From contig NZ_FNTZ01000001.1 in assembly GCF_900105555.1 (NCBI RefSeq), forward strand, positions 3,723,501-3,787,500: a DNA stretch of 64,000 nucleotides, written 5' to 3'. Of the stretch, positions 1 through 64,000 are shown piece after piece. The notes beneath the pieces were generated by a model. The model did not search any database. It worked only from the letters and a program-made list of their open reading frames with translations, and was not told the DNA's origin. The DNA is from Pseudomonas coleopterorum (GTDB taxonomy: Bacteria > Pseudomonadota > Gammaproteobacteria > Pseudomonadales > Pseudomonadaceae). Position numbers and translations under genes: made by a program. Position 1 is the stretch's first letter. Every line of letters begins with the position of its first letter.

Positions 1-1250
1 GTCGCCCCGCTGGGCCAGGCCGTGGCGATCCAATAGCTGCCCAGCAGCAGCAACACCACCGCACCGCGAATGCCGGCGGCGGCACTGGCCAGCCAGTTGG
101 TCTGTGAACGATACGGCTCGTCCCAGCGCTCGCGGGCATGCCGATGCTCGACCAGCGAGGCGTGAGTCTGGGCATAGCTGTGCAGCTCTTCGACAAAGCG
201 GTAGAGCAATTCGAACGCGGTATGGAAATCCAGCAGGTCGTCATCGTCAGGGCCGTTGTGTTCGAACACCTCGCGCAGGCTGCGCACCTGGGCCGGCAGC
301 GCGTCCTTGTACAAGGCCATGCGCTGAGCCAGGCGCGCGGCATCGGCGTCGGTCAGGGCCTGCCCGGAAAAATCGTCCAGTACCTGCGCCAATGCCTGCA
401 ATGCCGGCTCGATGGCGGTCACGACATCACCATGGCCACGCGCGCGGATACGTTCGAGCAACTGGTGCAATGCATTGAAACGGGTGGTCACCGCCATGAA
501 TTCGCTGTTCAGACGGCTGACCCGACCGTTGCGCCGACGCATGTGCGGGTCTTCGAAGGCGGTCACGCTGCGCAAGCTCTCCAGGCCCACGGCCTCGGCG
601 ATGAAGCGCACGTTGCCGGCTTCGAACTGCTCACGGGCGCTGTGCCCGCGCAGGCCGTCGGTGACGAATCGGGCAAAGACCGCAAAGCGTTGATACAAGG
701 CATTGCGCATCGAGGCGCTGGCCGACTGCGGGAAAATCGCCGCGCTGACTGCTGTGGAAACCAGAATGCCCAGGGCAATCTCCAGCACCCGCCAGACTGC
801 TGCCATGAAGGCATCGTCCGGGTGGGCCAGCGCCGGCAGACCGACCATGGCCGCCGTGTACCCAGCCAGGACGAAGCCGTAGGCGCGGAAGTTGCGGCAG
901 CGCATGGCGCCGGTCGAGCACAGGCCCACCCACAGTGCCAGGCTGGGCAGGAACAGCTCGGTGTTCTGGGCGAACAGCGCGATCAATACCACCGTGACTG
1001 CCGAGCCCGCCAGGGTACCGAGCAGACGGTAGAAACTTTTCGCGAAGACATGCCCGCTTTGCAGCTGCATGACGATGAACACGGTGATCATCGCCGTGCG
1101 CGGTTGCGGCAGCTCCAGGCGCATGGCCAGCCACAGTGTGGTGAACGCGGCCAGCAACACCTTGAAGATGTAGATCCAGGTGACGCCATCACTGCGTGCC
1201 CACTCGAAGAAACCTCGGCGCCATTGCAGGCGGCCCAGCCAGGTGATCAT
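1..1250 (-). CDS. FUSC/ArAE family inner-membrane efflux protein (3' end outside window)
   Basis: Inner-membrane pump of the FUSC / aromatic acid exporter type (AaeB, fusaric-acid resistance). Such pumps export aromatic carboxylates together with a periplasmic adaptor and an outer membrane factor. Only the first 416 codons are present; the frame runs off the left edge. The start has the family pattern: a short cytoplasmic N-terminus, then a block of membrane segments over about residues 20-190 (including FIVMQLQSGHVFAKS), then a long soluble stretch, and a second membrane block beginning GIRGAVVLLLLGSYW. Its ATG overlaps the stop of the upstream outer membrane factor gene by 4 bp (ATGA), so the two are translationally coupled. 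An HlyD-type adaptor would be expected beyond the edge. The substrate cannot be told from sequence. Confidence 0.88.
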   Translation of the reverse strand, partial: MITWLGRLQWRRGFFEWARSDGVTWIYIFKVLLAAFTTLWLAMRLELPQPRTAMITVFIVMQLQSGHVFAKSFYRLLGTLAGSAVTVVLIALFAQNTELFLPSLALWVGLCSTGAMRCRNFRAYGFVLAGYTAAMVGLPALAHPDDAFMAAVWRVLEIALGILVSTAVSAAIFPQSASASMRNALYQRFAVFARFVTDGLRGHSAREQFEAGNVRFIAEAVGLESLRSVTAFEDPHMRRRNGRVSRLNSEFMAVTTRFNALHQLLERIRARGHGDVVTAIEPALQALAQVLDDFSGQALTDADAARLAQRMALYKDALPAQVRSLREVFEHNGPDDDDLLDFHTAFELLYRFVEELHSYAQTHASLVEHRHARERWDEPYRSQTNWLASAAAGIRGAVVLLLLGSYWIATAWPSGA

Positions 1251-2749
1251 CGATCGATCACCGCCAGTGGTTTGGGTGCGTCCAGACGTTCGGCATCAGG
1301 GGCGTCGGCACCTGCGCCCAGACCGCCGCCCAATGCCGTGACCAATTGTGCATGGACCGCCAGTCGCGCGGCCTGCACCTGTTGCTCGACCTGTTGCTGG
1401 CGCAACAGCAGGGTCTGGGCGTTGAGCACCTCCAGATAGCCGGTCAGGCCCCGCTGGTAAGCGATCAGGGCAATATCGTAGCTGTGCTGCGCTGCGGCCA
1501 CCGATTCGTCGGCGAAGGCCTGCTGCTTGTCCATCGAGGCACGCCGGATCAGTTGATCGGAGATTTGCCTGAGCGCTTCCACCAGGGTCTGGTTGTAGCG
1601 CGCCACGGCCAGATCGTAGCCGGCCGAGGCGTCGCTCAGCTGCGCACGCAACCGGCCGCCATCGAAGATCGGCAGGCTCAGGGCGGGCCCGACGTTGTAG
1701 GCCAGCTTGCGTCCGGCCAGAAATTCGAGCATGCCGCCGCCGGTGGCCAGGTAGCTCAGGCTGCCGACCAGGTCCACGTTGGGATAGAAGCCGGCATGAG
1801 CGACTTCGATGCCCCGAGCGTTCGCGGCCACCGCCCAGCGACTGGCGACCACGTCCGGCCGCTGGCCCAGCAATTGCGCTGGCAGCGTGGACGACAGGCC
1901 GAGCGGGGCCTGCAGGGACAGGCTCGGGCGCTGGAGTTGGTTGCCCTGCCCCGGCCCTTTGCCAGCCAGGGCCGCCAGCTGGTTTTGCGCCAGGGCAATC
2001 TCTTCGTCCAGGGCATCGACCTGCCGGTGCGTCTCGGGTAACAGGGCCTCGGCCTGGCTGACTTCCAGGTGCGTCCCGAGGCCACCGTGCAGGCGCCGCT
2101 GCGCCAGCTCCAGGATCTGCTCCTGCTGCGCCAGCGTGCGCTGCACGATGTCGCGCTGGGCGTAGTGCAACGACAGCTGGATGTACACCTGCACCACGTT
2201 GTTGACCAATTCCAACTGCGCCTGGCGCGCCTGGGCGGCGCTCATGTGAGCCAGGTCGAGGGCCTGCTCGCTGGCGCTGCGTTCGCGCCCCCACAGGTCC
2301 AGGGCATAGGTGAAGCCCAGGCCGGCAGTGTTGTCCCAGGTGGTCTGCCCGGACAGATCGCCCGGCCCATAGAAAGGATCAGCCGGCCAGTTGTGGCGTT
2401 TCAGCGCGGCGCTGGCGTCGATGTGCAGCGACTCGGCGGACTCCGCCACACCCGCCAGCGCCTTGGCCTGGCGCACCCGTGCGGCGGCGATGGCCATGCT
2501 CGGACTGCCCAGCAAGGCCAGGTTGACCCAATCATCGAGTTGCCGGTCGCCATAGGCGCGCCACCATTGGCTCTGTGGCCATTGCGCGTCCTGGGCGGCG
2601 GTTTGAATGGCGGCATCGGTGGCCAGCGCATCGGCCGATAGCGCTTCGCTGCGAGGGGCGATACCGGCGGTGCCGATGCAGCCGGTCAAGGCCAGGGTAA
2701 AGGTACAGACACTGAGGATTTTCAGCTCTTCGATGAGGCGGCGGGGCAC
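1247..2749 (-). CDS. NodT-family outer membrane factor lipoprotein of an efflux system
   Basis: Outer membrane channel of a tripartite efflux system (TolC/OprM/NodT superfamily), 500 aa. A signal peptide ends in the lipobox LALTGC, giving a lipidated Cys24. Two repeated coiled-coil/beta halves follow, with the family signatures QRPDVVASRWAVAAN, ALSLPIFDGGRLRA and GLTGYLEVLNAQ. The start is a GTG at 2749 with only a weak ribosome binding site; no better in-frame start precedes the lipobox. It is the first gene of an operon with the FUSC pump and is divergent from a LysR gene, an arrangement typical of substrate-induced aromatic acid efflux. Confidence 0.92.
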   Translation of the reverse strand: MPRRLIEELKILSVCTFTLALTGCIGTAGIAPRSEALSADALATDAAIQTAAQDAQWPQSQWWRAYGDRQLDDWVNLALLGSPSMAIAAARVRQAKALAGVAESAESLHIDASAALKRHNWPADPFYGPGDLSGQTTWDNTAGLGFTYALDLWGRERSASEQALDLAHMSAAQARQAQLELVNNVVQVYIQLSLHYAQRDIVQRTLAQQEQILELAQRRLHGGLGTHLEVSQAEALLPETHRQVDALDEEIALAQNQLAALAGKGPGQGNQLQRPSLSLQAPLGLSSTLPAQLLGQRPDVVASRWAVAANARGIEVAHAGFYPNVDLVGSLSYLATGGGMLEFLAGRKLAYNVGPALSLPIFDGGRLRAQLSDASAGYDLAVARYNQTLVEALRQISDQLIRRASMDKQQAFADESVAAAQHSYDIALIAYQRGLTGYLEVLNAQTLLLRQQQVEQQVQAARLAVHAQLVTALGGGLGAGADAPDAERLDAPKPLAVIDR

Positions 2750-2875
2750 TGCGGCGATTTCCGGGAGAGGTCGAACTGCGGAGGGGTCTGGACCGGCATT
2801 CTAGGGCCGCTTCGGGGCGCCGATAAGCTGGATTTCCTGCGATTCTTTATTACCGAACCGGTGATAATCCTTCTG

Positions 2876-2901
2876 TATAATTGTGGCTTCATGCGACAAT
2901 T
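2876..2901. promoter_or_regulatory. Candidate LysR operator and -10 box between the efflux operon and the LysR gene
   Basis: The intergenic region holds the inverted repeat AATTGT-N11-ACAATT (2879-2884 and 2896-2901), which fits the T-N11-A rule of LysR binding boxes. A perfect TATAAT (2876-2881) overlaps its left arm on the + strand, so binding here could repress the regulator's own promoter and act on the divergent efflux operon. No good -35 box is visible. Function is inferred from sequence and position. Confidence 0.55.
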
Positions 2902-2926
2902 TGTCCGTCGAACCAGAGACCGAATC

Positions 2927-3874
2927 ATGGACACCTTGCAAAACATGCGTGCGTTCACCTGCGTGGCCGAAGCGGGCAGTTTCACCGCCGCCGCCGCACA
3001 ACTGGATACCACCACCGCCAACGTATCGCGCGCGGTGTCCAACCTCGAAGCACACCTGCAAACCCGCCTGCTCAACCGCACGACCCGACGCATCGCGCTG
3101 ACCGAAGCCGGTAAGCGCTACCTGGTGCGCTGCGAGCAGATCCTGACCTATGTCGCCGAAGCCGAAGCCGAAGCCAGCGACGCCCATGCACGGCCTTCGG
3201 GGCAGTTGAAAGTGCACACCATGACCGGCATCGGCCAGCACTTCGTGATCGACGCCATCGCGCGCTACCGGCGCACCCATCCGGACGTGACCTTCGACCT
3301 GACCCTGGCCAACCGCGTACCCGACCTGCTCGACGAAGGCTATGACGTGTCCATCGTCCTGGCCAGCGAGCTGCCGGACTCCGGGTTCGTGTCGCAACGC
3401 CTGGGCATCACCTACAGCATCGTCTGCGCCTCTCCCGAATACGTGAAGGCGAACGGCTCGGCGCGTACGCCCGGCGATCTGCGCGAACATGCCTGTCTGC
3501 GCCTGGTGAGCCCGGTGGTGCAGCTGGAAAAGTGGCTGTTCCAGGGTCCCGATGGCCAGGAGATGGTCAACATCAGTAACGCGCCGTTCCAGGTCAATTC
3601 GGCCGACGCCATGAAGACCGCCATCAGCAGTGGCATGGGCGTGGGCGTATTGCCCATCTACGCGGCCATCGACGGCCTGCGCAACGGCACCCTGGTACGC
3701 ATGCTGCCCGAGTACCGCCTGCAGGAGCTGAACCTGTACGCCATCTACCCGTCCCGGCAGTACCTGGACGCGAAGATCAAGACCTGGGTGGAATACCTGC
3801 GTGGTTCGCTGCCCGACATCCTCGCGGCGCACGATGCCGACCTGCAGACCTTCGACCTGCAGATCGCCAACTGA
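2927..3874 (+). CDS. LysR family transcriptional regulator
   Basis: A 315-aa LysR-type regulator. The winged helix-turn-helix covers about residues 3-62 (MRAFTCVAEAGSFTAAAAQL, then the recognition helix around NVSRAVSNLEAHL). The effector-binding PBP-like domain follows, with the usual SSGMGVGVLPIYAA segment near the end. The frame is open further upstream, but the ATG at 2927 gives the standard LysR N-terminus (MDTLQNMRAF). It is divergent from the outer membrane factor/FUSC operon and is therefore its likely local activator, in the manner of AaeR for aaeXAB. The ligand is unknown. Confidence 0.92.
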   Translation: MDTLQNMRAFTCVAEAGSFTAAAAQLDTTTANVSRAVSNLEAHLQTRLLNRTTRRIALTEAGKRYLVRCEQILTYVAEAEAEASDAHARPSGQLKVHTMTGIGQHFVIDAIARYRRTHPDVTFDLTLANRVPDLLDEGYDVSIVLASELPDSGFVSQRLGITYSIVCASPEYVKANGSARTPGDLREHACLRLVSPVVQLEKWLFQGPDGQEMVNISNAPFQVNSADAMKTAISSGMGVGVLPIYAAIDGLRNGTLVRMLPEYRLQELNLYAIYPSRQYLDAKIKTWVEYLRGSLPDILAAHDADLQTFDLQIAN

Positions 3875-3944
3875 CGCGGGATTGTTTCTGCTCGATCGGG
3901 AATGTTAGCGTGCTCACATTCACCTCCCGACGAGCACAACCCCA

Positions 3945-4919
3945 ATGAAAAAAACCGTCCTCGCGTTCAGCCGCATTTCCCCCGCCATGGTCGAGCGGCT
4001 CGAAGCCCATTTCGACGTCATCGTGCCCAATCCCAAGGCCGGTGACATCGCCGCGCAATTCAACGAAGCCCTGCCCAAGGCCCATGGCCTGATCGGCGCC
4101 GGTCGGCCGCTGGGCCGCAAGCAACTGGCCGATGCCGCCCTGCTGGAAGTGGTCTCCAGCGTTTCGGTGGGTTACGACAACTACGACGTCGGCTACTTCA
4201 ACGAACGCGGCATCATGCTCACCAATACGCCCGACGTGCTGACCCAGAGCACGGCCGACCTGGCCTTCGCGCTGATCATGAGCAGCGCGCGACGCGTGGC
4301 CGAACTGGATGCCTGGACCAAGGCCGGCAACTGGAAAGCCAGTGTCGGTGCCGACCAGTTCGGTACCGATGTGTACGGCAAGACCCTGGGCATCGTCGGC
4401 CTGGGCAATATCGGCGCCGCCGTGGCGCGCCGCGGCCACCTTGGCTTCGACATGCCTATCCTGTACAGCGGCAACAGTCGCAAGCCTGAACTCGAACAGG
4501 AGCTGGGCGCGCAGTTTCGCAGCCTCGAGCAGCTGCTGGCCGAAGCCGATTTCGTCTGCCTGGTGGTGCCGCTCAGCGACAAGACCCGGCACATGATCGG
4601 CACGGCCGAGCTGGCGCAGATGAAGAAGAGTGCCATTCTGGTGAACATCTCTCGCGGACCGGTGGTCGATGAAGCGGCGCTGGTGCAGGCCCTGCGCGAC
4701 GGCACCCTGCGCGGCGCCGGCCTGGATGTCTACGAGAAGGAACCCCTGGCCGAATCGCCCTTGTTCGAGCTGGGCAACGTCGTGACGCTGCCGCACATCG
4801 GCTCGGCCACGGCGCAGACCCGCGACGCCATGGCCGACCGAGCCATTGACAACCTGACCGCCGCCTTGCTCGGCAAGCGGCCTCAAGACCTGGTCAATCC
4901 GCAGACCTTCAAGGGTTAG
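3945..4919 (+). CDS. ghrB: D-isomer specific 2-hydroxyacid dehydrogenase (glyoxylate/hydroxypyruvate/2-ketogluconate reductase type)
   Basis: NAD(P)H-dependent reductase of 2-oxoacids such as glyoxylate, hydroxypyruvate or 2-ketogluconate, 324 aa, cytoplasmic. The Rossmann motif GLGNIG lies at residues 152-157. The catalytic triad is visible: Arg237 in NISRGP, Glu266 in YEKEP and His284 in LPHIGSA. Length and motifs match the GhrB/TkrA branch. It follows the LysR gene by 70 bp on the same strand. Its stop overlaps the tail of the convergent EamA gene by 11 bp, leaving no room for a terminator between them. The exact substrate is uncertain. Confidence 0.88.
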   Translation: MKKTVLAFSRISPAMVERLEAHFDVIVPNPKAGDIAAQFNEALPKAHGLIGAGRPLGRKQLADAALLEVVSSVSVGYDNYDVGYFNERGIMLTNTPDVLTQSTADLAFALIMSSARRVAELDAWTKAGNWKASVGADQFGTDVYGKTLGIVGLGNIGAAVARRGHLGFDMPILYSGNSRKPELEQELGAQFRSLEQLLAEADFVCLVVPLSDKTRHMIGTAELAQMKKSAILVNISRGPVVDEAALVQALRDGTLRGAGLDVYEKEPLAESPLFELGNVVTLPHIGSATAQTRDAMADRAIDNLTAALLGKRPQDLVNPQTFKG

Positions 4920-5856
4920 TCCGTACCCGTACCTGGGTACCGTGAACCTGAGCGCCCTGCGTCGCCATCGGCGCAGGCGTCGCAGGTCTGCTGCCCTTGC
5001 GGAACACCAGCACGTTGCCCAGCATCACCAGCACCAGCCCACCGAGCGCCTGCGCGGTCCATTGATACCCTTCCGCATACGCCGAGACATTCAGCGCCAC
5101 CACGGGGAACAGCACCGTGCAGTAGGCGGCGCGGTCGGCGCCCATGCGCCCTACCAGGGTCAGGTAGGCCGTGAAGCCGATCACCGAACCGGGTATCACC
5201 AGGTACAGCAGCGAGCCAACGTAGCGCAGGCTCCACTCCATGCCGAAAGGCGTGCCTCGCAACAGACAATAGCCGGTGAGCAGCAGAGCGCCATACAGCA
5301 TGCCCCAGGCGTTGGTGGTCAAGGGCCGCAGCCCGGCTTTCTGCTGCACGCTGGAGAGCATGTTGCCCGCCGAGAAACACAGCGTACCCAACAGCCCCAA
5401 CCCCAGGCCAAGCAAGGTCTGCGGGCTGGCATCGTGAGCCGAGAGCTCGGGCCAGAACAACAGACCCAGACCGAGAAAGCCCAAAGCCCCTGCACCGATG
5501 ACGTTAGCGGTGATCCGCTGGCCGAAAAAGATCCGTGCGTTGAGCGCATTCCACAGGCTGGCCGTGGAAAACACCACCGCAAGCAGCCCGGTCGGGATCC
5601 ATTGGCTGGCGGTGAGAAAACACATGAAGTTCACGCAGAACAGGCATAACCCCTGCGCCACGCAGATGAGATGGCCACGACGGTTCATCGCTTGCAGCCG
5701 CCGCGTGGCCAGCAGGATCGCGAACAGCACCAGCGCGGCCAGGCCGAAGCGGTAGACGATGGACACGGGAATCTCGACCACGCCCAGTTGCAGCTTGAGC
5801 GCAATCCAGGTCGTTCCCCAGATCAAGACGGTAAGCAGATACAGCGATAGATTCAT
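4909..5856 (-). CDS. EamA/DMT superfamily transporter
   Basis: Inner-membrane exporter of the drug/metabolite transporter superfamily, 315 aa, with two EamA repeats giving about ten membrane helices (first: LYLLTVLIWGTTWIALKL). The ATG at 5856 is preceded by a strong AGGAGGG ribosome binding site and puts the first helix right at the N-terminus. Longer upstream frames lack a comparable site. It is divergent from an AraC-type regulator, which could control it. Members of this family export amino acids, purines or other metabolites; the cargo here cannot be assigned. Confidence 0.88.
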   Translation of the reverse strand: MNLSLYLLTVLIWGTTWIALKLQLGVVEIPVSIVYRFGLAALVLFAILLATRRLQAMNRRGHLICVAQGLCLFCVNFMCFLTASQWIPTGLLAVVFSTASLWNALNARIFFGQRITANVIGAGALGFLGLGLLFWPELSAHDASPQTLLGLGLGLLGTLCFSAGNMLSSVQQKAGLRPLTTNAWGMLYGALLLTGYCLLRGTPFGMEWSLRYVGSLLYLVIPGSVIGFTAYLTLVGRMGADRAAYCTVLFPVVALNVSAYAEGYQWTAQALGGLVLVMLGNVLVFRKGSRPATPAPMATQGAQVHGTQVRVRTNP

Positions 5857-5990
5857 GACGATGCCCTCCTGGGTCAGAGGCGCATTGTCCGAGCGGTGGT
5901 CGCTGACGGCTTGCACAAACTTGCGCTTTTTCCGTCACCGTACTGGCGGCCCGTGCGCGACGCAGTACCATGGACACGGGGGTATCGATC

Positions 5991-6863
5991 ATGACGGCTT
6001 TGCTGAACCTGCAAGTGTTTCAGGCGCTGCACAACTCGCGCCACGCGCGCCTCGAGCACAGCGCCGAGCTGGGCGATTCGATGGTGGCCGCGTTGTGGCG
6101 CAACCACCACGACGCCCAGGAATATCAGGCGCCGACCCATCACACCTTGTCCTGCTACATCGGCGGCGGCACGGGCACGTTTCGCCGCGATCGACCGTGG
6201 GAGAAAGGCGCGCCCGGCAAGCAGTGCATCCTGCCCGCCGGGCACGAGTCGGCGTGGGTCATCAACGGCGACATTCGTCTCGCCCACCTGTATTTCAGCG
6301 CAGAACAGTTCGCGCTGGGCTGCGTGACCCTGCTGGACCGCGAACCGCGGGAAATGCAACTGCGGGAAAACACGTTCCTGGAAGATCCGGCGCAGGCGCA
6401 GCGTTTCGCACGCTTGATCGCGCTCAACTGGACCGAGCCGGGTGAACGTGTGCTGACCAGCACCTTGGCCCATGAAATGCTCGCCCATGCCCTGCTCAGC
6501 CAAGTGTCCGCGCGTCCGCAACTGCGGCTCAAGGGTGGACTGGCACCTCATCAGCGGCGCCTGCTGCGTGACTTCATCGAAGCGCAACTGGCCCAGCCGC
6601 TGAGCCTGGGCCAACTGGCGGCCTTGTGCAGCCTGTCCGAGTACCACTTCGCGCGGATGTTTCGTGCCAGCTTCGGCTTGCCGCCGCATCAGTACGTGTT
6701 GGCTAGGCGGATTGCTCGTGCCCGCTCGCTGCTGCGCCAGACGCCGCTGCCCTTGGGTGAGGTGGGGCTGGCCTGTGGCTTCGCCAGTGCCAGCCATTTC
6801 AGCAACCGATTTCGCCAGGCAGGCGGGGTGTCGCCGGGCGAGTATCGCTTGGCCTTCACCTGA
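5991..6863 (+). CDS. AraC family transcriptional regulator
   Basis: A 290-aa AraC-type regulator. The N-terminal part (about 1-185) resembles the cupin-like sensing domain (CYIGGGTGTFRRD, HESAWVINGDIR). The C-terminal 100 residues hold the two helix-turn-helix motifs (LSLGQLAALCSLSEYHFARMF, then LGEVGLACGFASASHFSNRF). I chose the ATG at 5991, which has a GGGGGTA ribosome binding site, over the in-frame ATG at 5970, which has none. It is divergent from the EamA exporter, its most likely target. The inducer is unknown. Confidence 0.9.
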   Translation: MTALLNLQVFQALHNSRHARLEHSAELGDSMVAALWRNHHDAQEYQAPTHHTLSCYIGGGTGTFRRDRPWEKGAPGKQCILPAGHESAWVINGDIRLAHLYFSAEQFALGCVTLLDREPREMQLRENTFLEDPAQAQRFARLIALNWTEPGERVLTSTLAHEMLAHALLSQVSARPQLRLKGGLAPHQRRLLRDFIEAQLAQPLSLGQLAALCSLSEYHFARMFRASFGLPPHQYVLARRIARARSLLRQTPLPLGEVGLACGFASASHFSNRFRQAGGVSPGEYRLAFT

Positions 6864-6898
6864 CGGCAGCGCCAAAACGCAGTGTCGAACAGCGGACG

Positions 6899-7225
6899 CT
6901 ACCAGCGTGCCGCAGCCGCCAGCAGCCCCAGCAAAAGGCCCGCCGCTGCCAGTACCAGCGCCCAGCGGGGCCGGTACGGCAGCAACCACACCAGAAACAC
7001 CGCGCTGCCCATCAGCACCGCCGTCCAGCGCACCAGCCCCATCGCCCAGCCAGCGCTGAGCACCGAGACCCACAGCGACAGAGCCAGCAGCGCCCAGCCC
7101 GCGACCCGCAGCTGCACCTTGCGCGACGGGCTGGGCCGACGCCCGAGCATTTCCTGGTGATGGCGCTCCATGGCCAGGCACAAGGCACTGAAACCGGCAT
7201 AGCTGAGCAGGCCTGCTGCCAACAT
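6899..7225 (-). CDS. DUF3325 domain membrane protein
   Basis: A 108-aa protein with about four hydrophobic segments, recognised as DUF3325, a family found beside PepSY and iron-uptake genes in Pseudomonas. Its ATG overlaps the stop of the PepSY gene in a TGATG arrangement, so translation is coupled. It is the last gene of the three-gene membrane operon DUF3649-PepSY-DUF3325. Its role is not known; the context suggests a subunit or assembly partner of a ferrisiderophore or ferric citrate reductase complex in the inner membrane. Confidence 0.82.
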   Translation of the reverse strand: MLAAGLLSYAGFSALCLAMERHHQEMLGRRPSPSRKVQLRVAGWALLALSLWVSVLSAGWAMGLVRWTAVLMGSAVFLVWLLPYRPRWALVLAAAGLLLGLLAAAARW

Positions 7226-8805
7226 CAGTGCACCTCGCTGGGCGTGGACGCACGCGTACGGGCCGCGCGTGCGATCGGCAATGCCGCCAGAGCGGTGCGA
7301 CGCCGGATCTTCATGACCACCCAAGCCAGCACCAGACCGCACCCCAGGGCACTGAGATCGACGCCGGCCAGCACCCAGTCGCCCGCAGCGATGGACGTCG
7401 GCAGGCCATGGTCGGTGGTCAGCAGGCTCAACAACGGCAGCCCTGCCAAGGCAATGGCTGCCAGGCTCAATTGCTCGATCCAGGCCTTGCTGCCACTGCG
7501 CACGGCGGCATGCACGATGCTCAGCAGCCAAACGATGAAAAAGCTGTCGACCTCGATACCGGCACGCTCCGGATAGGTCGCCGGTAGCAGCCGGTTGGCC
7601 CACAGGAAGCCTGCGACCGCCAACACCAGACCCGCCATGCCGGCGACGTTCAACACCTCGACCAGGCGCAGCTCGAAGGGCCGCACACCGCTGCGGGCGT
7701 GCTTGAGCTGACGCTTGCCCAACCACATGACCAGGCCCGTGCCGATCAGCAAGGTACTGCCCAGGCCGCAGAAGAAATACAACCAGCGCAACACGGGCCC
7801 GGCGAACAGGCCCATGTGCAGGCCGTAGAACGTGCCCGCCACCACCATCGGCGTGGCGCTGTCGCGTGGCCGTTCAAGCACCGCGCCCGTGGCGCCGGCG
7901 AAGGTGACCGCCGCGCCCGCGTCGCGGCTCACGGTATCACCCTCATGACGGCTGAATTGGACCTGGGCATTGGCATCGCCCGGCAGTTGCACCGCGACGC
8001 GGCCGATCCTGCCTCCAGGCCATTGTTGCAGCGCACGCTCGTACAGCACGCCCAGATCCACCAGCGGCGCTGGCTGCCCGGCGGCCACCAACCGCTGGTT
8101 GCCGGGATAGATTTCGTTGAAGAACGCCTGGGTATCGCCATCGTAGCGGCTGATGATGCTCGCCGGCATGAGCATGGTCATGAAGATCACCAGGCTGCTG
8201 TAGGTGATCATCAGGTGAAAGGGCAACACCAGCACGCCGACTGCGTTGTGCCCGTCGAGCCAGGAGCGCGCGCCCTTGCCGGGGCGAAAGGTGAAGAACT
8301 CCTTGAAGATCTTCTTGTGGGTGATGATCCCGGTGACCAGCGTCACCAACATGACCATCGCCGCCAGGCTGCTCAACCAGCGGCCCCAGGGATAGCCCAT
8401 CTGCAGTTGGTAGTGGAAGCGGTAGAAGAAGTCGCCGCCGCGGCTGTCGCGTGCCTCGACGCGCTGGCCAGTCTGCGGGTCCAGGGTGTGACGGGTGAAG
8501 GCACCGCGCCCGCTCTTGTTCGGGTCCTGCCACATGACCGAGAGCGCGGGCTCGCGGGCATCCGGCAGGCTGATGAACCAGCGCGGCGACTGCCCGGCGT
8601 TGGCCTGCAGGTAGGCCTGCGCCTGCGCCAGGCTGGCACGGGCATCGACCGCTCGCACCGGCACTTCGGGCTGGGCCCAGTGGCTGATCTCGTCCTTGAA
8701 ATAGGACAGGGTCCCGGTCAGGAAGATGGCGAACAGCAGCCAGCCGAACACCAGCCCCGCCCAGGTATGCAGCCACGCCATCGCCTGGCGAAAGCCCTCT
8801 CTCAC
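7225..8805 (-). CDS. PepSY-associated TM domain protein, probable inner-membrane ferric reductase
   Basis: A 526-aa inner-membrane protein with the PepSY-TM architecture: an N-terminal helix pair (FRQAMAWLHTWAGLVFGWLL), a large periplasmic PepSY region, helices around residues 190-260 and 340-370, and further C-terminal helices. Conserved histidines (AWLHTW, DGHNAVG, LPFHLM, YGLHMG) could coordinate haem. The start is the GTG at 8805, overlapping the upstream DUF3649 stop as GTGA. By analogy with FpvG in pyoverdine uptake it probably reduces imported ferric iron. The reductase role is inferred from family and from the neighbouring Fec-type genes. Confidence 0.85.
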   Translation of the reverse strand: MREGFRQAMAWLHTWAGLVFGWLLFAIFLTGTLSYFKDEISHWAQPEVPVRAVDARASLAQAQAYLQANAGQSPRWFISLPDAREPALSVMWQDPNKSGRGAFTRHTLDPQTGQRVEARDSRGGDFFYRFHYQLQMGYPWGRWLSSLAAMVMLVTLVTGIITHKKIFKEFFTFRPGKGARSWLDGHNAVGVLVLPFHLMITYSSLVIFMTMLMPASIISRYDGDTQAFFNEIYPGNQRLVAAGQPAPLVDLGVLYERALQQWPGGRIGRVAVQLPGDANAQVQFSRHEGDTVSRDAGAAVTFAGATGAVLERPRDSATPMVVAGTFYGLHMGLFAGPVLRWLYFFCGLGSTLLIGTGLVMWLGKRQLKHARSGVRPFELRLVEVLNVAGMAGLVLAVAGFLWANRLLPATYPERAGIEVDSFFIVWLLSIVHAAVRSGSKAWIEQLSLAAIALAGLPLLSLLTTDHGLPTSIAAGDWVLAGVDLSALGCGLVLAWVVMKIRRRTALAALPIARAARTRASTPSEVH

Positions 8806-9107
8806 GGCAGATGCTGCCAGTGCAGAAGCGCCGCCAGCGCGGCCAGGACGAGACCTGGCTTGGCCAGGCCGATCCAGGCCCGGCTGGCGCTGTGCGAGGC
8901 GAAGCACCAGAGCACGGCCACCAGGTACACCAGGAACGACAGCATCATGGCACTGACCACGGCTTCGCCGCGCGCCATGGGCAACAGCCAGGCGATGCAC
9001 ACGCTCGCCAGGGCCGCCAGGACATAGCCGCCAAAGACGGCTGCCAAGACACGGGAGGCCACGGCCCAACGATACGAGGTCGACACCCCGCCGATTCTGC
9101 TTCTCAT
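8802..9107 (-). CDS. DUF3649 domain membrane protein
   Basis: A 101-aa protein with about three membrane helices, matching DUF3649, an iron-regulated partner of PepSY proteins. The ATG at 9107 has an AAGG ribosome binding site; the frame extends upstream but into the Fur box region. It is the first gene of the coupled trio with the PepSY and DUF3325 genes and is divergent from fecI, with a Fur box between the two. Expression under iron limitation is inferred; the biochemical function is unknown. Confidence 0.82.
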   Translation of the reverse strand: MRSRIGGVSTSYRWAVASRVLAAVFGGYVLAALASVCIAWLLPMARGEAVVSAMMLSFLVYLVAVLWCFASHSASRAWIGLAKPGLVLAALAALLHWQHLP

Positions 9108-9151
9108 GAATGACCTTCGAACGTACGGATGCATCGTGCAATCGCGCTGAT

Positions 9152-9170
9152 AATAATGATAAATATTCTC
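9152..9170. promoter_or_regulatory. Fur box between the PepSY operon and fecI
   Basis: The 19 bases here match the consensus GATAATGATAATCATTATC at 15 of 19 positions, in an AT-rich patch (9149-9172) inside otherwise GC-rich DNA. It lies 45 bp upstream of the DUF3649 start and about 150 bp upstream of fecI, so one site could repress both divergent operons when iron is plentiful. A weaker second match (12 of 19) lies at 9266-9284, closer to fecI. Confidence 0.8.
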
Positions 9171-9318
9171 ATGCGCAAAGTTCGCTGGCATTTATCGTGT
9201 AATGCACCGCTTTTCCAGGCCCGTGCAGTGCGTGCTGGCTTGCCCAACCACCGGCACACCCGTAAGATACGAACAATTCTTATTCTGCTGCGCACCCCAT
9301 GGCGCCGGAGTGTTCGCG

Positions 9319-9822
9319 GTGACCGCTGTGACTTCCCCTGCCTCGCAATCGGTCGAGGGCCTCTACCTCGTTCATCGCCGCTGGCTGACCGAATGGCTGC
9401 GCAGCCGCCTGGGCTGTCCGGACAATGCCGCCGACCTTGCCCAGGACACCTTCATGCGCCTGTTGACCGCGCGTGAAGTCACGCCCATTCGCGAGCCCCG
9501 CGCCTTTCTCACTACGGTCGCCAAGCGTGTGCTGTTCAATCACTACCGCCGTCAGGATCTGGAGCGTGCCTATCTGGAGGCGCTGAGCCAGATGCCCGAG
9601 CCCCTCGCGCCCAGCGAAGAGCACCGAGCGATCATCCTGCAGACCCTGCTGGAGCTGGATGCGCTCCTCGATGGCCTGCCGGTGCTGGTCAAGCGCGCCT
9701 TTCTGCTGGCGCAGGTCGATGGCCTGGGCTACCAGGACATCGCCGACGAACTCGGCATTTCCCTGGCCACGGTGAAGCGCTACCTGCACAAGGCAGCCAT
9801 GCGCTGCTACTTCGCACTGTGA
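9319..9822 (+). CDS. fecI: FecI-type ECF sigma factor
   Basis: Iron-starvation extracytoplasmic function sigma factor, 167 aa, the usual FecI length. Region 2 is around DNAADLAQDTFMRLL and the region 4 helix-turn-helix around GLGYQDIADELGISLATVKR. The chosen start is the GTG at 9319, eight bases after a GGAG ribosome binding site; an upstream in-frame ATG at 9202 would add 39 residues of non-family sequence. The stop overlaps the fecR start (GTGA). It should direct transcription of the downstream fecA-type receptor when ferric citrate is bound at the cell surface. Confidence 0.92.
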   Translation: MTAVTSPASQSVEGLYLVHRRWLTEWLRSRLGCPDNAADLAQDTFMRLLTAREVTPIREPRAFLTTVAKRVLFNHYRRQDLERAYLEALSQMPEPLAPSEEHRAIILQTLLELDALLDGLPVLVKRAFLLAQVDGLGYQDIADELGISLATVKRYLHKAAMRCYFAL

Positions 9823-10772
9823 ACGAGGCGCGCACGTTTTCCCCACACGTGGCCGAGCAGGCCGTGCAATGGTGGCTTGAACTGCAGGAGGGGGCGCTCG
9901 ACCCGCGGCAGCAGCAGGCGTGGCAGCGATGGCTGCACGCCGATGGCGAACACCGCCGCGCCTGGGAGCACATCCAGAAGGTCAATCAACAGTTTGCCGG
10001 CCTGCCCGGTCCCTTGGCGCAGGCCACCGTGGGCTCGCCCTACTCGCCAGGCCGTCGACGCGCACTCAAGACGCTCCTCCTGCTCGGGATGGCTGGGGCA
10101 ACCACCCTGGCCCTGCGTCAACAGCATTGGCTGCCGCCGCTGGTGGCCGACTATCGCAGCCCGCTGGGCCAGCGTCGCCAGTTGCAGTTGGACGACGGCA
10201 GCCGAATCAACCTCAACACCACCAGTGCGGTGGACGTACGCTTCGACGCAGGTCTGCGCCTGATCCACCTGCTCGAAGGCGAAATCATGCTCACCGCAGG
10301 GGCCGATGCACGGCCCTTGCGCATCAGCACCGATCAGGGGCTGGTGACCGCTGACCGCGCGCAGGTCAACGTTCGCCAGTTGCCGGGCAGCACCCAGGTG
10401 CAGGCCTTGCGGGGTGCGGTCGCCATTCAGCCCACAGGGTTGCAGGGCGGTCCGCTGCGCCTGGCCGGCGGCCAGCAGGTCGAGTTCGATCGCCAGCGTT
10501 TCAATGCCGCGCGGCCACTGGACGCCAACAGCGGTGCGTGGGTCGACGGCATGCTGATCGCCGCGCACATGCGCCTGGGCGACTTTCTGGCCGAAGTGGG
10601 CCGCTATCGCCGTGGCCAACTGGACTGCGATACGTCGGTGGCCAACCTGTTGCTGTCGGGCAGTTTCCCCCTGGGCGACACCGAGAAGATTCTCGATTCG
10701 CTGGAGGCCGCACTGCCGGTGAAAGTCCGCCGTTTCACCCGCTATTGGGTCACGGTGCAAGCCCGCGTCTAG
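9819..10772 (+). CDS. fecR: FecR-type transmembrane anti-sigma factor
   Basis: A 317-aa regulator of FecI. The N-terminal DUF4880 domain (about 8-55, VAEQAVQWWLELQEG) faces the cytoplasm and contacts the sigma factor. A single membrane helix lies around residues 75-95 (TLLLLGMAGATTLAL). The periplasmic FecR domain follows (QLDDGSRINLNTTSAV, LLEGEIMLTA), then a C-terminal STN-like part that would touch the receptor's signalling domain. The GTG start overlaps the fecI stop by 4 bp, giving coupled, near-equal expression. Confidence 0.92.
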   Translation: MNEARTFSPHVAEQAVQWWLELQEGALDPRQQQAWQRWLHADGEHRRAWEHIQKVNQQFAGLPGPLAQATVGSPYSPGRRRALKTLLLLGMAGATTLALRQQHWLPPLVADYRSPLGQRRQLQLDDGSRINLNTTSAVDVRFDAGLRLIHLLEGEIMLTAGADARPLRISTDQGLVTADRAQVNVRQLPGSTQVQALRGAVAIQPTGLQGGPLRLAGGQQVEFDRQRFNAARPLDANSGAWVDGMLIAAHMRLGDFLAEVGRYRRGQLDCDTSVANLLLSGSFPLGDTEKILDSLEAALPVKVRRFTRYWVTVQARV

Positions 10773-10877
10773 TCACCCAGGCGCTGCCAAAAGTTTTTTA
10801 CATCTTTCTTGAGCCGTTTTGCCTTGCTCGCGTGACAGACAGGGTAACTCTCCCTACATCCTGCCTGGAAACGCCGC

Positions 10878-13238
10878 ATGTCCAACCTGCCCACCCCGCT
10901 CGCCCGCGCCCTGCGCTGCCTGTTGCTCGGCACTGCCGTAAGCGTTGCTCAACTGCCGCACGCCCTGGCCGCCGACGGCACCACTCGCGAGTACCAGATC
11001 GCGCCTGCCTCGGTCGAAAGCGCAGTCACCCAGTTCGGCCGTCAGGCCGGCGTACTGATCTCGTTCGGCTCGACCACCCTGGCAGACCAGCCCAGCCCTG
11101 GCCTGCAAGGCGCGTACACCGTAGAACAGGGATTGGCGAAGTTGCTCGAAGGCACGGGCCTGCAGGCGCGCGCTCTGGGTGACGGTGCCTACAGCCTGGA
11201 GCCTGCTTCACTGGCACAACCCGGCAGTCCCGGTGCCGCCGTCGAGCTGGGCGCCTCGAGCGTGGTGGGCGACTGGCTCGGCGCCGCCGAGCAGACCAAC
11301 GTCTTCGAACACCCCGGCGCGCGCGACGTCGTGCGTCGCGAAGACTTCGAACGCACCGGTGCCACCAGCGCGCGTGAGGTTCTCAACCGCATCCCGGGGG
11401 TCAACGCGCCGCAGAACAACGGCACGGGCAGCCATGACATGGCGATGAACTTCGGCATCCGTGGACTCAACCCACGGCTGGCGACCCGCTCCACGGTGTT
11501 GATGGACGGCATCCCGGTGCCGTTTGCGCCCTATGGCCAGCCGCAGCTGTCGTTCGCACCAATCAGCATGGGCAACATGGACGCCGTCGACGTGGTCCGC
11601 GGTGGCGGCGCCGTGCGCTATGGCCCGCAGAACGTCGGTGGCATCGTCAACTTCGTGACCCGTGCCATTCCCGATGCTCCGACCGTGAAAGGGGGTTTCC
11701 AGACCCAGGTCAGCCCCTCGTCGAGCCAGGACGGCTTGAAGACCACGGGCAACCTGCTGGCAGGTGGCACCGCCGACAACGGCCTGGGCGGCGCCGTGCT
11801 CTACTCCGGCGTGCGCGGCAGTGACTGGCGCGAACACAGCGATACCCAGATCGACGACCTGATCCTCAAGGGCAAGTACCAGATCGACGAGGCCAACAGC
11901 CTCAATGCCGAAGCCCAGTACTACGAAGGTGAAGCCGACATGCCCGGCGGCCTCAGCGCGGCCGACTACAAGGCCGACCCTTACCAGTCGACCCGCCGCT
12001 ACGACAAGTTCTGGGGCCGTCGCACCATGGTCAATTTCGGCTATCGCTATCAGCAAGATCGCCGCGAATTCACCGCCAACACCTTCTTCACCAAGACCCT
12101 GCGCAGTGGCTACCTGGACCAGGGCAACTTCCTCTCGCTGTCACCTCGCGAGTATTGGGTACGGGGTGTGGAAACACGCTTCTCCCAGGGCTTCGATCTG
12201 GGCCAGACCCAGCACGAGATGAGCGTGGGCTACCGCTACATCAGCGAGGCGGGCCATGAGTTGCGCTATCGCACACCGATCAGCGCCAACCAGCAACTGC
12301 CGAGCACCGACAGCCGCAACGACCGCGACACCCGCGGCGGAACCCAGGCTCACGCCCTCTACATCGACGATCGTATCGACATCGGCCGCTGGACGTTCAC
12401 ACCGGGCATCCGCTACGAGATGATCGACTCGCAGCAGACCAACAACCTGAGCAACGTCAAATACCAGGGCGACTACACCACCGCCCTACCGGCGCTGAAC
12501 GTGCTCTACCACGTCAACGAAAACTGGAACCTGTACGCCAACACCGAAGGCTCCTTCGGCAGCGTGCAGTACAGCCAGATGCCCAACCGCGTGACCGGCG
12601 GCGAAGTGAAACCGGAGAAGGCCCGCACCTGGGAGCTGGGGACACGCTACGACAACGGCAACCTGCGTGCGGAAATCGGCGCGTTCCTGATCAACTTCGA
12701 CAACCAGTACGACAGCAACCAGACCAACGACAGCGTGATCGCGCGTGGCGAAACCCGGCATCAGGGCATCGAGACCAGCATCAATTACGCCCTGGACGAC
12801 CTGAGCCCGGCCCTGGCCGGCTTCGACGTCCACGCCAGCTACGCGTTCGTGGATGCGACCATTCGCGAAGATGGGCCGAACAAGGGTAACCGCGTACCGT
12901 TTTCCTCACGCCACAAGGGCACCTTGGGCGTTGGTTACACCCAAGGCCCCTGGAAGCTCGACCTGGACAGCACCTACCAGAGCAGCCAGTTCGCCGACAA
13001 CGCCAACACCCAGGCCGAAAGCGCCGATGGCAGCACCGGACGCATTCCCGGCTACATGCTCTTCAGCACCCGCGCCGGCTACGATTTCGGACCGCAGCTG
13101 TCCGACCTCAACGTGGCGGTGGGTGTGAAGAACATTTTCAACCACCAGTACTACACCCGCTCCTTCGACGACAACAACAAGGGCAAGTACGTAGGTGAGC
13201 CGCGCACTGTCTACGTGCAGACCTCGGTCGCCTTCTAG
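10878..13238 (+). CDS. fecA: FecA-type TonB-dependent ferric citrate receptor with signalling domain
   Basis: Outer membrane receptor, 786 aa. A signal peptide ends near residue 31, followed by an STN signalling domain (about 38-110), the plug (VLMDGIPVPFAPYGQPQL, VRGGGAVRYGPQNVGG) and a 22-strand barrel ending in aromatic Phe. The plug and the C-terminal segment RSFDDNNKGKYVGEPRT are very close to E. coli FecA, which argues for ferric dicitrate rather than another siderophore. It lies 105 bp after fecR, in the classic fecIR-A order. A FecI-dependent promoter is expected in the gap, but I could not place its boxes with confidence. Confidence 0.93.
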   Translation: MSNLPTPLARALRCLLLGTAVSVAQLPHALAADGTTREYQIAPASVESAVTQFGRQAGVLISFGSTTLADQPSPGLQGAYTVEQGLAKLLEGTGLQARALGDGAYSLEPASLAQPGSPGAAVELGASSVVGDWLGAAEQTNVFEHPGARDVVRREDFERTGATSAREVLNRIPGVNAPQNNGTGSHDMAMNFGIRGLNPRLATRSTVLMDGIPVPFAPYGQPQLSFAPISMGNMDAVDVVRGGGAVRYGPQNVGGIVNFVTRAIPDAPTVKGGFQTQVSPSSSQDGLKTTGNLLAGGTADNGLGGAVLYSGVRGSDWREHSDTQIDDLILKGKYQIDEANSLNAEAQYYEGEADMPGGLSAADYKADPYQSTRRYDKFWGRRTMVNFGYRYQQDRREFTANTFFTKTLRSGYLDQGNFLSLSPREYWVRGVETRFSQGFDLGQTQHEMSVGYRYISEAGHELRYRTPISANQQLPSTDSRNDRDTRGGTQAHALYIDDRIDIGRWTFTPGIRYEMIDSQQTNNLSNVKYQGDYTTALPALNVLYHVNENWNLYANTEGSFGSVQYSQMPNRVTGGEVKPEKARTWELGTRYDNGNLRAEIGAFLINFDNQYDSNQTNDSVIARGETRHQGIETSINYALDDLSPALAGFDVHASYAFVDATIREDGPNKGNRVPFSSRHKGTLGVGYTQGPWKLDLDSTYQSSQFADNANTQAESADGSTGRIPGYMLFSTRAGYDFGPQLSDLNVAVGVKNIFNHQYYTRSFDDNNKGKYVGEPRTVYVQTSVAF

Positions 13239-13389
13239 GGTCTGTGCCTAAGGCAGTCGGCCAGCCTCTGCTACAGGTGCATCCCTTGCTGCAGCAGGAC
13301 GCGGGCCGTGTCCGCAGGACCAGAAATATCAGGCTTCGCACTTATTTCATGAAAAGTTCGGAAAAGTTACTGAATATTTATCTTCATCA

Positions 13390-13454
13390 AGGGGTTGAAT
13401 TGTTTCTTCAACTCCCTGACCTTGTACTTCAAGAGGCGATGATAATCAGTCATC
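13390..13454. promoter_or_regulatory. AT-rich leader with hairpin and GATGA-N7-TCATC palindrome before the HPF-like gene
   Basis: The 250-bp gap after fecA is AT-rich in its second half. It holds a hairpin with arms near 13390-13400 and 13406-13416 (TTGAA/TTCAA core) and then the palindrome GATGA-TAATCAG-TCATC at 13438-13454, which partly resembles a Fur half-site (GATAATCA). These are candidate control elements for the ribosome-associated gene at 13491. No T-run follows the hairpin, so it is not an intrinsic terminator. Confidence 0.35.
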
Positions 13455-13490
13455 GAATCTCAAGCGAGAAAGCCGAATAAGGGATGAACT

Positions 13491-13901
13491 ATGCAGATCC
13501 AGGTCAATAGCGATAACCATATTCAAGGCGACGCCCGCCTGCAGGAGTGGGTACGCACCGTAGTGGAAGGCGCAGTCGAGCATTACCAGGAAGACCTCAC
13601 CCGCGTTGAGGTCCATCTGGCCGACGAAAATGGCCAGAAATCCGGTCCTGACGACATGCGCTGCCAGATGGAAGCACGGCCAAAGGGGCATCAGCCCATC
13701 TCCGTGACCCACAAGGCAGAAACGCTGGAGCTGGCGATCGACGGCGCTGCCGAGAAGCTCAGCCATGCGTTGGAGCATTTGTTCGGCAGGCTGCGCAATA
13801 AGCGTGCAGCCAACACGCAGGCCATCCCCGACGGCCCGAACGAGGCGCTGCTCGAAGAGGAGTTTCTGGAAAACGAGCAGGTGCTCAACAGCAAGTCCTG
13901 A
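13491..13901 (+). CDS. HPF/RaiA family ribosome-associated protein
   Basis: A 136-aa protein of the hibernation promoting factor/RaiA fold, which binds the 30S decoding region and inactivates ribosomes under stress. The N-terminal 100 residues follow the family pattern: an opening beta strand (MQIQVNSDN), a helix (EWVRTVVEGAVEHY), strands with VEVHLADENG, and the second helix ELAIDGAAEKLSHAL. The C-terminal 35 residues are acidic and probably disordered (EALLEEEFLENEQ); they are not the dimerisation domain of long HPF. It stands alone and is followed by a strong terminator. Confidence 0.82.
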   Translation: MQIQVNSDNHIQGDARLQEWVRTVVEGAVEHYQEDLTRVEVHLADENGQKSGPDDMRCQMEARPKGHQPISVTHKAETLELAIDGAAEKLSHALEHLFGRLRNKRAANTQAIPDGPNEALLEEEFLENEQVLNSKS

Positions 13902-13915
13902 GCCCTGAACTAAGG

Positions 13916-13946
13916 AAAAAGGCGAGCCCAGAGCTCGCCTTTTTTA
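13916..13946 (+). terminator. Intrinsic terminator after the HPF-like gene
   Basis: Perfect 7-bp stem GGCGAGC / GCTCGCC (13921-13927 and 13933-13939) with a 5-base loop, followed by seven T. The A-run before the stem makes it potentially bidirectional. Confidence 0.9.
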
Positions 13947-14120
13947 TTGCCTGCAAATAAGTTCTCCAATCCGGGCACGGCGATTGCTACATCGAAAGGC
14001 AGCAAAGTAAGGAGCGGTTACATATAGCAAAGGATGAAGTATGAAGCCGACCAGCGGTCTGGAACCAGCAACTAATCGTCCAGTCCATTAACAAAGTTCG
14101 ACTATGACAGGTAGTACCTC

Positions 14121-14456
14121 ATGGATAATCCATTCCAAGCCCTGAGCGACGCGTTCCAGCCCGAATACCGCGTCAATTTGAGCATCCAGCGCCTGGATGG
14201 CAGCATCATGCTGACCCTGTCCAACGAGCGAGGTGTCGCCGCCAAGCGGATGATCACCGCCGAACAGCGCAACGACCCCAAGCGCATGCGCCGCTTGATC
14301 GAAAGCATCAAGTTCGGCATGGCCATCGAGCAAGGCGGCAGCGCCATGCAGATGCTGGCGGCAATGACCGATGCCGGCAACGTCGACAAACTGGGCAGCA
14401 AGCCGGCCCTTCACGCTGCGACCGCGCAGGCCGCACCGGTGTCCGCCAGCCTCTGA
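14121..14456 (+). CDS. DUF3509 domain protein
   Basis: A 111-aa cytoplasmic protein with the DUF3509 pattern common in Pseudomonas: two short strands (RVNLSIQRLDGSIMLTL), then SNERGVAAKRMI and a helix (RMRRLIESIKFGMAI). The last 25 residues are Ala-rich. No function is known for the family. The ATG has an AGGTAG ribosome binding site. It is monocistronic, and the next gene (psiE) is convergent. Confidence 0.72.
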   Translation: MDNPFQALSDAFQPEYRVNLSIQRLDGSIMLTLSNERGVAAKRMITAEQRNDPKRMRRLIESIKFGMAIEQGGSAMQMLAAMTDAGNVDKLGSKPALHAATAQAAPVSASL

Positions 14457-14472
14457 TAGACCGGTGTTCGGC

Positions 14473-14913
14473 CTAGCTGTCCGATTTCTCTTTCACCGAC
14501 GGATAGCGCGACGACGCGTAGCGCACCACCAGGATGGCGAACGCCAGGAGCAGGATGCCGCCGCACAGGTAGATGATGCCCACATCCGGTGCGTTATGAT
14601 GCGAGACATCGCCGATCAGCAGGCGTGTCAGGGCGGTGATGGCCACATACAGCAGAAAGCGGATAGGCATGTGGTTGGTCTTGAAATAGATCCCCACCAT
14701 CGCACCCAGCTCCAGGTAGATGAACAGCAACAGGATGTCATCCACGCTTACGCTGCCCTTCTCCACCATTCCCAGAAAAGCACTGACGGCCGCCCAGGCG
14801 GTGATGGCACCGATCCCGAACAGTGCCAGGTAGTGGAAGGACTCCACGCACAGATTGCCCAGCGAATCGGCCTGAGCGTGCAGGCTCCCTCGAAGCTTTT
14901 CAGCCCATTTCAT
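14473..14913 (-). CDS. psiE: PsiE family inner-membrane protein
   Basis: A 146-aa protein with four membrane helices (YLALFGIGAITAWAAVSAF; ILLLFIYLELGAMVGIYF; MPIRFLLYVAITALTRLLIG; VGIIYLCGGILLLAFAILVV). The length and the central motif LELGAMVGIYFKTNHMPIRFL are those of the phosphate-starvation-inducible PsiE family. The biochemical role is unknown. The ATG at 14913 has an AAGGA ribosome binding site. I see no clear Pho box upstream, so phosphate control is known only from the E. coli family member. Confidence 0.85.
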   Translation of the reverse strand: MKWAEKLRGSLHAQADSLGNLCVESFHYLALFGIGAITAWAAVSAFLGMVEKGSVSVDDILLLFIYLELGAMVGIYFKTNHMPIRFLLYVAITALTRLLIGDVSHHNAPDVGIIYLCGGILLLAFAILVVRYASSRYPSVKEKSDS

Positions 14914-15081
14914 TGCCTGTGTTCCTTATGCGAACCGATTGAGAGCGGTGCCCGAGCGCCTATGCTCGTTTAGCGCATGCAGCATAAGGGCCAGCCCCGG
15001 CTGATGAGAAGCAGCCAGACTGTCGCAGGGCACCTCGTCGACACGGCTGTTCAAGCGCAGAAATTTGCCTTATGCTTTACA

Positions 15082-15097
15082 CTGTATAAACGAACAG
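15082..15097. promoter_or_regulatory. LexA (SOS) box upstream of yebG
   Basis: CTGTATAAACGAACAG fits the SOS box CTG-N10-CAG with an AT-rich centre. It lies 44 bp before the yebG start codon. yebG is a LexA-repressed gene in other gammaproteobacteria, so DNA-damage induction is likely here. Confidence 0.85.
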
Positions 15098-15140
15098 TAG
15101 TTGTACTGAACCAAATTCCCCTAGGCATATGAGGTGGTCA

Positions 15141-15416
15141 ATGGCCGTCGAAGTGGTATACCGCAGCAGCCGAGATCTGGAGCGCCTGTTTATGGACAAA
15201 GCTGAAGCCGATCGTCACGACAAAATGCTCGAGCTGGCCGAGCTGCTCGCAGACGTCCTGAAGAAAGCCGTGCCGTCGCTCGACGACAAGCAGGTCGAAG
15301 ACGCCGGGATCTACATGGCGAAAAACCGCGACATCTTCGCCAAGGCGTTCAAGAGCCAGCCTGATGCATTGAACGAGCTGCTCACGGCCACGGCCGACAG
15401 TGCCGAGCAGGACTGA
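15141..15416 (+). CDS. yebG: YebG family DNA damage-inducible protein
   Basis: A 91-aa YebG homologue (MAVEVVYRSSRDLERLFMD, KMLELAELLADVLKK, GIYMAKNRDIFAKAFK). It is SOS-induced through the LexA box just upstream; the molecular function is not known. The ATG at 15141 follows a GAGGTGG ribosome binding site; an in-frame ATG 12 bp upstream is less likely. The stop lies only 4 bp from the end of the convergent flavodoxin gene. Confidence 0.9.
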   Translation: MAVEVVYRSSRDLERLFMDKAEADRHDKMLELAELLADVLKKAVPSLDDKQVEDAGIYMAKNRDIFAKAFKSQPDALNELLTATADSAEQD

Positions 15417-15419
15417 TGG

Positions 15420-15872
15420 TCAGCTGCGCAGTGCTTCCACGAACCGCGCCAGCCAGGGTTCTGCGTCGGCTTCCGGGTTGACGGTTTCGCTGGCGTCCAG
15501 GCGCAGCATGCCCTGCACTTCATGGATGCCCAGTTCGGCGAACAGCTCGCGCATCTGCTCGCCACCGCCGCAATAAAGGTCGTAGCTGGAGTCGCCCAGT
15601 GCAATGACGCCACCGGGCAATCCGCGCAATGCCGCCGGCAGCTCGTCGCGCAGCTGAGCGTACAGCGGCATGATGTTGTCCGGCAGTTCCCCCATTCCAG
15701 TGGTCGACGTCACCGCCAGCAGCGCCTGGGGTGCGAACGCCAGAATCTCCTGCACGGTGGCCCTGGGGTTGTGCCAGGCCTGGATATCCTGCCGCTTGAG
15801 CAGCTGTTCGGCATGCCGGGCGACGTCCTCGGCCGCGCCATAGACCGAACCGCTGAGGATGGCAACTTTCAT
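15420..15872 (-). CDS. MioC-type flavodoxin
   Basis: A 150-aa FMN-binding flavodoxin. The phosphate-binding loop is SGSVYGAAEDVA near the N-terminus. The isoalloxazine loops are TSTTGMGELPDN and GDSSYDLYCGGGEQM. This short single-domain form matches MioC/YqcA-like electron carriers. It is convergent with yebG and divergent from the LOV gene, with 135 bp between them. Since LOV receptors also bind FMN, the proximity is suggestive only. Confidence 0.86.
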   Translation of the reverse strand: MKVAILSGSVYGAAEDVARHAEQLLKRQDIQAWHNPRATVQEILAFAPQALLAVTSTTGMGELPDNIMPLYAQLRDELPAALRGLPGGVIALGDSSYDLYCGGGEQMRELFAELGIHEVQGMLRLDASETVNPEADAEPWLARFVEALRS

Positions 15873-16007
15873 GATGACTGTCTCGAACCATTCAAAGGCA
15901 TGATCTTAACAGCCCGTTCACGCATTGAAAGGCAAGATCTGGCGCTCTGGCCCTCCTCCTGCGGCGCGTATGAATTAGACTACGCTGTACGGTAGGGAAC
16001 CTCTCAC

Positions 16008-16478
16008 ATGATCAATGCAAAGCTGCTGCAACGGGTGATCGATGCGTCGAACGACGGCATCGTCGTCGCCGAACAGGAAGGCGAGGACAATATCCTCATC
16101 TACGTCAATCCGGCGTTCGAACGCATGACCGGCTACAGCTCGATGGAAATGCTCTATCAGGACTGCCGCTTGCTGCAGGGTGACGACCGTGACCAGCCGG
16201 CTCGTCGGCGGGTGCGCGAAGCGATCGATCAGGGCGTGGCGTGCCGCGAGGTGCTGCGCAACCATCGCAAGGACGGCAGCTGTTTCTGGAATGAGCTGTC
16301 GATCACGCCGGTCCATAACGAAAGCGACCAACTGATGTACTACATCGGGATCCAGAAGGATGTCAGCCGCGAGGTCGCGGCGCAGCAGCGTATCGTCGAA
16401 CTGGAACAGCAGGTCGCAGCGCTGCAACGACGCGTCGCCGAACTCGAAACCTCTGCCCCTTCGAGTCCAGCGCGATGA
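16008..16478 (+). CDS. Short LOV-domain blue-light receptor
   Basis: A 156-aa single-domain LOV photoreceptor close to the P. putida SB1/SB2-LOV proteins. FMN bound in the PAS fold forms a reversible adduct with a conserved cysteine under blue light. That cysteine is present as Cys53 in QDCRLLQGDD (the usual motif is NCRFLQG; here Asn is Asp and Phe is Leu). Other flavin contacts are in place: Arg54, Gln57, the asparagines in NHRKDG and FWNELSITPV, and Gln in YIGIQKDV. The C-terminal 35 residues form a coiled coil (IVELEQQVAALQRRVAELE) for dimerisation. It has no output domain, so signalling must go through a partner. The MerR gene 0.7 kb away is the best candidate. Confidence 0.93.
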   Translation: MINAKLLQRVIDASNDGIVVAEQEGEDNILIYVNPAFERMTGYSSMEMLYQDCRLLQGDDRDQPARRRVREAIDQGVACREVLRNHRKDGSCFWNELSITPVHNESDQLMYYIGIQKDVSREVAAQQRIVELEQQVAALQRRVAELETSAPSSPAR

Positions 16479-16532
16479 CGATGAACATTCTTCGAGGCTG
16501 CATCGAATCCTCATTCACCGCGAGCGTGCGCC

Positions 16533-17138
16533 ATGCCGCCTGATGTATTGCTGACCCAGGACGAGCTGGATTTCCTGCGGGCCATGCAGGCCAATCCGCA
16601 GCTCAACGTGCGCGATACCCTTCTCAATGTTTCGGTGAAGGGTGGGCCGCAGGTGCGCGAGCTGCTGATGCGCCTGGCCTCCCATGAACAGGTCACCATC
16701 GAGGCGCACCTGGAGAATCAGCAGATCAGTTTTCCGCTGCAGATCGTGGAGGACGATTTCCAGGCGGCCCATCTGGAACTGGGGGCGCCGAGTATCTATG
16801 AAGACGGGCCGATGCTGCGTCCATGGCGGTTGAGTCTGACCGAACCCATCGTGCTGCGCGATGGCGAAGGACGTGACAGCGACTTCTGGGTTCGCGACAT
16901 TTCCTTCAAGGGCGCCCTGCTCGAGGCCCGCCATGGGGCCAAGGCGCCGGCCAGGTTCCAGCTGTGGTTCACGCCTGAAGGCTACGCGCCGATTCCGTTG
17001 CGCGGCTCGATGATTCGCGAGGCCGAGCACGGTCTGTTCGCCTACCGCCTCAGCCAGAGCGACGCCCGGGCGATCGAGTCACTGCGTCAGTTCATCCTGC
17101 AGCAGCACCGTCTGGTGCATCCGCAACTTCACAGCTGA
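16533..17138 (+). CDS. PilZ-like protein of unknown function
   Basis: A 201-aa cytoplasmic protein downstream of the LOV gene on the same strand (54-bp gap). The second half has a beta-rich pattern with D122-I-S124-F-K-G127 (RDISFKG), which fits the D/NxSxxG half of the PilZ cyclic-di-GMP signature. The RxxxR half is not clearly present, so ligand binding is uncertain. The N-terminal half (about 1-80) is reminiscent of the YcgR N-domain. The gene is tail-to-tail with the MerR gene (11-bp gap). A role linking light to c-di-GMP would be speculation. Confidence 0.55.
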   Translation: MPPDVLLTQDELDFLRAMQANPQLNVRDTLLNVSVKGGPQVRELLMRLASHEQVTIEAHLENQQISFPLQIVEDDFQAAHLELGAPSIYEDGPMLRPWRLSLTEPIVLRDGEGRDSDFWVRDISFKGALLEARHGAKAPARFQLWFTPEGYAPIPLRGSMIREAEHGLFAYRLSQSDARAIESLRQFILQQHRLVHPQLHS

Positions 17139-17149
17139 CGCCGATCCAG

Positions 17150-18097
17150 TCAGCTGTCCAGATGGCCCGCCAGGTACTGCTGCAGACGCCGCTGCATCAG
17201 GCGCCCATCGCTGCCCAGACACACGATTTCCGGAGACTGAAGGCTTTCCTGGACCGTCTCGGACAGCTCACCGGCCAATAGCAGCGGGCAACTCAAGGCG
17301 TTGTTCAATCGCTTCAACTGCCGGATCAGCGCCGGCACCGGCGGACGGTTGGAGAACAGCACGAGCGCCTGTGGAGCGAGCTTTTCGCAGACCAGGCTCA
17401 GCTCTTCGAGCGGCTGGCCCAAGCCCAGCAACTGCACGTCCACTTGCGGTCCGCCCAACAGCAGGCCGGCCACCTGAAGCTCGAGTTCGCGGCACTGATC
17501 GGGTATGGCCACCAGCACTACGCGGCTGTCCTGTCCTTGATCGGCAGTCAGGCGCAGGCGTTGCAGCGTGCGCGCACGCAGGAATGTATCGAGGAAGATC
17601 CATTCGCTGGCCTGGCCGAAGTGGCCCTGGTGCACGAGCAGTTCCTGCCATACCGGCATCAGCACCTGCTCGAAGGCCACGGCCAGCGGGTAACTGGAAA
17701 ACACCTGACCATAGACCTGATCGAGCCTGGGTTCGGCGAATTCGCGCACGCATTGGCGGACCCGTTCCTGCCACTGCTGCCATTCACCCGGCTCGTCGCG
17801 GGCGCTGGGCGGTGGTGCTTCGGTCTGCTGGGTACGGGCGAGAATCTTGCCGACCTTGCTCACCGCCACCCCGCGCTCGATCCAGCCCAGGATGCTGCGC
17901 ACCTCCTCGATATCGGCCAACGAGTACAAGCGGTGCCCGCTTTCGGTGCGTGTTGGCTGCACCAAGCCGTAGCGACGCTCCCAGGCACGCAACGTGACGG
18001 GATTGATTCCGGTCAGTCGCGCAACCTCGCGAATGGGGTACAGCTCGTCCAGCGCTGCATCTTGCACGCCAGACAATCGGGTGCCGGATTCGCTCAT
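17150..18097 (-). CDS. MerR-family regulator of the LitR/CarH type (class II, cobalamin motifs lost)
   Basis: A 315-aa regulator. The MerR DNA-binding domain is at about residues 20-88 (YPIREVARLTGINPVTLRAW, ERRYGL). The remainder aligns in outline with the helical and Rossmann-like cobalamin-binding domains of LitR/CarH. The B12-coordinating histidines are absent: the helical motif reads SEWIF instead of an EH pair, and the DxHxxG equivalent reads PDQCRELE. This is the class II LitR pattern, in which a separate LOV protein supplies the light signal. The ATG has a poor ribosome binding site. It is divergent from the ABM-domain gene and close to the LOV gene, and is a paralogue of the gene at 51417. 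Confidence 0.88.
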   Translation of the reverse strand: MSESGTRLSGVQDAALDELYPIREVARLTGINPVTLRAWERRYGLVQPTRTESGHRLYSLADIEEVRSILGWIERGVAVSKVGKILARTQQTEAPPPSARDEPGEWQQWQERVRQCVREFAEPRLDQVYGQVFSSYPLAVAFEQVLMPVWQELLVHQGHFGQASEWIFLDTFLRARTLQRLRLTADQGQDSRVVLVAIPDQCRELELQVAGLLLGGPQVDVQLLGLGQPLEELSLVCEKLAPQALVLFSNRPPVPALIRQLKRLNNALSCPLLLAGELSETVQESLQSPEIVCLGSDGRLMQRRLQQYLAGHLDS

Positions 18098-18303
18098 TGC
18101 TAGTCAACCGCTGCCAGGAACATGAATCGACAGTGTAACCGCTGTGGGTACATAGAGGTTTGCGGATGATCCAACGGACGGTAGATGTGCAACCGACCGT
18201 TTTCGGGAATAATACTTGCTTGATTTCAAATGCAGCCCACTACCCCGGCGCTGCATTCGATGGAGGCTCCTACCCGGAGCACCAGACTGTCTGGAGATAC
18301 ACA

Positions 18304-18870
18304 ATGTCTACCTCACCCGTTACCTTGATGGTCGCGCGCCGCGTGGCCGATGGCAAATATCAGGACCTGATCGCCTGGCTGCATGAAGGCGAACAGCTTG
18401 CCACCGACTTTCCGGGTTACCTGGGTTCTGGCGTTCTGGCCCCTGCGCCAGGCGACGACGAATTCCAGATCATCTTCCGCTTCGCCGATGAAACCACCTT
18501 GCATGCCTGGGAGCATTCGGCTTCCCGTCGTTCGTGGCTGGGCCGTGGCAGCGACCTGTTCGCCCAACCCCATGTGCACCGCGTCAGCGGCACCGAAGGC
18601 TGGTTCGGCGACAGTGGCCTGCAGCGTCCACCGCGCTGGAAGCAGGCCGTGGCCATCTGGCTGGCGTTCTTTCCGGTGTCGCTGATCTTCAACTTCCTGT
18701 TCGGCCACGTGTTGAACGAGATCAGTCTGGTGCCCAGAATCATGCTCAGCACCCTGGCCCTGACTCCGATCATGGTGTTTTTCTTCATTCCCTTGTCGAC
18801 GCGCCTACTGCGCAACTGGTTGCACGCCACCCCGGCCCGCGCTCCGCTGCCCAAGGCCAAGGTGGCCTGA
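18304..18870 (+). CDS. Antibiotic-biosynthesis-monooxygenase (ABM) domain membrane protein
   Basis: A 188-aa protein. The N-terminal ABM-type ferredoxin-like domain spans about residues 5-100 (TLMVARRVADGKYQDLIAWL, FQIIFRFADE). It is followed by two C-terminal membrane helices (AVAIWLAFFPVSLIFNFLFG; ISLVPRIMLSTLALTPIMVFFF) and a short basic tail. ABM domains of this kind include small-molecule oxygenases and uncharacterised stress proteins. No catalytic residues can be assigned. It is divergent from the class II LitR gene and first of a run ending in folM, folX, DUF1244 and HopJ, so light control is a reasonable inference. Confidence 0.75.
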   Translation: MSTSPVTLMVARRVADGKYQDLIAWLHEGEQLATDFPGYLGSGVLAPAPGDDEFQIIFRFADETTLHAWEHSASRRSWLGRGSDLFAQPHVHRVSGTEGWFGDSGLQRPPRWKQAVAIWLAFFPVSLIFNFLFGHVLNEISLVPRIMLSTLALTPIMVFFFIPLSTRLLRNWLHATPARAPLPKAKVA

Positions 18871-18937
18871 TCGGTCGGCCCTGCTGCGCTTTGTGGTATA
18901 AATCAGCGCAGCAACCTGCCGACGAAGAGCCCGCCCC

Positions 18938-19639
18938 ATGCCCCACCCGATCCTCATCACCGGTGCGAGCCAGCGCATCGGCCTGCACTGTGCCGAACGC
19001 CTGTTGGGCGAAGGCCAACCGGTCATCATCAGCTACCGTCAGGAGCGCGAAACCGTCGCTCACCTGCGCGAGATGGGCGCGGTCACCATCCATGCCGACT
19101 TCGGCAGCGAGGCCGGCATTCTGGCGTTCATCGATGCGCTCAAGGCGCAGACCTCGCAGCTGCGCGCCATCGTCCACAACGCGTCGGCCTGGATCGCGGA
19201 CAGTGCGGGAGACGAAGCAGCTGCGTTCCAGCAGATGGTCAACGTGCACATGCTGGCGCCCTACCTGATCAACCTGCACTGCGCCGACCTGCTGCGCGCC
19301 TCCAGCCCGGCCGACATCGTCCACATCAGCGACGACGTGACGCGCAAGGGCAGCGCCAAGCACATGGCCTATTGCGCCAGCAAGGCGGGCCTGGACAACC
19401 TGACCCTGTCGTTCGCCGCGCGCTTCGCCCCGGCGATCAAGGTCAATGGCATTGCCCCGGCGCTGATCCTGTTCAACCCGGACGACGACGCCGACTATCG
19501 CTACAAGTCGCTGGCCAAATCGGCGCTGGGCATCGAGCCCGGTGCCGAGGTCATCTACCAGAGCCTGCGCTACCTGCTGGAAAACCCCTACGTCACGGGC
19601 ACCACCTTGACCGTCAACGGCGGCAGGCACGTAAAATAG
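18938..19639 (+). CDS. folM: Dihydromonapterin reductase FolM
   Basis: Short-chain dehydrogenase, 233 aa, of the FolM type, reducing dihydromonapterin (and dihydrofolate weakly) to the tetrahydro form with NADPH. The N-terminal cofactor motif is TGASQRIG, the catalytic Tyr-Lys is in YCASKAGL, and the proline-rich region after the active site is [10 protein letters not shown]. Tetrahydromonapterin serves as cofactor of phenylalanine hydroxylase in Pseudomonas. It is followed by folX (60-bp gap), the preceding enzyme of the same branch, so the pair forms a pterin module. Confidence 0.88.
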
Positions 19640-19698
19640 CGCCTGCCTGCCAGCCCGGACACGGCGCTGACCCCGAACATTCTGCGGAGCACACAACG

Positions 19699-20070
19699 AT
19701 GGCACCACTGCAGCCAGGAATGGCACGTATCCGGGTCAAGGACCTGCGCTTGCGCACCTTCATCGGTATCAACGAAGACGAAATCGTCAACAAACAGGAC
19801 GTGCTGATCAACCTCACCGTCCTGTACCCGGCACTCGAAGCGGTGCGTGATAACGATATCGAGCACGCCTTGAACTACCGCACCATCACCAAGGCGGTGA
19901 TCCAGCACGTGGAGGGCAATCGCTTCGCCCTGCTCGAACGCCTGACCCAGGAAATTCTCGACCTGGTCATGCAGAACACCGCCGTGCGCTACGCCGAAGT
20001 GGAAGTCGACAAGCCCCATGCGCTGCGCTTCGCCGAATCGGTTTCGATTACCCTCGCTGGCAGCCGTTGA
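19699..20070 (+). CDS. folX: Dihydroneopterin triphosphate 2'-epimerase FolX
   Basis: A 123-aa enzyme that epimerises dihydroneopterin triphosphate to the monapterin form. It belongs to the tunnelling fold shared with FolB. Family signatures are [30 protein letters not shown]-like [14 protein letters not shown] and [17 protein letters not shown], all closer to FolX than to FolB. The ATG at 19699 gives the expected N-terminus. It works with FolM just upstream to supply tetrahydromonapterin. GTP cyclohydrolase, the entry enzyme, is not in the window. Confidence 0.9.
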
Positions 20071-20097
20071 CCGGTTGCCGCCCAGCTGGAGAGCGAC

Positions 20098-20394
20098 ATG
20101 AACGAACAGCAACGTCTGGAACTGGAAGCCGCAGCCTTCCGCCGTCTGGTCAAGCACCTGGACGAGCGCAAGGATGTGCAGAACATCGACTTGATGAACC
20201 TGGCCGGATTCTGCCGCAACTGCCTGTCCAAATGGTACAAGGCGGCAGCCGACGAGCAGCAGGTCGAGGTCAGCCTCGACGAGGCCCGCGAAGTGGTCTA
20301 CGGCATGCCGTACGCGCAGTGGAAGGCTCAGTACCAGCAGGAAGCCAGCGCCGAACAGCAGGCGGCCTTCGCCAAGGGGACGCCCAATGCATGA
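20098..20394 (+). CDS. DUF1244 protein
   Basis: A 98-aa cytoplasmic protein of the DUF1244 family, small and helical with two conserved cysteines in GFCRNCLSKWY, which suggests metal or redox chemistry. No function is established. It starts 28 bp after folX, and its end overlaps the HopJ-like gene by 8 bp, so it belongs to the same transcription unit. Confidence 0.85.
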   Translation: MNEQQRLELEAAAFRRLVKHLDERKDVQNIDLMNLAGFCRNCLSKWYKAAADEQQVEVSLDEAREVVYGMPYAQWKAQYQQEASAEQQAAFAKGTPNA

Positions 20395-20728
20395 TATGAA
20401 GGCGCTGCGCACCAGCCTGGCCAGCGGCGAACATCAGTTCGCAACGACGCTGGCGTTCGTCGCCGAGCACTATGCCTATACACCGCAGGCCTTCCGCAAC
20501 GGTGCTCTGGACAATGCGGCCGGTCAGAATGAAGGCTCGTGCAAGACGTTGGGCCTGGCCCTGCTGGAAGGGCTGAGCGATGAAGAGGCATTGCTGGCGT
20601 TCGGCGAACACTATCGCTCGGTGGTGGCAACACCCGACGGCAGCGATCACGGCAACATCCGCAATCTGATGGAGCATGGCCTGGCAGGGGTGACGTTCTC
20701 CGAACTGCCGTTGGCCCGCCTGGGCTGA
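20387..20728 (+). CDS. HopJ type III effector family protein
   Basis: A 113-aa protein of the HopJ family (FVAEHYAYTPQAFRNGALDN, GSCKTLGLALLEGL, GDHYRSV-like GEHYRSVVATPDGSDHGNIR). The family name comes from a plant-pathogen effector, but homologues occur in many non-pathogenic and marine bacteria. Nothing here (no hrp box, no secretion genes) suggests secretion. The ATG at 20387 has an AAGGGGA ribosome binding site 6 bases upstream, so it is preferred to the ATG at 20396. It overlaps DUF1244 and is followed by a strong terminator. Confidence 0.85.
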   Translation: MHDMKALRTSLASGEHQFATTLAFVAEHYAYTPQAFRNGALDNAAGQNEGSCKTLGLALLEGLSDEEALLAFGEHYRSVVATPDGSDHGNIRNLMEHGLAGVTFSELPLARLG

Positions 20729-20744
20729 TCGACGGGCATGAAAA

Positions 20745-20772
20745 AACCGACCCTGTGAGGTCGGTTTTTTTT
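20745..20772 (+). terminator. Intrinsic terminator after the folM-folX-HopJ run
   Basis: 8-bp stem AACCGACC / GGTCGGTT (20745-20752 and 20759-20766) with a 6-base loop, then a T-run to 20772. Confidence 0.9.
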
Positions 20773-20790
20773 GTGTCTGGCTCAAGGGAC

Positions 20791-20904
20791 TCTTCGCGGG
20801 TAGAACCCGCTCCCACAGGGTTCGGTCCATCACCCTTTGTAGCTGGAAACAACTGCCAGAGGCAATGCGGTCCACTGTGGGAGCGGGTTCTACCCGCGAA
20901 GGCC
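20791..20904. repeat. REP pair in inverted orientation (REPIN) downstream of HopJ-like gene
   Basis: Two P. putida-type REP units face each other: left 20791-20820 (CTTCGCGGGTAGAACCCGCT core, then CCCACAGGG) and right 20872-20904, its reverse complement. They are separated by about 50 bp of unrelated sequence. Such pairs are moved by RAYT transposases elsewhere in the genome and sit in gaps between convergent genes, as here between the HopJ-like gene and trxB. Confidence 0.88.
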
Positions 20905-20920
20905 GCCCCGCGGTTCCGGC

Positions 20921-22201
<1,281 letters not shown>

Positions 22202-22930
22202 ATGCCTGTCCCTGCACTGTCCGGCCCGCAATACCTGCGCGAAGGCCTGAAAATGGTCTTGTCTCCCGGGCTGCGTTTGTTTGTGCTGCTGCCGTTGGGC
22301 ATCAACCTGGTGTTGTTCGTGGGCCTGATCTACTTCGCTGGGCACCTGTTCAGCGGTTGGGTCGATCACTTGATCCAGAGCTTGCCGCACTGGCTGAGCT
22401 TCCTCAACTTCATCCTCTGGCCGCTGTTCGCCGTGCTGGTGGCGTTCATGGTGTTTTTCAGCTTCACCATGCTGGCCAATATCATCGCCGCCCCCTTCAA
22501 CGGGTTCCTGTCGGAAAAGGTCGAGGTGGTGGTTCGGGGCAAGGACGAGTTTCCGCCCTTTCGCTGGGCCGAGCTGCTCGAAATGATTCCCCGCACTTTG
22601 GCTCGCGAAGCCCGCAAGCTCGGGTATTTCCTGCCCCGTGCGCTGGCGCTGTTCGTCCTGTCGTTCATCCCCATGCTGAACATCATCGCCGCGCCTCTGT
22701 GGCTACTGTTCGGTGTGTGGATGATGGCCATCCAATACATCGACTACCCCGCCGACAACCACAAGATGAGCTGGCAGGACATGCTCGCCTGGCTACGCCA
22801 GAAGCGCTGGCGCAGCCTGAGTTTCGGCGGCATCGTTTACCTGGCGCTGTTGATTCCGGGGGTCAACGTCCTGATGATGCCGGCCGCGGTGGCAGGGGCG
22901 ACGTTGTTCTGGGTGCGTGAGCGGGGGTGA
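22202..22930 (+). CDS. cysZ: Sulfate transporter CysZ
   Basis: Inner-membrane sulfate uptake protein, 242 aa, the usual CysZ length, feeding cysteine synthesis. It has four long hydrophobic segments ([77 protein letters not shown]) and conserved family stretches such as [15 protein letters not shown] and [15 protein letters not shown] chose the ATG at 22202, preceded by GGAG; the open frame extends to 22085 but without family similarity. It is divergent from trxB. Confidence 0.92.
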
Positions 22931-23035
22931 GTCATTGCGGTGCGACCGATCACGGCTCGCACCGCTGGTGATGGCGTCATGAATTCCTCACGAATGCGCC
23001 ACACCAACGCAATACAAGTCCCCGAAACTGTCTGA

Positions 23036-24220
23036 ATGACAGCGCTCCCACTCCATATCACCCTCGTCTCCGAAACCTTCACCCCCGAGATCAACGGGCT
23101 TGCCAGCACGCTCGACCATTTGTGCCAGGGATTGCGCGGCCGTGGACACCATGTGGATGTGGTGCGACCCCGGCAAGTGCAGGACAGCGCGCCGAGCGAT
23201 GATGTGATGCTGTGTCGTGGCTGGCCGATTCCTGGCTACCCTGGGCTGCAGTGGGGCGAGTCGTCCATGGGGCGGCTGGTGCGGCGCTGGCGGTCGAGGC
23301 GGCCCGATGTGGTGTATGTCGCAACGCCCGGCCCCTTGGGCTTGAGCGCGCTGCGTGCCGCCCGGCGCTTGGGTGTCCCGGTGGTCAGCGGCTTCCACAC
23401 CAACTTTCAGCAATACGCTGCGCACTGCGGGCTGGGACTGCTGGCACGTCTGGTGACCCATTATCTGCGCTGGTTTCACCGTCGCACCTGCATGACCCTG
23501 GTGCCCTGCACCAGCCAACGTCTGGAGTTGCAGCGGCGAGGCTTCGAGCGGTTGCATCTGCTGGCGCGCGGTGTCGACAGCCAGCTGTTTCATCCCCGGC
23601 GGCGCAGCACGGCCCTGCGCCATCGCTGGGGGCTGAGCGAGGGCGACCTGGCCGTGCTCTATGTCGGACGTCTTGCGCAGGAGAAGAACCTGGACCTGCT
23701 CGCACGCACGTTTGCCCACCTGCAGGCGCAGCATCCGCGGCGACTTATCCGGCTGATCGTGATCGGCGATGGCAGTCGGCGCAGCGATCTGCAGCGGCAG
23801 GTGCCCGAGGCGGTTTTCTGTGGGGCATTGCGTGGCGAAGCGCTGGCGGAGCATTACGCCAGTGGTGACATCTTCGTGTTTCCCAGCCTCACCGAGACGT
23901 TCGGCAATGTGGTGCTGGAAGCGCAGGCATCGGGCCTGGCCGTGGTGGCCTACGATGAGGCCGCCGCAGCGCAGCACATTCGCCACGGCCACAGCGGCGC
24001 GCTGGCCATGCCTGGCGACGAGGCGGCCTTTCTGGAAGCCGCTGGCTGGTTGCTGGAGGACGAAGAGAACCTGCGCAGGGTCCGCCTCAACGCGCGGCGA
24101 CATGCCCGGCTTCAGGGTTGGGGCGCGATCGTCGAGCAGTTCGAGCAGCAGCTGACGAACGCTTGCTCGCCGATACCTTCGGCAAGCTTTGCAAGGACTG
24201 CAACGAGTCCCCAGGGCTGA
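23036..24220 (+). CDS. GT4-family glycosyltransferase
   Basis: A 394-aa GT-B fold glycosyltransferase of family 4. The N-terminal acceptor domain starts ITLVSETFTPEINGLASTL, with the GFHTNF motif typical of the SqdX/PimB-like subgroup. The C-terminal nucleotide-sugar domain holds LYVGRLAQEKNLDLL, VIGDGSRR and the ExxxxE catalytic region (SLTETFGNVVLEAQASG). It probably adds a sugar to a membrane lipid or other acceptor. Acceptor and donor cannot be told. It lies 105 bp after cysZ on the same strand. The last 20 residues look non-conserved. Confidence 0.85.
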   Translation: MTALPLHITLVSETFTPEINGLASTLDHLCQGLRGRGHHVDVVRPRQVQDSAPSDDVMLCRGWPIPGYPGLQWGESSMGRLVRRWRSRRPDVVYVATPGPLGLSALRAARRLGVPVVSGFHTNFQQYAAHCGLGLLARLVTHYLRWFHRRTCMTLVPCTSQRLELQRRGFERLHLLARGVDSQLFHPRRRSTALRHRWGLSEGDLAVLYVGRLAQEKNLDLLARTFAHLQAQHPRRLIRLIVIGDGSRRSDLQRQVPEAVFCGALRGEALAEHYASGDIFVFPSLTETFGNVVLEAQASGLAVVAYDEAAAAQHIRHGHSGALAMPGDEAAFLEAAGWLLEDEENLRRVRLNARRHARLQGWGAIVEQFEQQLTNACSPIPSASFARTATSPQG

Positions 24221-24252
24221 ACCGTACGCTGCGTGTCAGCCAGACCGCGTTG

Positions 24253-24287
24253 ACCCTTCGCGGCCGATGACCGCTCCTACAGGGGGC
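24253..24287. repeat. Single REP-like palindrome
   Basis: One degenerate REP unit (CCTTCGCGGCC, then GACCGCTCCTACAGGGGG) between the glycosyltransferase and slyD. It has the CTTCGCGG...CCGCTCC core of the REP pairs at 20.8 and 36.0 kb but no visible inverted partner. Confidence 0.7.
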
Positions 24288-24288
24288 C

Positions 24289-24326
24289 AAAAAAACAGGG
24301 GGCACGTCGCTGACGTGCCCCCTGTT
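24289..24326 (-). terminator. Terminator of slyD
   Basis: Long perfect hairpin of about 14 bp (left arm 24294-24308, right arm 24312-24326, core GGGGGCACGTC) with an A-run at 24289-24295, which is a U-run on the minus-strand transcript. Confidence 0.88.
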
Positions 24327-24370
24327 TGCATCTGCGCCAGGTAGCTCCGAAGAGGAGCACAGTGCTCAGA

Positions 24371-24856
24371 TCAATGGTGGTGACCACCTTCGCCGTGCAC
24401 GTGGCCGTGCGCGACTTCTTCCTGGCTGGCGTCGCGGATGTCGACGACCTTGACCTTGAAGTGCAGGCGCTGACCGGCCAGCGGGTGGTTGCCGTCGACG
24501 GTGACATCGTCGCCGTCCAGGTCGCGAATGGTCACGATCTGCATCTGGCCATCGGGTGCGGAAGCGTGGAACTGCATGCCCACTTCCAGCTCGTCGACGC
24601 CTTCGAACATGCTGCGCGACAAGGTGCTGACCAGTTCGGCCGCGTACTCGCCGTAGGCATCTTCGGGCTCGATCGCCACGTCCAGGTCGTCACCGACCTG
24701 CTTGGCTTCCAGAGCCTTTTCCAGGCCAGGAATGATGTTGCCAGCGCCTTGCAGATAAACCAGCGGCGCGCCGCCGGCGGAGCTGTCGATAACCTCACCA
24801 GCGTCGTTGGTCAGGGTGTATTCGATGGAGACAGCCTTGTTGGCGGCGATCAGCAT
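24371..24856 (-). CDS. slyD: FKBP-type peptidyl-prolyl isomerase SlyD
   Basis: Prolyl isomerase/chaperone with metal binding, 161 aa, cytoplasmic. The FKBP halves (NKAVSIEYTLTNDAGEVIDSS; GNIIPGLEKALEAKQVGDD) surround an insert-in-flap domain (about 75-120). The short C-terminal tail is His-rich (HGHVHGEGGHHH), typical of nickel-binding SlyD. The ATG at 24856 is at the expected place. It is transcribed alone and ends in a strong hairpin terminator. Confidence 0.93.
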   Translation of the reverse strand: MLIAANKAVSIEYTLTNDAGEVIDSSAGGAPLVYLQGAGNIIPGLEKALEAKQVGDDLDVAIEPEDAYGEYAAELVSTLSRSMFEGVDELEVGMQFHASAPDGQMQIVTIRDLDGDDVTVDGNHPLAGQRLHFKVKVVDIRDASQEEVAHGHVHGEGGHHH

Positions 24857-25083
24857 GAGGTAAGACCTTTTGCATAAGAATGTAGAACGACCAAGTGTAA
24901 CCAAGGGTTGGCTCGAAAGCGAACCCACTCGGCCGACGGATGACCCGAGGCAATGTGCCCAGCCCGTGAAGGCCTTGGCACCTGCCATGAAATTATGACT
25001 GTGCACGGCGCGATTCGTTTCTACTTGCGGGCCGTGGCGTGAAGCTTGTAGCGTGCAGCCCAAAGCTCACCCGAGAAGCTCGC

Positions 25084-27180
25084 ATGCAAACTTTCTTCAT
25101 CGCGCCGACTGACTTTGGCGTAGGCCTGACCTCCATCAGCCTGGGGCTGGTAAGAACCCTGGAACGCGCCGGCCTGAAGGTCGGTTTTCTCAAGCCCATC
25201 GCCCAGCCACACCCCGGCGACCTGGGCCCGGAACGCTCGACCGAGCTGGTTGCCCGCACCCATGGCCTGCAGCCGCCCAGGCCCTTGGGCCTGGCCCACG
25301 TCGAGCGCATGCTAGGCGATGGGCAGCTCGACGAGCTGCTCGAAGAGATCCTCACCCTGTACCAGCAGGCCTGCGTGGGCAACGACGTGGTCATCGTCGA
25401 AGGGATGGTGCCGACCCGCAACGCCAGTTATGCCGCCAGGGTCAACCAGCACCTGGCGAAAAGCCTGGATGCCGATGTGGTGCTGGTGTCGAGTGCCGAA
25501 AACGAGGTGCTCGCCGAGCTCTCCGGCCGGGTCGAGTTGCAGGCGCAGTTGTTCGGCGGCCCGCGCGACCCGAAGGTACTGGGCGTCATCCTCAACAAGG
25601 TGCGTACCGATGAAAGCATGGAGGTGTTCGCCGCGCGCCTCAAGGAGCACTCGCCCCTGCTGCGTAGCGGTGATTTTCGCCTGCTCGGCTGCATCCCCTA
25701 CCAGGCCGACCTGAACGCGCCGCGCACCCGTGACGTGGCCGAACTGCTTGGCGCGCAGGTGATCAACGCCGGTGACTACGAGCAGCGGCGGATGAACAAG
25801 ATCATCATCTGCGCCAGGACCGTGCTCAATACCGTGCAGTTGCTCAAGCCGGGCGTTCTCGTGGTGACCCCGGGCGATCGTGACGACATCATCCTGGCCG
25901 TGAGCCTGGCGGCCATGAACGGCATGCCTCTGGCCGGGCTGCTGCTGACCAGCGACACCCTGCCCGACCCACGCATCCTCGAACTGTGCCGGGGCGCCCT
26001 GCAGGCCGGTTTGCCGGTGCTGTCGGTGAGCACCGGTTCCTACGACACCGCCACACGTCTGAACCAGCTGAACAAGGAAATCCCCATCGATGACCGCGAG
26101 CGTGCGGAGATCATCACCGATTTCGTTGCCGGCCATCTGGATGCCCAGTGGCTGCACCAGCGCTGCGGCACGCCGCGGGAGCTGCGGCTGTCGCCGGCCG
26201 TGTTCCGCTATCAGCTGATCCAGCGCGCGCAGCAGGCCGACAAGCGCATCGTCCTGCCCGAAGGCCACGATCCGTTGACCATTCAGGCAGCGGCCATCTG
26301 CCAGACCCGCGGCATTGCCCGCTGCGTGCTGCTGGCCAAGCCCGCCGACGTGCAGGCGGTGGCCAGTGCCCAGGGCATCGAGCTGCCCGAAGGGCTGGAG
26401 ATCCTCGACCCCGACCTGATTCGCAGTCGCTACGTGGAGCCGATGGTGGCGCTGCGCAAGAGCAAGAGCCTCAATGCGCCCATGGCCGAGCAGCAGCTGG
26501 AAGACAACGTGGTGATCGGCACCATGATGCTGGCCCTCGATGAAGTCGACGGTCTGGTCTCGGGCATCCTCCATTCCACCGCCAACACCATCCGTCCGGC
26601 CTTGCAGTTGATCAAGACCGCACCGGGCTGCAGCCTGGTGTCGTCGGTGTTCTTCATGCTGTTTCCCGATCAGGTGCTGGTGTATGGCGACTGTGTGATG
26701 AACCCCCACCCCAGCGCTGCCGAACTGGCGGAAATCGCCCTGCAGAGCGCCGACTCCGCCGAAGCGTTCGGGATTGCCGCGCGGGTAGCGATGATCAGTT
26801 ATTCCAGCGGCAACTCGGCCAGCGGCGAAGAAGTGGAGAAAGTCCGCGAGGCGACCCAGCTGGCGCAGGAGGCCCAGCGTGATCTGTTGATCGACGGCCC
26901 GCTGCAATACGACGCCGCCGCTAACGAAAACGTCGCACGCCAGCTGGCTCCGGACAGCCAGGTCGCTGGCCGGGCGACGGTGTTCGTGTTTCCCGACCTG
27001 AACACCGGCAACACCACCCACAAGGCGGTCCAGCGCAGTGCCGATTGCGTCAGCCTGGGGCCGATGCTGCAAGGGCTGCGCAAACCGGTCAACGACCTGC
27101 CGCGCGGCGCCCAGGTCGACGACATCGTCTACACCATTGCCCTGACCGCCATCCAGGCCAACCGCACCCTCGACCTCTAG
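25084..27180 (+). CDS. pta: Phosphate acetyltransferase Pta
   Basis: Converts acetyl-CoA and phosphate to acetyl phosphate; 698 aa, the long form. The order is: an N-terminal P-loop-like domain (about 1-220, APTDFGVGLTSISLG), the DRTGG domain (about 220-330, GVLVVTPGDRDDIILA), and the catalytic PTA/PTB domain (about 380-695, IVLPEGHDPLTIQAAA; SGILHSTANTIRPAL; RATVFVFPDLNTGN). The ATG at 25084 lies within a longer open frame and matches the family start. No ackA is adjacent; an acyltransferase gene follows 10 bp later, and the pair looks co-transcribed. Confidence 0.94.
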   Translation: MQTFFIAPTDFGVGLTSISLGLVRTLERAGLKVGFLKPIAQPHPGDLGPERSTELVARTHGLQPPRPLGLAHVERMLGDGQLDELLEEILTLYQQACVGNDVVIVEGMVPTRNASYAARVNQHLAKSLDADVVLVSSAENEVLAELSGRVELQAQLFGGPRDPKVLGVILNKVRTDESMEVFAARLKEHSPLLRSGDFRLLGCIPYQADLNAPRTRDVAELLGAQVINAGDYEQRRMNKIIICARTVLNTVQLLKPGVLVVTPGDRDDIILAVSLAAMNGMPLAGLLLTSDTLPDPRILELCRGALQAGLPVLSVSTGSYDTATRLNQLNKEIPIDDRERAEIITDFVAGHLDAQWLHQRCGTPRELRLSPAVFRYQLIQRAQQADKRIVLPEGHDPLTIQAAAICQTRGIARCVLLAKPADVQAVASAQGIELPEGLEILDPDLIRSRYVEPMVALRKSKSLNAPMAEQQLEDNVVIGTMMLALDEVDGLVSGILHSTANTIRPALQLIKTAPGCSLVSSVFFMLFPDQVLVYGDCVMNPHPSAAELAEIALQSADSAEAFGIAARVAMISYSSGNSASGEEVEKVREATQLAQEAQRDLLIDGPLQYDAAANENVARQLAPDSQVAGRATVFVFPDLNTGNTTHKAVQRSADCVSLGPMLQGLRKPVNDLPRGAQVDDIVYTIALTAIQANRTLDL

Positions 27181-27190
27181 GAACATCATC

Positions 27191-28069
27191 TTGCAGATTC
27201 TTACCGGGCTGTGCGCCGCCCTGCTGCTGGCCCTTAACACCATCGTTTGCTGCACGCCGCTGTTCATCGTCAGCCTGATCAAACTGTGCCTGCCCTTCGC
27301 GGCGGCGCAGCGCCTGACCGACGAACTGATGCGCCACATCCACGAAGCCTGGATCAGCAACAATAAGGCCTGGATGAACCTGCTCGGCGGCATTGGCTGG
27401 AAGGTCGAGGGCTTGCAGGGGCTGGACTACCAGCATTCCTACCTGGTGACCAGCAACCACCAGAGCTGGGTGGATATCCTGGTCCTGCAATACGTGCTCA
27501 ACCGACGCATCCGGCCGCTGAAGTTCTTCCTCAAGCGCGAGCTGATCTGGGTACCCGTCATCGGCCTGGCCTGGTGGGCGCTCGGTTTCCCGTTCATGAA
27601 GCGCTATTCCAAGGCCTACCTGGCCAAGCATCCGGAGAAGAAAGGCGAAGACCTGCTCACCACCCGCCGCGCCTGCGCCCGCTTTCGCGGCAAGCCGACC
27701 GCCATCTTCAACTTCGCCGAAGGCACCCGCTTCACCCCGGCCAAACATGCCCAGCAGGCCTCACCGTTTCGCCACCTGCTCAAACCCAAGGCTGGAGGCA
27801 TCGCCTTCGTGCTCGATGCCATGGGCGAACAGTTGCAGTCGATGGTCAACGTGACGATCTACTACCCACAGGGCGCACCGGGATTCTGGGACCTGCTGTG
27901 CGGTCGAGTGGGCGAAATCCACGTGCTGTTCGAGGAGCTGCCAATCCCCGAGCAATTCATCGGCCACAGCTATGACCAGAACGAGACGTACCGCGCGCTG
28001 TTCCAGACCTGGGTGAATACGCTGTGGACACAGAAGGACGCGACGTTGGAGCGGCTGAAGAAAGACTGA
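27191..28069 (+). CDS. PlsC-family lysophospholipid/phosphate acyltransferase
   Basis: A 292-aa membrane-associated acyltransferase of the YihG/PlsC group. An N-terminal helix (LTGLCAALLLALNTIVC) precedes the catalytic motif I NHQSWVD (HX4D), the substrate motif NFAEGTRF and a downstream KAGGIAFVLDAMG. It probably acylates a lysophosphatidic acid-like substrate. The start is a TTG at 27191, with an AGGA ribosome binding site 8 bases upstream; no ATG is available at the conserved N-terminus. It is 10 bp after pta and ends in a strong terminator. Confidence 0.87.
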   Translation: MQILTGLCAALLLALNTIVCCTPLFIVSLIKLCLPFAAAQRLTDELMRHIHEAWISNNKAWMNLLGGIGWKVEGLQGLDYQHSYLVTSNHQSWVDILVLQYVLNRRIRPLKFFLKRELIWVPVIGLAWWALGFPFMKRYSKAYLAKHPEKKGEDLLTTRRACARFRGKPTAIFNFAEGTRFTPAKHAQQASPFRHLLKPKAGGIAFVLDAMGEQLQSMVNVTIYYPQGAPGFWDLLCGRVGEIHVLFEELPIPEQFIGHSYDQNETYRALFQTWVNTLWTQKDATLERLKKD

Positions 28070-28081
28070 TCGCCCATGAAA

Positions 28082-28109
28082 AATCCCGCTGCCAGAGCGG
28101 GATTTTTTT
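28082..28109 (+). terminator. Intrinsic terminator after the acyltransferase gene
   Basis: 9-bp stem AATCCCGCT / AGCGGGATT (28082-28090 and 28096-28104), 5-base loop and T-run to 28109. It also lies just after the convergent OmpA-like gene, and the A-run before the stem could serve that gene. Confidence 0.9.
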
Positions 28110-28125
28110 GCAAGCCTTGCAGTGA

Positions 28126-28836
28126 TTACTGCTGCTGGACCGGCTGCGAGTACTGCTGGCCGGGAATCGGCTTGAGGTTGACTTCGACACGGCGGTTCTG
28201 GGCACGGCCGTTGGCGTCGGCGTTGCTGGCGATCGGCTGGTCGGGACCTGCGCCGCGTACCGACAGGCGTGAGCCATCCACGCCCTGCGCAGTCAGGTAG
28301 TTGCTGACCGCCTGGGCGCGCTGCAGCGACAGGTCCATGTTGTGCTGACGGCTGCCGGTGCTGTCGGTGTAGCCGACGATCTCGATGTTGTTCTCGTTGA
28401 ACTGCTTGAACGAATTGCCCAGGTTGTTCAGCGGCGTGTAAAAGCTGCTGGAGATGTTCGACGAGTCGGTGGCGAAGGTGATGTTGCCCGGCATGATCAG
28501 CTTGATCTGATCGCCCTGGCGCTGCACTTCCACACCGGTGTTGGCCATGCTTTCACGCAGCGCCGCTTCCTGACGGTCGGCATAGTAGCCGTAGCCTGCC
28601 GAAGCGGCGCCGGCCACGGCAGCGCCGATCAGCGCCCCCTTGCCACGGTTGTTGTGGTCGATGGCGGCACCGGCCACGGCGCCGGCCAGTGCACCCAGCC
28701 CGCCATACTTGGCGGTTTTGCTGATGCCCGACGAACCCTGGGCCTGGCCCTGGTTTTCATACGGATTCTGCGACGCGCACCCGGACAACAGGGCGATGGC
28801 AGCGGCGGCAGTGATCAAGCGACGCGAGGTAAACAT
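28126..28836 (-). CDS. OmpA-family lipoprotein
   Basis: Outer-membrane lipoprotein with a peptidoglycan-binding domain, 236 aa. The signal peptide ends in the lipobox ALLSGC. A Gly/Ala-rich glycine-zipper segment follows (about 45-85, GGLGALAGAVAGAAID; GALIGAAVAGAASAGYGYY), then the OmpA C-terminal domain (about 105-225) with NMDLSLQRAQAVSNYL and NRRVEV. It resembles the YiaD family. I chose the ATG at 28836, which has an AGGAG ribosome binding site; the TTG six bases upstream is less likely. It likely tethers the outer membrane to the wall. Confidence 0.92.
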   Translation of the reverse strand: MFTSRRLITAAAAIALLSGCASQNPYENQGQAQGSSGISKTAKYGGLGALAGAVAGAAIDHNNRGKGALIGAAVAGAASAGYGYYADRQEAALRESMANTGVEVQRQGDQIKLIMPGNITFATDSSNISSSFYTPLNNLGNSFKQFNENNIEIVGYTDSTGSRQHNMDLSLQRAQAVSNYLTAQGVDGSRLSVRGAGPDQPIASNADANGRAQNRRVEVNLKPIPGQQYSQPVQQQ

Positions 28837-28980
28837 GGGCAACTCCTACTACATGAAGGCGGAAATCTGCTGAAAAAATGCGGCGACGGGTCGTGAACGT
28901 GTGACTGACTTGGAGGGCAAAAACCGGGAAAGATTCCCGTGTCGCGCTCTCAGCCCTCGTCAGCCATGGCCTGCAGCCTG

Positions 28981-30345
28981 CTAGCGTACACCGTCCTGGC
29001 GCAGCGCCGCCGGGGTGAAATCGGAAGTGGTGGCGGTGAAGCCGAAGTCGTAGGACTGCTTTTCCTCGTTCTTCATGCCCAGCGCCAGGTAACGTCCCGA
29101 CTGCAGGTCATAGAGCACCTCCAGAGTGGTCCAGGGCACCTGCTGGTCGTAGTAGTTCTGCGCGTGCGCTTCGGCCACGCGCCACAGCTGTCCACGGCCA
29201 TCGTAATGATCGATCACGGCCGCCTGCCAGGTGTCCTCGTCGAAGTAAAAGTCACGCTTGGCGTAGATGTGCCGCTGACCGGGCTTGAGCGTGGCGACCA
29301 CGTGCCATACCCGGCGCAGTTCGTAGCGGGCCAGATCCTGGTTGATGTGGCCGGCTTTGAGGATGTCCGCGTATTTGAGATTGGGCGAATCGAGCCGGTG
29401 GCTGTTCTGGGCGATGAACATCTCCTGCTTGCCTACCAGTTGCCAGTCATAGCGATCCGGAGCGCCATTGAACATGTCCAGGTTATCCGAGGTGCGCAGA
29501 CCATCGGCCGCGGTGCCGGGACCGTCGTAGGCCACCTGCGGCGCGCGTCGCACACGGCGTTGCCCGGCGTTGTAGATCCACGCCTGACGCGGTTCGGCCA
29601 CCTGATCCAGGGTCTCGTGGACCAGGAGCACGGTGCCCGCCAGACGCGCCGGCGCGATCACATCCTGCTTGAAATATAACAGTACGTTGCCGGGATGCTG
29701 CGGATCGAAATCCTTCATCCTGTCGCGAAACACGAACTGGTCCTGGAAGTACACCAGGCTGTAGGAACCATTGGGTTGCGGCGTGGCCTGGGTCACGCGC
29801 CGTGAGACGCTGCCGCCACGGTAACGAATAATGTGATTCCAGATGACCTCGATGCCGGTCTTGGGAATGGGGAACGGGGTGGCCATCTGAAAGCCTTCCA
29901 CACCGTTGCCGTCACCGATCAGCCGAGCATGGGTCGCGTTGACCTTGATCGCACTCGCAACCTCGTCCGGCACACTCGCGCCGCGATGGGAGGGGTAGAC
30001 CGGCATCGTGAAGGTGTCCGGATAGCGCTTGAACATCGCATACTGGCCAGGCGCTAACTTGGCCTTGTACTGCTCGACGTTCTGCGCGTTGATGGTGAAC
30101 AGGGGCTTCTCGCTGGCGTAGGGGTCGGAGAGAAACCCTTTGCTGTCGACCGTACCGGCGGTGCGCGGCATCGGCGACCAGGCCGGAATGGAGCCGTCGG
30201 CATTGCCGGCCTTCTCGGCGCCTAGAGGGGTCAGGCGGGTGCCCAGTTGGTCGGCCTCCTGTGCGCTGACCGCTGCCATGGCAGCGCCGGCCCACAGGGA
30301 CAGACCGAAGATCCCGGCCTGCATCAGCATCGTTCTTGTATTCAT
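28981..30345 (-). CDS. DUF1329 exported protein
   Basis: A 454-aa protein with a Sec signal peptide (AGIFGLSLWAGAAMAA), recognised as DUF1329, a LolB/VioE-like beta fold of the periplasm or outer membrane. Family stretches include QEADQLGTRLTPLGAEKAGN, IPAWSPMP and YAKRDFYFDEDTW. It lies 25 bp after the DUF1302 gene on the same strand. The two families nearly always occur together, often with an RND/MMPL exporter, and are thought to carry hydrophobic compounds across the envelope. No exporter is adjacent here. The function is unproven. Confidence 0.88.
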   Translation of the reverse strand: MNTRTMLMQAGIFGLSLWAGAAMAAVSAQEADQLGTRLTPLGAEKAGNADGSIPAWSPMPRTAGTVDSKGFLSDPYASEKPLFTINAQNVEQYKAKLAPGQYAMFKRYPDTFTMPVYPSHRGASVPDEVASAIKVNATHARLIGDGNGVEGFQMATPFPIPKTGIEVIWNHIIRYRGGSVSRRVTQATPQPNGSYSLVYFQDQFVFRDRMKDFDPQHPGNVLLYFKQDVIAPARLAGTVLLVHETLDQVAEPRQAWIYNAGQRRVRRAPQVAYDGPGTAADGLRTSDNLDMFNGAPDRYDWQLVGKQEMFIAQNSHRLDSPNLKYADILKAGHINQDLARYELRRVWHVVATLKPGQRHIYAKRDFYFDEDTWQAAVIDHYDGRGQLWRVAEAHAQNYYDQQVPWTTLEVLYDLQSGRYLALGMKNEEKQSYDFGFTATTSDFTPAALRQDGVR

Positions 30346-30370
30346 GGCCGATCGTCTCGAACAAGGTGGC

Positions 30371-32245
30371 TCAGAAATTCACGCCGAAGCTGAGCGCAAC
30401 GAAGTCGCGGTCATCCACCGTGGTGTACTTGCCGTCGAAAAAATTGGTGTACGACAGACTCGCCGTGTAGGTGTTCTGGTACTCGGCATCGAGCCCGAGG
30501 CTGACCGCCTTGCGGCCTTCCTCGAAGTTGCCGCCGGGGCTGGGCGAGTAGCCGGACACATCGTGCGACCAAGCGATACTGGGCCGCAGGTTGATCCCGG
30601 CGAACACGCTGTTGTAGTCCCAGATGGCGCGGGCGCGATACCCCCACGAGGTGCTGGTGGTGAAGCCGCCATTGGTGCAGTTGCGCGAGCGGTTACTGGC
30701 CGAGGTGCCCGGCCCAGCCGCGGCGATGGTGCCGGTGTTGAGGATGGCGGCGCAGGTGTCCAGGCCACCGGTGGCAGGCAAGGCGCCAGGGCCAAAGATC
30801 GCGTCACGCCCATAGCGCATCTGCGAAGAGCTCTCCAGACCGCCGATATGGGTGACCCCGACCTCGCCCACCACCGTCAGCCGCTCGGCGCCCATGACCT
30901 GATCGAAAAAATGAGTCAGGGTGGTTTGCAGCTGGATGATCTCTTTGCGGCGGTAGCCTTTCAGGTCTTCTCCGGGCGTGCCGTCGAGCACTGACGCGTT
31001 GCTGTACGCGCCGCCCAGCGGACGCACACCGGCAAAGAGAATGTCGGTGGTGTTGAGTTGCACCGGCGCATTGGGCCGGTAGCTGACCTCGCCACTCCAG
31101 GCCGTGCCAGTGGGCAGCGTGGTGGCGAAGCTCAGCCCGTAGAGGCGGATGTCCTCGGGAAAGTCGTAGAAGTAGCTGGAATCGCCCGCCACCAGCAACG
31201 GGCCCAATGCGCCGGCCCGTGACGCTGCCGCATAGGTCGCGGCCGATGCCCCGGTGGCGTTGAACAGCGGCAGGCGGCTGTGGTAGTTCATGAAGTAGGC
31301 ACCGAATTCGGTGTCCAGCGGATCGTAGTTGTAGCGCAGCGCCACGCCGAACTGGCCGCTGTCGCGCGCGTCGCGGTCCCCGCTGCGGCGCACCCGTACG
31401 CCCTCCTCGTTGATATCCACACCGGCAGCGGTCAGCGCTGGCAGGGCCGCAGCCGGCAGGCTCGAACGCTTGGCCAGCAGGCGCAGATTATCGCTGCAGC
31501 CATCGGCCGCGACGTCTGCCTGGGCGAAGAACGTCCCGCAGTTGTCGGTCACCGTCTGGTCCCACTCGAGCTGGTAGAAGGCTTCGGCGGAAAGGTTGTC
31601 GGTCAGGCTCTGGGAGACGTAGAACAGGTTGACCGGGATCAACCCCTCCTTGACCTCGGCACCGGGTCGGCGAAAGGCCGAGACGTCGATCGGATTGAGC
31701 GCATTGATGCCGTTCTGGATGAACGTGCTCTCGCCCCAGCTGACCACCTGCTTGCCCAGGCGCACGGAGCCCGGTTGATCGGCGATGGCGTAGTTGTGGT
31801 AGACGAACGCGTCGAGAATCTGCCCACCGGAGGACTGCGCAGCTTCCTTGCGGTTGCTGTCGCTGATGTCCTTGAAGGGGCGGCCTTCGTCCTTGAGTTC
31901 GAAGTCGTACCAATACTTGCCGCGAATGAACACGCCGGTGTCGCCGTACTTCAGCTCCAGGTCGTGCAGCCCCTTGAAGATCTTGGAAAAGGTTTCGCCT
32001 TTCTTGAAGTTCAGATGACCGTCGTCGGTGGTCTGCGACAGGCCCGATCCACCGTTGTTGACGCCGATCAGGTTGCGATTCGCACCCGCGGTGGACCAAC
32101 TGGCGCCGACCGACAGCGAGGAATCGAACTGGCCTTCGATTTCGCCGATGTTGAAACTGACGGCAAGCGCCGGCCCGGCAAGCGTCGCCAGACCGACCGC
32201 CAGGGGTAATCTGGCTCGGCGACAGGGCAGGTTTACTGAATTCAT
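30371..32245 (-). CDS. DUF1302 outer-membrane barrel protein
   Basis: A 624-aa protein with a signal peptide (LPLAVGLATLAGPALA) and a long beta-rich body ending in an aromatic residue (FVALSFGVNF), as expected of an outer membrane barrel. DUF1302 signatures include FNIGEIEGQFDSSLSVGASW near the N-terminus and GAYFMNYHSRLP. The ATG at 32245 places the signal peptide correctly; the frame is open further upstream without support. It is upstream of and co-directional with DUF1329. A channel role for a hydrophobic substrate is inferred. Confidence 0.87.
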   Translation of the reverse strand: MNSVNLPCRRARLPLAVGLATLAGPALAVSFNIGEIEGQFDSSLSVGASWSTAGANRNLIGVNNGGSGLSQTTDDGHLNFKKGETFSKIFKGLHDLELKYGDTGVFIRGKYWYDFELKDEGRPFKDISDSNRKEAAQSSGGQILDAFVYHNYAIADQPGSVRLGKQVVSWGESTFIQNGINALNPIDVSAFRRPGAEVKEGLIPVNLFYVSQSLTDNLSAEAFYQLEWDQTVTDNCGTFFAQADVAADGCSDNLRLLAKRSSLPAAALPALTAAGVDINEEGVRVRRSGDRDARDSGQFGVALRYNYDPLDTEFGAYFMNYHSRLPLFNATGASAATYAAASRAGALGPLLVAGDSSYFYDFPEDIRLYGLSFATTLPTGTAWSGEVSYRPNAPVQLNTTDILFAGVRPLGGAYSNASVLDGTPGEDLKGYRRKEIIQLQTTLTHFFDQVMGAERLTVVGEVGVTHIGGLESSSQMRYGRDAIFGPGALPATGGLDTCAAILNTGTIAAAGPGTSASNRSRNCTNGGFTTSTSWGYRARAIWDYNSVFAGINLRPSIAWSHDVSGYSPSPGGNFEEGRKAVSLGLDAEYQNTYTASLSYTNFFDGKYTTVDDRDFVALSFGVNF

Positions 32246-32337
32246 CGACGCTGTTCCATGTTCGTTGTGGTGCTGGCGAGGGCGCTGCCCGGCCATTATA
32301 AGCAAGGCCGGCTATCCGGCGAGCATGCCAAGCCGAT

Positions 32338-32967
32338 TCAGCGTATTTCGCTCAGGGCGATCTTCACCCCCAGCGCCACCAGAACCACACCCATGGCGCG
32401 GTCGAACCAATGCCCCATTCTAGCGAAGCCTTCGCGGACCCGACGCTGGCTGAACAGCAAGGCGATCATGCAGAACCACAGCGCCGTGGCAAGCGCCAGG
32501 TAGACGCCGTAACCGGCCTGGATGACCACTGGCGTGTGGGGGCTGATGACCACGGTGAACAAGGACAGAAAGAACAGCGTGGCCTTGGGGTTCAACCCAT
32601 TGGTCATGAATCCGGCCACGTAGGCGGCCTTGGGTGTGCGCTGTACCGGTGCCGCATTGCGAGTGGGCTCGCCGAGCGGCGCCGGCTTCGCGCGCAGGGC
32701 CTTGAAGCCGATGTACAGCAGGTACGCGGCGGCGGCCCATTTCAGGACATTGAACAGCACGATGGACTGGGACACGATCAGGCCGATGCCGAGCAGCGAA
32801 TACCCCACGTGCACGAAGATCGCCGTGCCCACACCCAGCGCTGTCCACAGCCCGGCCTGACGGCCATGGCTGACGCTTTCACGCACCACCACCGCAAAAT
32901 CCGGTCCCGGGCTGGCCACCGCTAGCAGGTGAATGAAGGCAACGGTGAGAAATTCGGTCCAGTACAT
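32338..32967 (-). CDS. LysE/RhtB family exporter
   Basis: Inner-membrane amino acid or metabolite exporter, 209 aa, with about six helices. Family signatures: the N-terminal VASPGPDFAVVVRES, the GxGTAxxV-like LGVGTAIFVHVGYSLLGIGL, and GFMTNGLNPKATLFFLSLF. It stands alone, divergent from the dehydrogenase gene at 33111. RhtB-type members export threonine or homoserine; the cargo here is unknown. Confidence 0.9.
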   Translation of the reverse strand: MYWTEFLTVAFIHLLAVASPGPDFAVVVRESVSHGRQAGLWTALGVGTAIFVHVGYSLLGIGLIVSQSIVLFNVLKWAAAAYLLYIGFKALRAKPAPLGEPTRNAAPVQRTPKAAYVAGFMTNGLNPKATLFFLSLFTVVISPHTPVVIQAGYGVYLALATALWFCMIALLFSQRRVREGFARMGHWFDRAMGVVLVALGVKIALSEIR

Positions 32968-33110
32968 GACAGCAGGCTCCTAGCGGTAGTGGCAAACGCG
33001 GTGATGACCTCAGGCAGCCCGGACGCTACCTCACGTCAGCAGGCCAGGCTACAAGATTTTCATCCGGCAGCTATGGTAGAACATCCTCAACCACTTCAAG
33101 AGGTTCACCC

Positions 33111-34070
33111 ATGCCCGCTCACCGTGCCGCCTTCCTCGACTACAGCTCCCTGGACCTGGGTGACCTGGACCCTGCCGCGCTCAAGGCCTGCTTCGACGAC
33201 CTGCAGCTCTACCCCAGCACGACGCCTGAGCAACTGATCGAGCGCCTGCGCGGCGTGACGGTAGCCATCAGCAACAAGATCGACCTGGACGCCGCGACCC
33301 TGCAGGCCTGCCCGGATCTGAAGCTGGTGCTGGTGTCGGCCACCGGCACCAACAACGTCGACCTGGAAGCGGCGCGCAAGCTGGGTATCACCGTGTGCAA
33401 TTGCCAAGGCTACGGCACCCCCTCGGTGGCCCAGCACACCCTGATGCTGTTGCTGGCCCTGGCGACCCGACTGCCCGATTACCAGCGCGAGATCGCGGCC
33501 GGCCAATGGCAGCGGGCCAAGCAGTTCTGTCTGCTGGACTTCCCCATTGTCGAACTCGACGGCAAAACCCTCGGCCTGCTGGGCCATGGCGAACTGGGCG
33601 GCGCGGTCGCCAAGCTGGCCGAAGCCTTCGGCATGCGCGTGCTGCTGGGGCAGATTCCCGGTCGACCGCCACGCGCCGATCGCCTGCCGCTGCATGAGCT
33701 GCTGCCGCAGGTCGATGCCCTGACCCTGCACTGCCCGCTCAACGAGCACACCCGACACATGATCGGCGCGCCGGAACTGGCTCTGCTCAAGCCCAGTGCC
33801 TTCGTGGTCAACACCGCGCGCGGCGGCATCATCGACGAGCAGGCCCTGGCCGATGCCCTGCGCCGTGGCCACCTGGGCGGAGCGGCCACCGACGTGCTCA
33901 GTGTGGAGCCACCCGTGGACGGCAACCCCCTGCTGGCCGACGATATCCCGCGCCTGATCGTCACCCCGCACAGTGCCTGGGGCAGTGTCGAGGCACGCCA
34001 GCGGATCATTGGCCAACTGGCGGAAAACGCCACGGCCTTCTTCGCCGGACAGCCCATCCGCAGCGTCTGA
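33111..34070 (+). CDS. D-isomer 2-hydroxyacid dehydrogenase, glycerate dehydrogenase type
   Basis: NAD-dependent 2-hydroxyacid dehydrogenase, 319 aa, most like hydroxypyruvate reductase/glycerate dehydrogenase (HprA). The Rossmann loop is GLLGHGELGGAVA. The catalytic residues are Arg in NTARGGIID, Glu in LSVEPP and His in TPHSAWGS. This is the second enzyme of the superfamily in the window and is clearly a separate branch from the one at 3945. It is followed by rsmC after 48 bp. The substrate is inferred from similarity. Confidence 0.87.
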   Translation: MPAHRAAFLDYSSLDLGDLDPAALKACFDDLQLYPSTTPEQLIERLRGVTVAISNKIDLDAATLQACPDLKLVLVSATGTNNVDLEAARKLGITVCNCQGYGTPSVAQHTLMLLLALATRLPDYQREIAAGQWQRAKQFCLLDFPIVELDGKTLGLLGHGELGGAVAKLAEAFGMRVLLGQIPGRPPRADRLPLHELLPQVDALTLHCPLNEHTRHMIGAPELALLKPSAFVVNTARGGIIDEQALADALRRGHLGGAATDVLSVEPPVDGNPLLADDIPRLIVTPHSAWGSVEARQRIIGQLAENATAFFAGQPIRSV

Positions 34071-34118
34071 CAAGGGCCGTGGTCTGTTAGAATCCGCGCT
34101 TTTGCCAGGAGCCCTCCC

Positions 34119-35114
34119 ATGGACCCGCGCAGTGAAGTGCTGCTTCGTCAGGCCAATTTGTTCCAAGGTCAGCTGTTGTTGGCCGGGCTGCCTGCCGATG
34201 ACCTCTTCGGCCAGTTGCCGAACGCCGCCGGCTGGTGCTGGCACGCCGGCGATCAGGCGGCGCTGGACGCGCGCTTCGAAGGCCGCAGCCATTTCGGGGT
34301 GAATGTCCCTGAGACGGCGTTTGAAGGCGCGGTAGTGTTCCTGCCCAAGTCGCGCGAGCTGACCAGTTATCTGCTCAATGCCCTGGCCGCCCGCTTGCCG
34401 GGTCGCGAGTTGTATCTGGTGGGCGAAAAGCGCGGCGGCATCGAAGGCGCGGCGAAGCTGCTGCACGCCTTCGGCAAGCCGCGCAAGCTGGACAGCGCAC
34501 GCCATTGTCAGTTGTGGCAAGTGACGGTCGAACAGGCGCCGCAGGCCGTGGAACTGGAAAGCCTGGCGCAGCGCTATCAACTGGACATCGCCGGCGAGCC
34601 GTTGACCGTGATCAGCCTGCCGGGCGTGTTCAGTCACGGTCGACTGGACCGTGGCACCGAGCTGCTGCTCGAACACATCGACGGCCTGCCTCGCGGCCAT
34701 CTGCTGGATTTCGGCTGCGGTGCCGGGGTGGTAGGTGCCAGCCTCAAACGTCGCTACCCGGACAACCAGCTGACGTTGCTCGATGTCGATGCCTTCGCCA
34801 CTGCCAGCAGCCGTCTGACCCTGGCGGCCAATGGGCTGGAAGCCTGCGTCATCACCGGCGACGGTATCGATGCCGCGCCGTTGCATCTGGATGCCATCAT
34901 CAGCAATCCACCGTTCCACTCGGGCGTGCACACCAGCTATCACGCCGCCGAAAACTTGATGGAAAAATCCAGTCAACATCTGAAAAAAGGCGGCGAACTT
35001 CGCTTGGTTGCCAATAGCTTCCTGCGCTATCAGCCGTTGATCGAAGGCGCTTTCGGGCGCTGCCAGACGGTAGCCGAGGGCCGCGGTTTCAAGATTTATC
35101 GCGCCGTCAAATAG
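34119..35114 (+). CDS. rsmC: 16S rRNA m2G1207 methyltransferase RsmC
   Basis: S-adenosylmethionine-dependent methyltransferase that modifies G1207 of 16S rRNA in the 30S subunit; 331 aa. An inactive N-terminal methyltransferase-like domain (about 1-160) is followed by the catalytic domain with the SAM motif [13 protein letters not shown] and the NPPF motif ([13 protein letters not shown]). The length matches E. coli RsmC closely. It has its own short leader after the dehydrogenase gene. Confidence 0.93.
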
Positions 35115-35154
35115 CGAAATATTTTCTTGCCCTATCGAGATCGCCTAGGCAGAA

Positions 35155-35364
35155 TCCGCACCGTCCTAGGGGAGTAGTCTCCCGCGAGCGCCAGCTCGCC
35201 AGGCACGCGTCAACATACTTGGCCCTCAGGCCATGGCGCGTGCGACCCAGCGGCCGCACAGACGGCCCGGGTTTGACAAGACCTATGACACGCACACCTT
35301 ACCCGGGGCGGGGAGGCTGTTCGTGTCATAGCCGTGTCGACCCGCCCCCATAGGAACGCTCCTG
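35155..35364 (+). ncRNA. yybP-ykoY manganese riboswitch and expression platform
   Basis: The leader of the GDT1-type exporter carries the conserved blocks of the yybP-ykoY (Mn2+) riboswitch: GGGGAGTAG at 35169-35177 and CGTCAACATACTTGG at 35208-35222, separated by a GC-rich hairpin. Downstream, ATGACACG (35285-35292) can pair with CGTGTCAT (35322-35329). Right before the start codon, AGGA (35352-35355) can pair with TCCT (35360-35363), hiding the ribosome binding site. Mn2+ binding should expose it and raise export. The motif match is direct; the switching mechanism is inferred. Confidence 0.9.
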
Positions 35365-35949
35365 ATGTTGGAATCCCTACTTGTCCCTACCGGGCTGGTG
35401 GCCTTGGCCGAAATCGGCGACAAGACCCAGTTGCTCGCCTTGATCCTTGCGGCGCGCTTCCGCAAGCCCTGGCCAATCATCGCTGGCATCGTCGCGGCCA
35501 CCTTGGCCAACCATGCAGCAGCCGGTGCGGTAGGCGCCTGGTTCAGCAGCTTCTTCTCCGATGTCGCCCTGCACTGGATCCTGGCCGCAAGCTTTGCCGC
35601 CACCGCGCTGTGGACCCTGATACCGGACAAGATCGACGACGACGAAGCCAACACCGCAAGGCGATACGGGCCGTTCATGACCACGTTGATCGCATTTTTC
35701 ATTGCCGAGATCGGCGACAAGACCCAGGTCGCGACGGTGATGCTGGCCGCGCAGTATCCGCACTTGCTGATGGTCATCATCGGCACCACCCTGGGCATGC
35801 TGATTGCCAACGTGCCGGTGGTGCTGGCGGGCAATTTCGCTGCCGACAAACTGCCACTGACGCTGATCCGCCGATTGGCCTCGGGAGCGTTTTTCATTCT
35901 GGCGTTCGTAGCGGTGTATCAGGCGATGAAGGTCAGCGGCTGGGTTTAG
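35365..35949 (+). CDS. GDT1/TMEM165 family manganese exporter
   Basis: Inner-membrane cation exporter of the UPF0016/TMEM165 family, 194 aa, with six to seven helices in two repeats. Each repeat carries the signature E-x-GDKTQ: AEIGDKTQLLALILA near residue 15 and AEIGDKTQVATVMLA near residue 115. The acidic residues form the ion path. Bacterial members export Mn2+, and the yybP-ykoY riboswitch upstream fits that role exactly. It is followed by a REP pair. Confidence 0.92.
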   Translation: MLESLLVPTGLVALAEIGDKTQLLALILAARFRKPWPIIAGIVAATLANHAAAGAVGAWFSSFFSDVALHWILAASFAATALWTLIPDKIDDDEANTARRYGPFMTTLIAFFIAEIGDKTQVATVMLAAQYPHLLMVIIGTTLGMLIANVPVVLAGNFAADKLPLTLIRRLASGAFFILAFVAVYQAMKVSGWV

Positions 35950-35960
35950 ATTGGCGGTGA

Positions 35961-36044
35961 GGCCTTCGCGGGCAGAGACCCGCTCCCACAAGGGGACCTC
36001 GGTATCAAGGCTCTTCTGTGGGAACGGGTCTCTGCCCGCGAATC
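35961..36044. repeat. REP pair in inverted orientation (REPIN) after the Mn exporter
   Basis: Left unit 35961-35992 (GGCCTTCGCGGGCAGAGACC, then CGCTCCCACAAG) and right unit 36012-36044, its near-perfect reverse complement, with a 19-bp spacer. Same family as the pair at 20.8 kb but with a shorter spacer. It lies between two convergent genes. Confidence 0.88.
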
Positions 36045-36059
36045 AGCCGCCACGGTACA

Positions 36060-36881
36060 TCAGGACTTCTTCGCCTGCTCATACAACGGCATGACCTTGG
36101 GGATCGCCGCCTGCAATGAAGAAATCCGGCTCGCCGATGCTGGGTGAGTGCTCATGAATTCCGGTGGCGAGTTGCTGCCTGCCGCTGCGGTCATCTTGTT
36201 CCACAAGGTGATCGCGGCGTTGGGGTCGAACCCGGCACGCGCCGCCAGCTCAAGGCCGAACAGGTCGGCTTCGTTCTCGTTGCTGCGGCTATTGGGCAGG
36301 GTCAGGCTGTAGTTGACCACGGTGTCGGCCAGTTTCAGGCTGTCTTCGCCCAGCCCCAGCAAGGCTCCTGCCCCGCTGCGCGCCATCTGGATGCCGTAGG
36401 CCTTGGACATCGCTTCGCGACCGTGCTCGCGCAGGGCGTGGGCGATTTCATGGCCCATCACGGCGGCGATTTCGTCGTCGGTGAGTTTCAGGGTGTCGAT
36501 CAGGCCGGTGTAGACAATGATCTTGCCGCCGGGACCGCAGTTGGCGTTGAGCTCGTCACTCTTGATCAGGTTCACTTCCCATTGCCACTGCGCTGAATCC
36601 GGGCGCAGCTTGGGCGCCTGGGCGATCAGCCGATCGGCGATCGCCTGCACGCGCTTGGCCTCGGCGCTGGTCTTGTCGAGCACACCCTTGCCGCTGGCCT
36701 CGGTCAAGGTCTGCTGGTAGGACTGCGCGTACATCTTGTTCACTTCATCGGTGGACAACATGCTGAACATGTATTGCTTGCGATCGACACCCACGGCGCC
36801 GGAGCTGGTGGTATTGACGGCCTGACAACCGGCCAGCAGCACGCTGACGGCCAAGGTGGCCGGAATGAAGAACTTGCCCAT
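36060..36881 (-). CDS. M48 family metalloprotease lipoprotein
   Basis: A 273-aa zinc protease of the M48/LoiP group. The signal peptide ends in the lipobox VLLAGC. The zinc motif HExxH is present as GHEIAHALREHG, and the third ligand Glu lies in NENEADLFGLELAA. The tail has the family signature STHPASASRISSL. It probably works at the outer membrane in protein quality control, like YcaL or LoiP. It is transcribed alone; its promoter region is next to an elaborate palindrome. Confidence 0.92.
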   Translation of the reverse strand: MGKFFIPATLAVSVLLAGCQAVNTTSSGAVGVDRKQYMFSMLSTDEVNKMYAQSYQQTLTEASGKGVLDKTSAEAKRVQAIADRLIAQAPKLRPDSAQWQWEVNLIKSDELNANCGPGGKIIVYTGLIDTLKLTDDEIAAVMGHEIAHALREHGREAMSKAYGIQMARSGAGALLGLGEDSLKLADTVVNYSLTLPNSRSNENEADLFGLELAARAGFDPNAAITLWNKMTAAAGSNSPPEFMSTHPASASRISSLQAAIPKVMPLYEQAKKS

Positions 36882-36914
36882 TGGGACTCTCCTGGTAAAC
36901 CTGGCGGTATCCTA

Positions 36915-36968
36915 CACGGTGCATATCGGACACGACACCTGCGCAGGTGCTGGGCCTGATGCACCGTG
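36915..36968. repeat. Nested palindrome between the M48 protease and SRAP genes
   Basis: A perfect 10-bp inverted repeat CACGGTGCAT / ATGCACCGTG (36915-36924 and 36959-36968) encloses a perfect 14-bp palindrome CACCTGCGCAGGTG (36936-36949). The structure sits between the M48 start and the SRAP end. It lacks a T-run, so it is not a normal terminator. It could be a folded RNA for SRAP mRNA ends or an operator for the protease promoter. Confidence 0.7.
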
Positions 36969-36997
36969 AAAAGAGCGACGCGGTCCCTGGAAAGACA

Positions 36998-37618
36998 TCA
37001 CGCCGGGGTGAGGCATTCAGGGGCATCGAGTTTGGGGTCGTTGACCAGGTTCGCCAAGGGGCGTTCGCGCAGCGCAGCCTGGGGCGCGGCGAGCAGCGAT
37101 TGCAGGGTGGCCATGGGCGTTTCCGGATCCAGCCAGGCCGCTTGGCCTGCGGCATCGAGGATCAGCGGCCGACGCTGGCTCATCGCCGGCTGAGTCACCA
37201 CCGCCGTGCTCAGCCAGACCTGCTCCTGCACCGGGTAGGCTTCCCAGATTCCCGCGAAAAACAGCGACGACCCTTCTCCCGGCGTCAACCAGAACGGCCG
37301 CTTGCGCACATTGCCCCGCCATTCGTAGAAGCCGTTGGCCGGAATCAGGCAGCGGCGCAGGCGCAGGGCCTCGCGAAACATCGGCTGTTCGGCCACCGTC
37401 TCGGCACGCGCGTGGGCCGGGGTCCGCGACAGGTCGGTCAACCACGGAGGGGTCAGCCCCCAGCGTGCCTTGGCCAGGGTCGAGCGCTCACCTTCGCGGC
37501 GCTGGATCAGCACCGAGTCACCCGGCGATATGTTCCATTGCGCCTGCTGGCCTTCGGGAAAGCCCTCCTGCGCAGCGAAACCGGGTGACCAGCGAAACAA
37601 GGCAAAACGTCCACACAT
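36998..37618 (-). CDS. SRAP (HMCES/YedK-like) protein with altered active site
   Basis: A 206-aa SOS-response-associated peptidase family protein. Family members form a thiazolidine crosslink with abasic sites in single-stranded DNA through Cys2, which is present (MCGRF). The NGFYEW motif with the active-site Glu is intact. Two usual residues differ: the Asn of the NARAET motif is His (PAHARAETV), and the active-site His of the IHDRRPLVL-type motif is Ser (AMSQRRPLIL). The ATG at 37618 is fixed by the need for Cys2. No LexA box is seen upstream. Confidence 0.87.
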   Translation of the reverse strand: MCGRFALFRWSPGFAAQEGFPEGQQAQWNISPGDSVLIQRREGERSTLAKARWGLTPPWLTDLSRTPAHARAETVAEQPMFREALRLRRCLIPANGFYEWRGNVRKRPFWLTPGEGSSLFFAGIWEAYPVQEQVWLSTAVVTQPAMSQRRPLILDAAGQAAWLDPETPMATLQSLLAAPQAALRERPLANLVNDPKLDAPECLTPA

Positions 37619-37640
37619 CAGGAAAAAACTCTTGAGGGGT

Positions 37641-37901
37641 CTAGCACAGCAGAACCCCGGGAAAACTGTCGGGCTCCTCGCCCGACATGGGCAGCGCGGC
37701 ATTGTACTCACCGATCAGCTGCCGTGCGTAATCGGCCTGCTCGTCGGCCACCAGCAAACCCAGCAGGCCCATGGCAGGCAGATCGCCCATCCCGCCGACC
37801 AGATCCCGCCCTGCCAGGTGCGCACCCACCCCTTCGTTTTCCAGCATGCCCAGAAGCATCTGTGCCTCCAGCAGGCTGGCGGGCTCGTAGATGCGCTGCA
37901 T
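37641..37901 (-). CDS. DUF2007 small protein
   Basis: An 86-aa protein with the DUF2007 pattern (MQRIYEPASLLEAQMLLGML, then GMGDLPAMGLLGLLVAD). The fold is ferredoxin-like and the family is often labelled a putative signal-transducing protein, without known function. Its ATG overlaps the stop of the upstream CPXCG gene as TGATG, so the two are translationally coupled. Confidence 0.8.
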   Translation of the reverse strand: MQRIYEPASLLEAQMLLGMLENEGVGAHLAGRDLVGGMGDLPAMGLLGLLVADEQADYARQLIGEYNAALPMSGEEPDSFPGVLLC

Positions 37902-38083
37902 CACTCGTTCTCGCTGCGCACGTGCAGCGACCAGTCTTCGCCATCGGTCTGCAGGGCGAAGACGATGGGTCGGCAGCACACCGGGCAGTCTTCTATATAG
38001 TCCTGATCGCCAGCGGACAGGTCGAGCACCGCTTCGGCCGGCTCGCCGCAATAGGGGCAATCGTAATCTTGGGTTTCCAGCAT
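37901..38083 (-). CDS. CPXCG-motif zinc-ribbon protein
   Basis: A 60-aa protein with two cysteine knuckles, CPYCG and CPVCCRP, which should bind one zinc ion. It is acidic and cytoplasmic. The ATG at 38083 has a GGAGG ribosome binding site 5 bases upstream; a GTG 12 bases earlier would overlap that site and is unlikely. It is coupled to the downstream DUF2007 gene. No function is established. Confidence 0.85.
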   Translation of the reverse strand: MLETQDYDCPYCGEPAEAVLDLSAGDQDYIEDCPVCCRPIVFALQTDGEDWSLHVRSENE

Positions 38084-38216
38084 CGCGGCCTCCACGGCTC
38101 ACTTGTGCGTATAATCGCCACTCTGTTTGCAGGCCGTTGGCTACATGGGCCCCTACCCTTTGCCCACAACCTTGCGCCTGTACCTTTACCTTAGCCGTTT
38201 CCAACAAGAGAGCATG

Positions 38217-39380
38217 ATGGGCGAATTCGATGCCATCCGACCGTACGACGACGCTGAAGTACCTGCCGTTCTGGCACGGTTGCTCAGCGACCCGGCATTC
38301 CTGGATATCCTCACCCACTTCCGCTTCCCGCGTCAGGCCAAGACCTTTGGCTGGCTGCTCAAGCCACTGATCGCGCGGCGCCTGCGCCGCGAGTTCAAGG
38401 ATGTCACCAACGTGGCGACCTTGCAGGACAAGGTCGAGTTCTACGTCGACCACACCATCGACCGCGCCACCGACGGTGTGACCTACACCGGCGTCGAGCA
38501 GTTCAAGTCCGGCAGCGCGTACCTGTTCCTGGCCAACCATCGCGATATCGTCATGGATCCGGCGTTCGTCAACTACGCGGTGTATCACGCCGGGCTGCCG
38601 ACGCCGCGCATCGCCATCGGGGACAACCTGCTGCAGAAGCCCTTCGTCAGCGACCTGATGCGTCTGAACAAGAGCTTCATCGTCCATCGCTCGCTGGTCG
38701 GGCGCCGGGAAAAACTGGCGTCCTACCAACTGCTGTCCGCCTACATCAACCACTCGATCCGCAACGACGTGGCCTCGATCTGGATTGCCCAGGCCGAGGG
38801 CCGGGCCAAGGACGGTGACGACCGTACCGATTCGGCGATCCTCAAGATGTTCCACATGAGCCGCAAGGACGAGCCCTTCGGCGAAACGATCAAGGCGCTG
38901 AACCTGACGCCGGTGTCGATCAGCTACGAGTACGACCCCTGTGACCAGGCCAAGGCGCGCGAGCTGTACATTCGCGCGACCAAGGGCGCCTACAACAAGG
39001 CGCCCGGCGAAGACGACGTCAGCATTGCCCAGGGCATCACCGGCTACAAGGGCCGCGTGCACATCAACTTCGCACCACCCATCACCGAGCTGTTCGAAGA
39101 CACCAAGCAGCTGGCCACGGAAATCGATCGACAGATCCTGGGCGGCTATCGCCTGTTCCCGGTGCACTACCTGGCCTATGCGCAGTGGGCCGATGCCGAC
39201 CCTGAACTGCAGGTGCCGGCGGCCGCCGATGTGTTTCCCGCCGCCGAGCTGGAAAAGGCCCGCGCCGAATGGCTGCGCCGGCTGCGCGAATGCCCGGTGG
39301 AGCAACGACCATTCCTGGTGCTGCAATACGCCACGCCGGTGCGCAACCAGTACCGGGTCAAGGCGGGACTGCCTCTTTAG
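38217..39380 (+). CDS. Glycerol-phosphate acyltransferase-like protein
   Basis: A 387-aa protein of the PlsC/PlsB-like acyltransferase superfamily. The catalytic region reads FLANHRDIVMDPAFVN, with one extra residue between His and Asp compared with the classic HX4D. The substrate-binding part is AQAEGRAKDGDDRTDSAILK. No membrane helix is obvious, so it may associate peripherally. Two ATG codons are adjacent (38214 and 38217); I prefer the second for its spacing to the AGAGAG ribosome binding site. The frame is open from 38127. Substrate unknown. Confidence 0.83.
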   Translation: MGEFDAIRPYDDAEVPAVLARLLSDPAFLDILTHFRFPRQAKTFGWLLKPLIARRLRREFKDVTNVATLQDKVEFYVDHTIDRATDGVTYTGVEQFKSGSAYLFLANHRDIVMDPAFVNYAVYHAGLPTPRIAIGDNLLQKPFVSDLMRLNKSFIVHRSLVGRREKLASYQLLSAYINHSIRNDVASIWIAQAEGRAKDGDDRTDSAILKMFHMSRKDEPFGETIKALNLTPVSISYEYDPCDQAKARELYIRATKGAYNKAPGEDDVSIAQGITGYKGRVHINFAPPITELFEDTKQLATEIDRQILGGYRLFPVHYLAYAQWADADPELQVPAAADVFPAAELEKARAEWLRRLRECPVEQRPFLVLQYATPVRNQYRVKAGLPL

Positions 39381-39480
39381 GGTCGACCAGTGCAAGGGCG
39401 TAACGGGACGGTCATGGGTCCGTCACGCCCCCTTCATACAAAGCAGGCATCGTGTTGCACCCTTACCCAACACGCTTTGG

Positions 39481-39696
39481 ATGCCCGTCATGCTGCACGC
39501 CCTGAACCAGGATCGCCTCTATCACATTGCCGCCAGCGACGAGCAGGAAGCCCTGATCGACGCCTTGGCCTTCAATGTCCAGGATCGACAGTGGCTGGTG
39601 TACTGCGCGCTCGGCGGTCATCAGCATGGCGACTGGCCGGAGCTGGACCTGGGCACCGGCATCAGCCTGCTCGACTTTCACATGCGCGCTGCCTGA
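39481..39696 (+). CDS. Small hypothetical protein
   Basis: A 71-aa acidic protein with no family I recognise (ALNQDRLYHIAASDEQEAL; WLVYCALGGHQHGDW). Codon use is normal for the genome and a strong terminator follows within 35 bp, so it is probably real. The start could also be the ATG at 39490, which is better spaced from a TTGGA site. Confidence 0.6.
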   Translation: MPVMLHALNQDRLYHIAASDEQEALIDALAFNVQDRQWLVYCALGGHQHGDWPELDLGTGISLLDFHMRAA

Positions 39697-39728
39697 ATGC
39701 TGCACCCGATAAAACCCGACCCACAAAA

Positions 39729-39754
39729 AAGCCCGCGATGAACGCGGGCTTTTT
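39729..39754 (+). terminator. Intrinsic terminator between convergent genes
   Basis: Stem GCCCGCG / CGCGGGC (39731-39737 and 39743-39749) flanked by A-run and T-run, so it can serve both the small gene at 39481 and the convergent YajG gene. Confidence 0.88.
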
Positions 39755-39772
39755 CATACCTGGCCGACGCTG

Positions 39773-40366
39773 TCAGAAATTGCGCTGGGACAGGGTCTGG
39801 CCGATGGTGGCGTCCTTGAAAACACGGGTCAGTGCGTCGCTGAGGACGTCGCTGACCAGCTTGGTGTTGGTTTCCTGATTCGGCGCCATGCCGAAGCGCT
39901 GGTTCAGCGAGGCGCCGTAGCGGCCGCTGTAGTGGCGACCACCGTTGGTGACGTCGGCCTTGAAGGTGGCGCCGATGTTGGCTTCGGTGACGTACATCTT
40001 GTCCTTGGGCGACTGGTACTTGAGTTCGGCCAGGGTGATGGTCAGCGTCGGCGCGCTGCCGTTGTTCGCAGTGGGCGTGAAGCCCAGCAGGCGAACGGCT
40101 GCTTCGGCCTGGGCCTGCAGTTTGGGCAATACGTCGTTGGGGGCCACGCTCACCGCGCTGGTTTCCGGATACAGGCCACCACGGGTGCCCAGGGTGGGCG
40201 AAGGTCGGCCATCGACGACGCGCACGGCCACGGCCTGGCCCTGGCCGACGGCGGCGAACTGCGAGGTCAGGCGCGGCTGCGGGCTGAGTTGTTGCGGGCT
40301 GTTGGCACAACCGACCAACGTCAGACTGGTCACAGTGATCATGGTGAACAACAGGCGGTGCAACAT
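39773..40366 (-). CDS. YajG family lipoprotein
   Basis: A 197-aa outer-membrane lipoprotein of the YajG family. The signal peptide ends in the lipobox TLVGC at residues 16-20. The mature part has the family pattern (VAVRVVDGRPSPTLGTRGG; LTITLAELKYQ; TNGGRHYSGRYGASLNQRF). The ATG at 40366 lies 8 bases after a GGAG site; the ATG six bases upstream is too close to it. The function is unknown. Confidence 0.85.
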   Translation of the reverse strand: MLHRLLFTMITVTSLTLVGCANSPQQLSPQPRLTSQFAAVGQGQAVAVRVVDGRPSPTLGTRGGLYPETSAVSVAPNDVLPKLQAQAEAAVRLLGFTPTANNGSAPTLTITLAELKYQSPKDKMYVTEANIGATFKADVTNGGRHYSGRYGASLNQRFGMAPNQETNTKLVSDVLSDALTRVFKDATIGQTLSQRNF

Positions 40367-40536
40367 GCGCATCTCTCCGGCAACGGGCAGTGAATAAGCC
40401 GGGAGTATAGCGGGGCCTGGAGGCAATGGACCAGCCATGAAACATGCGCATGCAACCGCGATGCGCGGCGTGTCATCAGCCTGTCACCGTCCTTGGGCAG
40501 TATCGGCTCCACAGTCCACCGCACGGAGAAACACTC

Positions 40537-40770
40537 ATGGGTTTTCTCAAGTCTCTGTTCTGGGCCAGCCAGCCCTACCGCTGCTACGTCGCGCTCGACC
40601 GGCAGGGTCTGTGCCGCGCCTTCAAACAGTGCCAACTGCCCCCCAGCGGTGACGGTTGGGTCGAGGTTGGCGATATTCGCCCACAATGGTTGGGCCAGCC
40701 ATTGCCCGCCCATGCCCGCGTCAGCGCCCATGCCACGGGGGCTGGCGGCATTCGAGCCGTGCATGCCTGA
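40537..40770 (+). CDS. Small hypothetical protein
   Basis: A 77-aa protein (MGFLKSLFWASQPYRCYVAL; WVEVGDIRPQWLGQPLP) of no family I recognise. The ATG has a good GGAGAA ribosome binding site at normal distance, and the codon use fits the genome. Cytoplasmic, with no signal peptide or membrane helix. It stands alone, 170 bp from the divergent YajG gene. Confidence 0.65.
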   Translation: MGFLKSLFWASQPYRCYVALDRQGLCRAFKQCQLPPSGDGWVEVGDIRPQWLGQPLPAHARVSAHATGAGGIRAVHA

Positions 40771-41366
40771 CTGCCCGGTCACCAAAAGCCTGTAAATAAC
40801 GATCAACTCGCCACGTTTCATCGCTATAATCTTCCCCCGATTATAAGGACGTCTCCTGATCGGGCCTCGCATCACCGCCAACGCACTCGTCTTGGCTTCC
40901 GCACCGCCCACAGAGAGCCGCCCACGCAGGTCACGCGCTGGCGTTTCCATTTGCTTGCGCCACCCCTGCCGCTGCCGGTTTCCCAAGCAGCCTTCTTGAG
41001 GTTCACGACTCCAAAAGAGCGTGAAAAAACGGGTTTCACAACTTCACAAGAGTGTGGCGAGCAAATGAAAAGTCTTGGATCTGTACCAGCACTATCTGCG
41101 TCCCGAACGGCCCAACGAGGAAGGATCGAACGCTTCGCATGAAGGGTTACGGTCGCTGAGCGCGCGTATCGACCGGGCTCCATGAACCTTGGTCCTATGG
41201 CGCTGGCGGGTCAGACGTGAGTTCATGGGCCATGCCCGACGAACCCGTCGGCACAGGCCATTCAGCGATGCAGTTGCGAAGTTTCGGACATGGCGACCCA
41301 GGCCTGCACAGACGTACCGGGGTCCCATGCTGTCAATGGGTGCTGAAGATTTTGGAGACGCGTTAA
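40771..41366 (+). promoter_or_regulatory. Long intergenic region/leader upstream of mqo
   Basis: 596 bp without a convincing gene. A TATAAT at 40825-40830 with no good -35 box is the only promoter-like element noticed near its left end. Short frames here lack ribosome binding sites and family similarity. If transcription starts near 40837, mqo would have a leader of about 530 bases, or a separate small RNA could be made. Confidence 0.4.
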
Positions 41367-42878
41367 ATGGCGCAAAACGAAGCAGTCGACGTGGTATTGG
41401 TAGGGGCCGGCATCATGAGTGCCACCTTGGCCGTACTGCTCAAGGAACTCGACCCGGCATTGAAGCTGGAAGTCGTCGAGCTCATGGATTCCGGTGCCGC
41501 GGAAAGCTCCAACCCGTGGAACAACGCCGGTACCGGCCACGCCGGTCTGTGTGAGCTCAACTACACGCCGCAAGCCGCCGATGGCTCCATCGATATCAAG
41601 AAAGCCGTGCAGATCAACACCCAGTTCGAGGTGTCCAAGCAGTTCTGGGCCTACCTGAGCAAGAAGAGCAGCTTCGGTTCGGCGCGCTCGTTCATCAGTC
41701 CGGTACCGCACCTGAGCTATGTCGAGGGTGACAAGGGCGTGGCCTTCCTCAAGAAGCGCTATGAACTGCTCAAGACCCACCATGCCTTCGCGGACATGGA
41801 ATACACCGAAGACAAGGCGAAGATGGCCGAATGGATGCCGTTGATGATGCCCGGTCGGCCTGCCGACCAGCACATCAGCGCCACCCGTGTGATGGGCGGC
41901 ACCGACGTCAACTTCGGCGCCTTGACCAACAAGCTTCTGGCCCACCTGGCCAGTGCGCCGGGCGCGCAGGTCAAGTACTGCAAGAAAGTCACCGGCCTTG
42001 CCCGCAAGGGCAGCGGCTGGACCGTCACCGTCAAGGACGTCAACAGTGGCAACACTCGCGAGATCGATGCCAAATTCGTGTTCCTGGGCGCCGGTGGTGC
42101 GGCGTTGCCGCTGCTGCAGATGTCGGGTATCGAGGAAGGCAAGGGCTTCGGCGGTTTCCCGGTAAGCGGCCAGTGGCTGCGCTGCGACAATCCCGAGGTG
42201 GTTAAGCGGCATCAGGCCAAGGTCTACAGCCAGGCTGCCGTTGGCTCGCCGCCCATGTCCGTGCCGCACCTGGACACCCGCGTGGTCGATGGCAACAAGT
42301 CGCTGCTGTTCGGGCCGTATGCGGGCTTCACCACCAAGTTCCTCAAGCATGGCTCGTTCCTCGACCTGCCCCTCTCGGTACGCGCGGCCAACATCGGCCC
42401 GATGCTGGCCGTGGCACGGGACAACATGGACCTGACCAAGTACCTGATGAGCGAAGTGCGTCAGTCCATGGAGCAGCGTCTGGAATCGTTGCGTCGCTTC
42501 TACCCCGAGGCCCGTGCCGAAGATTGGCGCCTGGAAGTGGCTGGCCAGCGTGTGCAGATCATCAAGAAGGATCCGAAGAAAGGCGGCGTGCTGCAATTCG
42601 GTACCGAGCTGGTGTCCGCAGCCGATGGCTCGCTGGCGGCGTTGCTGGGCGCCTCTCCTGGGGCGTCGGTGACCGTTTCGATCATGCTCGATCTGCTGGA
42701 ACGCTGCTTCCCCGAGCAGACGCGCTCACCGGCCTGGGCGACCAAGCTGGCGGAGATCTTCCCGGCGCGCGAAAAGGTGCTGGCGGTGGATGCCGAGGTT
42801 TATCGTCGTGTCAGCCATGACAGCGACGTGGCGCTCGAACTCACCGAGAAAACCGACGGGGTGCAGTATTACGCCTGA
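41367..42878 (+). CDS. mqo: Malate:quinone oxidoreductase
   Basis: Peripheral membrane flavoenzyme, 503 aa, that oxidises malate to oxaloacetate and passes electrons to quinone. The FAD motif is [16 protein letters not shown] at the N-terminus. Family signatures include [31 protein letters not shown] and [14 protein letters not shown]. The length matches other Pseudomonas Mqo. It is preceded by a long intergenic region and followed by a repeat cluster. Confidence 0.95.
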
Positions 42879-42918
42879 GTGCCGGCGTGTTCCTGCCGGT
42901 CCATTGCGTATACCGCCG

Positions 42919-43122
42919 ACGCGGCTTGCGCCGCTGCTACACGGGATCGCGTCGCCCCTGTAGCAGCGGCGCGAGCCGCGTCCAGGGACACCGCGTTTTT
43001 CCAGATACACCGTATGTGCCGCCGACGCGGTGTTCTTGATACACCGCGTCCGGGGGCACTGCGTTCTTCCTGATGCACCGCGTTGACCGCCGACGCGGCT
43101 TGCGCCGCTGCTACAGGGGGTC
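42919..43122. repeat. Palindromic repeat cluster I between mqo and the PA4642-like gene
   Basis: Three copies of a 24-25 bp unit GACGCGGCTTGCGCCGCTGC (plus TACAG): forward at about 42919, inverted at about 42958-42982, and forward at about 43094. Between them lies a separate perfect 10-bp hairpin GACGCGGTGT / ACACCGCGTC (43024-43033 and 43041-43050) and degenerate copies of the phrase ACACCGCGT. The unit differs in sequence from the CTTCGCGGG-type REP of this genome. Confidence 0.88.
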
Positions 43123-43127
43123 GCGCG

Positions 43128-43415
43128 TCAGGCCTGGGCCTGCTGGATCAGGTCGATGTATTCCTGGGCGTTGCGCTGATCGCGAATCAACGCGACAAAA
43201 TCGTTGCCGTGTTCGTCCTTGCCGTCCAATTCGTAGCCGGCTTCCTTGAAGAACACCAGAAAGCGCGCGAAATCATCGACACGCAAACCACGATACGCCT
43301 TGATCAGCTTGTGCAGCGACGGCGAGGTGGCATCGACCGGCTCGAAATTCAGGAACAGCTTGATCTGCTCATCGCCGATCTCGTCGCCAATCAATTGCTT
43401 CTTGTCTTTACGCAT
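43128..43415 (-). CDS. PA4642 family protein
   Basis: A 95-aa cytoplasmic protein, acidic and helical (MRKDKKQLIGDEIGDEQIKL; SPSLHKLIKAYRGLRVDDF; HGNDFVALIRDQRNAQEYI). It matches a small Pseudomonas family found near mqo, of unknown function. The ATG at 43415 has a GGAG site 6 bases upstream and is preferred to the start four codons earlier. Its stop abuts the palindromic repeat cluster. Confidence 0.82.
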   Translation of the reverse strand: MRKDKKQLIGDEIGDEQIKLFLNFEPVDATSPSLHKLIKAYRGLRVDDFARFLVFFKEAGYELDGKDEHGNDFVALIRDQRNAQEYIDLIQQAQA

Positions 43416-43482
43416 TACCGACTCCATTGGCTATCACGGTCATTCACGGGGCTGGCAGTCTACCTTTGGCACCGCCATGGGC

Positions 43483-43962
43483 TCAACGCGCGCGTACGCT
43501 TGCGGTATGCAGATCGGCCCAGACATGGCCATTCGGATAGCTGAGAAATTGTACATAGACGGTATCGTTGCGCAGCAGATCGAGCAGGATCCGGTACTGA
43601 CTCAGCGGATAGGTCAAGGCCAGGGTACCGCTGGCTTCGTCGAAAGCCGGCCGCTTCAGGCTTTTGCTTTCGCCGTCGAAGGTAATCAGCACTTCGGCCA
43701 GCTTTGCGTCCTTGCTGAGCGCCTTGCCTTTCAAGCGCAGCAGCATCGGTGCGGTCACGGGGATGGGCTGCTGGTTGGAAAGCCGCTGATTGCCCATGAC
43801 CACCGAGTAGCTGGTCACCTGCAGCAGCTGTTGTTGCGGATCGCCCTGACGCAGGGATTGTTCATCCGGCGGCAGGAATTGTTCGTGCAGGGGCCCATGC
43901 GCAGGCGCGGCGACCAGCGGCAGGCAGGTCAGCAAGGCAATGGTGGCAACGATCAGGCGCAT
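43483..43962 (-). CDS. Exported hypothetical protein (PA4641-like)
   Basis: A 159-aa protein with a Sec signal peptide (LIVATIALLTCLPLVAAPAH). The mature part is beta-rich (VTSYSVVMGNQRLSNQQPIP; AEVLITFDGESKSLK; TVYVQFLSYPNGHVW). I recognise it only as the conserved neighbour of the PA4642-like gene in Pseudomonas. Probably periplasmic; the function is unknown. Confidence 0.75.
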   Translation of the reverse strand: MRLIVATIALLTCLPLVAAPAHGPLHEQFLPPDEQSLRQGDPQQQLLQVTSYSVVMGNQRLSNQQPIPVTAPMLLRLKGKALSKDAKLAEVLITFDGESKSLKRPAFDEASGTLALTYPLSQYRILLDLLRNDTVYVQFLSYPNGHVWADLHTASVRAR

Positions 43963-44030
43963 GAGCGGCTCCTTGTGAAAGAGCCGCTGACTTTAGCATG
44001 TAGCAAGGGTTTGAATCCGTTGCGAGGCCG

Positions 44031-44198
44031 GACGCGGCTTGCGCCGCTGCTACAGGGGGTCGCGGTGTTCCTGTGGCGGCGCCGCGGGACGCGGCTTGCG
44101 CCGCTGCTACAGGGATCGCGGTGTTTCTGCGGCGGCGGCGCGGGACGCGGCTTGCGCTGCTGCTACAGGCGATCGCGGTGTTCCTGTAGCAGCGGCGC
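44031..44198. repeat. Palindromic repeat cluster II: three tandem 55-57 bp units between the PA4641-like gene and hpt
   Basis: Three head-to-tail units start at 44031, 44088 and 44144, each beginning GACGCGGCTTGCGCCGCTGC and followed by TACAGG and a GATCGCGGTGTTCCTG-type centre. Unit 3 ends in the complete inverted arm CTGTAGCAGCGGCGCGAGCC, forming a long hairpin. In units 1 and 2 the right arm is degenerate (GGCGGCGCCGCGG; GGCGGCGGCGCGG). Same family as cluster I at 42.9-43.1 kb. Confidence 0.9.
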
Positions 44199-44233
44199 GA
44201 GCCGCGTCGGCGGCGCATGAGGTGCTGCGGGCT

Positions 44234-44791
44234 TTACAAGCCTTTGACGGCAAAGATGCCAGCGGCGTTGCGCCAGTAGCCCTTGTAATCCATACCGTAG
44301 CCAAAGATGTAGCGGTCGATGCACGGCAAGCCCACGAAGTCGGCCTTGAGGTCTGGGCTGGCCTTGCGGTCGTGGTCTTTATCGATCAGCACCGCCGTGT
44401 GCACAGCGCGCGCGCCGGCATGCTTGCAGAAGTCGATGATGGCGCTGAGCGTATGGCCTTCGTCGAGAATGTCATCGATGATCAGCACGTCGCGGTCGAT
44501 GAATGAGATCTCCGGCTTGGCCTTCCAGAACAGGTCGCCACCGCGGGTTTCGTTGCGATAGCGGGTGGCGTGCAGGTACGACGCCTCCAGCGGAAAATTA
44601 AGGTGAGTCAGCAGCTTGCCGGAGAAGATCAGCCCGCCGTTCATCACACAGAACACCACCGGATTGCGCTCGGCCAGTTCAGCGTTGATCTGCGCGCCAA
44701 CCTTGGCGATGGCGGCCTCGACCTGGGCTTCTGTATATAGGCAGTCGGCCTCTCGCATGACTTGACGGATGTGCTCGAGATCAGCGGACAT
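44234..44791 (-). CDS. hpt: Hypoxanthine-guanine phosphoribosyltransferase
   Basis: Purine salvage enzyme, 185 aa, making IMP or GMP from the base and PRPP. The PRPP-binding motif is [17 protein letters not shown]. The N-terminal loop is [14 protein letters not shown], and the base-binding end is [18 protein letters not shown]. The ATG at 44791 follows a GGAG site. It is divergent from upp, so purine and pyrimidine salvage genes sit back to back. Confidence 0.93.
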
Positions 44792-44963
44792 GACGCTCTC
44801 CAAGGGGGGCGGTGGAAGAAAAGCGGGCAAAGGTACGCACACACCCGGCACGAATCAAGCACAATCCAAGGTTTCATGTACTAACGTGCAGCATGTCTAT
44901 AGGACACCTCGATACAATAGATTAATCTACCGCCGTTTTTTTGCCCGTTCGGAGCCTTTCCCC

Positions 44964-45602
44964 ATGCCTATCCGTGAGATCCGCCACCCGCTGATCCGCC
45001 ACAAGCTCGGCCTCATGCGCCGTGCCGACATCAGCACCAAGAACTTCCGCGAACTCGCCCAGGAAGTCGGAGCACTGCTCACCTACGAGGCTACCAAGGA
45101 TCTGCCCCTGGAAAACTACGAGATTCCAGGCTGGGCCGGCCCGGTGCAGGTCGAAAAGATCGCCGGCAAGAAAATCACCGTGGTGCCCATCCTGCGCGCC
45201 GGCATCGGCATGCTCGACGGCGTGCTCAGTCTGATTCCGGGCGCCAAGGTCAGCGCCGTCGGCGTTGCACGCAACGAAGACACGCTCGAAGCGCACACCT
45301 ACCTGGAGAAGCTGGTACCCGAGATCGACGAGCGCCTGGCGATGATCATCGACCCGATGCTGGCCACCGGCAGCTCGATGGTTGCCACGATCGACCTGCT
45401 GAAGAAGGCCGGCTGCAAGGAAATCCGCGCCATGGTGCTGGTGGCTGCTCCCGAGGGCATCGCCGCCGTGGAGAAGGCGCATCCCGACGTGCAAATCTAC
45501 ACCGCCTCGATCGACGAACGCCTCAACGAACACGGCTACATCATCCCCGGCCTGGGCGACGCCGGCGACAAGATCTTCGGCACCAAGCAGAAGGACGCCT
45601 GA
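44964..45602 (+). CDS. upp: Uracil phosphoribosyltransferase
   Basis: Pyrimidine salvage enzyme, 212 aa, converting uracil and PRPP to UMP. The N-terminus is [20 protein letters not shown]. The PRPP motif is [17 protein letters not shown], and the uracil-binding end is [16 protein letters not shown]. The ATG at 44964 has a GGAG ribosome binding site 9 bases upstream. The uracil permease gene follows after 3 bp, so the two form an operon. Confidence 0.96.
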
Positions 45603-45605
45603 CCC

Positions 45606-46868
45606 ATGCAGGACGAGTTCAACGACCCGCTCTGGCGGCAGGTGCTCTCTGGCGCGCAGATGCTCTTCGTAGCGTTCGGCGCGCTGGTGCTGATGCCGCT
45701 GATCACCGGCCTGGACCCCAACGTAGCGCTGTTCACCGCGGGCCTGGGTACGCTGCTGTTCCAACTGGTGACGGGTCGTCAGGTGCCGGTGTTCCTGGCG
45801 TCGAGCTTTGCCTTCATCACGCCGATCATCTTGGCCAAGGGTCAGTTCGGCCTGGCCGAAACCATGGGCGGGATCATGGCCGCCGGTTTCGTCTACACCT
45901 TTCTCGGGTTGGCGGTGAAGATCAAGGGCACCGGCTTCATCGATCGCCTGCTGCCACCGGTGGTGATCGGCCCGGTGGTCATCTCCATCGGCCTGGCCAT
46001 GGCGCCGATCGCTGCCAACATGGCGATGGGCAAGGCCGGCGACGGCACCGAGCTGATCCCCTACAGCACGGCCATGTGGATTTCGATGCCGGCGCTGCTC
46101 ACCACCATCATCGTGGCCGTGTTCGGCAAGGGCATCTTCCGATTGGTGCCGATCATCGCCGGGGTACTGGTCGGGTTCGGCATGTCGTTCGCCTTCGGTG
46201 TGGTCGACACGGCCAAGATCGCTGCAGCCTCGTGGCTGGCGCTGCCGCACTTCACCGCGCCGGCGTTCAACTGGCAGGCCATCCTGTTCATCGTACCGGT
46301 AGCCTTGGCGCCGGCCATCGAGCATATCGGTGGCGTGATCGCCGTAGGCAGTGTGACCGGCCGTGACTACCTGAAGAAACCCGGCCTGCACCGTACCTTG
46401 CTCGGCGATGGCATCGCCACCACCGCTGCCGGGCTGTTCGGCGGCCCGCCCAACACGACTTACGCGGAAGTGACTGGCGCGGTCATGCTGACCAAGAACT
46501 ACAACCCCAAGATCATGACCTGGGCCTCGATCTTCGCGATCAGCTTGGCCTTCGTGGGCAAGTTCGGCGCGCTGCTGCAGAGCATTCCGGTGCCGGTGAT
46601 GGGCGGCATCCTCTGCCTGCTGTTCGGCTCCATCGCCGCTGTGGGCCTGAACACCATGATTCGCCACAAGGTTGACATGGCCGAGGCACGCAATTTGGTG
46701 ATCGTCTCGGTGACATTGGTATTCGGTATCGGTGGCGTGCTGGTCGGCACCGGGACCGGGCCTGACGACTTCGGCCTCAAGGGCATTGCCTTGTGCGCCG
46801 TGGTGGCCATTGCCTTGAACCTGCTGTTACCAGGGCACGGCGACTGGAAGAAGACACCGCAAGCCTGA
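45606..46868 (+). CDS. uraA: Uracil permease UraA
   Basis: Inner-membrane uracil:proton symporter of the NCS2 family, 420 aa, with 14 membrane segments. Family signatures: QVPVFLASSFAFITPII, the substrate-site region APAIEHIGGVIAVGSVTGRD and the GGPPNTTYAEVTGAV loop. It is 3 bp downstream of upp, which uses the imported uracil. Confidence 0.95.
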   Translation: MQDEFNDPLWRQVLSGAQMLFVAFGALVLMPLITGLDPNVALFTAGLGTLLFQLVTGRQVPVFLASSFAFITPIILAKGQFGLAETMGGIMAAGFVYTFLGLAVKIKGTGFIDRLLPPVVIGPVVISIGLAMAPIAANMAMGKAGDGTELIPYSTAMWISMPALLTTIIVAVFGKGIFRLVPIIAGVLVGFGMSFAFGVVDTAKIAAASWLALPHFTAPAFNWQAILFIVPVALAPAIEHIGGVIAVGSVTGRDYLKKPGLHRTLLGDGIATTAAGLFGGPPNTTYAEVTGAVMLTKNYNPKIMTWASIFAISLAFVGKFGALLQSIPVPVMGGILCLLFGSIAAVGLNTMIRHKVDMAEARNLVIVSVTLVFGIGGVLVGTGTGPDDFGLKGIALCAVVAIALNLLLPGHGDWKKTPQA

Positions 46869-46873
46869 GCCCG

Positions 46874-46905
46874 GCCGGGAGCGCCGCAACAGTGCTCCCG
46901 GCTTT
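46874..46905. terminator. Terminator between uraA and hemH
   Basis: 9-bp stem GCCGGGAGC / GCTCCCGGC (46874-46882 and 46894-46902) with an 11-base loop and a short T-run. It lies between convergent genes and may serve uraA mainly. Confidence 0.7.
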
Positions 46906-46916
46906 CCATTCCTTCG

Positions 46917-47942
46917 TTACAGCATCAAAGGCGCCCGTTCGCACAGGGTATTCAAGGCTTCACCCCATTGCGGATGATCGTTGAGGCACGGCACCAATAC
47001 CAACTCCTCGCCGCCCGCCTCGCAGAACTGCTCGCGCCCACGGTCGCCGATTTCCTCAAGGGTCTCGATGCAGTCGGCAACGAAGGCCGGGCACATCACC
47101 AGCAGTTTCTTTACGCCTTGTTTGGCCAATTCGTCGAGACGTGCCTCGGTGTAGGGTTCGATCCACTTGGCCCGACCCAGCCGGGACTGGAACGACACCG
47201 ACCAGCTGCCTTCGGCCAGCCCCATGCGCTCGGCGAAAGCGCTGGCCGTGCGCAGGCACTGGGCGCGGTAGCAGACGGCAAGCACTTCAGGTGGAGCATT
47301 CTGGCAGCAATCGGCGGTACGCAGACAGTGGCTGCCGGTCGGGTCGATCTTGGTCAGGTGCCGCTCGGGCAAGCCATGGAAGCTCATCAACAGATGATCA
47401 TGGGGTTGCGCCAGGTAGGGCTTGGCACTGGCCACCAGTGCATCCAGGTATTCGGGCTGGTCATAGAACGGCTGCAGCACGCTGAACTGCATCGCAAGCT
47501 TGCGCTCGCGCACCACCTTGCGAGCTTGCTCGATGACCGTGGTCACAGTGCTCTGGGCGAACTGGGGATAAAGCGGCGCGAGGGTCACCTTCTGCACACC
47601 CTGCCCGGCCAGACGCGACAATGCCGTGTCCAGCGAGGGCTCGCCGTAGCGCATGGCGACCTCCACCGGGCCATGGCGCCATTGCTCGGTCATGATCGCT
47701 TGCAGGCGCCGGGTCAGCACCACCAGTGGCGAGCCTTCGTCCCACCAGATCGAGGCATAGGCATGGGCTGACTGCTCGGGGCGCTTGATCAGGATCAGCG
47801 ACACGATCAGCCGCCGCACCGGCCAGGGCACGTCGATGACATAGGGGTCCATCAGGAACTGGTTGAGATAGCTACGTACATCGGCCACCTGGGTCGATGC
47901 GGGCGATCCCAGGTTGACCAGCAGCAGGGCGTGATCGGTCAT
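46917..47942 (-). CDS. hemH: Ferrochelatase
   Basis: Final haem enzyme, 341 aa, inserting ferrous iron into protoporphyrin IX at the inner membrane. Signatures: [10 protein letters not shown] at the N-terminus, the active-site His in [11 protein letters not shown], and [17 protein letters not shown] near the end. The ATG at 47942 has an AGGA site 6 bases upstream. It is 34 bp downstream of the TIGR01777 epimerase gene on the same strand, probably one transcript. Confidence 0.95.
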
Positions 47943-47976
47943 GCAGCATCCTATTTCCAGATTCTGTGGTTAGAGC

Positions 47977-48879
47977 TCAAAGCCGTCGGGACAGTTCGGT
48001 CAGCGCGGCAGAGAGTTCGCTGTAGCGAAACGTGAACCCGGCCGCCTGCAACGCCACCGGGCGCGCACGCTGGCCGCCGAGCAGCAGCCCCGACAGCTCG
48101 CCGAGCCCGGCCTTGAGTAGCAGCGATGGCAGCGGTAGAAAAGCCGGTCGATGCAGTACGCGTCCCAGTTGCCGAGCGAATTCGCGATTGCGTACCGGTT
48201 CCGGTGCGCAGGCATTATAGGGACCGCGGCACTGAATCTTGTGCAAGAGAAAATCAATCAGGGCGATTTGATCGTCGATGTGAACCCACGGCATCCATTG
48301 CCGACCACTGCCGATCGGGCCACCGAGCCCCAGCTTGAACGGCAATGTCAGACGCTTGAGAAAGCCGCCCTGGCTGGCCAGTACCAGCCCGGTACGCACC
48401 AGCACCACGCGAATACCCAAGGCTTCGGCGCGCAGGGCGGTCTCCTCCCAGGCGATGCACAGGTGACTGGCAAAGTCTTCCTTGACCGGTTGCGACGTCT
48501 CGTTTAACTCGCGTTCGCCACCGTCGCCATACCAGCCTACCGCCGAGCCGGAAATCAGTACTTCGGGGCGTTGCGCGCGGCTTTCCAGCCAGGCCAACAG
48601 ACGCTCGGTCAGGGTGATGCGGCTGCTCCATAGCAACGCACGGCGCTTGGCCGTCCAAGGCCGATCGGCAATCGGCGCGCCGGCCAGGTTGACCACGGCG
48701 TCGACCGTTTCGTCGCCGATTTCTTCAAGCTGCGCCACGCCACGCACACTGGCCCCGCACAGCTGTTTGACCTGCCCGGGCTGGCGACTGAGCACGGTCA
48801 GCCGATGCCCTTGGCCCACCCAGTGCTGGCAAAGCTTGCGGCCAATGAGCCCAGTGCCGCCGGTCAGCAATATGTGCAT
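47977..48879 (-). CDS. TIGR01777 family NAD(P)-binding epimerase (YfcH-like)
   Basis: A 300-aa extended short-chain dehydrogenase. The cofactor motif is LLTGGTGLIGRKL. It has the family stretches VVNLAGAPIADRPWTAKRR and SGSAVGWYG, and a C-terminal DUF1731 domain. The substrate is unknown. It is divergent from the light-cluster oxidoreductase, so the shared 207-bp region with its TGTACA site could also affect this gene. Confidence 0.9.
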   Translation of the reverse strand: MHILLTGGTGLIGRKLCQHWVGQGHRLTVLSRQPGQVKQLCGASVRGVAQLEEIGDETVDAVVNLAGAPIADRPWTAKRRALLWSSRITLTERLLAWLESRAQRPEVLISGSAVGWYGDGGERELNETSQPVKEDFASHLCIAWEETALRAEALGIRVVLVRTGLVLASQGGFLKRLTLPFKLGLGGPIGSGRQWMPWVHIDDQIALIDFLLHKIQCRGPYNACAPEPVRNREFARQLGRVLHRPAFLPLPSLLLKAGLGELSGLLLGGQRARPVALQAAGFTFRYSELSAALTELSRRL

Positions 48880-49003
48880 AAGGTTTTCTCCAATGTGGCG
48901 TTGCGTCTGCAGCGCTAGTCTATTTTCAAGAGAGAGGCACTTTCCCTACACGGGGCTCTCTCATGAACCATAGGACACCTGAGCGAAAAGGATCCCGTTA
49001 ACT

Positions 49004-49027
49004 TATACTTATTAAGACTTTTGTACA
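49004..49027. promoter_or_regulatory. Candidate LitR-type operator upstream of the FAD oxidoreductase
   Basis: TGTACA at 49022-49027, in the phrase TTTTGTACAGGTTTG, lies 18 bp downstream of the related hexamer TATACT (49004-49009). The same 18-bp phasing and the same TGTACAGGTTT phrase occur at 50421-50449 before the YbgA-like gene. It lies 60 bp before the start codon at 49087. Proposed binding site for the MerR regulators; not proven. Confidence 0.5.
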
Positions 49028-49059
49028 GGTTTGTTTGTTCCGAACACACGTGTGCATAG

Positions 49060-50339
<1,280 letters not shown>

Positions 50340-50368
50340 GTGAAGGCCCCTCTTTCCGCCTGCGAATA

Positions 50369-50449
50369 CCTGTACAAAGAATTTAGCCTGTACAAACCCG
50401 GATTTATGATGAAACTATGCTGTACAGCGTTGTCAGTATGTACAGGTTT
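50369..50449. promoter_or_regulatory. Four TGTACA motifs in two 18-bp-spaced pairs upstream of the YbgA-MerR-phrB genes
   Basis: TGTACA occurs at 50371, 50389, 50421 and 50439. Each pair has an exact 18-bp offset, and the pairs are 50 bp apart. The first pair repeats CCTGTACAAA, and the second ends in TGTACAGGTTTC, like the site at 49022. The region is AT-rich and contains a TATGAT (50405-50410) that could be a -10 box. The arrangement suggests an operator/promoter for the MerR-type regulator encoded in the same operon. Confidence 0.65.
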
Positions 50450-50464
50450 CAGAAGAGGTCCGTC

Positions 50465-51427
50465 ATGCAAGAGCCCAGCGTTAGCAAACCCAAGATTGGT
50501 ATCAGTGCCTGCCTGCTCGGTGCGCCTGTGCGCTATAACGCCGGGCACAAGGAATCGCGCTGGTGCAGCCGGATTCTGGTCGAGCACTTCGAGTTCGTCC
50601 CGGTCTGCCCCGAGGTTGCCATCGGTCTGGGGACGCCCCGCGAGCCAATTCGCCTGGTCGGTGACAAGGATCACACCCAGGCGGTCGGTACTGTGCACCG
50701 CGACATCAATGTCACCGCCCCATTGGCTGCCTACGGCGAACAGATGGCCGGTGAGCTGACCGATCTGTGCGGCTACATCTTCATGCAGAAGTCGCCCTCC
50801 TGCGGCCTCGAACGGGTGAAAATCTACCGCGACAACGGTGCCCCCCAGCGCGAAGGCGGCCGAGGGATCTATGCCCAGGCCTTCTGCTCGCGCCATCCGG
50901 ACCTGCCGGTGGAAGAAGAAGGTCGCCTGTGCGACCCGGTACTGCGGGAAAATTTCCTGGTGCGTGTAGGCGCCTATGCCCAATGGCAAGCGCTGCTGGC
51001 TGAAGGCTTGACGCGCCGTGGCTTGACGGAATTCCACTCGCGCTTCAAATACCAGCTGATGGCCAACAACCCCCTGCAATACAAGGTGCTGGGCAAACTG
51101 CTGGGCAGCATGGGCCGCGGTGACGCCGAGCAGATCGGCCCGCGCTATTTCAGCGAGCTGATGCAGGCGCTTAAACGCTGTGCCACGCGTGGCACCCACA
51201 GCAATGTGTTGCAGCACATCAGCGGCTACCTCAAGCGCGATATCGATGCGCAGGACAAGCAGGAACTGCAACAGCTGATCAACCAGTACCGCGAGGGCAT
51301 CGTTCCGCTGGTGGTGCCGATGACCCTGCTCAAGCACCTGTTCCGTATCCATCCGGACCCTTACATTGCCCAGCAGACCTACCTGCAGCCGCACCCCGAA
51401 AACCTGAGCCTGCGCAATGCCATCTGA
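50465..51427 (+). CDS. YbgA-like DUF523/DUF1722 protein
   Basis: A 320-aa fusion: an N-terminal DUF523 domain (about 8-155) with conserved cysteines (ISACLLGAPVRYNAGHK; QKSPSCGLERVKIY) and a C-terminal DUF1722 domain (about 190-310, FHSRFKYQLMANNPLQYKVL). E. coli YbgA (DUF1722) is likewise encoded immediately upstream of phrB, so the association with photolyase is widespread. The function is unknown; the cysteines suggest a metal site. The ATG at 50465 has an AGAGG site. Its end overlaps the MerR gene by 11 bp. Confidence 0.88.
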   Translation: MQEPSVSKPKIGISACLLGAPVRYNAGHKESRWCSRILVEHFEFVPVCPEVAIGLGTPREPIRLVGDKDHTQAVGTVHRDINVTAPLAAYGEQMAGELTDLCGYIFMQKSPSCGLERVKIYRDNGAPQREGGRGIYAQAFCSRHPDLPVEEEGRLCDPVLRENFLVRVGAYAQWQALLAEGLTRRGLTEFHSRFKYQLMANNPLQYKVLGKLLGSMGRGDAEQIGPRYFSELMQALKRCATRGTHSNVLQHISGYLKRDIDAQDKQELQQLINQYREGIVPLVVPMTLLKHLFRIHPDPYIAQQTYLQPHPENLSLRNAI

Positions 51428-52328
51428 CGCCAACGGCACCGACTGGCTGCCGATCCGCGAGGTCACTCGGCAGACCGGCGTGCACCCGGTCACCCTGCGC
51501 GCCTGGGAACGGCGCTACGGGCTGATCGTGCCGCACCGCACGGCCAAGGGCCATCGCCTGTACGACTCAGCGCAGATCGCACGTATCCACCATGTGCTGA
51601 CCTGGCTCAACCGGGGCGTGGCCGTCAGCCAGGTCAAACAGTTGCTCGATGCGCCACGCGACGCAAGGCCCCAGGTACAGAACGACTGGCAGCAACTGCG
51701 CCAGACACTGGCCCAGGCCATCAGCGACATGGCCGAGCGGCCGCTGGATGATCTATTCAACCAGACCATGGCGCTGTATCCACCGGCAACCCTGTGCGAG
51801 CAGCTATTGCTGCCGTTGCTCAGCGATCTCGAGCAACGCTGGGCCGGCCAGTTCGGTGGGCAGATGGAGAAGGTGTTTTTCCACGGCTGGCTGCGCAGCA
51901 AGTTGGGCACGCGGATCTATCACAACAACCGCCAACTCGGCGGTGCGCCTGTGGTGCTGGTCAACCAGGCCGATGTCACGCCGGACCCGTACCTGTGGCT
52001 GGGCGCTTGGCTCGTCAGCAGCAGCGATTGCCCGGTGCAGGTGTTCGACGCGCCGCTGCCGGCAGGTGAACTGGCCTTGGCGTGCGACAAACTCCAAGCC
52101 CGCGCCCTGATGGTCTATGCCGACAAGGCGCTCAACCTGGCCACGCTGGGTCGGCTGCTGGTCGGCTGTGCCTGCCCCAAATGGCTGGTGGGCTCGGCCG
52201 TGCTCATCCACCGCGCCGCTACCGGAGACAGCCCTCCCTCGATGGCCGACCTGAACCTGGCGACCGATCCGTTGCACGCCCAGCAATCGCTGCAAGCGTC
52301 TGGCGTATTGGCCGACCGGCAACCCTGA
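51417..52328 (+). CDS. MerR-family regulator of the LitR/CarH type (class II), photolyase operon
   Basis: A 303-aa paralogue of the regulator at 17150. The DNA-binding domain is almost identical in the recognition region (LPIREVTRQTGVHPVTLRAW, ERRYGL). The C-terminal part keeps the length of the cobalamin-binding region but lacks its signature: the helical motif reads MEKVFF rather than an EH pair, and the DxHxxG segment is replaced by VTPDPYLWLG. It overlaps the YbgA-like gene and lies 20 bp before phrB. It is the likely autoregulator of the operon through the TGTACA pairs. Confidence 0.88.
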   Translation: MPSDANGTDWLPIREVTRQTGVHPVTLRAWERRYGLIVPHRTAKGHRLYDSAQIARIHHVLTWLNRGVAVSQVKQLLDAPRDARPQVQNDWQQLRQTLAQAISDMAERPLDDLFNQTMALYPPATLCEQLLLPLLSDLEQRWAGQFGGQMEKVFFHGWLRSKLGTRIYHNNRQLGGAPVVLVNQADVTPDPYLWLGAWLVSSSDCPVQVFDAPLPAGELALACDKLQARALMVYADKALNLATLGRLLVGCACPKWLVGSAVLIHRAATGDSPPSMADLNLATDPLHAQQSLQASGVLADRQP

Positions 52329-52348
52329 ATTCGAACGATGAGGCCCCC

Positions 52349-53770
52349 ATGCAATTGATCTGGCTGCGCAGCGACCTGCGAGTGCACGACAACCCCGCCC
52401 TGGCGGCCGCCTGCGAGCAGGGCCCGACCGTGGCCGTGTTCCTGTTGAGCCCCAAGCAATGGCTGGAACACGATGACTCGCCGAACAAGGTCGATTTCTG
52501 GCTGCGCAATCTCAAGGAGTTGAGTGCCAGCCTCAAGGCCTTGCACATTCCACTGCTGCTGCGTGAGGCAGATACCTGGGACAAGGCGCCCAAGGTGATT
52601 GCCGCGCTGTGCACCGAGCACAAGATCGAAGCCGTGCACTGCAACGACGAATTCGGCGTCAATGAAAACCGCCGCGACGAAGCAGTGGAAGCCGCCTTGG
52701 CCAAGGCAGACATCCCCCTGCACCGCTACCTCGATCAAGCATTGTTCACGCCGGGCAGCGTGCTGACCAAAGGCGGCACCTACTTCCAGGTCTTCAGCCA
52801 GTTCCGCAAGGTCTGCTACGAACGCCTGCATCAGTCCGTCCCGGCGCTGGCAAAAAAGCCTCGCGCGCAGAAGCCGGTGCACATCGCCGCGGACAAGGTT
52901 CCCGACCAGATCAAAGGGTTCGCCACGCCCGACGAAGCACTGCGCAAGCGGTGGCCTGCCGGTGAAAAGGAAGCGCACAAGCGCCTGGACACCTTCACCG
53001 ACCAACCGATCGAAGACTACAAGGTCGAGCGTGATCTACCGGCCCACCCCGGAACCAGCCAGATCTCGGCCTACCTGACCTCGGGCGTGGTTTCCCCGCG
53101 CCAGTGTCTGCATGCGGCGCTCAACAGCAACCGTGGCGAGTTCGAGAGCGGCAACGTCGGCGCCGTGACCTGGATCGGCGAGCTGATCTGGCGCGAGTTC
53201 TACCGGCACATCATGGTCGGCTATCCGCGGGTGTCGATGCACCGGCCGTTCCGCGAAGAGTACGCCGCCCTGCCCTGGCGCAATGCGCCCAGTGAGTTGC
53301 AGGCGTGGAAGGAAGGCCGCACAGGCATTCCCATCGTCGATGCGGCCATGCGCCAGCTGGTGACCACCGGCTGGATGCATAATCGCTTGCGCATGATCAC
53401 GGCGATGTTCCTCAGCAAGAACCTGCTGATCGACTGGCGTGAAGGCGAGCGTTTCTTCATGCAGCACCTGATCGATGGCGACCTGTGCTCCAACAACGGC
53501 GGCTGGCAATGGAGCGCGTCCACCGGGACCGATTCGGTGCCGTATTTCCGGATCTTCAATCCGGTAAGCCAGTCGCAACGGTTCGATGAGCAAGGCGTGT
53601 TTCTCAAGCAGTGGCTGCCCGAGCTGGAAGGACTGGATCGCAAGCAGGTCCACGCACCGACCGCCGACGCACTCAAGCAGAGCGGCTATCCCCGCCCGAT
53701 CGTGGACCTGAAGCAAGGACGTGAACGTGCCTTGGCGGCGTTCAAGAATCTGCCACGCAAAGCCAAATAG
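52349..53770 (+). CDS. phrB: Deoxyribodipyrimidine photolyase PhrB
   Basis: Class I CPD photolyase, 473 aa, repairing UV-induced pyrimidine dimers with blue light. The N-terminal alpha/beta antenna domain (about 1-130, LIWLRSDLRVHDNPAL) is followed by the helical FAD domain with TSQISAYLTSGVVSPR, WIGELIWREFYRH, TGIPIVDAAMRQL and the Trp-rich electron path NNGGWQWSASTGTD. The ATG at 52349 has a GAGG site. It is last of the inferred light operon. The antenna is probably methenyltetrahydrofolate by family; the sequence does not prove it. Confidence 0.95.
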   Translation: MQLIWLRSDLRVHDNPALAAACEQGPTVAVFLLSPKQWLEHDDSPNKVDFWLRNLKELSASLKALHIPLLLREADTWDKAPKVIAALCTEHKIEAVHCNDEFGVNENRRDEAVEAALAKADIPLHRYLDQALFTPGSVLTKGGTYFQVFSQFRKVCYERLHQSVPALAKKPRAQKPVHIAADKVPDQIKGFATPDEALRKRWPAGEKEAHKRLDTFTDQPIEDYKVERDLPAHPGTSQISAYLTSGVVSPRQCLHAALNSNRGEFESGNVGAVTWIGELIWREFYRHIMVGYPRVSMHRPFREEYAALPWRNAPSELQAWKEGRTGIPIVDAAMRQLVTTGWMHNRLRMITAMFLSKNLLIDWREGERFFMQHLIDGDLCSNNGGWQWSASTGTDSVPYFRIFNPVSQSQRFDEQGVFLKQWLPELEGLDRKQVHAPTADALKQSGYPRPIVDLKQGRERALAAFKNLPRKAK

Positions 53771-53843
53771 AAAAAGTTATTGGAAGACGATCGCGGGCAG
53801 ACGACCCTGCCCGCGCGACGGCCAATGCTGGCCGAGAAAAAGC

Positions 53844-54362
53844 TTACAGCGGCATGCGGTAGTTCAGGGTGTAGGCTTCGATACCATCGTTCGGCTCTTT
53901 GATGCCGGCGTTGGAGTAGTGGATCGCTCTCACGCCCAGCTCGTGACCGCCGCCGAAGCGCACGCCGAAGCCGATGCGGTCTTCGAAGTTGAACGAGGAG
54001 CCCAGCTTGTTGCCTTCGATCTGAGTATGAGCGAAAGCCGCGACGCCGATGCCGGCCTCGATGTAGGGCTTGATCGAACCACCGCCGAACTCGTAGACGA
54101 ACACCGGAGCGAACGACAGGCTGTGGTTGTCCTTGAAATCCTTGCCATCCCAGTAGGTATAGCCCGCGTCCCAGTAGCCGGTCAGGCGACCGACGTCGGT
54201 CTGGAACCAGCTCTTGTCCCAATTGGATTGCAGACCAATGCGGTAGACCTGGGACGATTCGCCCGTCTCACCTGCAGAAAACGATAGGTCAGCCGCGTTC
54301 GCGGTTACCGATTGCCCCAACATCAAGGCTGCAAGCGCAGCCAAACTGAACAGTCTCTTCAT
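53844..54362 (-). CDS. pagL: Lipid A 3-O-deacylase PagL
   Basis: Outer-membrane lipase, 172 aa, that removes the 3-O acyl chain of lipid A. A signal peptide ends at ANA (residues 21-23). An eight-stranded barrel follows, carrying the catalytic His-x-Ser in RAIHYSNAGIKEPNDGIE, and a C-terminus ending in Leu after RMP. The ATG at 54362 has an AGGA site. It is transcribed toward phrB. A GC hairpin at 53792-53815 between the two convergent genes lacks a T-run. Confidence 0.9.
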   Translation of the reverse strand: MKRLFSLAALAALMLGQSVTANAADLSFSAGETGESSQVYRIGLQSNWDKSWFQTDVGRLTGYWDAGYTYWDGKDFKDNHSLSFAPVFVYEFGGGSIKPYIEAGIGVAAFAHTQIEGNKLGSSFNFEDRIGFGVRFGGGHELGVRAIHYSNAGIKEPNDGIEAYTLNYRMPL

Positions 54363-54478
54363 GAGAAACATCCTACCGAATGCAGTTGTAAGAATTTTTG
54401 TCGAAAAATTGGACAAGCTATAGAAACCGGAGTTGGAACGTAAGTTCAGCGTTACACATCGATTTTTTCACATTTTTT

Positions 54479-55270
54479 TTACAACGTGAATCTTTGCACA
54501 TTGTCAGAAAAATTCCACAGCTTCGGTAGGACATTTCGGAAAATATCTACGGACCCGCTCGTCCAGAACTGTGCAGGTCGTGCCGGACCCTTGGCCAGAA
54601 GTGCCCCGCTGCTCAATAACCGTTGCAGTTGACGAGCCACCGCGGCCCCGGTGTCGACCAGCACCACGTCAGCCGGGACCAGGGTGGCCAGCAACGGCTT
54701 CAGGAAGGGGTAATGGGTGCAGCCCAGAATGAGCGTATCGCAACCCGCTGCGAGCAGCGGCTGCACATAGCCTTGCAGCAGCAGGCGCAGTTCTGGGCTG
54801 TGCAGATCGCCGGTTTCGATCAGCTCTACCAACCCAGGGCAAGGCTGGGTGATGACCTGAACTTCGTTGGCAAAGCGATCGAGCAGTGCCACGAATTTGG
54901 CGCTGCGCAGGGTACCGGTGGTCGCCAGCACACCGACGATACCGCTGCGAGTGGCCGCAGCCGCAGGCTTGACCGCCGGCTCCATGCCCACGATCGGCCA
55001 GTCGGGATAGCGTTGGCGCAGATCGGCCACGGCAGCGACCGTGGCCGTGTTGCAGGCCAGCACCAAGGCCTTCGCGTCTTGTTCGCGGAAAAATTGCGCG
55101 ACCTGGACACAACGCTCGCGAATGAATTCCGGAGATTTCTCGCCATAGGGCATGTGGCCGGTATCGGCGACGTACAGCAACGACTCATCGGGCAACAGTC
55201 GCTCGATTTCACCCAGCACCGACAAGCCGCCGACACCGGAATCGAACACGCCGACCGGTGCTTCAGACAT
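54479..55270 (-). CDS. murI: Glutamate racemase
   Basis: Supplies D-glutamate for peptidoglycan; 263 aa, cytoplasmic. The two catalytic cysteines are in [13 protein letters not shown] and [12 protein letters not shown]. The N-terminal [14 protein letters not shown] and YGEKSPEFI are family signatures. The ATG at 55270 overlaps the end of moeB by 8 bp, so translation is coupled in the hemA-prfA-prmC-moeB-murI operon. Confidence 0.95.
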
Positions 55271-56018
55271 GCCGTGCGCTGCAGACCGGGCATTTGAGGT
55301 CGCGCTTGACCCGCATTTCGCGGAAATGCGTGCCCAAGGCATCGATCAACAGCAGCCGACCGACCAGTACATCGCCAAACTGTGCCAGCAGCTTCAAGGC
55401 TTCCAGCGCCTGCAGGCTGCCGACCAGGCCCACCAATGGGCCGACGACGCCAGCTTCACTGCAGGTCAGCTCGGCGTCACTGCCTTCACCGTACAGACAG
55501 TGGTAGCAGGGGCTTTCCGGACGCCGCGGATCGAACACCGACAACTGCCCTTCCAGGCGGATCGCGGCGCCACTGACCAGCGGCTTGCCGGCCGCGAAGC
55601 AGGCAGCGTTCACCGCCTGGCGCGTGGCAAAGTTGTCGGAGCAGTCGAGCACCAGGTCGAGCCCGGCCACGGCGGCACTCAGTGAATCTTCATCCAGTGC
55701 GTTGCGATGCGCGATCAGATCGATCTCGGGATTGATCGCACTCAACCGGGCGATGGCCGAATCGACCTTGCTCACGCCGACCGAGGCGCTGTCGTGCAGG
55801 ACCTGACGTTGCAGGTTGGTCACATCGACCGTATCGAAGTCCGCCAGGTGCAGCTCACCGACGCCTGCAGCGGCCAGGTACATCGCCACCGGCGAACCCA
55901 ACCCGCCCAGACCGACGATCAGCGCACGACTGTTCTTGAGCCTCAACTGGCCCTCGATATCGATTTGCGCCAACAGCACCTGCCGGCTGTAGCGCAGCAG
56001 CTCCTGGTCGGTCAGCAC
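55263..56018 (-). CDS. moeB: Molybdopterin-synthase adenylyltransferase MoeB
   Basis: E1-like enzyme, 251 aa, that adenylates the C-terminus of MoaD (or a related sulfur carrier). The nucleotide motif is [16 protein letters not shown]. The activating region is [17 protein letters not shown], and paired zinc cysteines lie in SPCYHCLYG and KCPVCSARH. It overlaps prmC by 7 bp and murI by 8 bp. Confidence 0.92.
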
Positions 56019-56842
56019 AGCAACCGTCCGAGCGTGATGCGTTCATGGCCGCCGAGATCGACGCGACTCTCGATCTGCTCGAAATCATGCTGCGCCAGCA
56101 GCTCACGCACCACCGGCGCCTGGTCGTAGCCATGCTCCAGCAACAGCCAGCCGCCCGGCTGCAGGTGTCCCGGTGCCTGACTGATGATCAGCCGCAGATC
56201 GTCGAGGCCATCCTCTCCGGCCACCAGCGCGCTGGCGGGCTCGAAGCGCACGTCACCGGCACTCAGATGCGGGTCGGCGCTGGCGATGTACGGTGGGTTG
56301 CTGACGATCAGATCGAAACGCTCGCCTTGCAGGGCGCTGAACCAGTGGCTCTCCAGTACCCGAGCATTGCCCAGGTTCAGACGCACCCGGTTGCGCTCGG
56401 CCAACGCCACGGCGTCGGCGACACGGTCGACGGCAGTGACCTGCCAGGCACCGCATTCGGACGCCAGGGCCAGGGCGATTGCCCCGGTACCGGTGCCCAG
56501 GTCGAGCACCCGCGCCGAACGAGGCGGCAGCAACTGCAGCGCAGCTTCCACCAGCAGCTCGGTTTCGGGACGCGGGATCAGCGTGTGCGCAGCCACTTCC
56601 AGGTCGAGTTTCCAGAAACCCTGTTGGCCGAGGATGTAGGCAACCGGCTCGCCCGCCTGGCGACGGCGCATGAAATCAGCGAACGCATGGGCGGCTTCGC
56701 TCGGCACGATACGCTCGGGCCAGGTGTGCAGGTAGCTGCGCGACTTGCCCAGCGCGGCGGCCAGCAACAGTTCGATATCCAGGCGCGCGGTCGGTGATTC
56801 CGGCAGTTCGGCGGCGCGCAACAGGCTGGCAATGATGGTCAT
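56012..56842 (-). CDS. prmC: Release factor glutamine methyltransferase PrmC (HemK)
   Basis: Methylates the Gln of the GGQ motif of RF1 and RF2; 276 aa. A helical N-terminal domain recognises the release factor (about 1-75). The SAM motif is VLDLGTGTGAIALALA and the active-site NPPY is in LIVSNPPYIASADPH. It lies directly downstream of prfA, its own substrate gene, with a 3-bp gap. Confidence 0.95.
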   Translation of the reverse strand: MTIIASLLRAAELPESPTARLDIELLLAAALGKSRSYLHTWPERIVPSEAAHAFADFMRRRQAGEPVAYILGQQGFWKLDLEVAAHTLIPRPETELLVEAALQLLPPRSARVLDLGTGTGAIALALASECGAWQVTAVDRVADAVALAERNRVRLNLGNARVLESHWFSALQGERFDLIVSNPPYIASADPHLSAGDVRFEPASALVAGEDGLDDLRLIISQAPGHLQPGGWLLLEHGYDQAPVVRELLAQHDFEQIESRVDLGGHERITLGRLLC

Positions 56843-56845
56843 GTT

Positions 56846-57928
56846 CTATTCACCCAACGCGGCCAACTGATCGGCCTGGTATTCAGCCAGAAGCGGCTCT
56901 ATCACTGCATCGACTCCGCCGGCCAGAACTTCATCCAAGCAATACAGGGTCAGGTTGACGCGATGATCGGTTACCCGGCCCTGCGGGAAATTGTAGGTGC
57001 GGATGCGCTCGGAACGATCGCCCGACCCCACCAGCAGCTTGCGTTCGCTGGCGATGGCATTGGCCGCGGCACTGCTCTGCATGTCATTGAGCTTGGCCGA
57101 CAGCCAGCTCATGGCACGGGCGCGGTTCTTGTGCTGCGAACGTTCTTCCTGACACTCCACCACGATGCCGGTCGGCAAGTGGGTGATGCGGATGGCCGAG
57201 TCGGTCTTGTTGACGTGCTGGCCGCCGGCGCCGGAGGAACGGTAGGTGTCCACGCGCAGGTCGGCCGGATTGATTTCGATGGCGACCTGCTCGTCCGGCT
57301 CGGGCAGCACGGCGACCGTGCAGGCCGAGGTATGGATGCGACCCTGGGATTCGGTTTCCGGCACGCGCTGGACGCGGTGTGCCCCGGACTCGAACTTCAG
57401 CTTGCCGTAGACGCTCTCGCCTTCGACCCGGGCAATGACCTCCTTGTAGCCGCCATGCTCGCCTTCGTTTTCGGAGAGAATCTCCAGACGCCAACCGCGA
57501 CGTTCCGCATAGCGCGAATACATGCGGAACAGATCGCCGGAAAAGATCGCCGCTTCATCGCCACCGGTACCGGCGCGGATTTCGAGGAAGACATTGCGGC
57601 CGTCGTTGGGGTCCTTGGGCAGCAGCATGCGCTGCAAGGCGCTTTCCAGTTGCACCAACTGCTCGCGGGCCTCGCGCACTTCCTCGGCGGCCATTTCACG
57701 CATGTCCGGGTCGCTGTCCTTGAGCAGCGCCTGCGCGCCTTCGAGGTCCGCCATCACCTTGGACCACTGCTGGTAGCCCAGCACCACCGGTTCAAGTTCG
57801 GCATATTCCCTTGAATAGGCGCGGAAACGGGTTTGCTCGGAAATGACTTCAGCGTCGCCCAGCAAGGCGGTCAGTTCCTCGAATCGATCCTGGATCGTGT
57901 CCAGCTTGTTGAGCAGTGACGCTTTCAT
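56846..57928 (-). CDS. prfA: Peptide chain release factor 1
   Basis: Reads UAA and UAG stop codons; 360 aa. The GGQ motif is in [17 protein letters not shown], and the anticodon-like PxT region is near residue 185 ([17 protein letters not shown]). The N-terminal domain is coiled. Its ATG overlaps the hemA stop by 4 bp. Confidence 0.97.
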
Positions 57929-59202
57929 TGCGGCGGTTTATCCGTTGAGCCCTCATTGAGGGCAAAGAGTTCCTGAGCCATGGCCAGCGCATCGACGCGG
58001 CCTTCGGCGGAGAGCTTTTTCATGTGCACGCTGGGGGCGTGCAGCAACTTGTTGGTCAGGCCCCGCGCCAGTTGCGCGAGCACCTCTTCGGCATTGCCGC
58101 CGTTGGCCAGCAGGCGCATGGCTTTCTGCAATTCTTCGTCGCGCAGGCGTTCGCCCTGCTGGCGATAGGCCTTGAGCACATCCACGGCCGCCAGCTCGCG
58201 CAGGCGCAGCATGAAGTCGTCGGCGCCCACGCTCACCAGTTCTTCGGCCGCCTGAGCGGCACCCTGGCGGGTTTTCAGGTTCTCGGCAACCACTTCGTGC
58301 AGGTCGTCGACCGTATAAAGGTAGACGTCATCCAGCTCGCCGACCTCGGGCTCGATATCACGTGGCACGGCAATATCGACCATGAAGATCGGTTTGTGTC
58401 GGCGCAGCTTGAGCGCACTTTCGACCGCACCCTTGCCCAGAATCGGCAGCTGGCTGGCGGTCGAACTGATGACGATGTCGCTGTTCACCAGCTCCTGCGG
58501 AATGTCGGACAGCAGCACCGCATGGGCGCCGAACTGCGCGGCCAGGGTGCTGGCACGTTCCAGCGTGCGGTTGGCCACCACGATGCGCTTTACACCCTGC
58601 TCGTGCAGATGGCGTGCGACCAGAGTAATGGTTTCGCCCGCGCCGATGAGCAACGCCTGGCTGCGGGCCAGATCGCTGAAGATCTGCTTGGCCAGGCTCA
58701 CGGCGGCGAAGGCCACCGACACCGGGTTTTCGCCGATGGCGGTGTCGGTGCGCACCTGCTTGGCAGCGCTGAACGTGGCCTGGAACAGGCGCCCCAGCAG
58801 CGGCCCGATGGTGCCGGCCTCGCGGGCCACGGCGTAGGCGGATTTCATCTGCCCCAGAATCTGCGGTTCGCCCAGCACCAGTGAATCGAGCCCGGAAGCG
58901 ACCCGCATCATGTGACGAACAGCCGCATCCTCTTCATGCACATAGGCGCTCGCGCGCAGCTCGTCGACGCTCAAACGGTGGTATTCGGCCAGCCAGCGCA
59001 GCACGGCATCGGCGGCCAGGTGATCCTGTTCGATGTACAGTTCGCTGCGATTGCAGGTCGAGAGGATCGCAGCCTCACGGCTGTCGGTCAGTCGGCAAAG
59101 CTGCTGCAGGGCCTCTACCAGCTGCTCCGGGGTAAACGCCACGCGCTCACGCACGTCTACCGAAGCAGTCTTGTGGTTGATACCGAGGGCGAGAAAGGCC
59201 AT
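57925..59202 (-). CDS. hemA: Glutamyl-tRNA reductase HemA
   Basis: First enzyme of tetrapyrrole synthesis in the C5 pathway, 425 aa; it reduces glutamyl-tRNA with NADPH. The catalytic Cys is in [15 protein letters not shown]. The substrate region is [20 protein letters not shown], and the NADPH domain contains [17 protein letters not shown] and [11 protein letters not shown]. It is first gene of the hemA-prfA-prmC-moeB-murI operon and divergent from the TPR lipoprotein gene. Confidence 0.96.
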
Positions 59203-59366
59203 TCAAGGTCGCTGATGATGTCGAGGAGCCGGTAATTGTCCTACTTCGTCCGGTCCAGAACAACCACCGCTATCTATTGTCCTAATAGGCAACCTCGAGT
59301 TATGGGTTTGACCTGTGGCTTGTGTCATGATGATCCGACCGCAGGTAAGCCGCCAAAATCCCCTCT

Positions 59367-61094
59367 ATGAATAGAACCTCCACGTTGCTCCTCGCCTTCG
59401 CCTTGCTGCAGGGCTGCCAGTCCTGGCCAGCCAGAGAGCAAGCGACTCCGGTCCCCGTGGCGCAGCCGGCACCCACGCCGGACGAGACGCCCAAGGTCTA
59501 CGGCTCGTTCAGCGAGGAAACCGTGTTCAGCCTGCTCAGCGCGGAACTGGCCGGCCAGCGCGACCGTTTCGATCTTGCCTTGGGCAATTACGTAACCCAG
59601 GCCCGCAAGACCCAGGACCCGGGCATTTCCGAGCGCGCCTTCCGCATCGCCGAGTACCTGGGCGCCGATCAACCTGCGCTGGAAACTGCCTTGCTGTGGG
59701 CCAGGAATGCACCCACCGACCTGGACGCCCAGCGCGCTGCCGCCATTCAACTGGCACGCAATGGCAAGTACGACGAGTCGCTGGTGTATATGGAAAAAGT
59801 CCTGCAGGGCCAGGGCGATACCCATTTCGACTTTCTCGCGCTGTCGGCCGCCGACACCGACGAAAGCACCCGGCGTGGCCTGCTGCAGAGCTTCGAACGC
59901 CTGCTGGGCAAATATCCTGGCAACGGCCAGCTGATCTTCGGCAAGGCCTTGCTGATGCAACAGGACGGCAATACCGAGGGCGCCCTGACCCTGTTGGAAG
60001 ACAACCCGCCGCAGGAAGGCGAAATCGCCCCGATCCTGCTCCGCGCCCGCCTGCTGGCCGCGCTCGATCGTGGCAGCGAAGCGATGCCGCTGCTGGAGAA
60101 GAACCTCAAGAAGATCCCCGACGACAAGCGCCTGCGCCTCACCTATGCCCGCATGCTGGTCGAGCAGAACCGCATGGACGATGCCAAGGTGCAGTTCGCC
60201 ATTCTCGTCCAGCAATACCCCGACGATGACGAACTGCGTTACTCGCTGGCGCTGGTCTGTCTGGAAGGTAAGGCGTGGGACGAAGCCTACAACTACCTGC
60301 AACAGCTGGTGGAACGTGGCAGTCACGTCGATTCCGCGCACCTGAACCTGGGCCGCATCGCCGAAGAGCGCGGCGATCCGCAGGCCGCGCTCGAGGAGTA
60401 TGCACAGGTCGGCGTGGGCACCGACTACCTGCCCGCGCAGCTGCGCCAGGCCGACATCCTCATTGCCAACGGCCGCGCCGACGAAGCTTCACGGCGCCTG
60501 GCCGCAGCGCGTGATGCCCAGCCCGACTACGCCATCCAGCTGTACCTGATCGAAGCCGAAACCCTGTCGAACAACGACAAGGATCAGTCCGCCTGGCTGG
60601 TGCTACAGAACGCTTTGAAGAAGAACCCCGACGATCCGAATCTGCTGTACACCCGCTCGATGCTGGCCGAAAAGCGCAACGACCTGGTGCAGATGGAGAA
60701 GGACTTGCGGGCCATTCTGGCACGTGAGCCGGACAATGCCATGGCGCTCAATGCCCTGGGCTACACGCTCTCCGACCGCACCACCCGCTTCGAAGAAGCC
60801 CGCGCACTGATCGAGCGGGCGCATCAGATCAACCCGGAAGATCCGGCCGTGCTCGACAGCCTGGGCTGGGTCAACTATCGGCTGGGCAACCTCGACGCTG
60901 CCGAAGGCTATCTGCGCAGCGCGCTCGAACGCTTTCCCGATCATGAGGTGGCAGCCCACCTGGGCGAGGTGCTGTGGGCCAACGGCAAACAGCGCGAGGC
61001 CCGCCGCATCTGGGGCAAAGCCCTGCAAGAACAACCCGACAGCCCTATCCTGCGCAGCACCATCCTGCGCCTGACCGGTTCAGAGAATCTTTAA
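59367..61094 (+). CDS. TPR-repeat lipoprotein
   Basis: A 575-aa lipoprotein with the lipobox ALLQGC (Cys17) and about ten or more tetratricopeptide repeats through the mature part (for example ALNALGYTLSDRTTRFEEAR; VLDSLGWVNYRLGNLDAAEG). It is likely anchored to the outer membrane and facing the periplasm as a protein-binding scaffold. It is the first gene before lolB (3-bp gap), the conserved Pseudomonas order, which suggests a role in outer-membrane assembly. The function is not proven. Confidence 0.9.
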   Translation: MNRTSTLLLAFALLQGCQSWPAREQATPVPVAQPAPTPDETPKVYGSFSEETVFSLLSAELAGQRDRFDLALGNYVTQARKTQDPGISERAFRIAEYLGADQPALETALLWARNAPTDLDAQRAAAIQLARNGKYDESLVYMEKVLQGQGDTHFDFLALSAADTDESTRRGLLQSFERLLGKYPGNGQLIFGKALLMQQDGNTEGALTLLEDNPPQEGEIAPILLRARLLAALDRGSEAMPLLEKNLKKIPDDKRLRLTYARMLVEQNRMDDAKVQFAILVQQYPDDDELRYSLALVCLEGKAWDEAYNYLQQLVERGSHVDSAHLNLGRIAEERGDPQAALEEYAQVGVGTDYLPAQLRQADILIANGRADEASRRLAAARDAQPDYAIQLYLIEAETLSNNDKDQSAWLVLQNALKKNPDDPNLLYTRSMLAEKRNDLVQMEKDLRAILAREPDNAMALNALGYTLSDRTTRFEEARALIERAHQINPEDPAVLDSLGWVNYRLGNLDAAEGYLRSALERFPDHEVAAHLGEVLWANGKQREARRIWGKALQEQPDSPILRSTILRLTGSENL

Positions 61095-61097
61095 TCC

Positions 61098-61733
61098 ATG
61101 TCTGTTCGTCCTACCTCCTACCTGCGTCACCTGCTGGTTGCCACGTTCATCGCCGTACTCACCGGCTGCGCCGGCATGGGCTCCCACGAAGCGCTGCAAG
61201 GCCAGGGCAACCCCCAGCAGTGGCAGGCGCACAAGCAACAGCTGACCCAGCTCGACGGCTGGGAAATCAACGGCAAGATCGGCATCCGCGCGCCCAAGGA
61301 CTCCGGTTCCGGCACGCTGTACTGGCTGCAGCGCCAGGACTATTACGACATCCGCCTGTCTGGCCCATTGGGCCGCGGCGCAGCGCGTCTGACCGGACGT
61401 CCGGGCGATGTCAGCCTGGAAGTGGCCAATCAGGGCCGCTATCAGGCGGCCACTCCCGAAGAATTGCTGGAACAGCAACTGGGCTGGAAGCTGCCGGTGT
61501 CGCACCTGTCCTGGTGGGTCCGCGGCCTGCCGGCTCCCGACAGCAAGAGCCAGCTGACCCTGGACGGCAACAGCCGCCTGGCGGGCCTGGCGCAGGACGG
61601 CTGGACGGTCGAGTACCTGAGCTACGCCGAACAGAACGGCTACTGGCTGCCCGAGCGCATCAAGTTGCATGGCCAGGATCTGGACGTGACCCTGGTGGTC
61701 AAGGATTGGCAGCCGCGCCGGTTAGGGCAGTGA
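61098..61733 (+). CDS. lolB: Outer-membrane lipoprotein receptor LolB
   Basis: Receives lipoproteins from LolA and inserts them into the outer membrane; 211 aa. The lipobox is AVLTGC. The mature barrel has family stretches [36 protein letters not shown] and [11 protein letters not shown]. It lies between the TPR lipoprotein gene and ispE with almost no spacing. Confidence 0.94.
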
Positions 61734-61734
61734 C

Positions 61735-62598
61735 GTGAGCGAAAGTCTTTCCATGAATCCCGTACTGACCCTGCCCGCCCCTGCCAAGCTCAACCTGATG
61801 CTGCACATTCTGGGACGTCGCCCGGACGGCTATCACGAGCTGCAGACCCTGTTCCAGTTCCTGGACCACGGCGACGAACTGGACTTCTCTCTGCGCAGCG
61901 ACGGCGTCGTGCATCTGCACACCGAAATAGCCGACGTGCCTCACGACAGCAACCTCATCGTCAAGGCTGCGCGCCAGTTGCAGACGCTCACCGGCACAAC
62001 CCTGGGTGCGGACATCTGGCTGCGCAAGGTGCTGCCCATGGGCGGCGGTATCGGTGGCGGCAGCTCGGATGCCGCCACTACGCTTCTGGCCCTGAACCAC
62101 CTGTGGCAGACCGGCTGCAGCGAAGATCAGCTTGCCCAGCTGGGTCTCGCCCTGGGCGCCGATGTGCCGGTATTCGTCCGTGGCCACGCGGCCTTCGCCG
62201 AGGGTGTGGGCGAGAAACTCACCCCGGTCGAACTGCCCGAGCCCTGGTTTCTCGTGCTGGTACCGCAAGTCTCTGTTAGTACAGCGGAAATTTTTTCCGA
62301 TCCGTTGTTGACACGTGACTCGGCGCCCATTAAAGTGCGCCCCGTTCTTGAGGGAAACAGTCGTAATGACTGCCAGCCAGTAGTAGAGCGCCGTTACCCA
62401 GATGTACGTAACGCACTGAATTTGCTCAACAAATTCACTGAAGCTCGGCTAACAGGCACTGGAAGTTGTGTGTTTGGGGCCTTCCCAAGCAAAGCGGAAG
62501 CTGATAGAGTTTCGCACCTTCTTGCAGACACCCTTTCAGGGTTCGTAGCCAAGGGAAGCAACGTTTCGATGTTGCATCGCAAGCTGCAAAGTCTGTAA
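61735..62598 (+). CDS. ispE: 4-diphosphocytidyl-2-C-methyl-D-erythritol kinase IspE
   Basis: GHMP kinase of the MEP isoprenoid pathway, 287 aa from the GTG at 61735, which has an AGGG site 7 bases upstream; the ATG at 61753 would give 281 aa and is the alternative. The N-terminal [20 protein letters not shown] and the ATP loop [17 protein letters not shown] are canonical. From about 62265 the codon use shifts to AT-rich, rarely used codons although the protein stays in family ([12 protein letters not shown]). A promoter-like sequence lies inside this part. Confidence 0.93.
62308..62336 (+). promoter_or_regulatory. Candidate sigma-70 promoter inside ispE for tRNA-Gln and prs
   Basis: Perfect -35 box TTGACA (62308-62313), 17-bp spacer, then TAAAGT (62331-62336, 4 of 6 matches to TATAAT). 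It lies within the AT-rich 3' third of ispE, about 300 bp before the tRNA, and could provide independent expression of tRNA-Gln and prs. Confidence 0.6.
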
Positions 62599-62637
62599 CA
62601 GGAAACGAGTGCTGGGCACTCGGAGGTTTCAAGCTAC

Positions 62638-62712
62638 AGGGGCGTCGCCAAGCGGTAAGGCAGCAGGTTTTGATCCTGCCATGCGTTGGTTCGAATCCAG
62701 CCGCCCCTGCCA
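62638..62712 (+). tRNA. tRNA-Gln (anticodon TTG)
   Basis: 75-nt cloverleaf. The acceptor stem AGGGGCG (62638-62644) pairs with CGCCCCT (62702-62708), and GCCA follows at 62709-62712. The anticodon stem GCAGG/CCTGC encloses the loop TTTTGAT with anticodon TTG at 62670-62672. The T-loop GGTTCGAATCC is standard. Encoded CCA. It lies between ispE and prs, the conserved Pseudomonas order. Confidence 0.97.
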
Positions 62713-62759
62713 TTTTCCTATACTCATCCAGGTATACCCTCAGCCGGCAGGTACTGCGC

Positions 62760-63701
62760 GTGTCCAAGATGATGGTCTTTGCGGGGAATTCAAACCCCGA
62801 TCTGGCTCGACGCGTTGTGCGTCAGCTGCATATCCCTCTCGGTGATGTCTCCGTCAGCAAGTTTTCCGATGGTGAAATCAGCACCGAGATCAATGAAAAC
62901 GTTCGCGGTAAAGACGTCTTCATTATCCAGCCTACATGTGCGCCGACCAACGATAACCTGATGGAACTGGTGCTGATGGCTGATGCCTTCCGCCGCTCCT
63001 CGGCTTCGCGAATCACCGCCGTGATCCCCTACTTCGGTTACGCTCGGCAAGACCGCCGTCCGCGCTCTGCCCGTGTGGCAATCAGCGCAAAGGTCGTCGC
63101 CGACATGCTGACCGTCGTGGGCATCGACCGTGTACTCACCGTCGACCTTCACGCGGACCAGATTCAGGGCTTCTTCGATATCCCGGTAGATAACATCTAC
63201 GGCTCCCCGGTTCTGGTGGACGATATCGAAGACCAGCGCTTCGAGAATCTCATGATCGTTTCCCCCGACATTGGTGGCGTCGTGCGTGCACGCGCCGTGG
63301 CCAAGTCCCTCGGCGTCGATCTGGGCATCATCGACAAGCGCCGTGAAAAGGCCAATCACTCCGAAGTGATGCACATCATCGGTGATGTCGAAGGTCGCAC
63401 CTGTATTCTGGTCGACGACATGGTCGATACCGCCGGCACCCTGTGCCATGCGGCCAAGGCCTTGAAAGAACATGGCGCGGCCAAGGTGTTCGCCTATTGC
63501 ACCCACCCGGTTCTGTCGGGCCGTGCGATCGAGAACATCGAGAAATCCGTGCTGGACGAGCTGGTGGTGACCAACACCATCCCGCTGTCCGCAGCCGCAC
63601 AAGCCTGTGGGCGTATCCGTCAACTGGATATCGCTCCGGTTGTTGCCGAGGCGATGCGTCGCATCAGCAACGAAGAATCGATCAGCGCGATGTTCCGCTG
63701 A
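62760..63701 (+). CDS. prs: Ribose-phosphate pyrophosphokinase
   Basis: Makes PRPP from ribose 5-phosphate and ATP; 313 aa. The N-terminus [20 protein letters not shown] shows the start is the GTG at 62760; upstream frame would run into the tRNA. Catalytic and substrate motifs: [10 protein letters not shown], the [14 protein letters not shown] region and the PRPP loop [13 protein letters not shown]. Its product feeds hpt and upp encoded elsewhere in the window. A strong terminator follows. Confidence 0.97.
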
Positions 63702-63739
63702 GGGCCCTGCCCTTCGCAAGCACCGCTCTGACGAAAAGC

Positions 63740-63777
63740 GCCCCGGCCCGACACTCTTGTCGGGCCGGGGCTTTTTT
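63740..63777 (+). terminator. Strong intrinsic terminator after prs
   Basis: Perfect 14-bp GC-rich stem (63740-63753 and 63758-63771, core CCCCGGCCCGACA) with a 4-base loop and six T (63772-63777). Confidence 0.95.
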
Positions 63778-63840
63778 GCCCGTATCGCCTTGGCGCTGGT
63801 CGCAAACGCTGGGCGAACGTGGTTATTTTGGAGAAACACA

Positions 63841-64000
63841 TGAACGATTTTACTTTGAATGCCGAAGCGCGTTCCGACCTGGGGAAAGGTGCGAGCCGCC
63901 GCCTGCGTCGTCTCGCCAGCCTGGTTCCAGCTGTTGTCTACGGTGGCGACAAAGCCCCTGAGTCCATCAGCATGCTGGCCAAGGAAGTCACCAAGCTGCT
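63841..64000 (+). CDS. rplY: 50S ribosomal protein L25/Ctc (3' end outside window)
   Basis: Binds 5S rRNA; the long Ctc-type form is usual in Pseudomonas. Only the first 53 codons are present. The start [20 protein letters not shown] and the following [17 protein letters not shown] are typical of L25. It is 139 bp after prs, beyond a strong terminator, so it needs its own promoter. Confidence 0.93.

Follow-up and report, generated by a model that had tools for sequence, protein, structure and literature searches.

Gene content of the locus

The window, meaning the whole 64,000-nucleotide stretch of Pseudomonas coleopterorum DNA analyzed here, carries a gene for a short LOV photoreceptor and a gene for a class II LitR-type MerR regulator, LitR2, with a PilZ gene between them and an ABM-like gene facing the regulator (Table 1). 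FolM and FolX genes follow the ABM-like gene, both scoring over their NCBIfam cut-offs. From the LOV stop to the 3' end of the LitR2 gene is 671 bp, in line with the 0.7 kb given by a first-pass annotation of this DNA. That annotation also placed an ABM-domain membrane gene opposite the regulator. The gene, with its best start at 18304 (ATG), does face LitR2, and its ABM-like product has a hydrophobic C-terminal part; the Pfam ABM score of 21.6 bits falls just under the cut-off of 23.1. A second LitR-type gene, accompanied in the window by RudS and photolyase genes and operators, had gone unremarked.

Table 1. Features of the window discussed in the text
Feature	Position	Strand	Remarks
Short LOV blue-light photoreceptor (SB-LOV type)	16008..16478	+	156 aa; Cys53; arginines 54, 61, 66, 70
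YcgR-like PilZ protein	16533..17138	+	Pfam PilZ; between LOV and LitR2
Class II LitR-type MerR regulator LitR2 (PmlR2 type)	17150..18097	-	315 aa; proposed direct LOV target
ABM-like protein	18304..18870	+	hydrophobic C-terminal part; faces LitR2
folM (dihydromonapterin reductase)	18938..19639	+	PRK06483 over cut-off
LitR operator-like site	49004..49027	+	1 mismatch; before FAD oxidoreductase gene
FAD-dependent amine-oxidase-like oxidoreductase	49087..50118	+	predicted light-regulated
LitR operator-like site	50371..50394	+	perfect TGTACA-N12-TGTACA
LitR operator-like site	50421..50444	+	perfect TGTACA-N12-TGTACA; identical site in near relative G043
RudS-type gene, predicted target	50462..51427	+	desulfidase domain + DUF1722 (PF04463, PF08349); start codon provisional; RudS paper PMC11417400 (partial text)
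Second class II LitR-type regulator LitR1	51417..52328	+	at phrB cluster, like PmlR1
phrB, DNA photolyase, predicted target	52349..53770	+	PRK10674 over cut-off

The LOV reading frame matches Pfam PAS_9 (E 4.3e-20) and consists of PAS families alone. Its best solved relatives are 'Sensory box protein' chains of similar length, namely 7r5n (E 7e-67) and 3sw1 (1.9e-57), the latter of which we take to be PpSB1-LOV. Cys53 lies inside the motif QDCRLLQG, and all 96 aligned LOV proteins, the window's included, have cysteine there; the flavin-contacting residues N85, N95 and Q116 are likewise present and conserved. (Rows with stops or with less than 75% of the length were left out of the LOV, LitR2 and PilZ alignments.) The roles of the photoactive cysteine and of the flavin-contacting N, N and Q in LOV domains are described in the available text of PMC5314338. 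The product of this gene is an intact short LOV protein, for which a light-driven flavin adduct is predicted, and the earlier description of a 156-aa LOV protein with photoactive Cys53 and no output domain stands.

LOV and LitR2 are mostly kept or lost together

Among relatives, LOV and LitR2 are mostly kept or lost together, though the PilZ gene sits between them. At 113 PilZ loci of relatives, a table that leaves out the window and genome G047, both LOV and LitR occur in 94, neither in 16, LOV alone in 3 and LitR alone in none; the G047 locus, with its two pieces (L055 and L102) taken together, has LOV, PilZ, LitR, ABM and folM. Across 119 whole genomes, LOV and LitR2 are found together in 105, LOV alone in one (G091), LitR2 alone in none and neither in 13. 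LitR2 here means a match to the 17150 query at E 1e-54 or better, the other matches listed being at 1.9e-50 or weaker, and this cut also captures G034, where the gene is split, and the partners of LOV genes at other places. Six of the LOV matches counted (those of G068, G089 and G064, plus additional copies in G038, G057 and G049) contain an in-frame stop, while G027 is counted as lacking a short LOV, its match sitting in a 1261-aa frame.

On a quick tree drawn from five linked proteins with many gaps, there are at least 8 changes in LOV/LitR on the starred branches, and of 8 independent pairs a mean of 5.9 change in the same way, 0 in opposite ways and 2.1 show no difference (median p 0.03). 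A LitR match lies within the 4 kb flanks in 74 of the best 80 of 219 named LOV loci, antiparallel to LOV in all 74, the pairs falling into three arrangements; contig ends truncate some of these loci, and some come from the same genomes as the other set of relatives. Several genomes count against a LOV-LitR2 switch: G091 carries a short LOV together with LitR1 as its only LitR, match counts assign no separate LitR to the extra short LOV copies of G038 and G049, and in G069 and G118 LOV and LitR2 occupy separate loci. In the titles and abstract openings that our literature search covered, with subscription papers mostly outside it, we found nothing on joint LOV/LitR loss; PMC9758184 was the single mechanism paper that this search listed.

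Operator-like sites and predicted targets

The class II LitR operator is given as T(G/A)TACA-N12-TGTA(C/T)A (PMC9758184, of which, here and below, part of the text was available), a consensus drawn from few published sites. The window holds 3 matches with up to one mismatch against 0.03 expected, and these putative LitR operators, at 49004, 50371 and 50421, lie more than 30 kb from the LOV-LitR2 pair. The loci of many relatives likewise have operator-like sites in the corresponding position before the FAD oxidoreductase gene. A scan for promoter and terminator consensus sequences gave nothing clearly above shuffles.

A further perfect operator-like palindrome (G000:C1:1816373) falls in a gap that precedes a chemoreceptor-like frame, which makes it a candidate further target; none of the 3 perfect sites in G043, a near relative, corresponds to it. 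Another perfect site, at 4629481, is inside a coding frame and was taken as chance.

A probable blue-light switch acting on distant genes

Maruyama et al. 2022 (PMC9758184) report light-driven anti-repression in vitro for the P. mendocina homologues: PmSB-LOV binds PmlR2 in a light-dependent manner, DNA binding is lost, and repression is lifted, the LOV protein acting as an anti-repressor. Some of the paper's results speak against such a switch: a two-hybrid interaction in the dark as well as in light, a partial supershift from unlit LOV, and disagreement between gel shift and Biacore over whether the lit complex leaves DNA. P. mendocina FFL34 has the gene order LOV-PilZ-LitR-ABM-folM of the window, with LOV 68% and LitR 59% identical.

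We propose, with a probability of roughly 0.88, that the LOV protein and LitR2 form a blue-light switch in which lit LOV removes LitR2 from its operators and so induces distant genes. By analogy with the P. mendocina proteins, LitR2, probably together with its paralogue LitR1, would occupy TGTACA-N12-TGTACA operators in the dark, the putative sites at 49-50.4 kb among them, and would repress both the RudS-LitR1-phrB cluster and the gene for the FAD oxidoreductase. On exposure to blue light the short LOV protein would form a Cys53-FMN adduct, and it would then bind the DNA-binding half of LitR2 and take it off the DNA, allowing photolyase, tRNA desulfidase and LitR1 to be made. Back in the dark the adduct would decay, slowly if the R54/R61/R66/R70 cluster works as in PpSB1-LOV, and repression would return.

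The first-pass annotation had cast LOV as sensor and the MerR protein as regulator, and both the P. mendocina biochemistry (PMC9758184) and the mostly joint occurrence and loss in relatives speak for this assignment. The mechanism is already in print for P. mendocina, including a gene (PME15565) between LOV and regulator, and the switch is therefore not new; the window pair is a well-supported further case of it. What the relatives contribute is evolutionary backing for an in vitro mechanism, with sensor and repressor mostly kept or lost jointly across the genus despite an intervening gene.

Other readings of the locus

The light-controlled output could instead be the facing ABM-folM-folX operon, where the earlier annotation proposed to look for a light response (18304-20728). 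In P. mendocina, folM is light-induced 2.4-2.5 fold and its promoter is bound by PmlR2 (PMC9758184), and 17 of 109 relatives' loci, like FFL34, have a site with at most one mismatch in the 220 bp preceding folM. The corresponding 220 bp of the window, however, offer a best match with 5 mismatches, and the best match between LitR2 and ABM has 3, within the range of 3-5 found in loci without LitR (n=14); of 19 loci that lack LitR, moreover, 13 have ABM. A published-type operator before either gene was searched for and not recognised, and we consider this output improbable in the window. Since neither ABM nor folM has a recognisable operator, an absent light response in 18304-20728 would not refute the switch, and light tests in this organism are better aimed at 49.0-53.8 kb than at 18.3-20.7 kb.

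A second reading makes LOV, PilZ and LitR one three-part module, with PilZ tying light to cyclic-di-GMP signalling. The PilZ gene adjoins LOV on the same strand in 96 of 97 loci (43-160 bp by match ends), and its product scores 27.7 bits against PF07238 (cut-off 22.5). The AlphaFold model (pLDDT 83) resembles YcgR, its best PDB match being 5y6f (E 3.2e-5), albeit at a low TM-score over the whole length (0.41); a profile of the family found no relative by sequence among solved structures up to E 1. YcgR-type PilZ receptors of c-di-GMP carry the motifs RxxxR and (D/N)xSxxG. The window protein has D122-I-S-F-K-G, but R96-P-W-R99 stands in place of RxxxR, an R96-x-x-R99 spacing shared by 115 of 115 aligned proteins, and 93 of the 115 have E at residue 122. 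Gene content also weighs against the module. PilZ is kept in 16 loci that have neither LOV nor LitR and occurs in 115 of 119 genomes, although the 113-locus table, found through PilZ, cannot show PilZ loss. From the LOV side, 33 of the best 80 of 219 named LOV loci have no PilZ match at E 1e-8, 32 of them with LitR, and LOV and LitR stand side by side without PilZ in G006, G070 and G079. The literature covered by our search contained nothing on short LOV proteins with PilZ, and the available text of the P. cichorii LOV1 paper (PMC11231323) mentions neither PilZ nor LitR. The module is thus very unlikely, and because loci that have lost LOV and LitR often retain PilZ and ABM, we reject these two as needed parts and regard them as neighbours.

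The last alternative is that LitR2 senses light itself via cobalamin, as CarH does, with LOV a chance neighbour. LitR2 matches PF13411 (E 1e-15), and its nearest solved relatives are CarH (3whp/5c8d), with which it shares the MerR fold and, weakly (19 bits), the C-terminal half. In the CarH alignment, W166 and R203 occupy the positions of H142 and H177, presumably the cobalamin histidines in CarH numbering, which upholds the earlier statement that these histidines are missing. All 95 aligned proteins, the window's included, have W at position 166; at position 203, 78 of them have R and 15 have H. Of the B12-binding part, class II LitR proteins keep just the 4-helix B12-binding_2 domain; Pfam B12-binding_2 has no match in LitR2 up to E 1, though the CarH alignment covers the region, and LitR1 matches it at 4.2e-5. 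PmlR2 of P. mendocina is reported with a B12-binding_2 match (PMC9758184), a difference that counts against the proposed switch, and class II LitR is called adenosyl-B12-dependent in the available text of PMC11417400, contrary to PMC9758184, which states B12 independence for P. putida. With the residues changed, no Pfam B12 match up to E 1 and LitR2 lost jointly with LOV in several lineages, we reject CarH-like sensing as extremely unlikely.

LitR1 without a short LOV

Of 12 genomes that lack a short LOV, 11 have LitR1 together with its operators, and in 4 of the 12 our searches found no Cys-bearing LOV domain of any kind and no BLUF. A tentative explanation, which we hold to be possible rather than probable, is that there are two kinds of class II LitR. 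LitR2 would need and travel with the short LOV, while LitR1 would control RudS and photolyase and persist full-length with its operators where the short LOV is missing, reading light or an effect of light through neither cobalamin nor LOV. The titles and abstract openings covered, subscription papers mostly being outside, contained nothing on LitR1 without LOV.

Comparison with known systems

The class I photosensors (CarH/LitR, with AdoB12) are alike to LitR2 in the MerR DNA-binding domain and weakly similar in the C-terminal half, but CarH has its cobalamin histidines, whereas in LitR2 those positions are changed and the photoreceptor would be a separate protein. E. coli BluR/BluF (PMC9758184) likewise places a MerR-type regulator under a separate blue-light receptor; that receptor uses BLUF, whereas the window system uses LOV, and no BLUF domain was found in this genome. 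In P. putida KT2440 (Sumi et al. 2020, as cited in the available parts of PMC9758184 and PMC11417400), the short LOVs PpSB1-LOV and PpSB2-LOV likewise act on class II LitRs (PplR1-3) of phrB and other light-inducible genes. KT2440 has three class II LitR and two short LOV, as against two LitR-type genes of class II and a single short LOV here. PmSB-LOV/PmlR2 of P. mendocina NBRC 14162 (PMC9758184) shares with the window a short LOV with Cys53, a class II LitR, an unannotated gene between them, folM beside them, a second LitR at the phrB cluster and TGTACA-N12-TGTACA operators. The two differ in the folM operator, recognisable in P. mendocina and not in the window, and in the LOV protein, where R61 and R66 here suggest, by analogy, a PpSB1-like slow photocycle.

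Co-occurrence of LOV and LitR2

Joint gene content and arrangement provide strong evidence that the short LOV protein and LitR2, a class II LitR-type MerR regulator, form a working pair, and the same gene content argues strongly against the PilZ-like gene between them as a needed part. The first-pass annotation had placed these three genes correctly, and all are intact.

Genes of the LOV-LitR2 locus and LitR1 (window coordinates)
Gene	Coordinates	Strand	Pfam	State
LOV	16008-16478	+	PAS	intact
PilZ-like	16533-17138	+	PilZ	intact
MerR (LitR2)	17150-18097	-	MerR	intact
ABM (antibiotic biosynthesis monooxygenase-like)	18304-18870
folM	18938-19639
HopJ-family	20387-20728		PF08888
LitR1 (paralogue)	51417-52328	+

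With the PilZ protein as query, we found a match in 115 of 119 genomes from the genus and scanned the resulting loci for neighbors. LOV and LitR occur together in 94 of 113 PilZ loci, while 16 have neither, three have LOV alone, and none has LitR alone; two of the LOV-only loci belong to genomes (G069, G118) with LitR2 elsewhere. On a tree of 114 rows, nine changes are needed for both traits, at least eight of them on starred branches, and across eight independent pairs joint change averages 5.9, opposite change 0, and LitR not differing 2.1 (median p 0.03). Whole-genome searches found both genes in 105 of the 119 genomes, LOV only in one (G091), LitR2 only in none, and neither in 13.

The association also holds away from PilZ. 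Three genomes (G006, G070, G079) have no PilZ, yet their LOV adjoins LitR. Short LOVs lie at another place in 12 genomes, as the sole LOV in G024, G025, G065 and G102, and a divergent LitR adjoins in all ten such loci examined. The remaining two are extra copies (G038, G049), each with a reported in-frame stop; a LitR partner seems to be missing for them, as each genome shows two LitR matches among those listed. Of the best 80 of 219 LOV loci from named genomes, 74 have LitR in their 4 kb flanks, always antiparallel, with PilZ between (42), convergent without PilZ (14), or divergent (18).

Two further observations concern individual loci. The ten other-place divergent pairs (L213-L222, ten genomes) have operator-like sites beside the LOV 3' end in 9/10. 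In L214 these sites (e.g. L214:3904-3978) are followed by frames that read as a small SnoaL-like protein, a short-chain dehydrogenase and an FAD oxidoreductase. In G034 (G034:C1:1989974-1990899, locus L089), the LitR2 match is split over two frames that overlap, which may reflect a frameshift or an error in the sequence.

Features of the encoded proteins

The LOV protein carries the Cys53 that had been described as photoactive, along with N85, N95 and Q116, which contact flavin (residue roles in PMC5314338); across 96 aligned proteins, the window's included, the Cys and both Asn are invariant and Gln is found in 95. Its closest structures in a search of solved chains are 'Sensory box' proteins, and its nearest named relative among the matches listed is Pseudomonas sp. 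286 (88% identity). The arginine cluster of P. putida PpSB1-LOV is complete (arginines 54, 61, 66 and 70), R66 being rare (17/96). PpSB1 has a lifetime of 40 h, and changes to R61 and R66 speed its recovery 280-fold, as reported in PMC5314338; this effect and the four arginines make a slow photocycle a fair guess for the window protein. The related PmSB-LOV of P. mendocina recovers within 56 min, according to PMC9758184. Residue 55 (16170-16172), a position of the Cys motif occupied by Phe in 93/96 aligned proteins, is Leu.

Thermus CarH aligns with the DNA-binding part of the MerR protein; its alignment over residues 142-249 is weak (19 bits). The cobalamin histidines of CarH, H142 and H177, correspond in this alignment to W166 and R203, in agreement with the loss the first-pass annotation proposed. 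Trp166 is invariant among 95 aligned regulators, and the H142 position is thus changed throughout this set; position 203 is Arg in 78/95 and His in 15/95, so the H177 position is not always changed within the class. Pfam finds no B12 domain in this protein up to E 1, and the P. mendocina homologue PmlR2 is credited with a B12-binding_2 match in PMC9758184. Despite this difference, the window regulator appears to fit the published class II LitR type, a class called B12-dependent in PMC11417400.

The predicted model of the PilZ protein (pLDDT 83) is YcgR-like because its best matches are YcgR, MotI and MrkH, with low whole-length TM-scores. Its RxxxR motif reads R96-P-W-R99, with R96, W98 and R99 invariant among 115 aligned proteins, and position 122 of DxSxxG is Asp, where 93/115 have Glu.

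Expected output of the switch

The window holds three matches to the published LitR operator pattern, TGTACA-N12-TGTACA, with at most one mismatch (49004, 50371, 50421) against 0.03 expected. The latter two lie upstream of a RudS-type gene, LitR1 (a second class II LitR-type gene) and phrB, and the first upstream of an FAD oxidoreductase gene. The first-pass annotation had instead proposed to test light output at 18304-20728, which has no recognizable operator before ABM or folM: the best match between LitR and ABM has three mismatches and the best before folM five. With weak matches here and clear sites at the phrB region, the expected output is the phrB region and not 18304-20728. A site with at most one mismatch precedes folM in 17/109 relatives' loci, 27 of the 109 having only a weak FolM match.

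Genome-wide, there are four perfect sites, one within a coding frame, and 15 with at most one mismatch, against seven for the reversed pattern; seven relatives hold 22 perfect sites (none in G080) versus no reversed ones. RudS-LitR1-PhrB order is kept in 25/25 relatives' LitR1 loci, with a site of at most one mismatch before RudS in 24 (all except L206). RudS removes 4-thiouridine from tRNA, and PMC11417400 notes light-linked RudS operons.

One perfect, AT-rich palindromic operator-like site (G000:C1:1816373-1816396; L168:9374-9397) lies in a gap between a ribokinase-like and a chemoreceptor-like frame, both named by reading; G043, a near relative, has three perfect sites, all of them different ones. 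The HopJ-family gene, of a family named after a type III effector, is probably ordinary, as it occupies the same place in most relatives' loci.

LitR1 without a short LOV

Twelve of the 119 genomes have no short LOV match at E 1e-30 or better. Eleven of them (all except G093) keep LitR1 as an open frame of 281-296 codons, counted from where the match begins to the stop, at loci (L190-L194, L196-L201) with RudS, phrB and operator-like sites; all 11 have RudS-LitR1-PhrB order and a site before RudS (one mismatch in G117). LitR1 may there answer another photoreceptor, answer light-caused stress, or be decaying. Eight of the 12 encode a Cys-bearing LOV domain within a longer frame; none is found at E 1e-13 or better in G020, G026, G104 and G110, and BLUF is found in 0/12. 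The folM site is retained in two of the 12 (G056, G094). G091 has LOV and LitR1 and lacks LitR2, which is consistent with an action of LOV on LitR1 too.

Relationship to the published system

The joint-loss evidence is new here, beyond the published mechanism, and the corrected output region and the LitR1 question are further contributions of this analysis. The P. mendocina homologues were purified by Maruyama et al. 2022 (PMC9758184), who report that only lit LOV binds the regulator in gel filtration, via the regulator's N-terminal half, that lit LOV blocks binding to TGTACA-N12-TGTACA, and that in vitro transcription recovers upon its addition; C53A abolishes the spectral change, regulator binding and inhibition of DNA binding. 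The same source contains contrary data, with two-hybrid signal equal in dark and light and a gel-shift in which the lit complex remains on DNA. Its main text mentions neither PilZ, c-di-GMP nor 'antibiotic biosynthesis monooxygenase', and describes pmlR2, PME15565 and pmSB-LOV as a cluster conserved in Pseudomonas. The sensor-regulator reading of the first-pass annotation is upheld by these homologues and by joint gene content: the pair is real, the core interpretation is right, and published work on homologues already explains it. Gene order in P. mendocina FFL34 (LOV, PilZ, LitR, ABM, folM) is identical to that of the window and, given this order, the biochemistry and the cluster, both pair and mechanism are therefore already in print.
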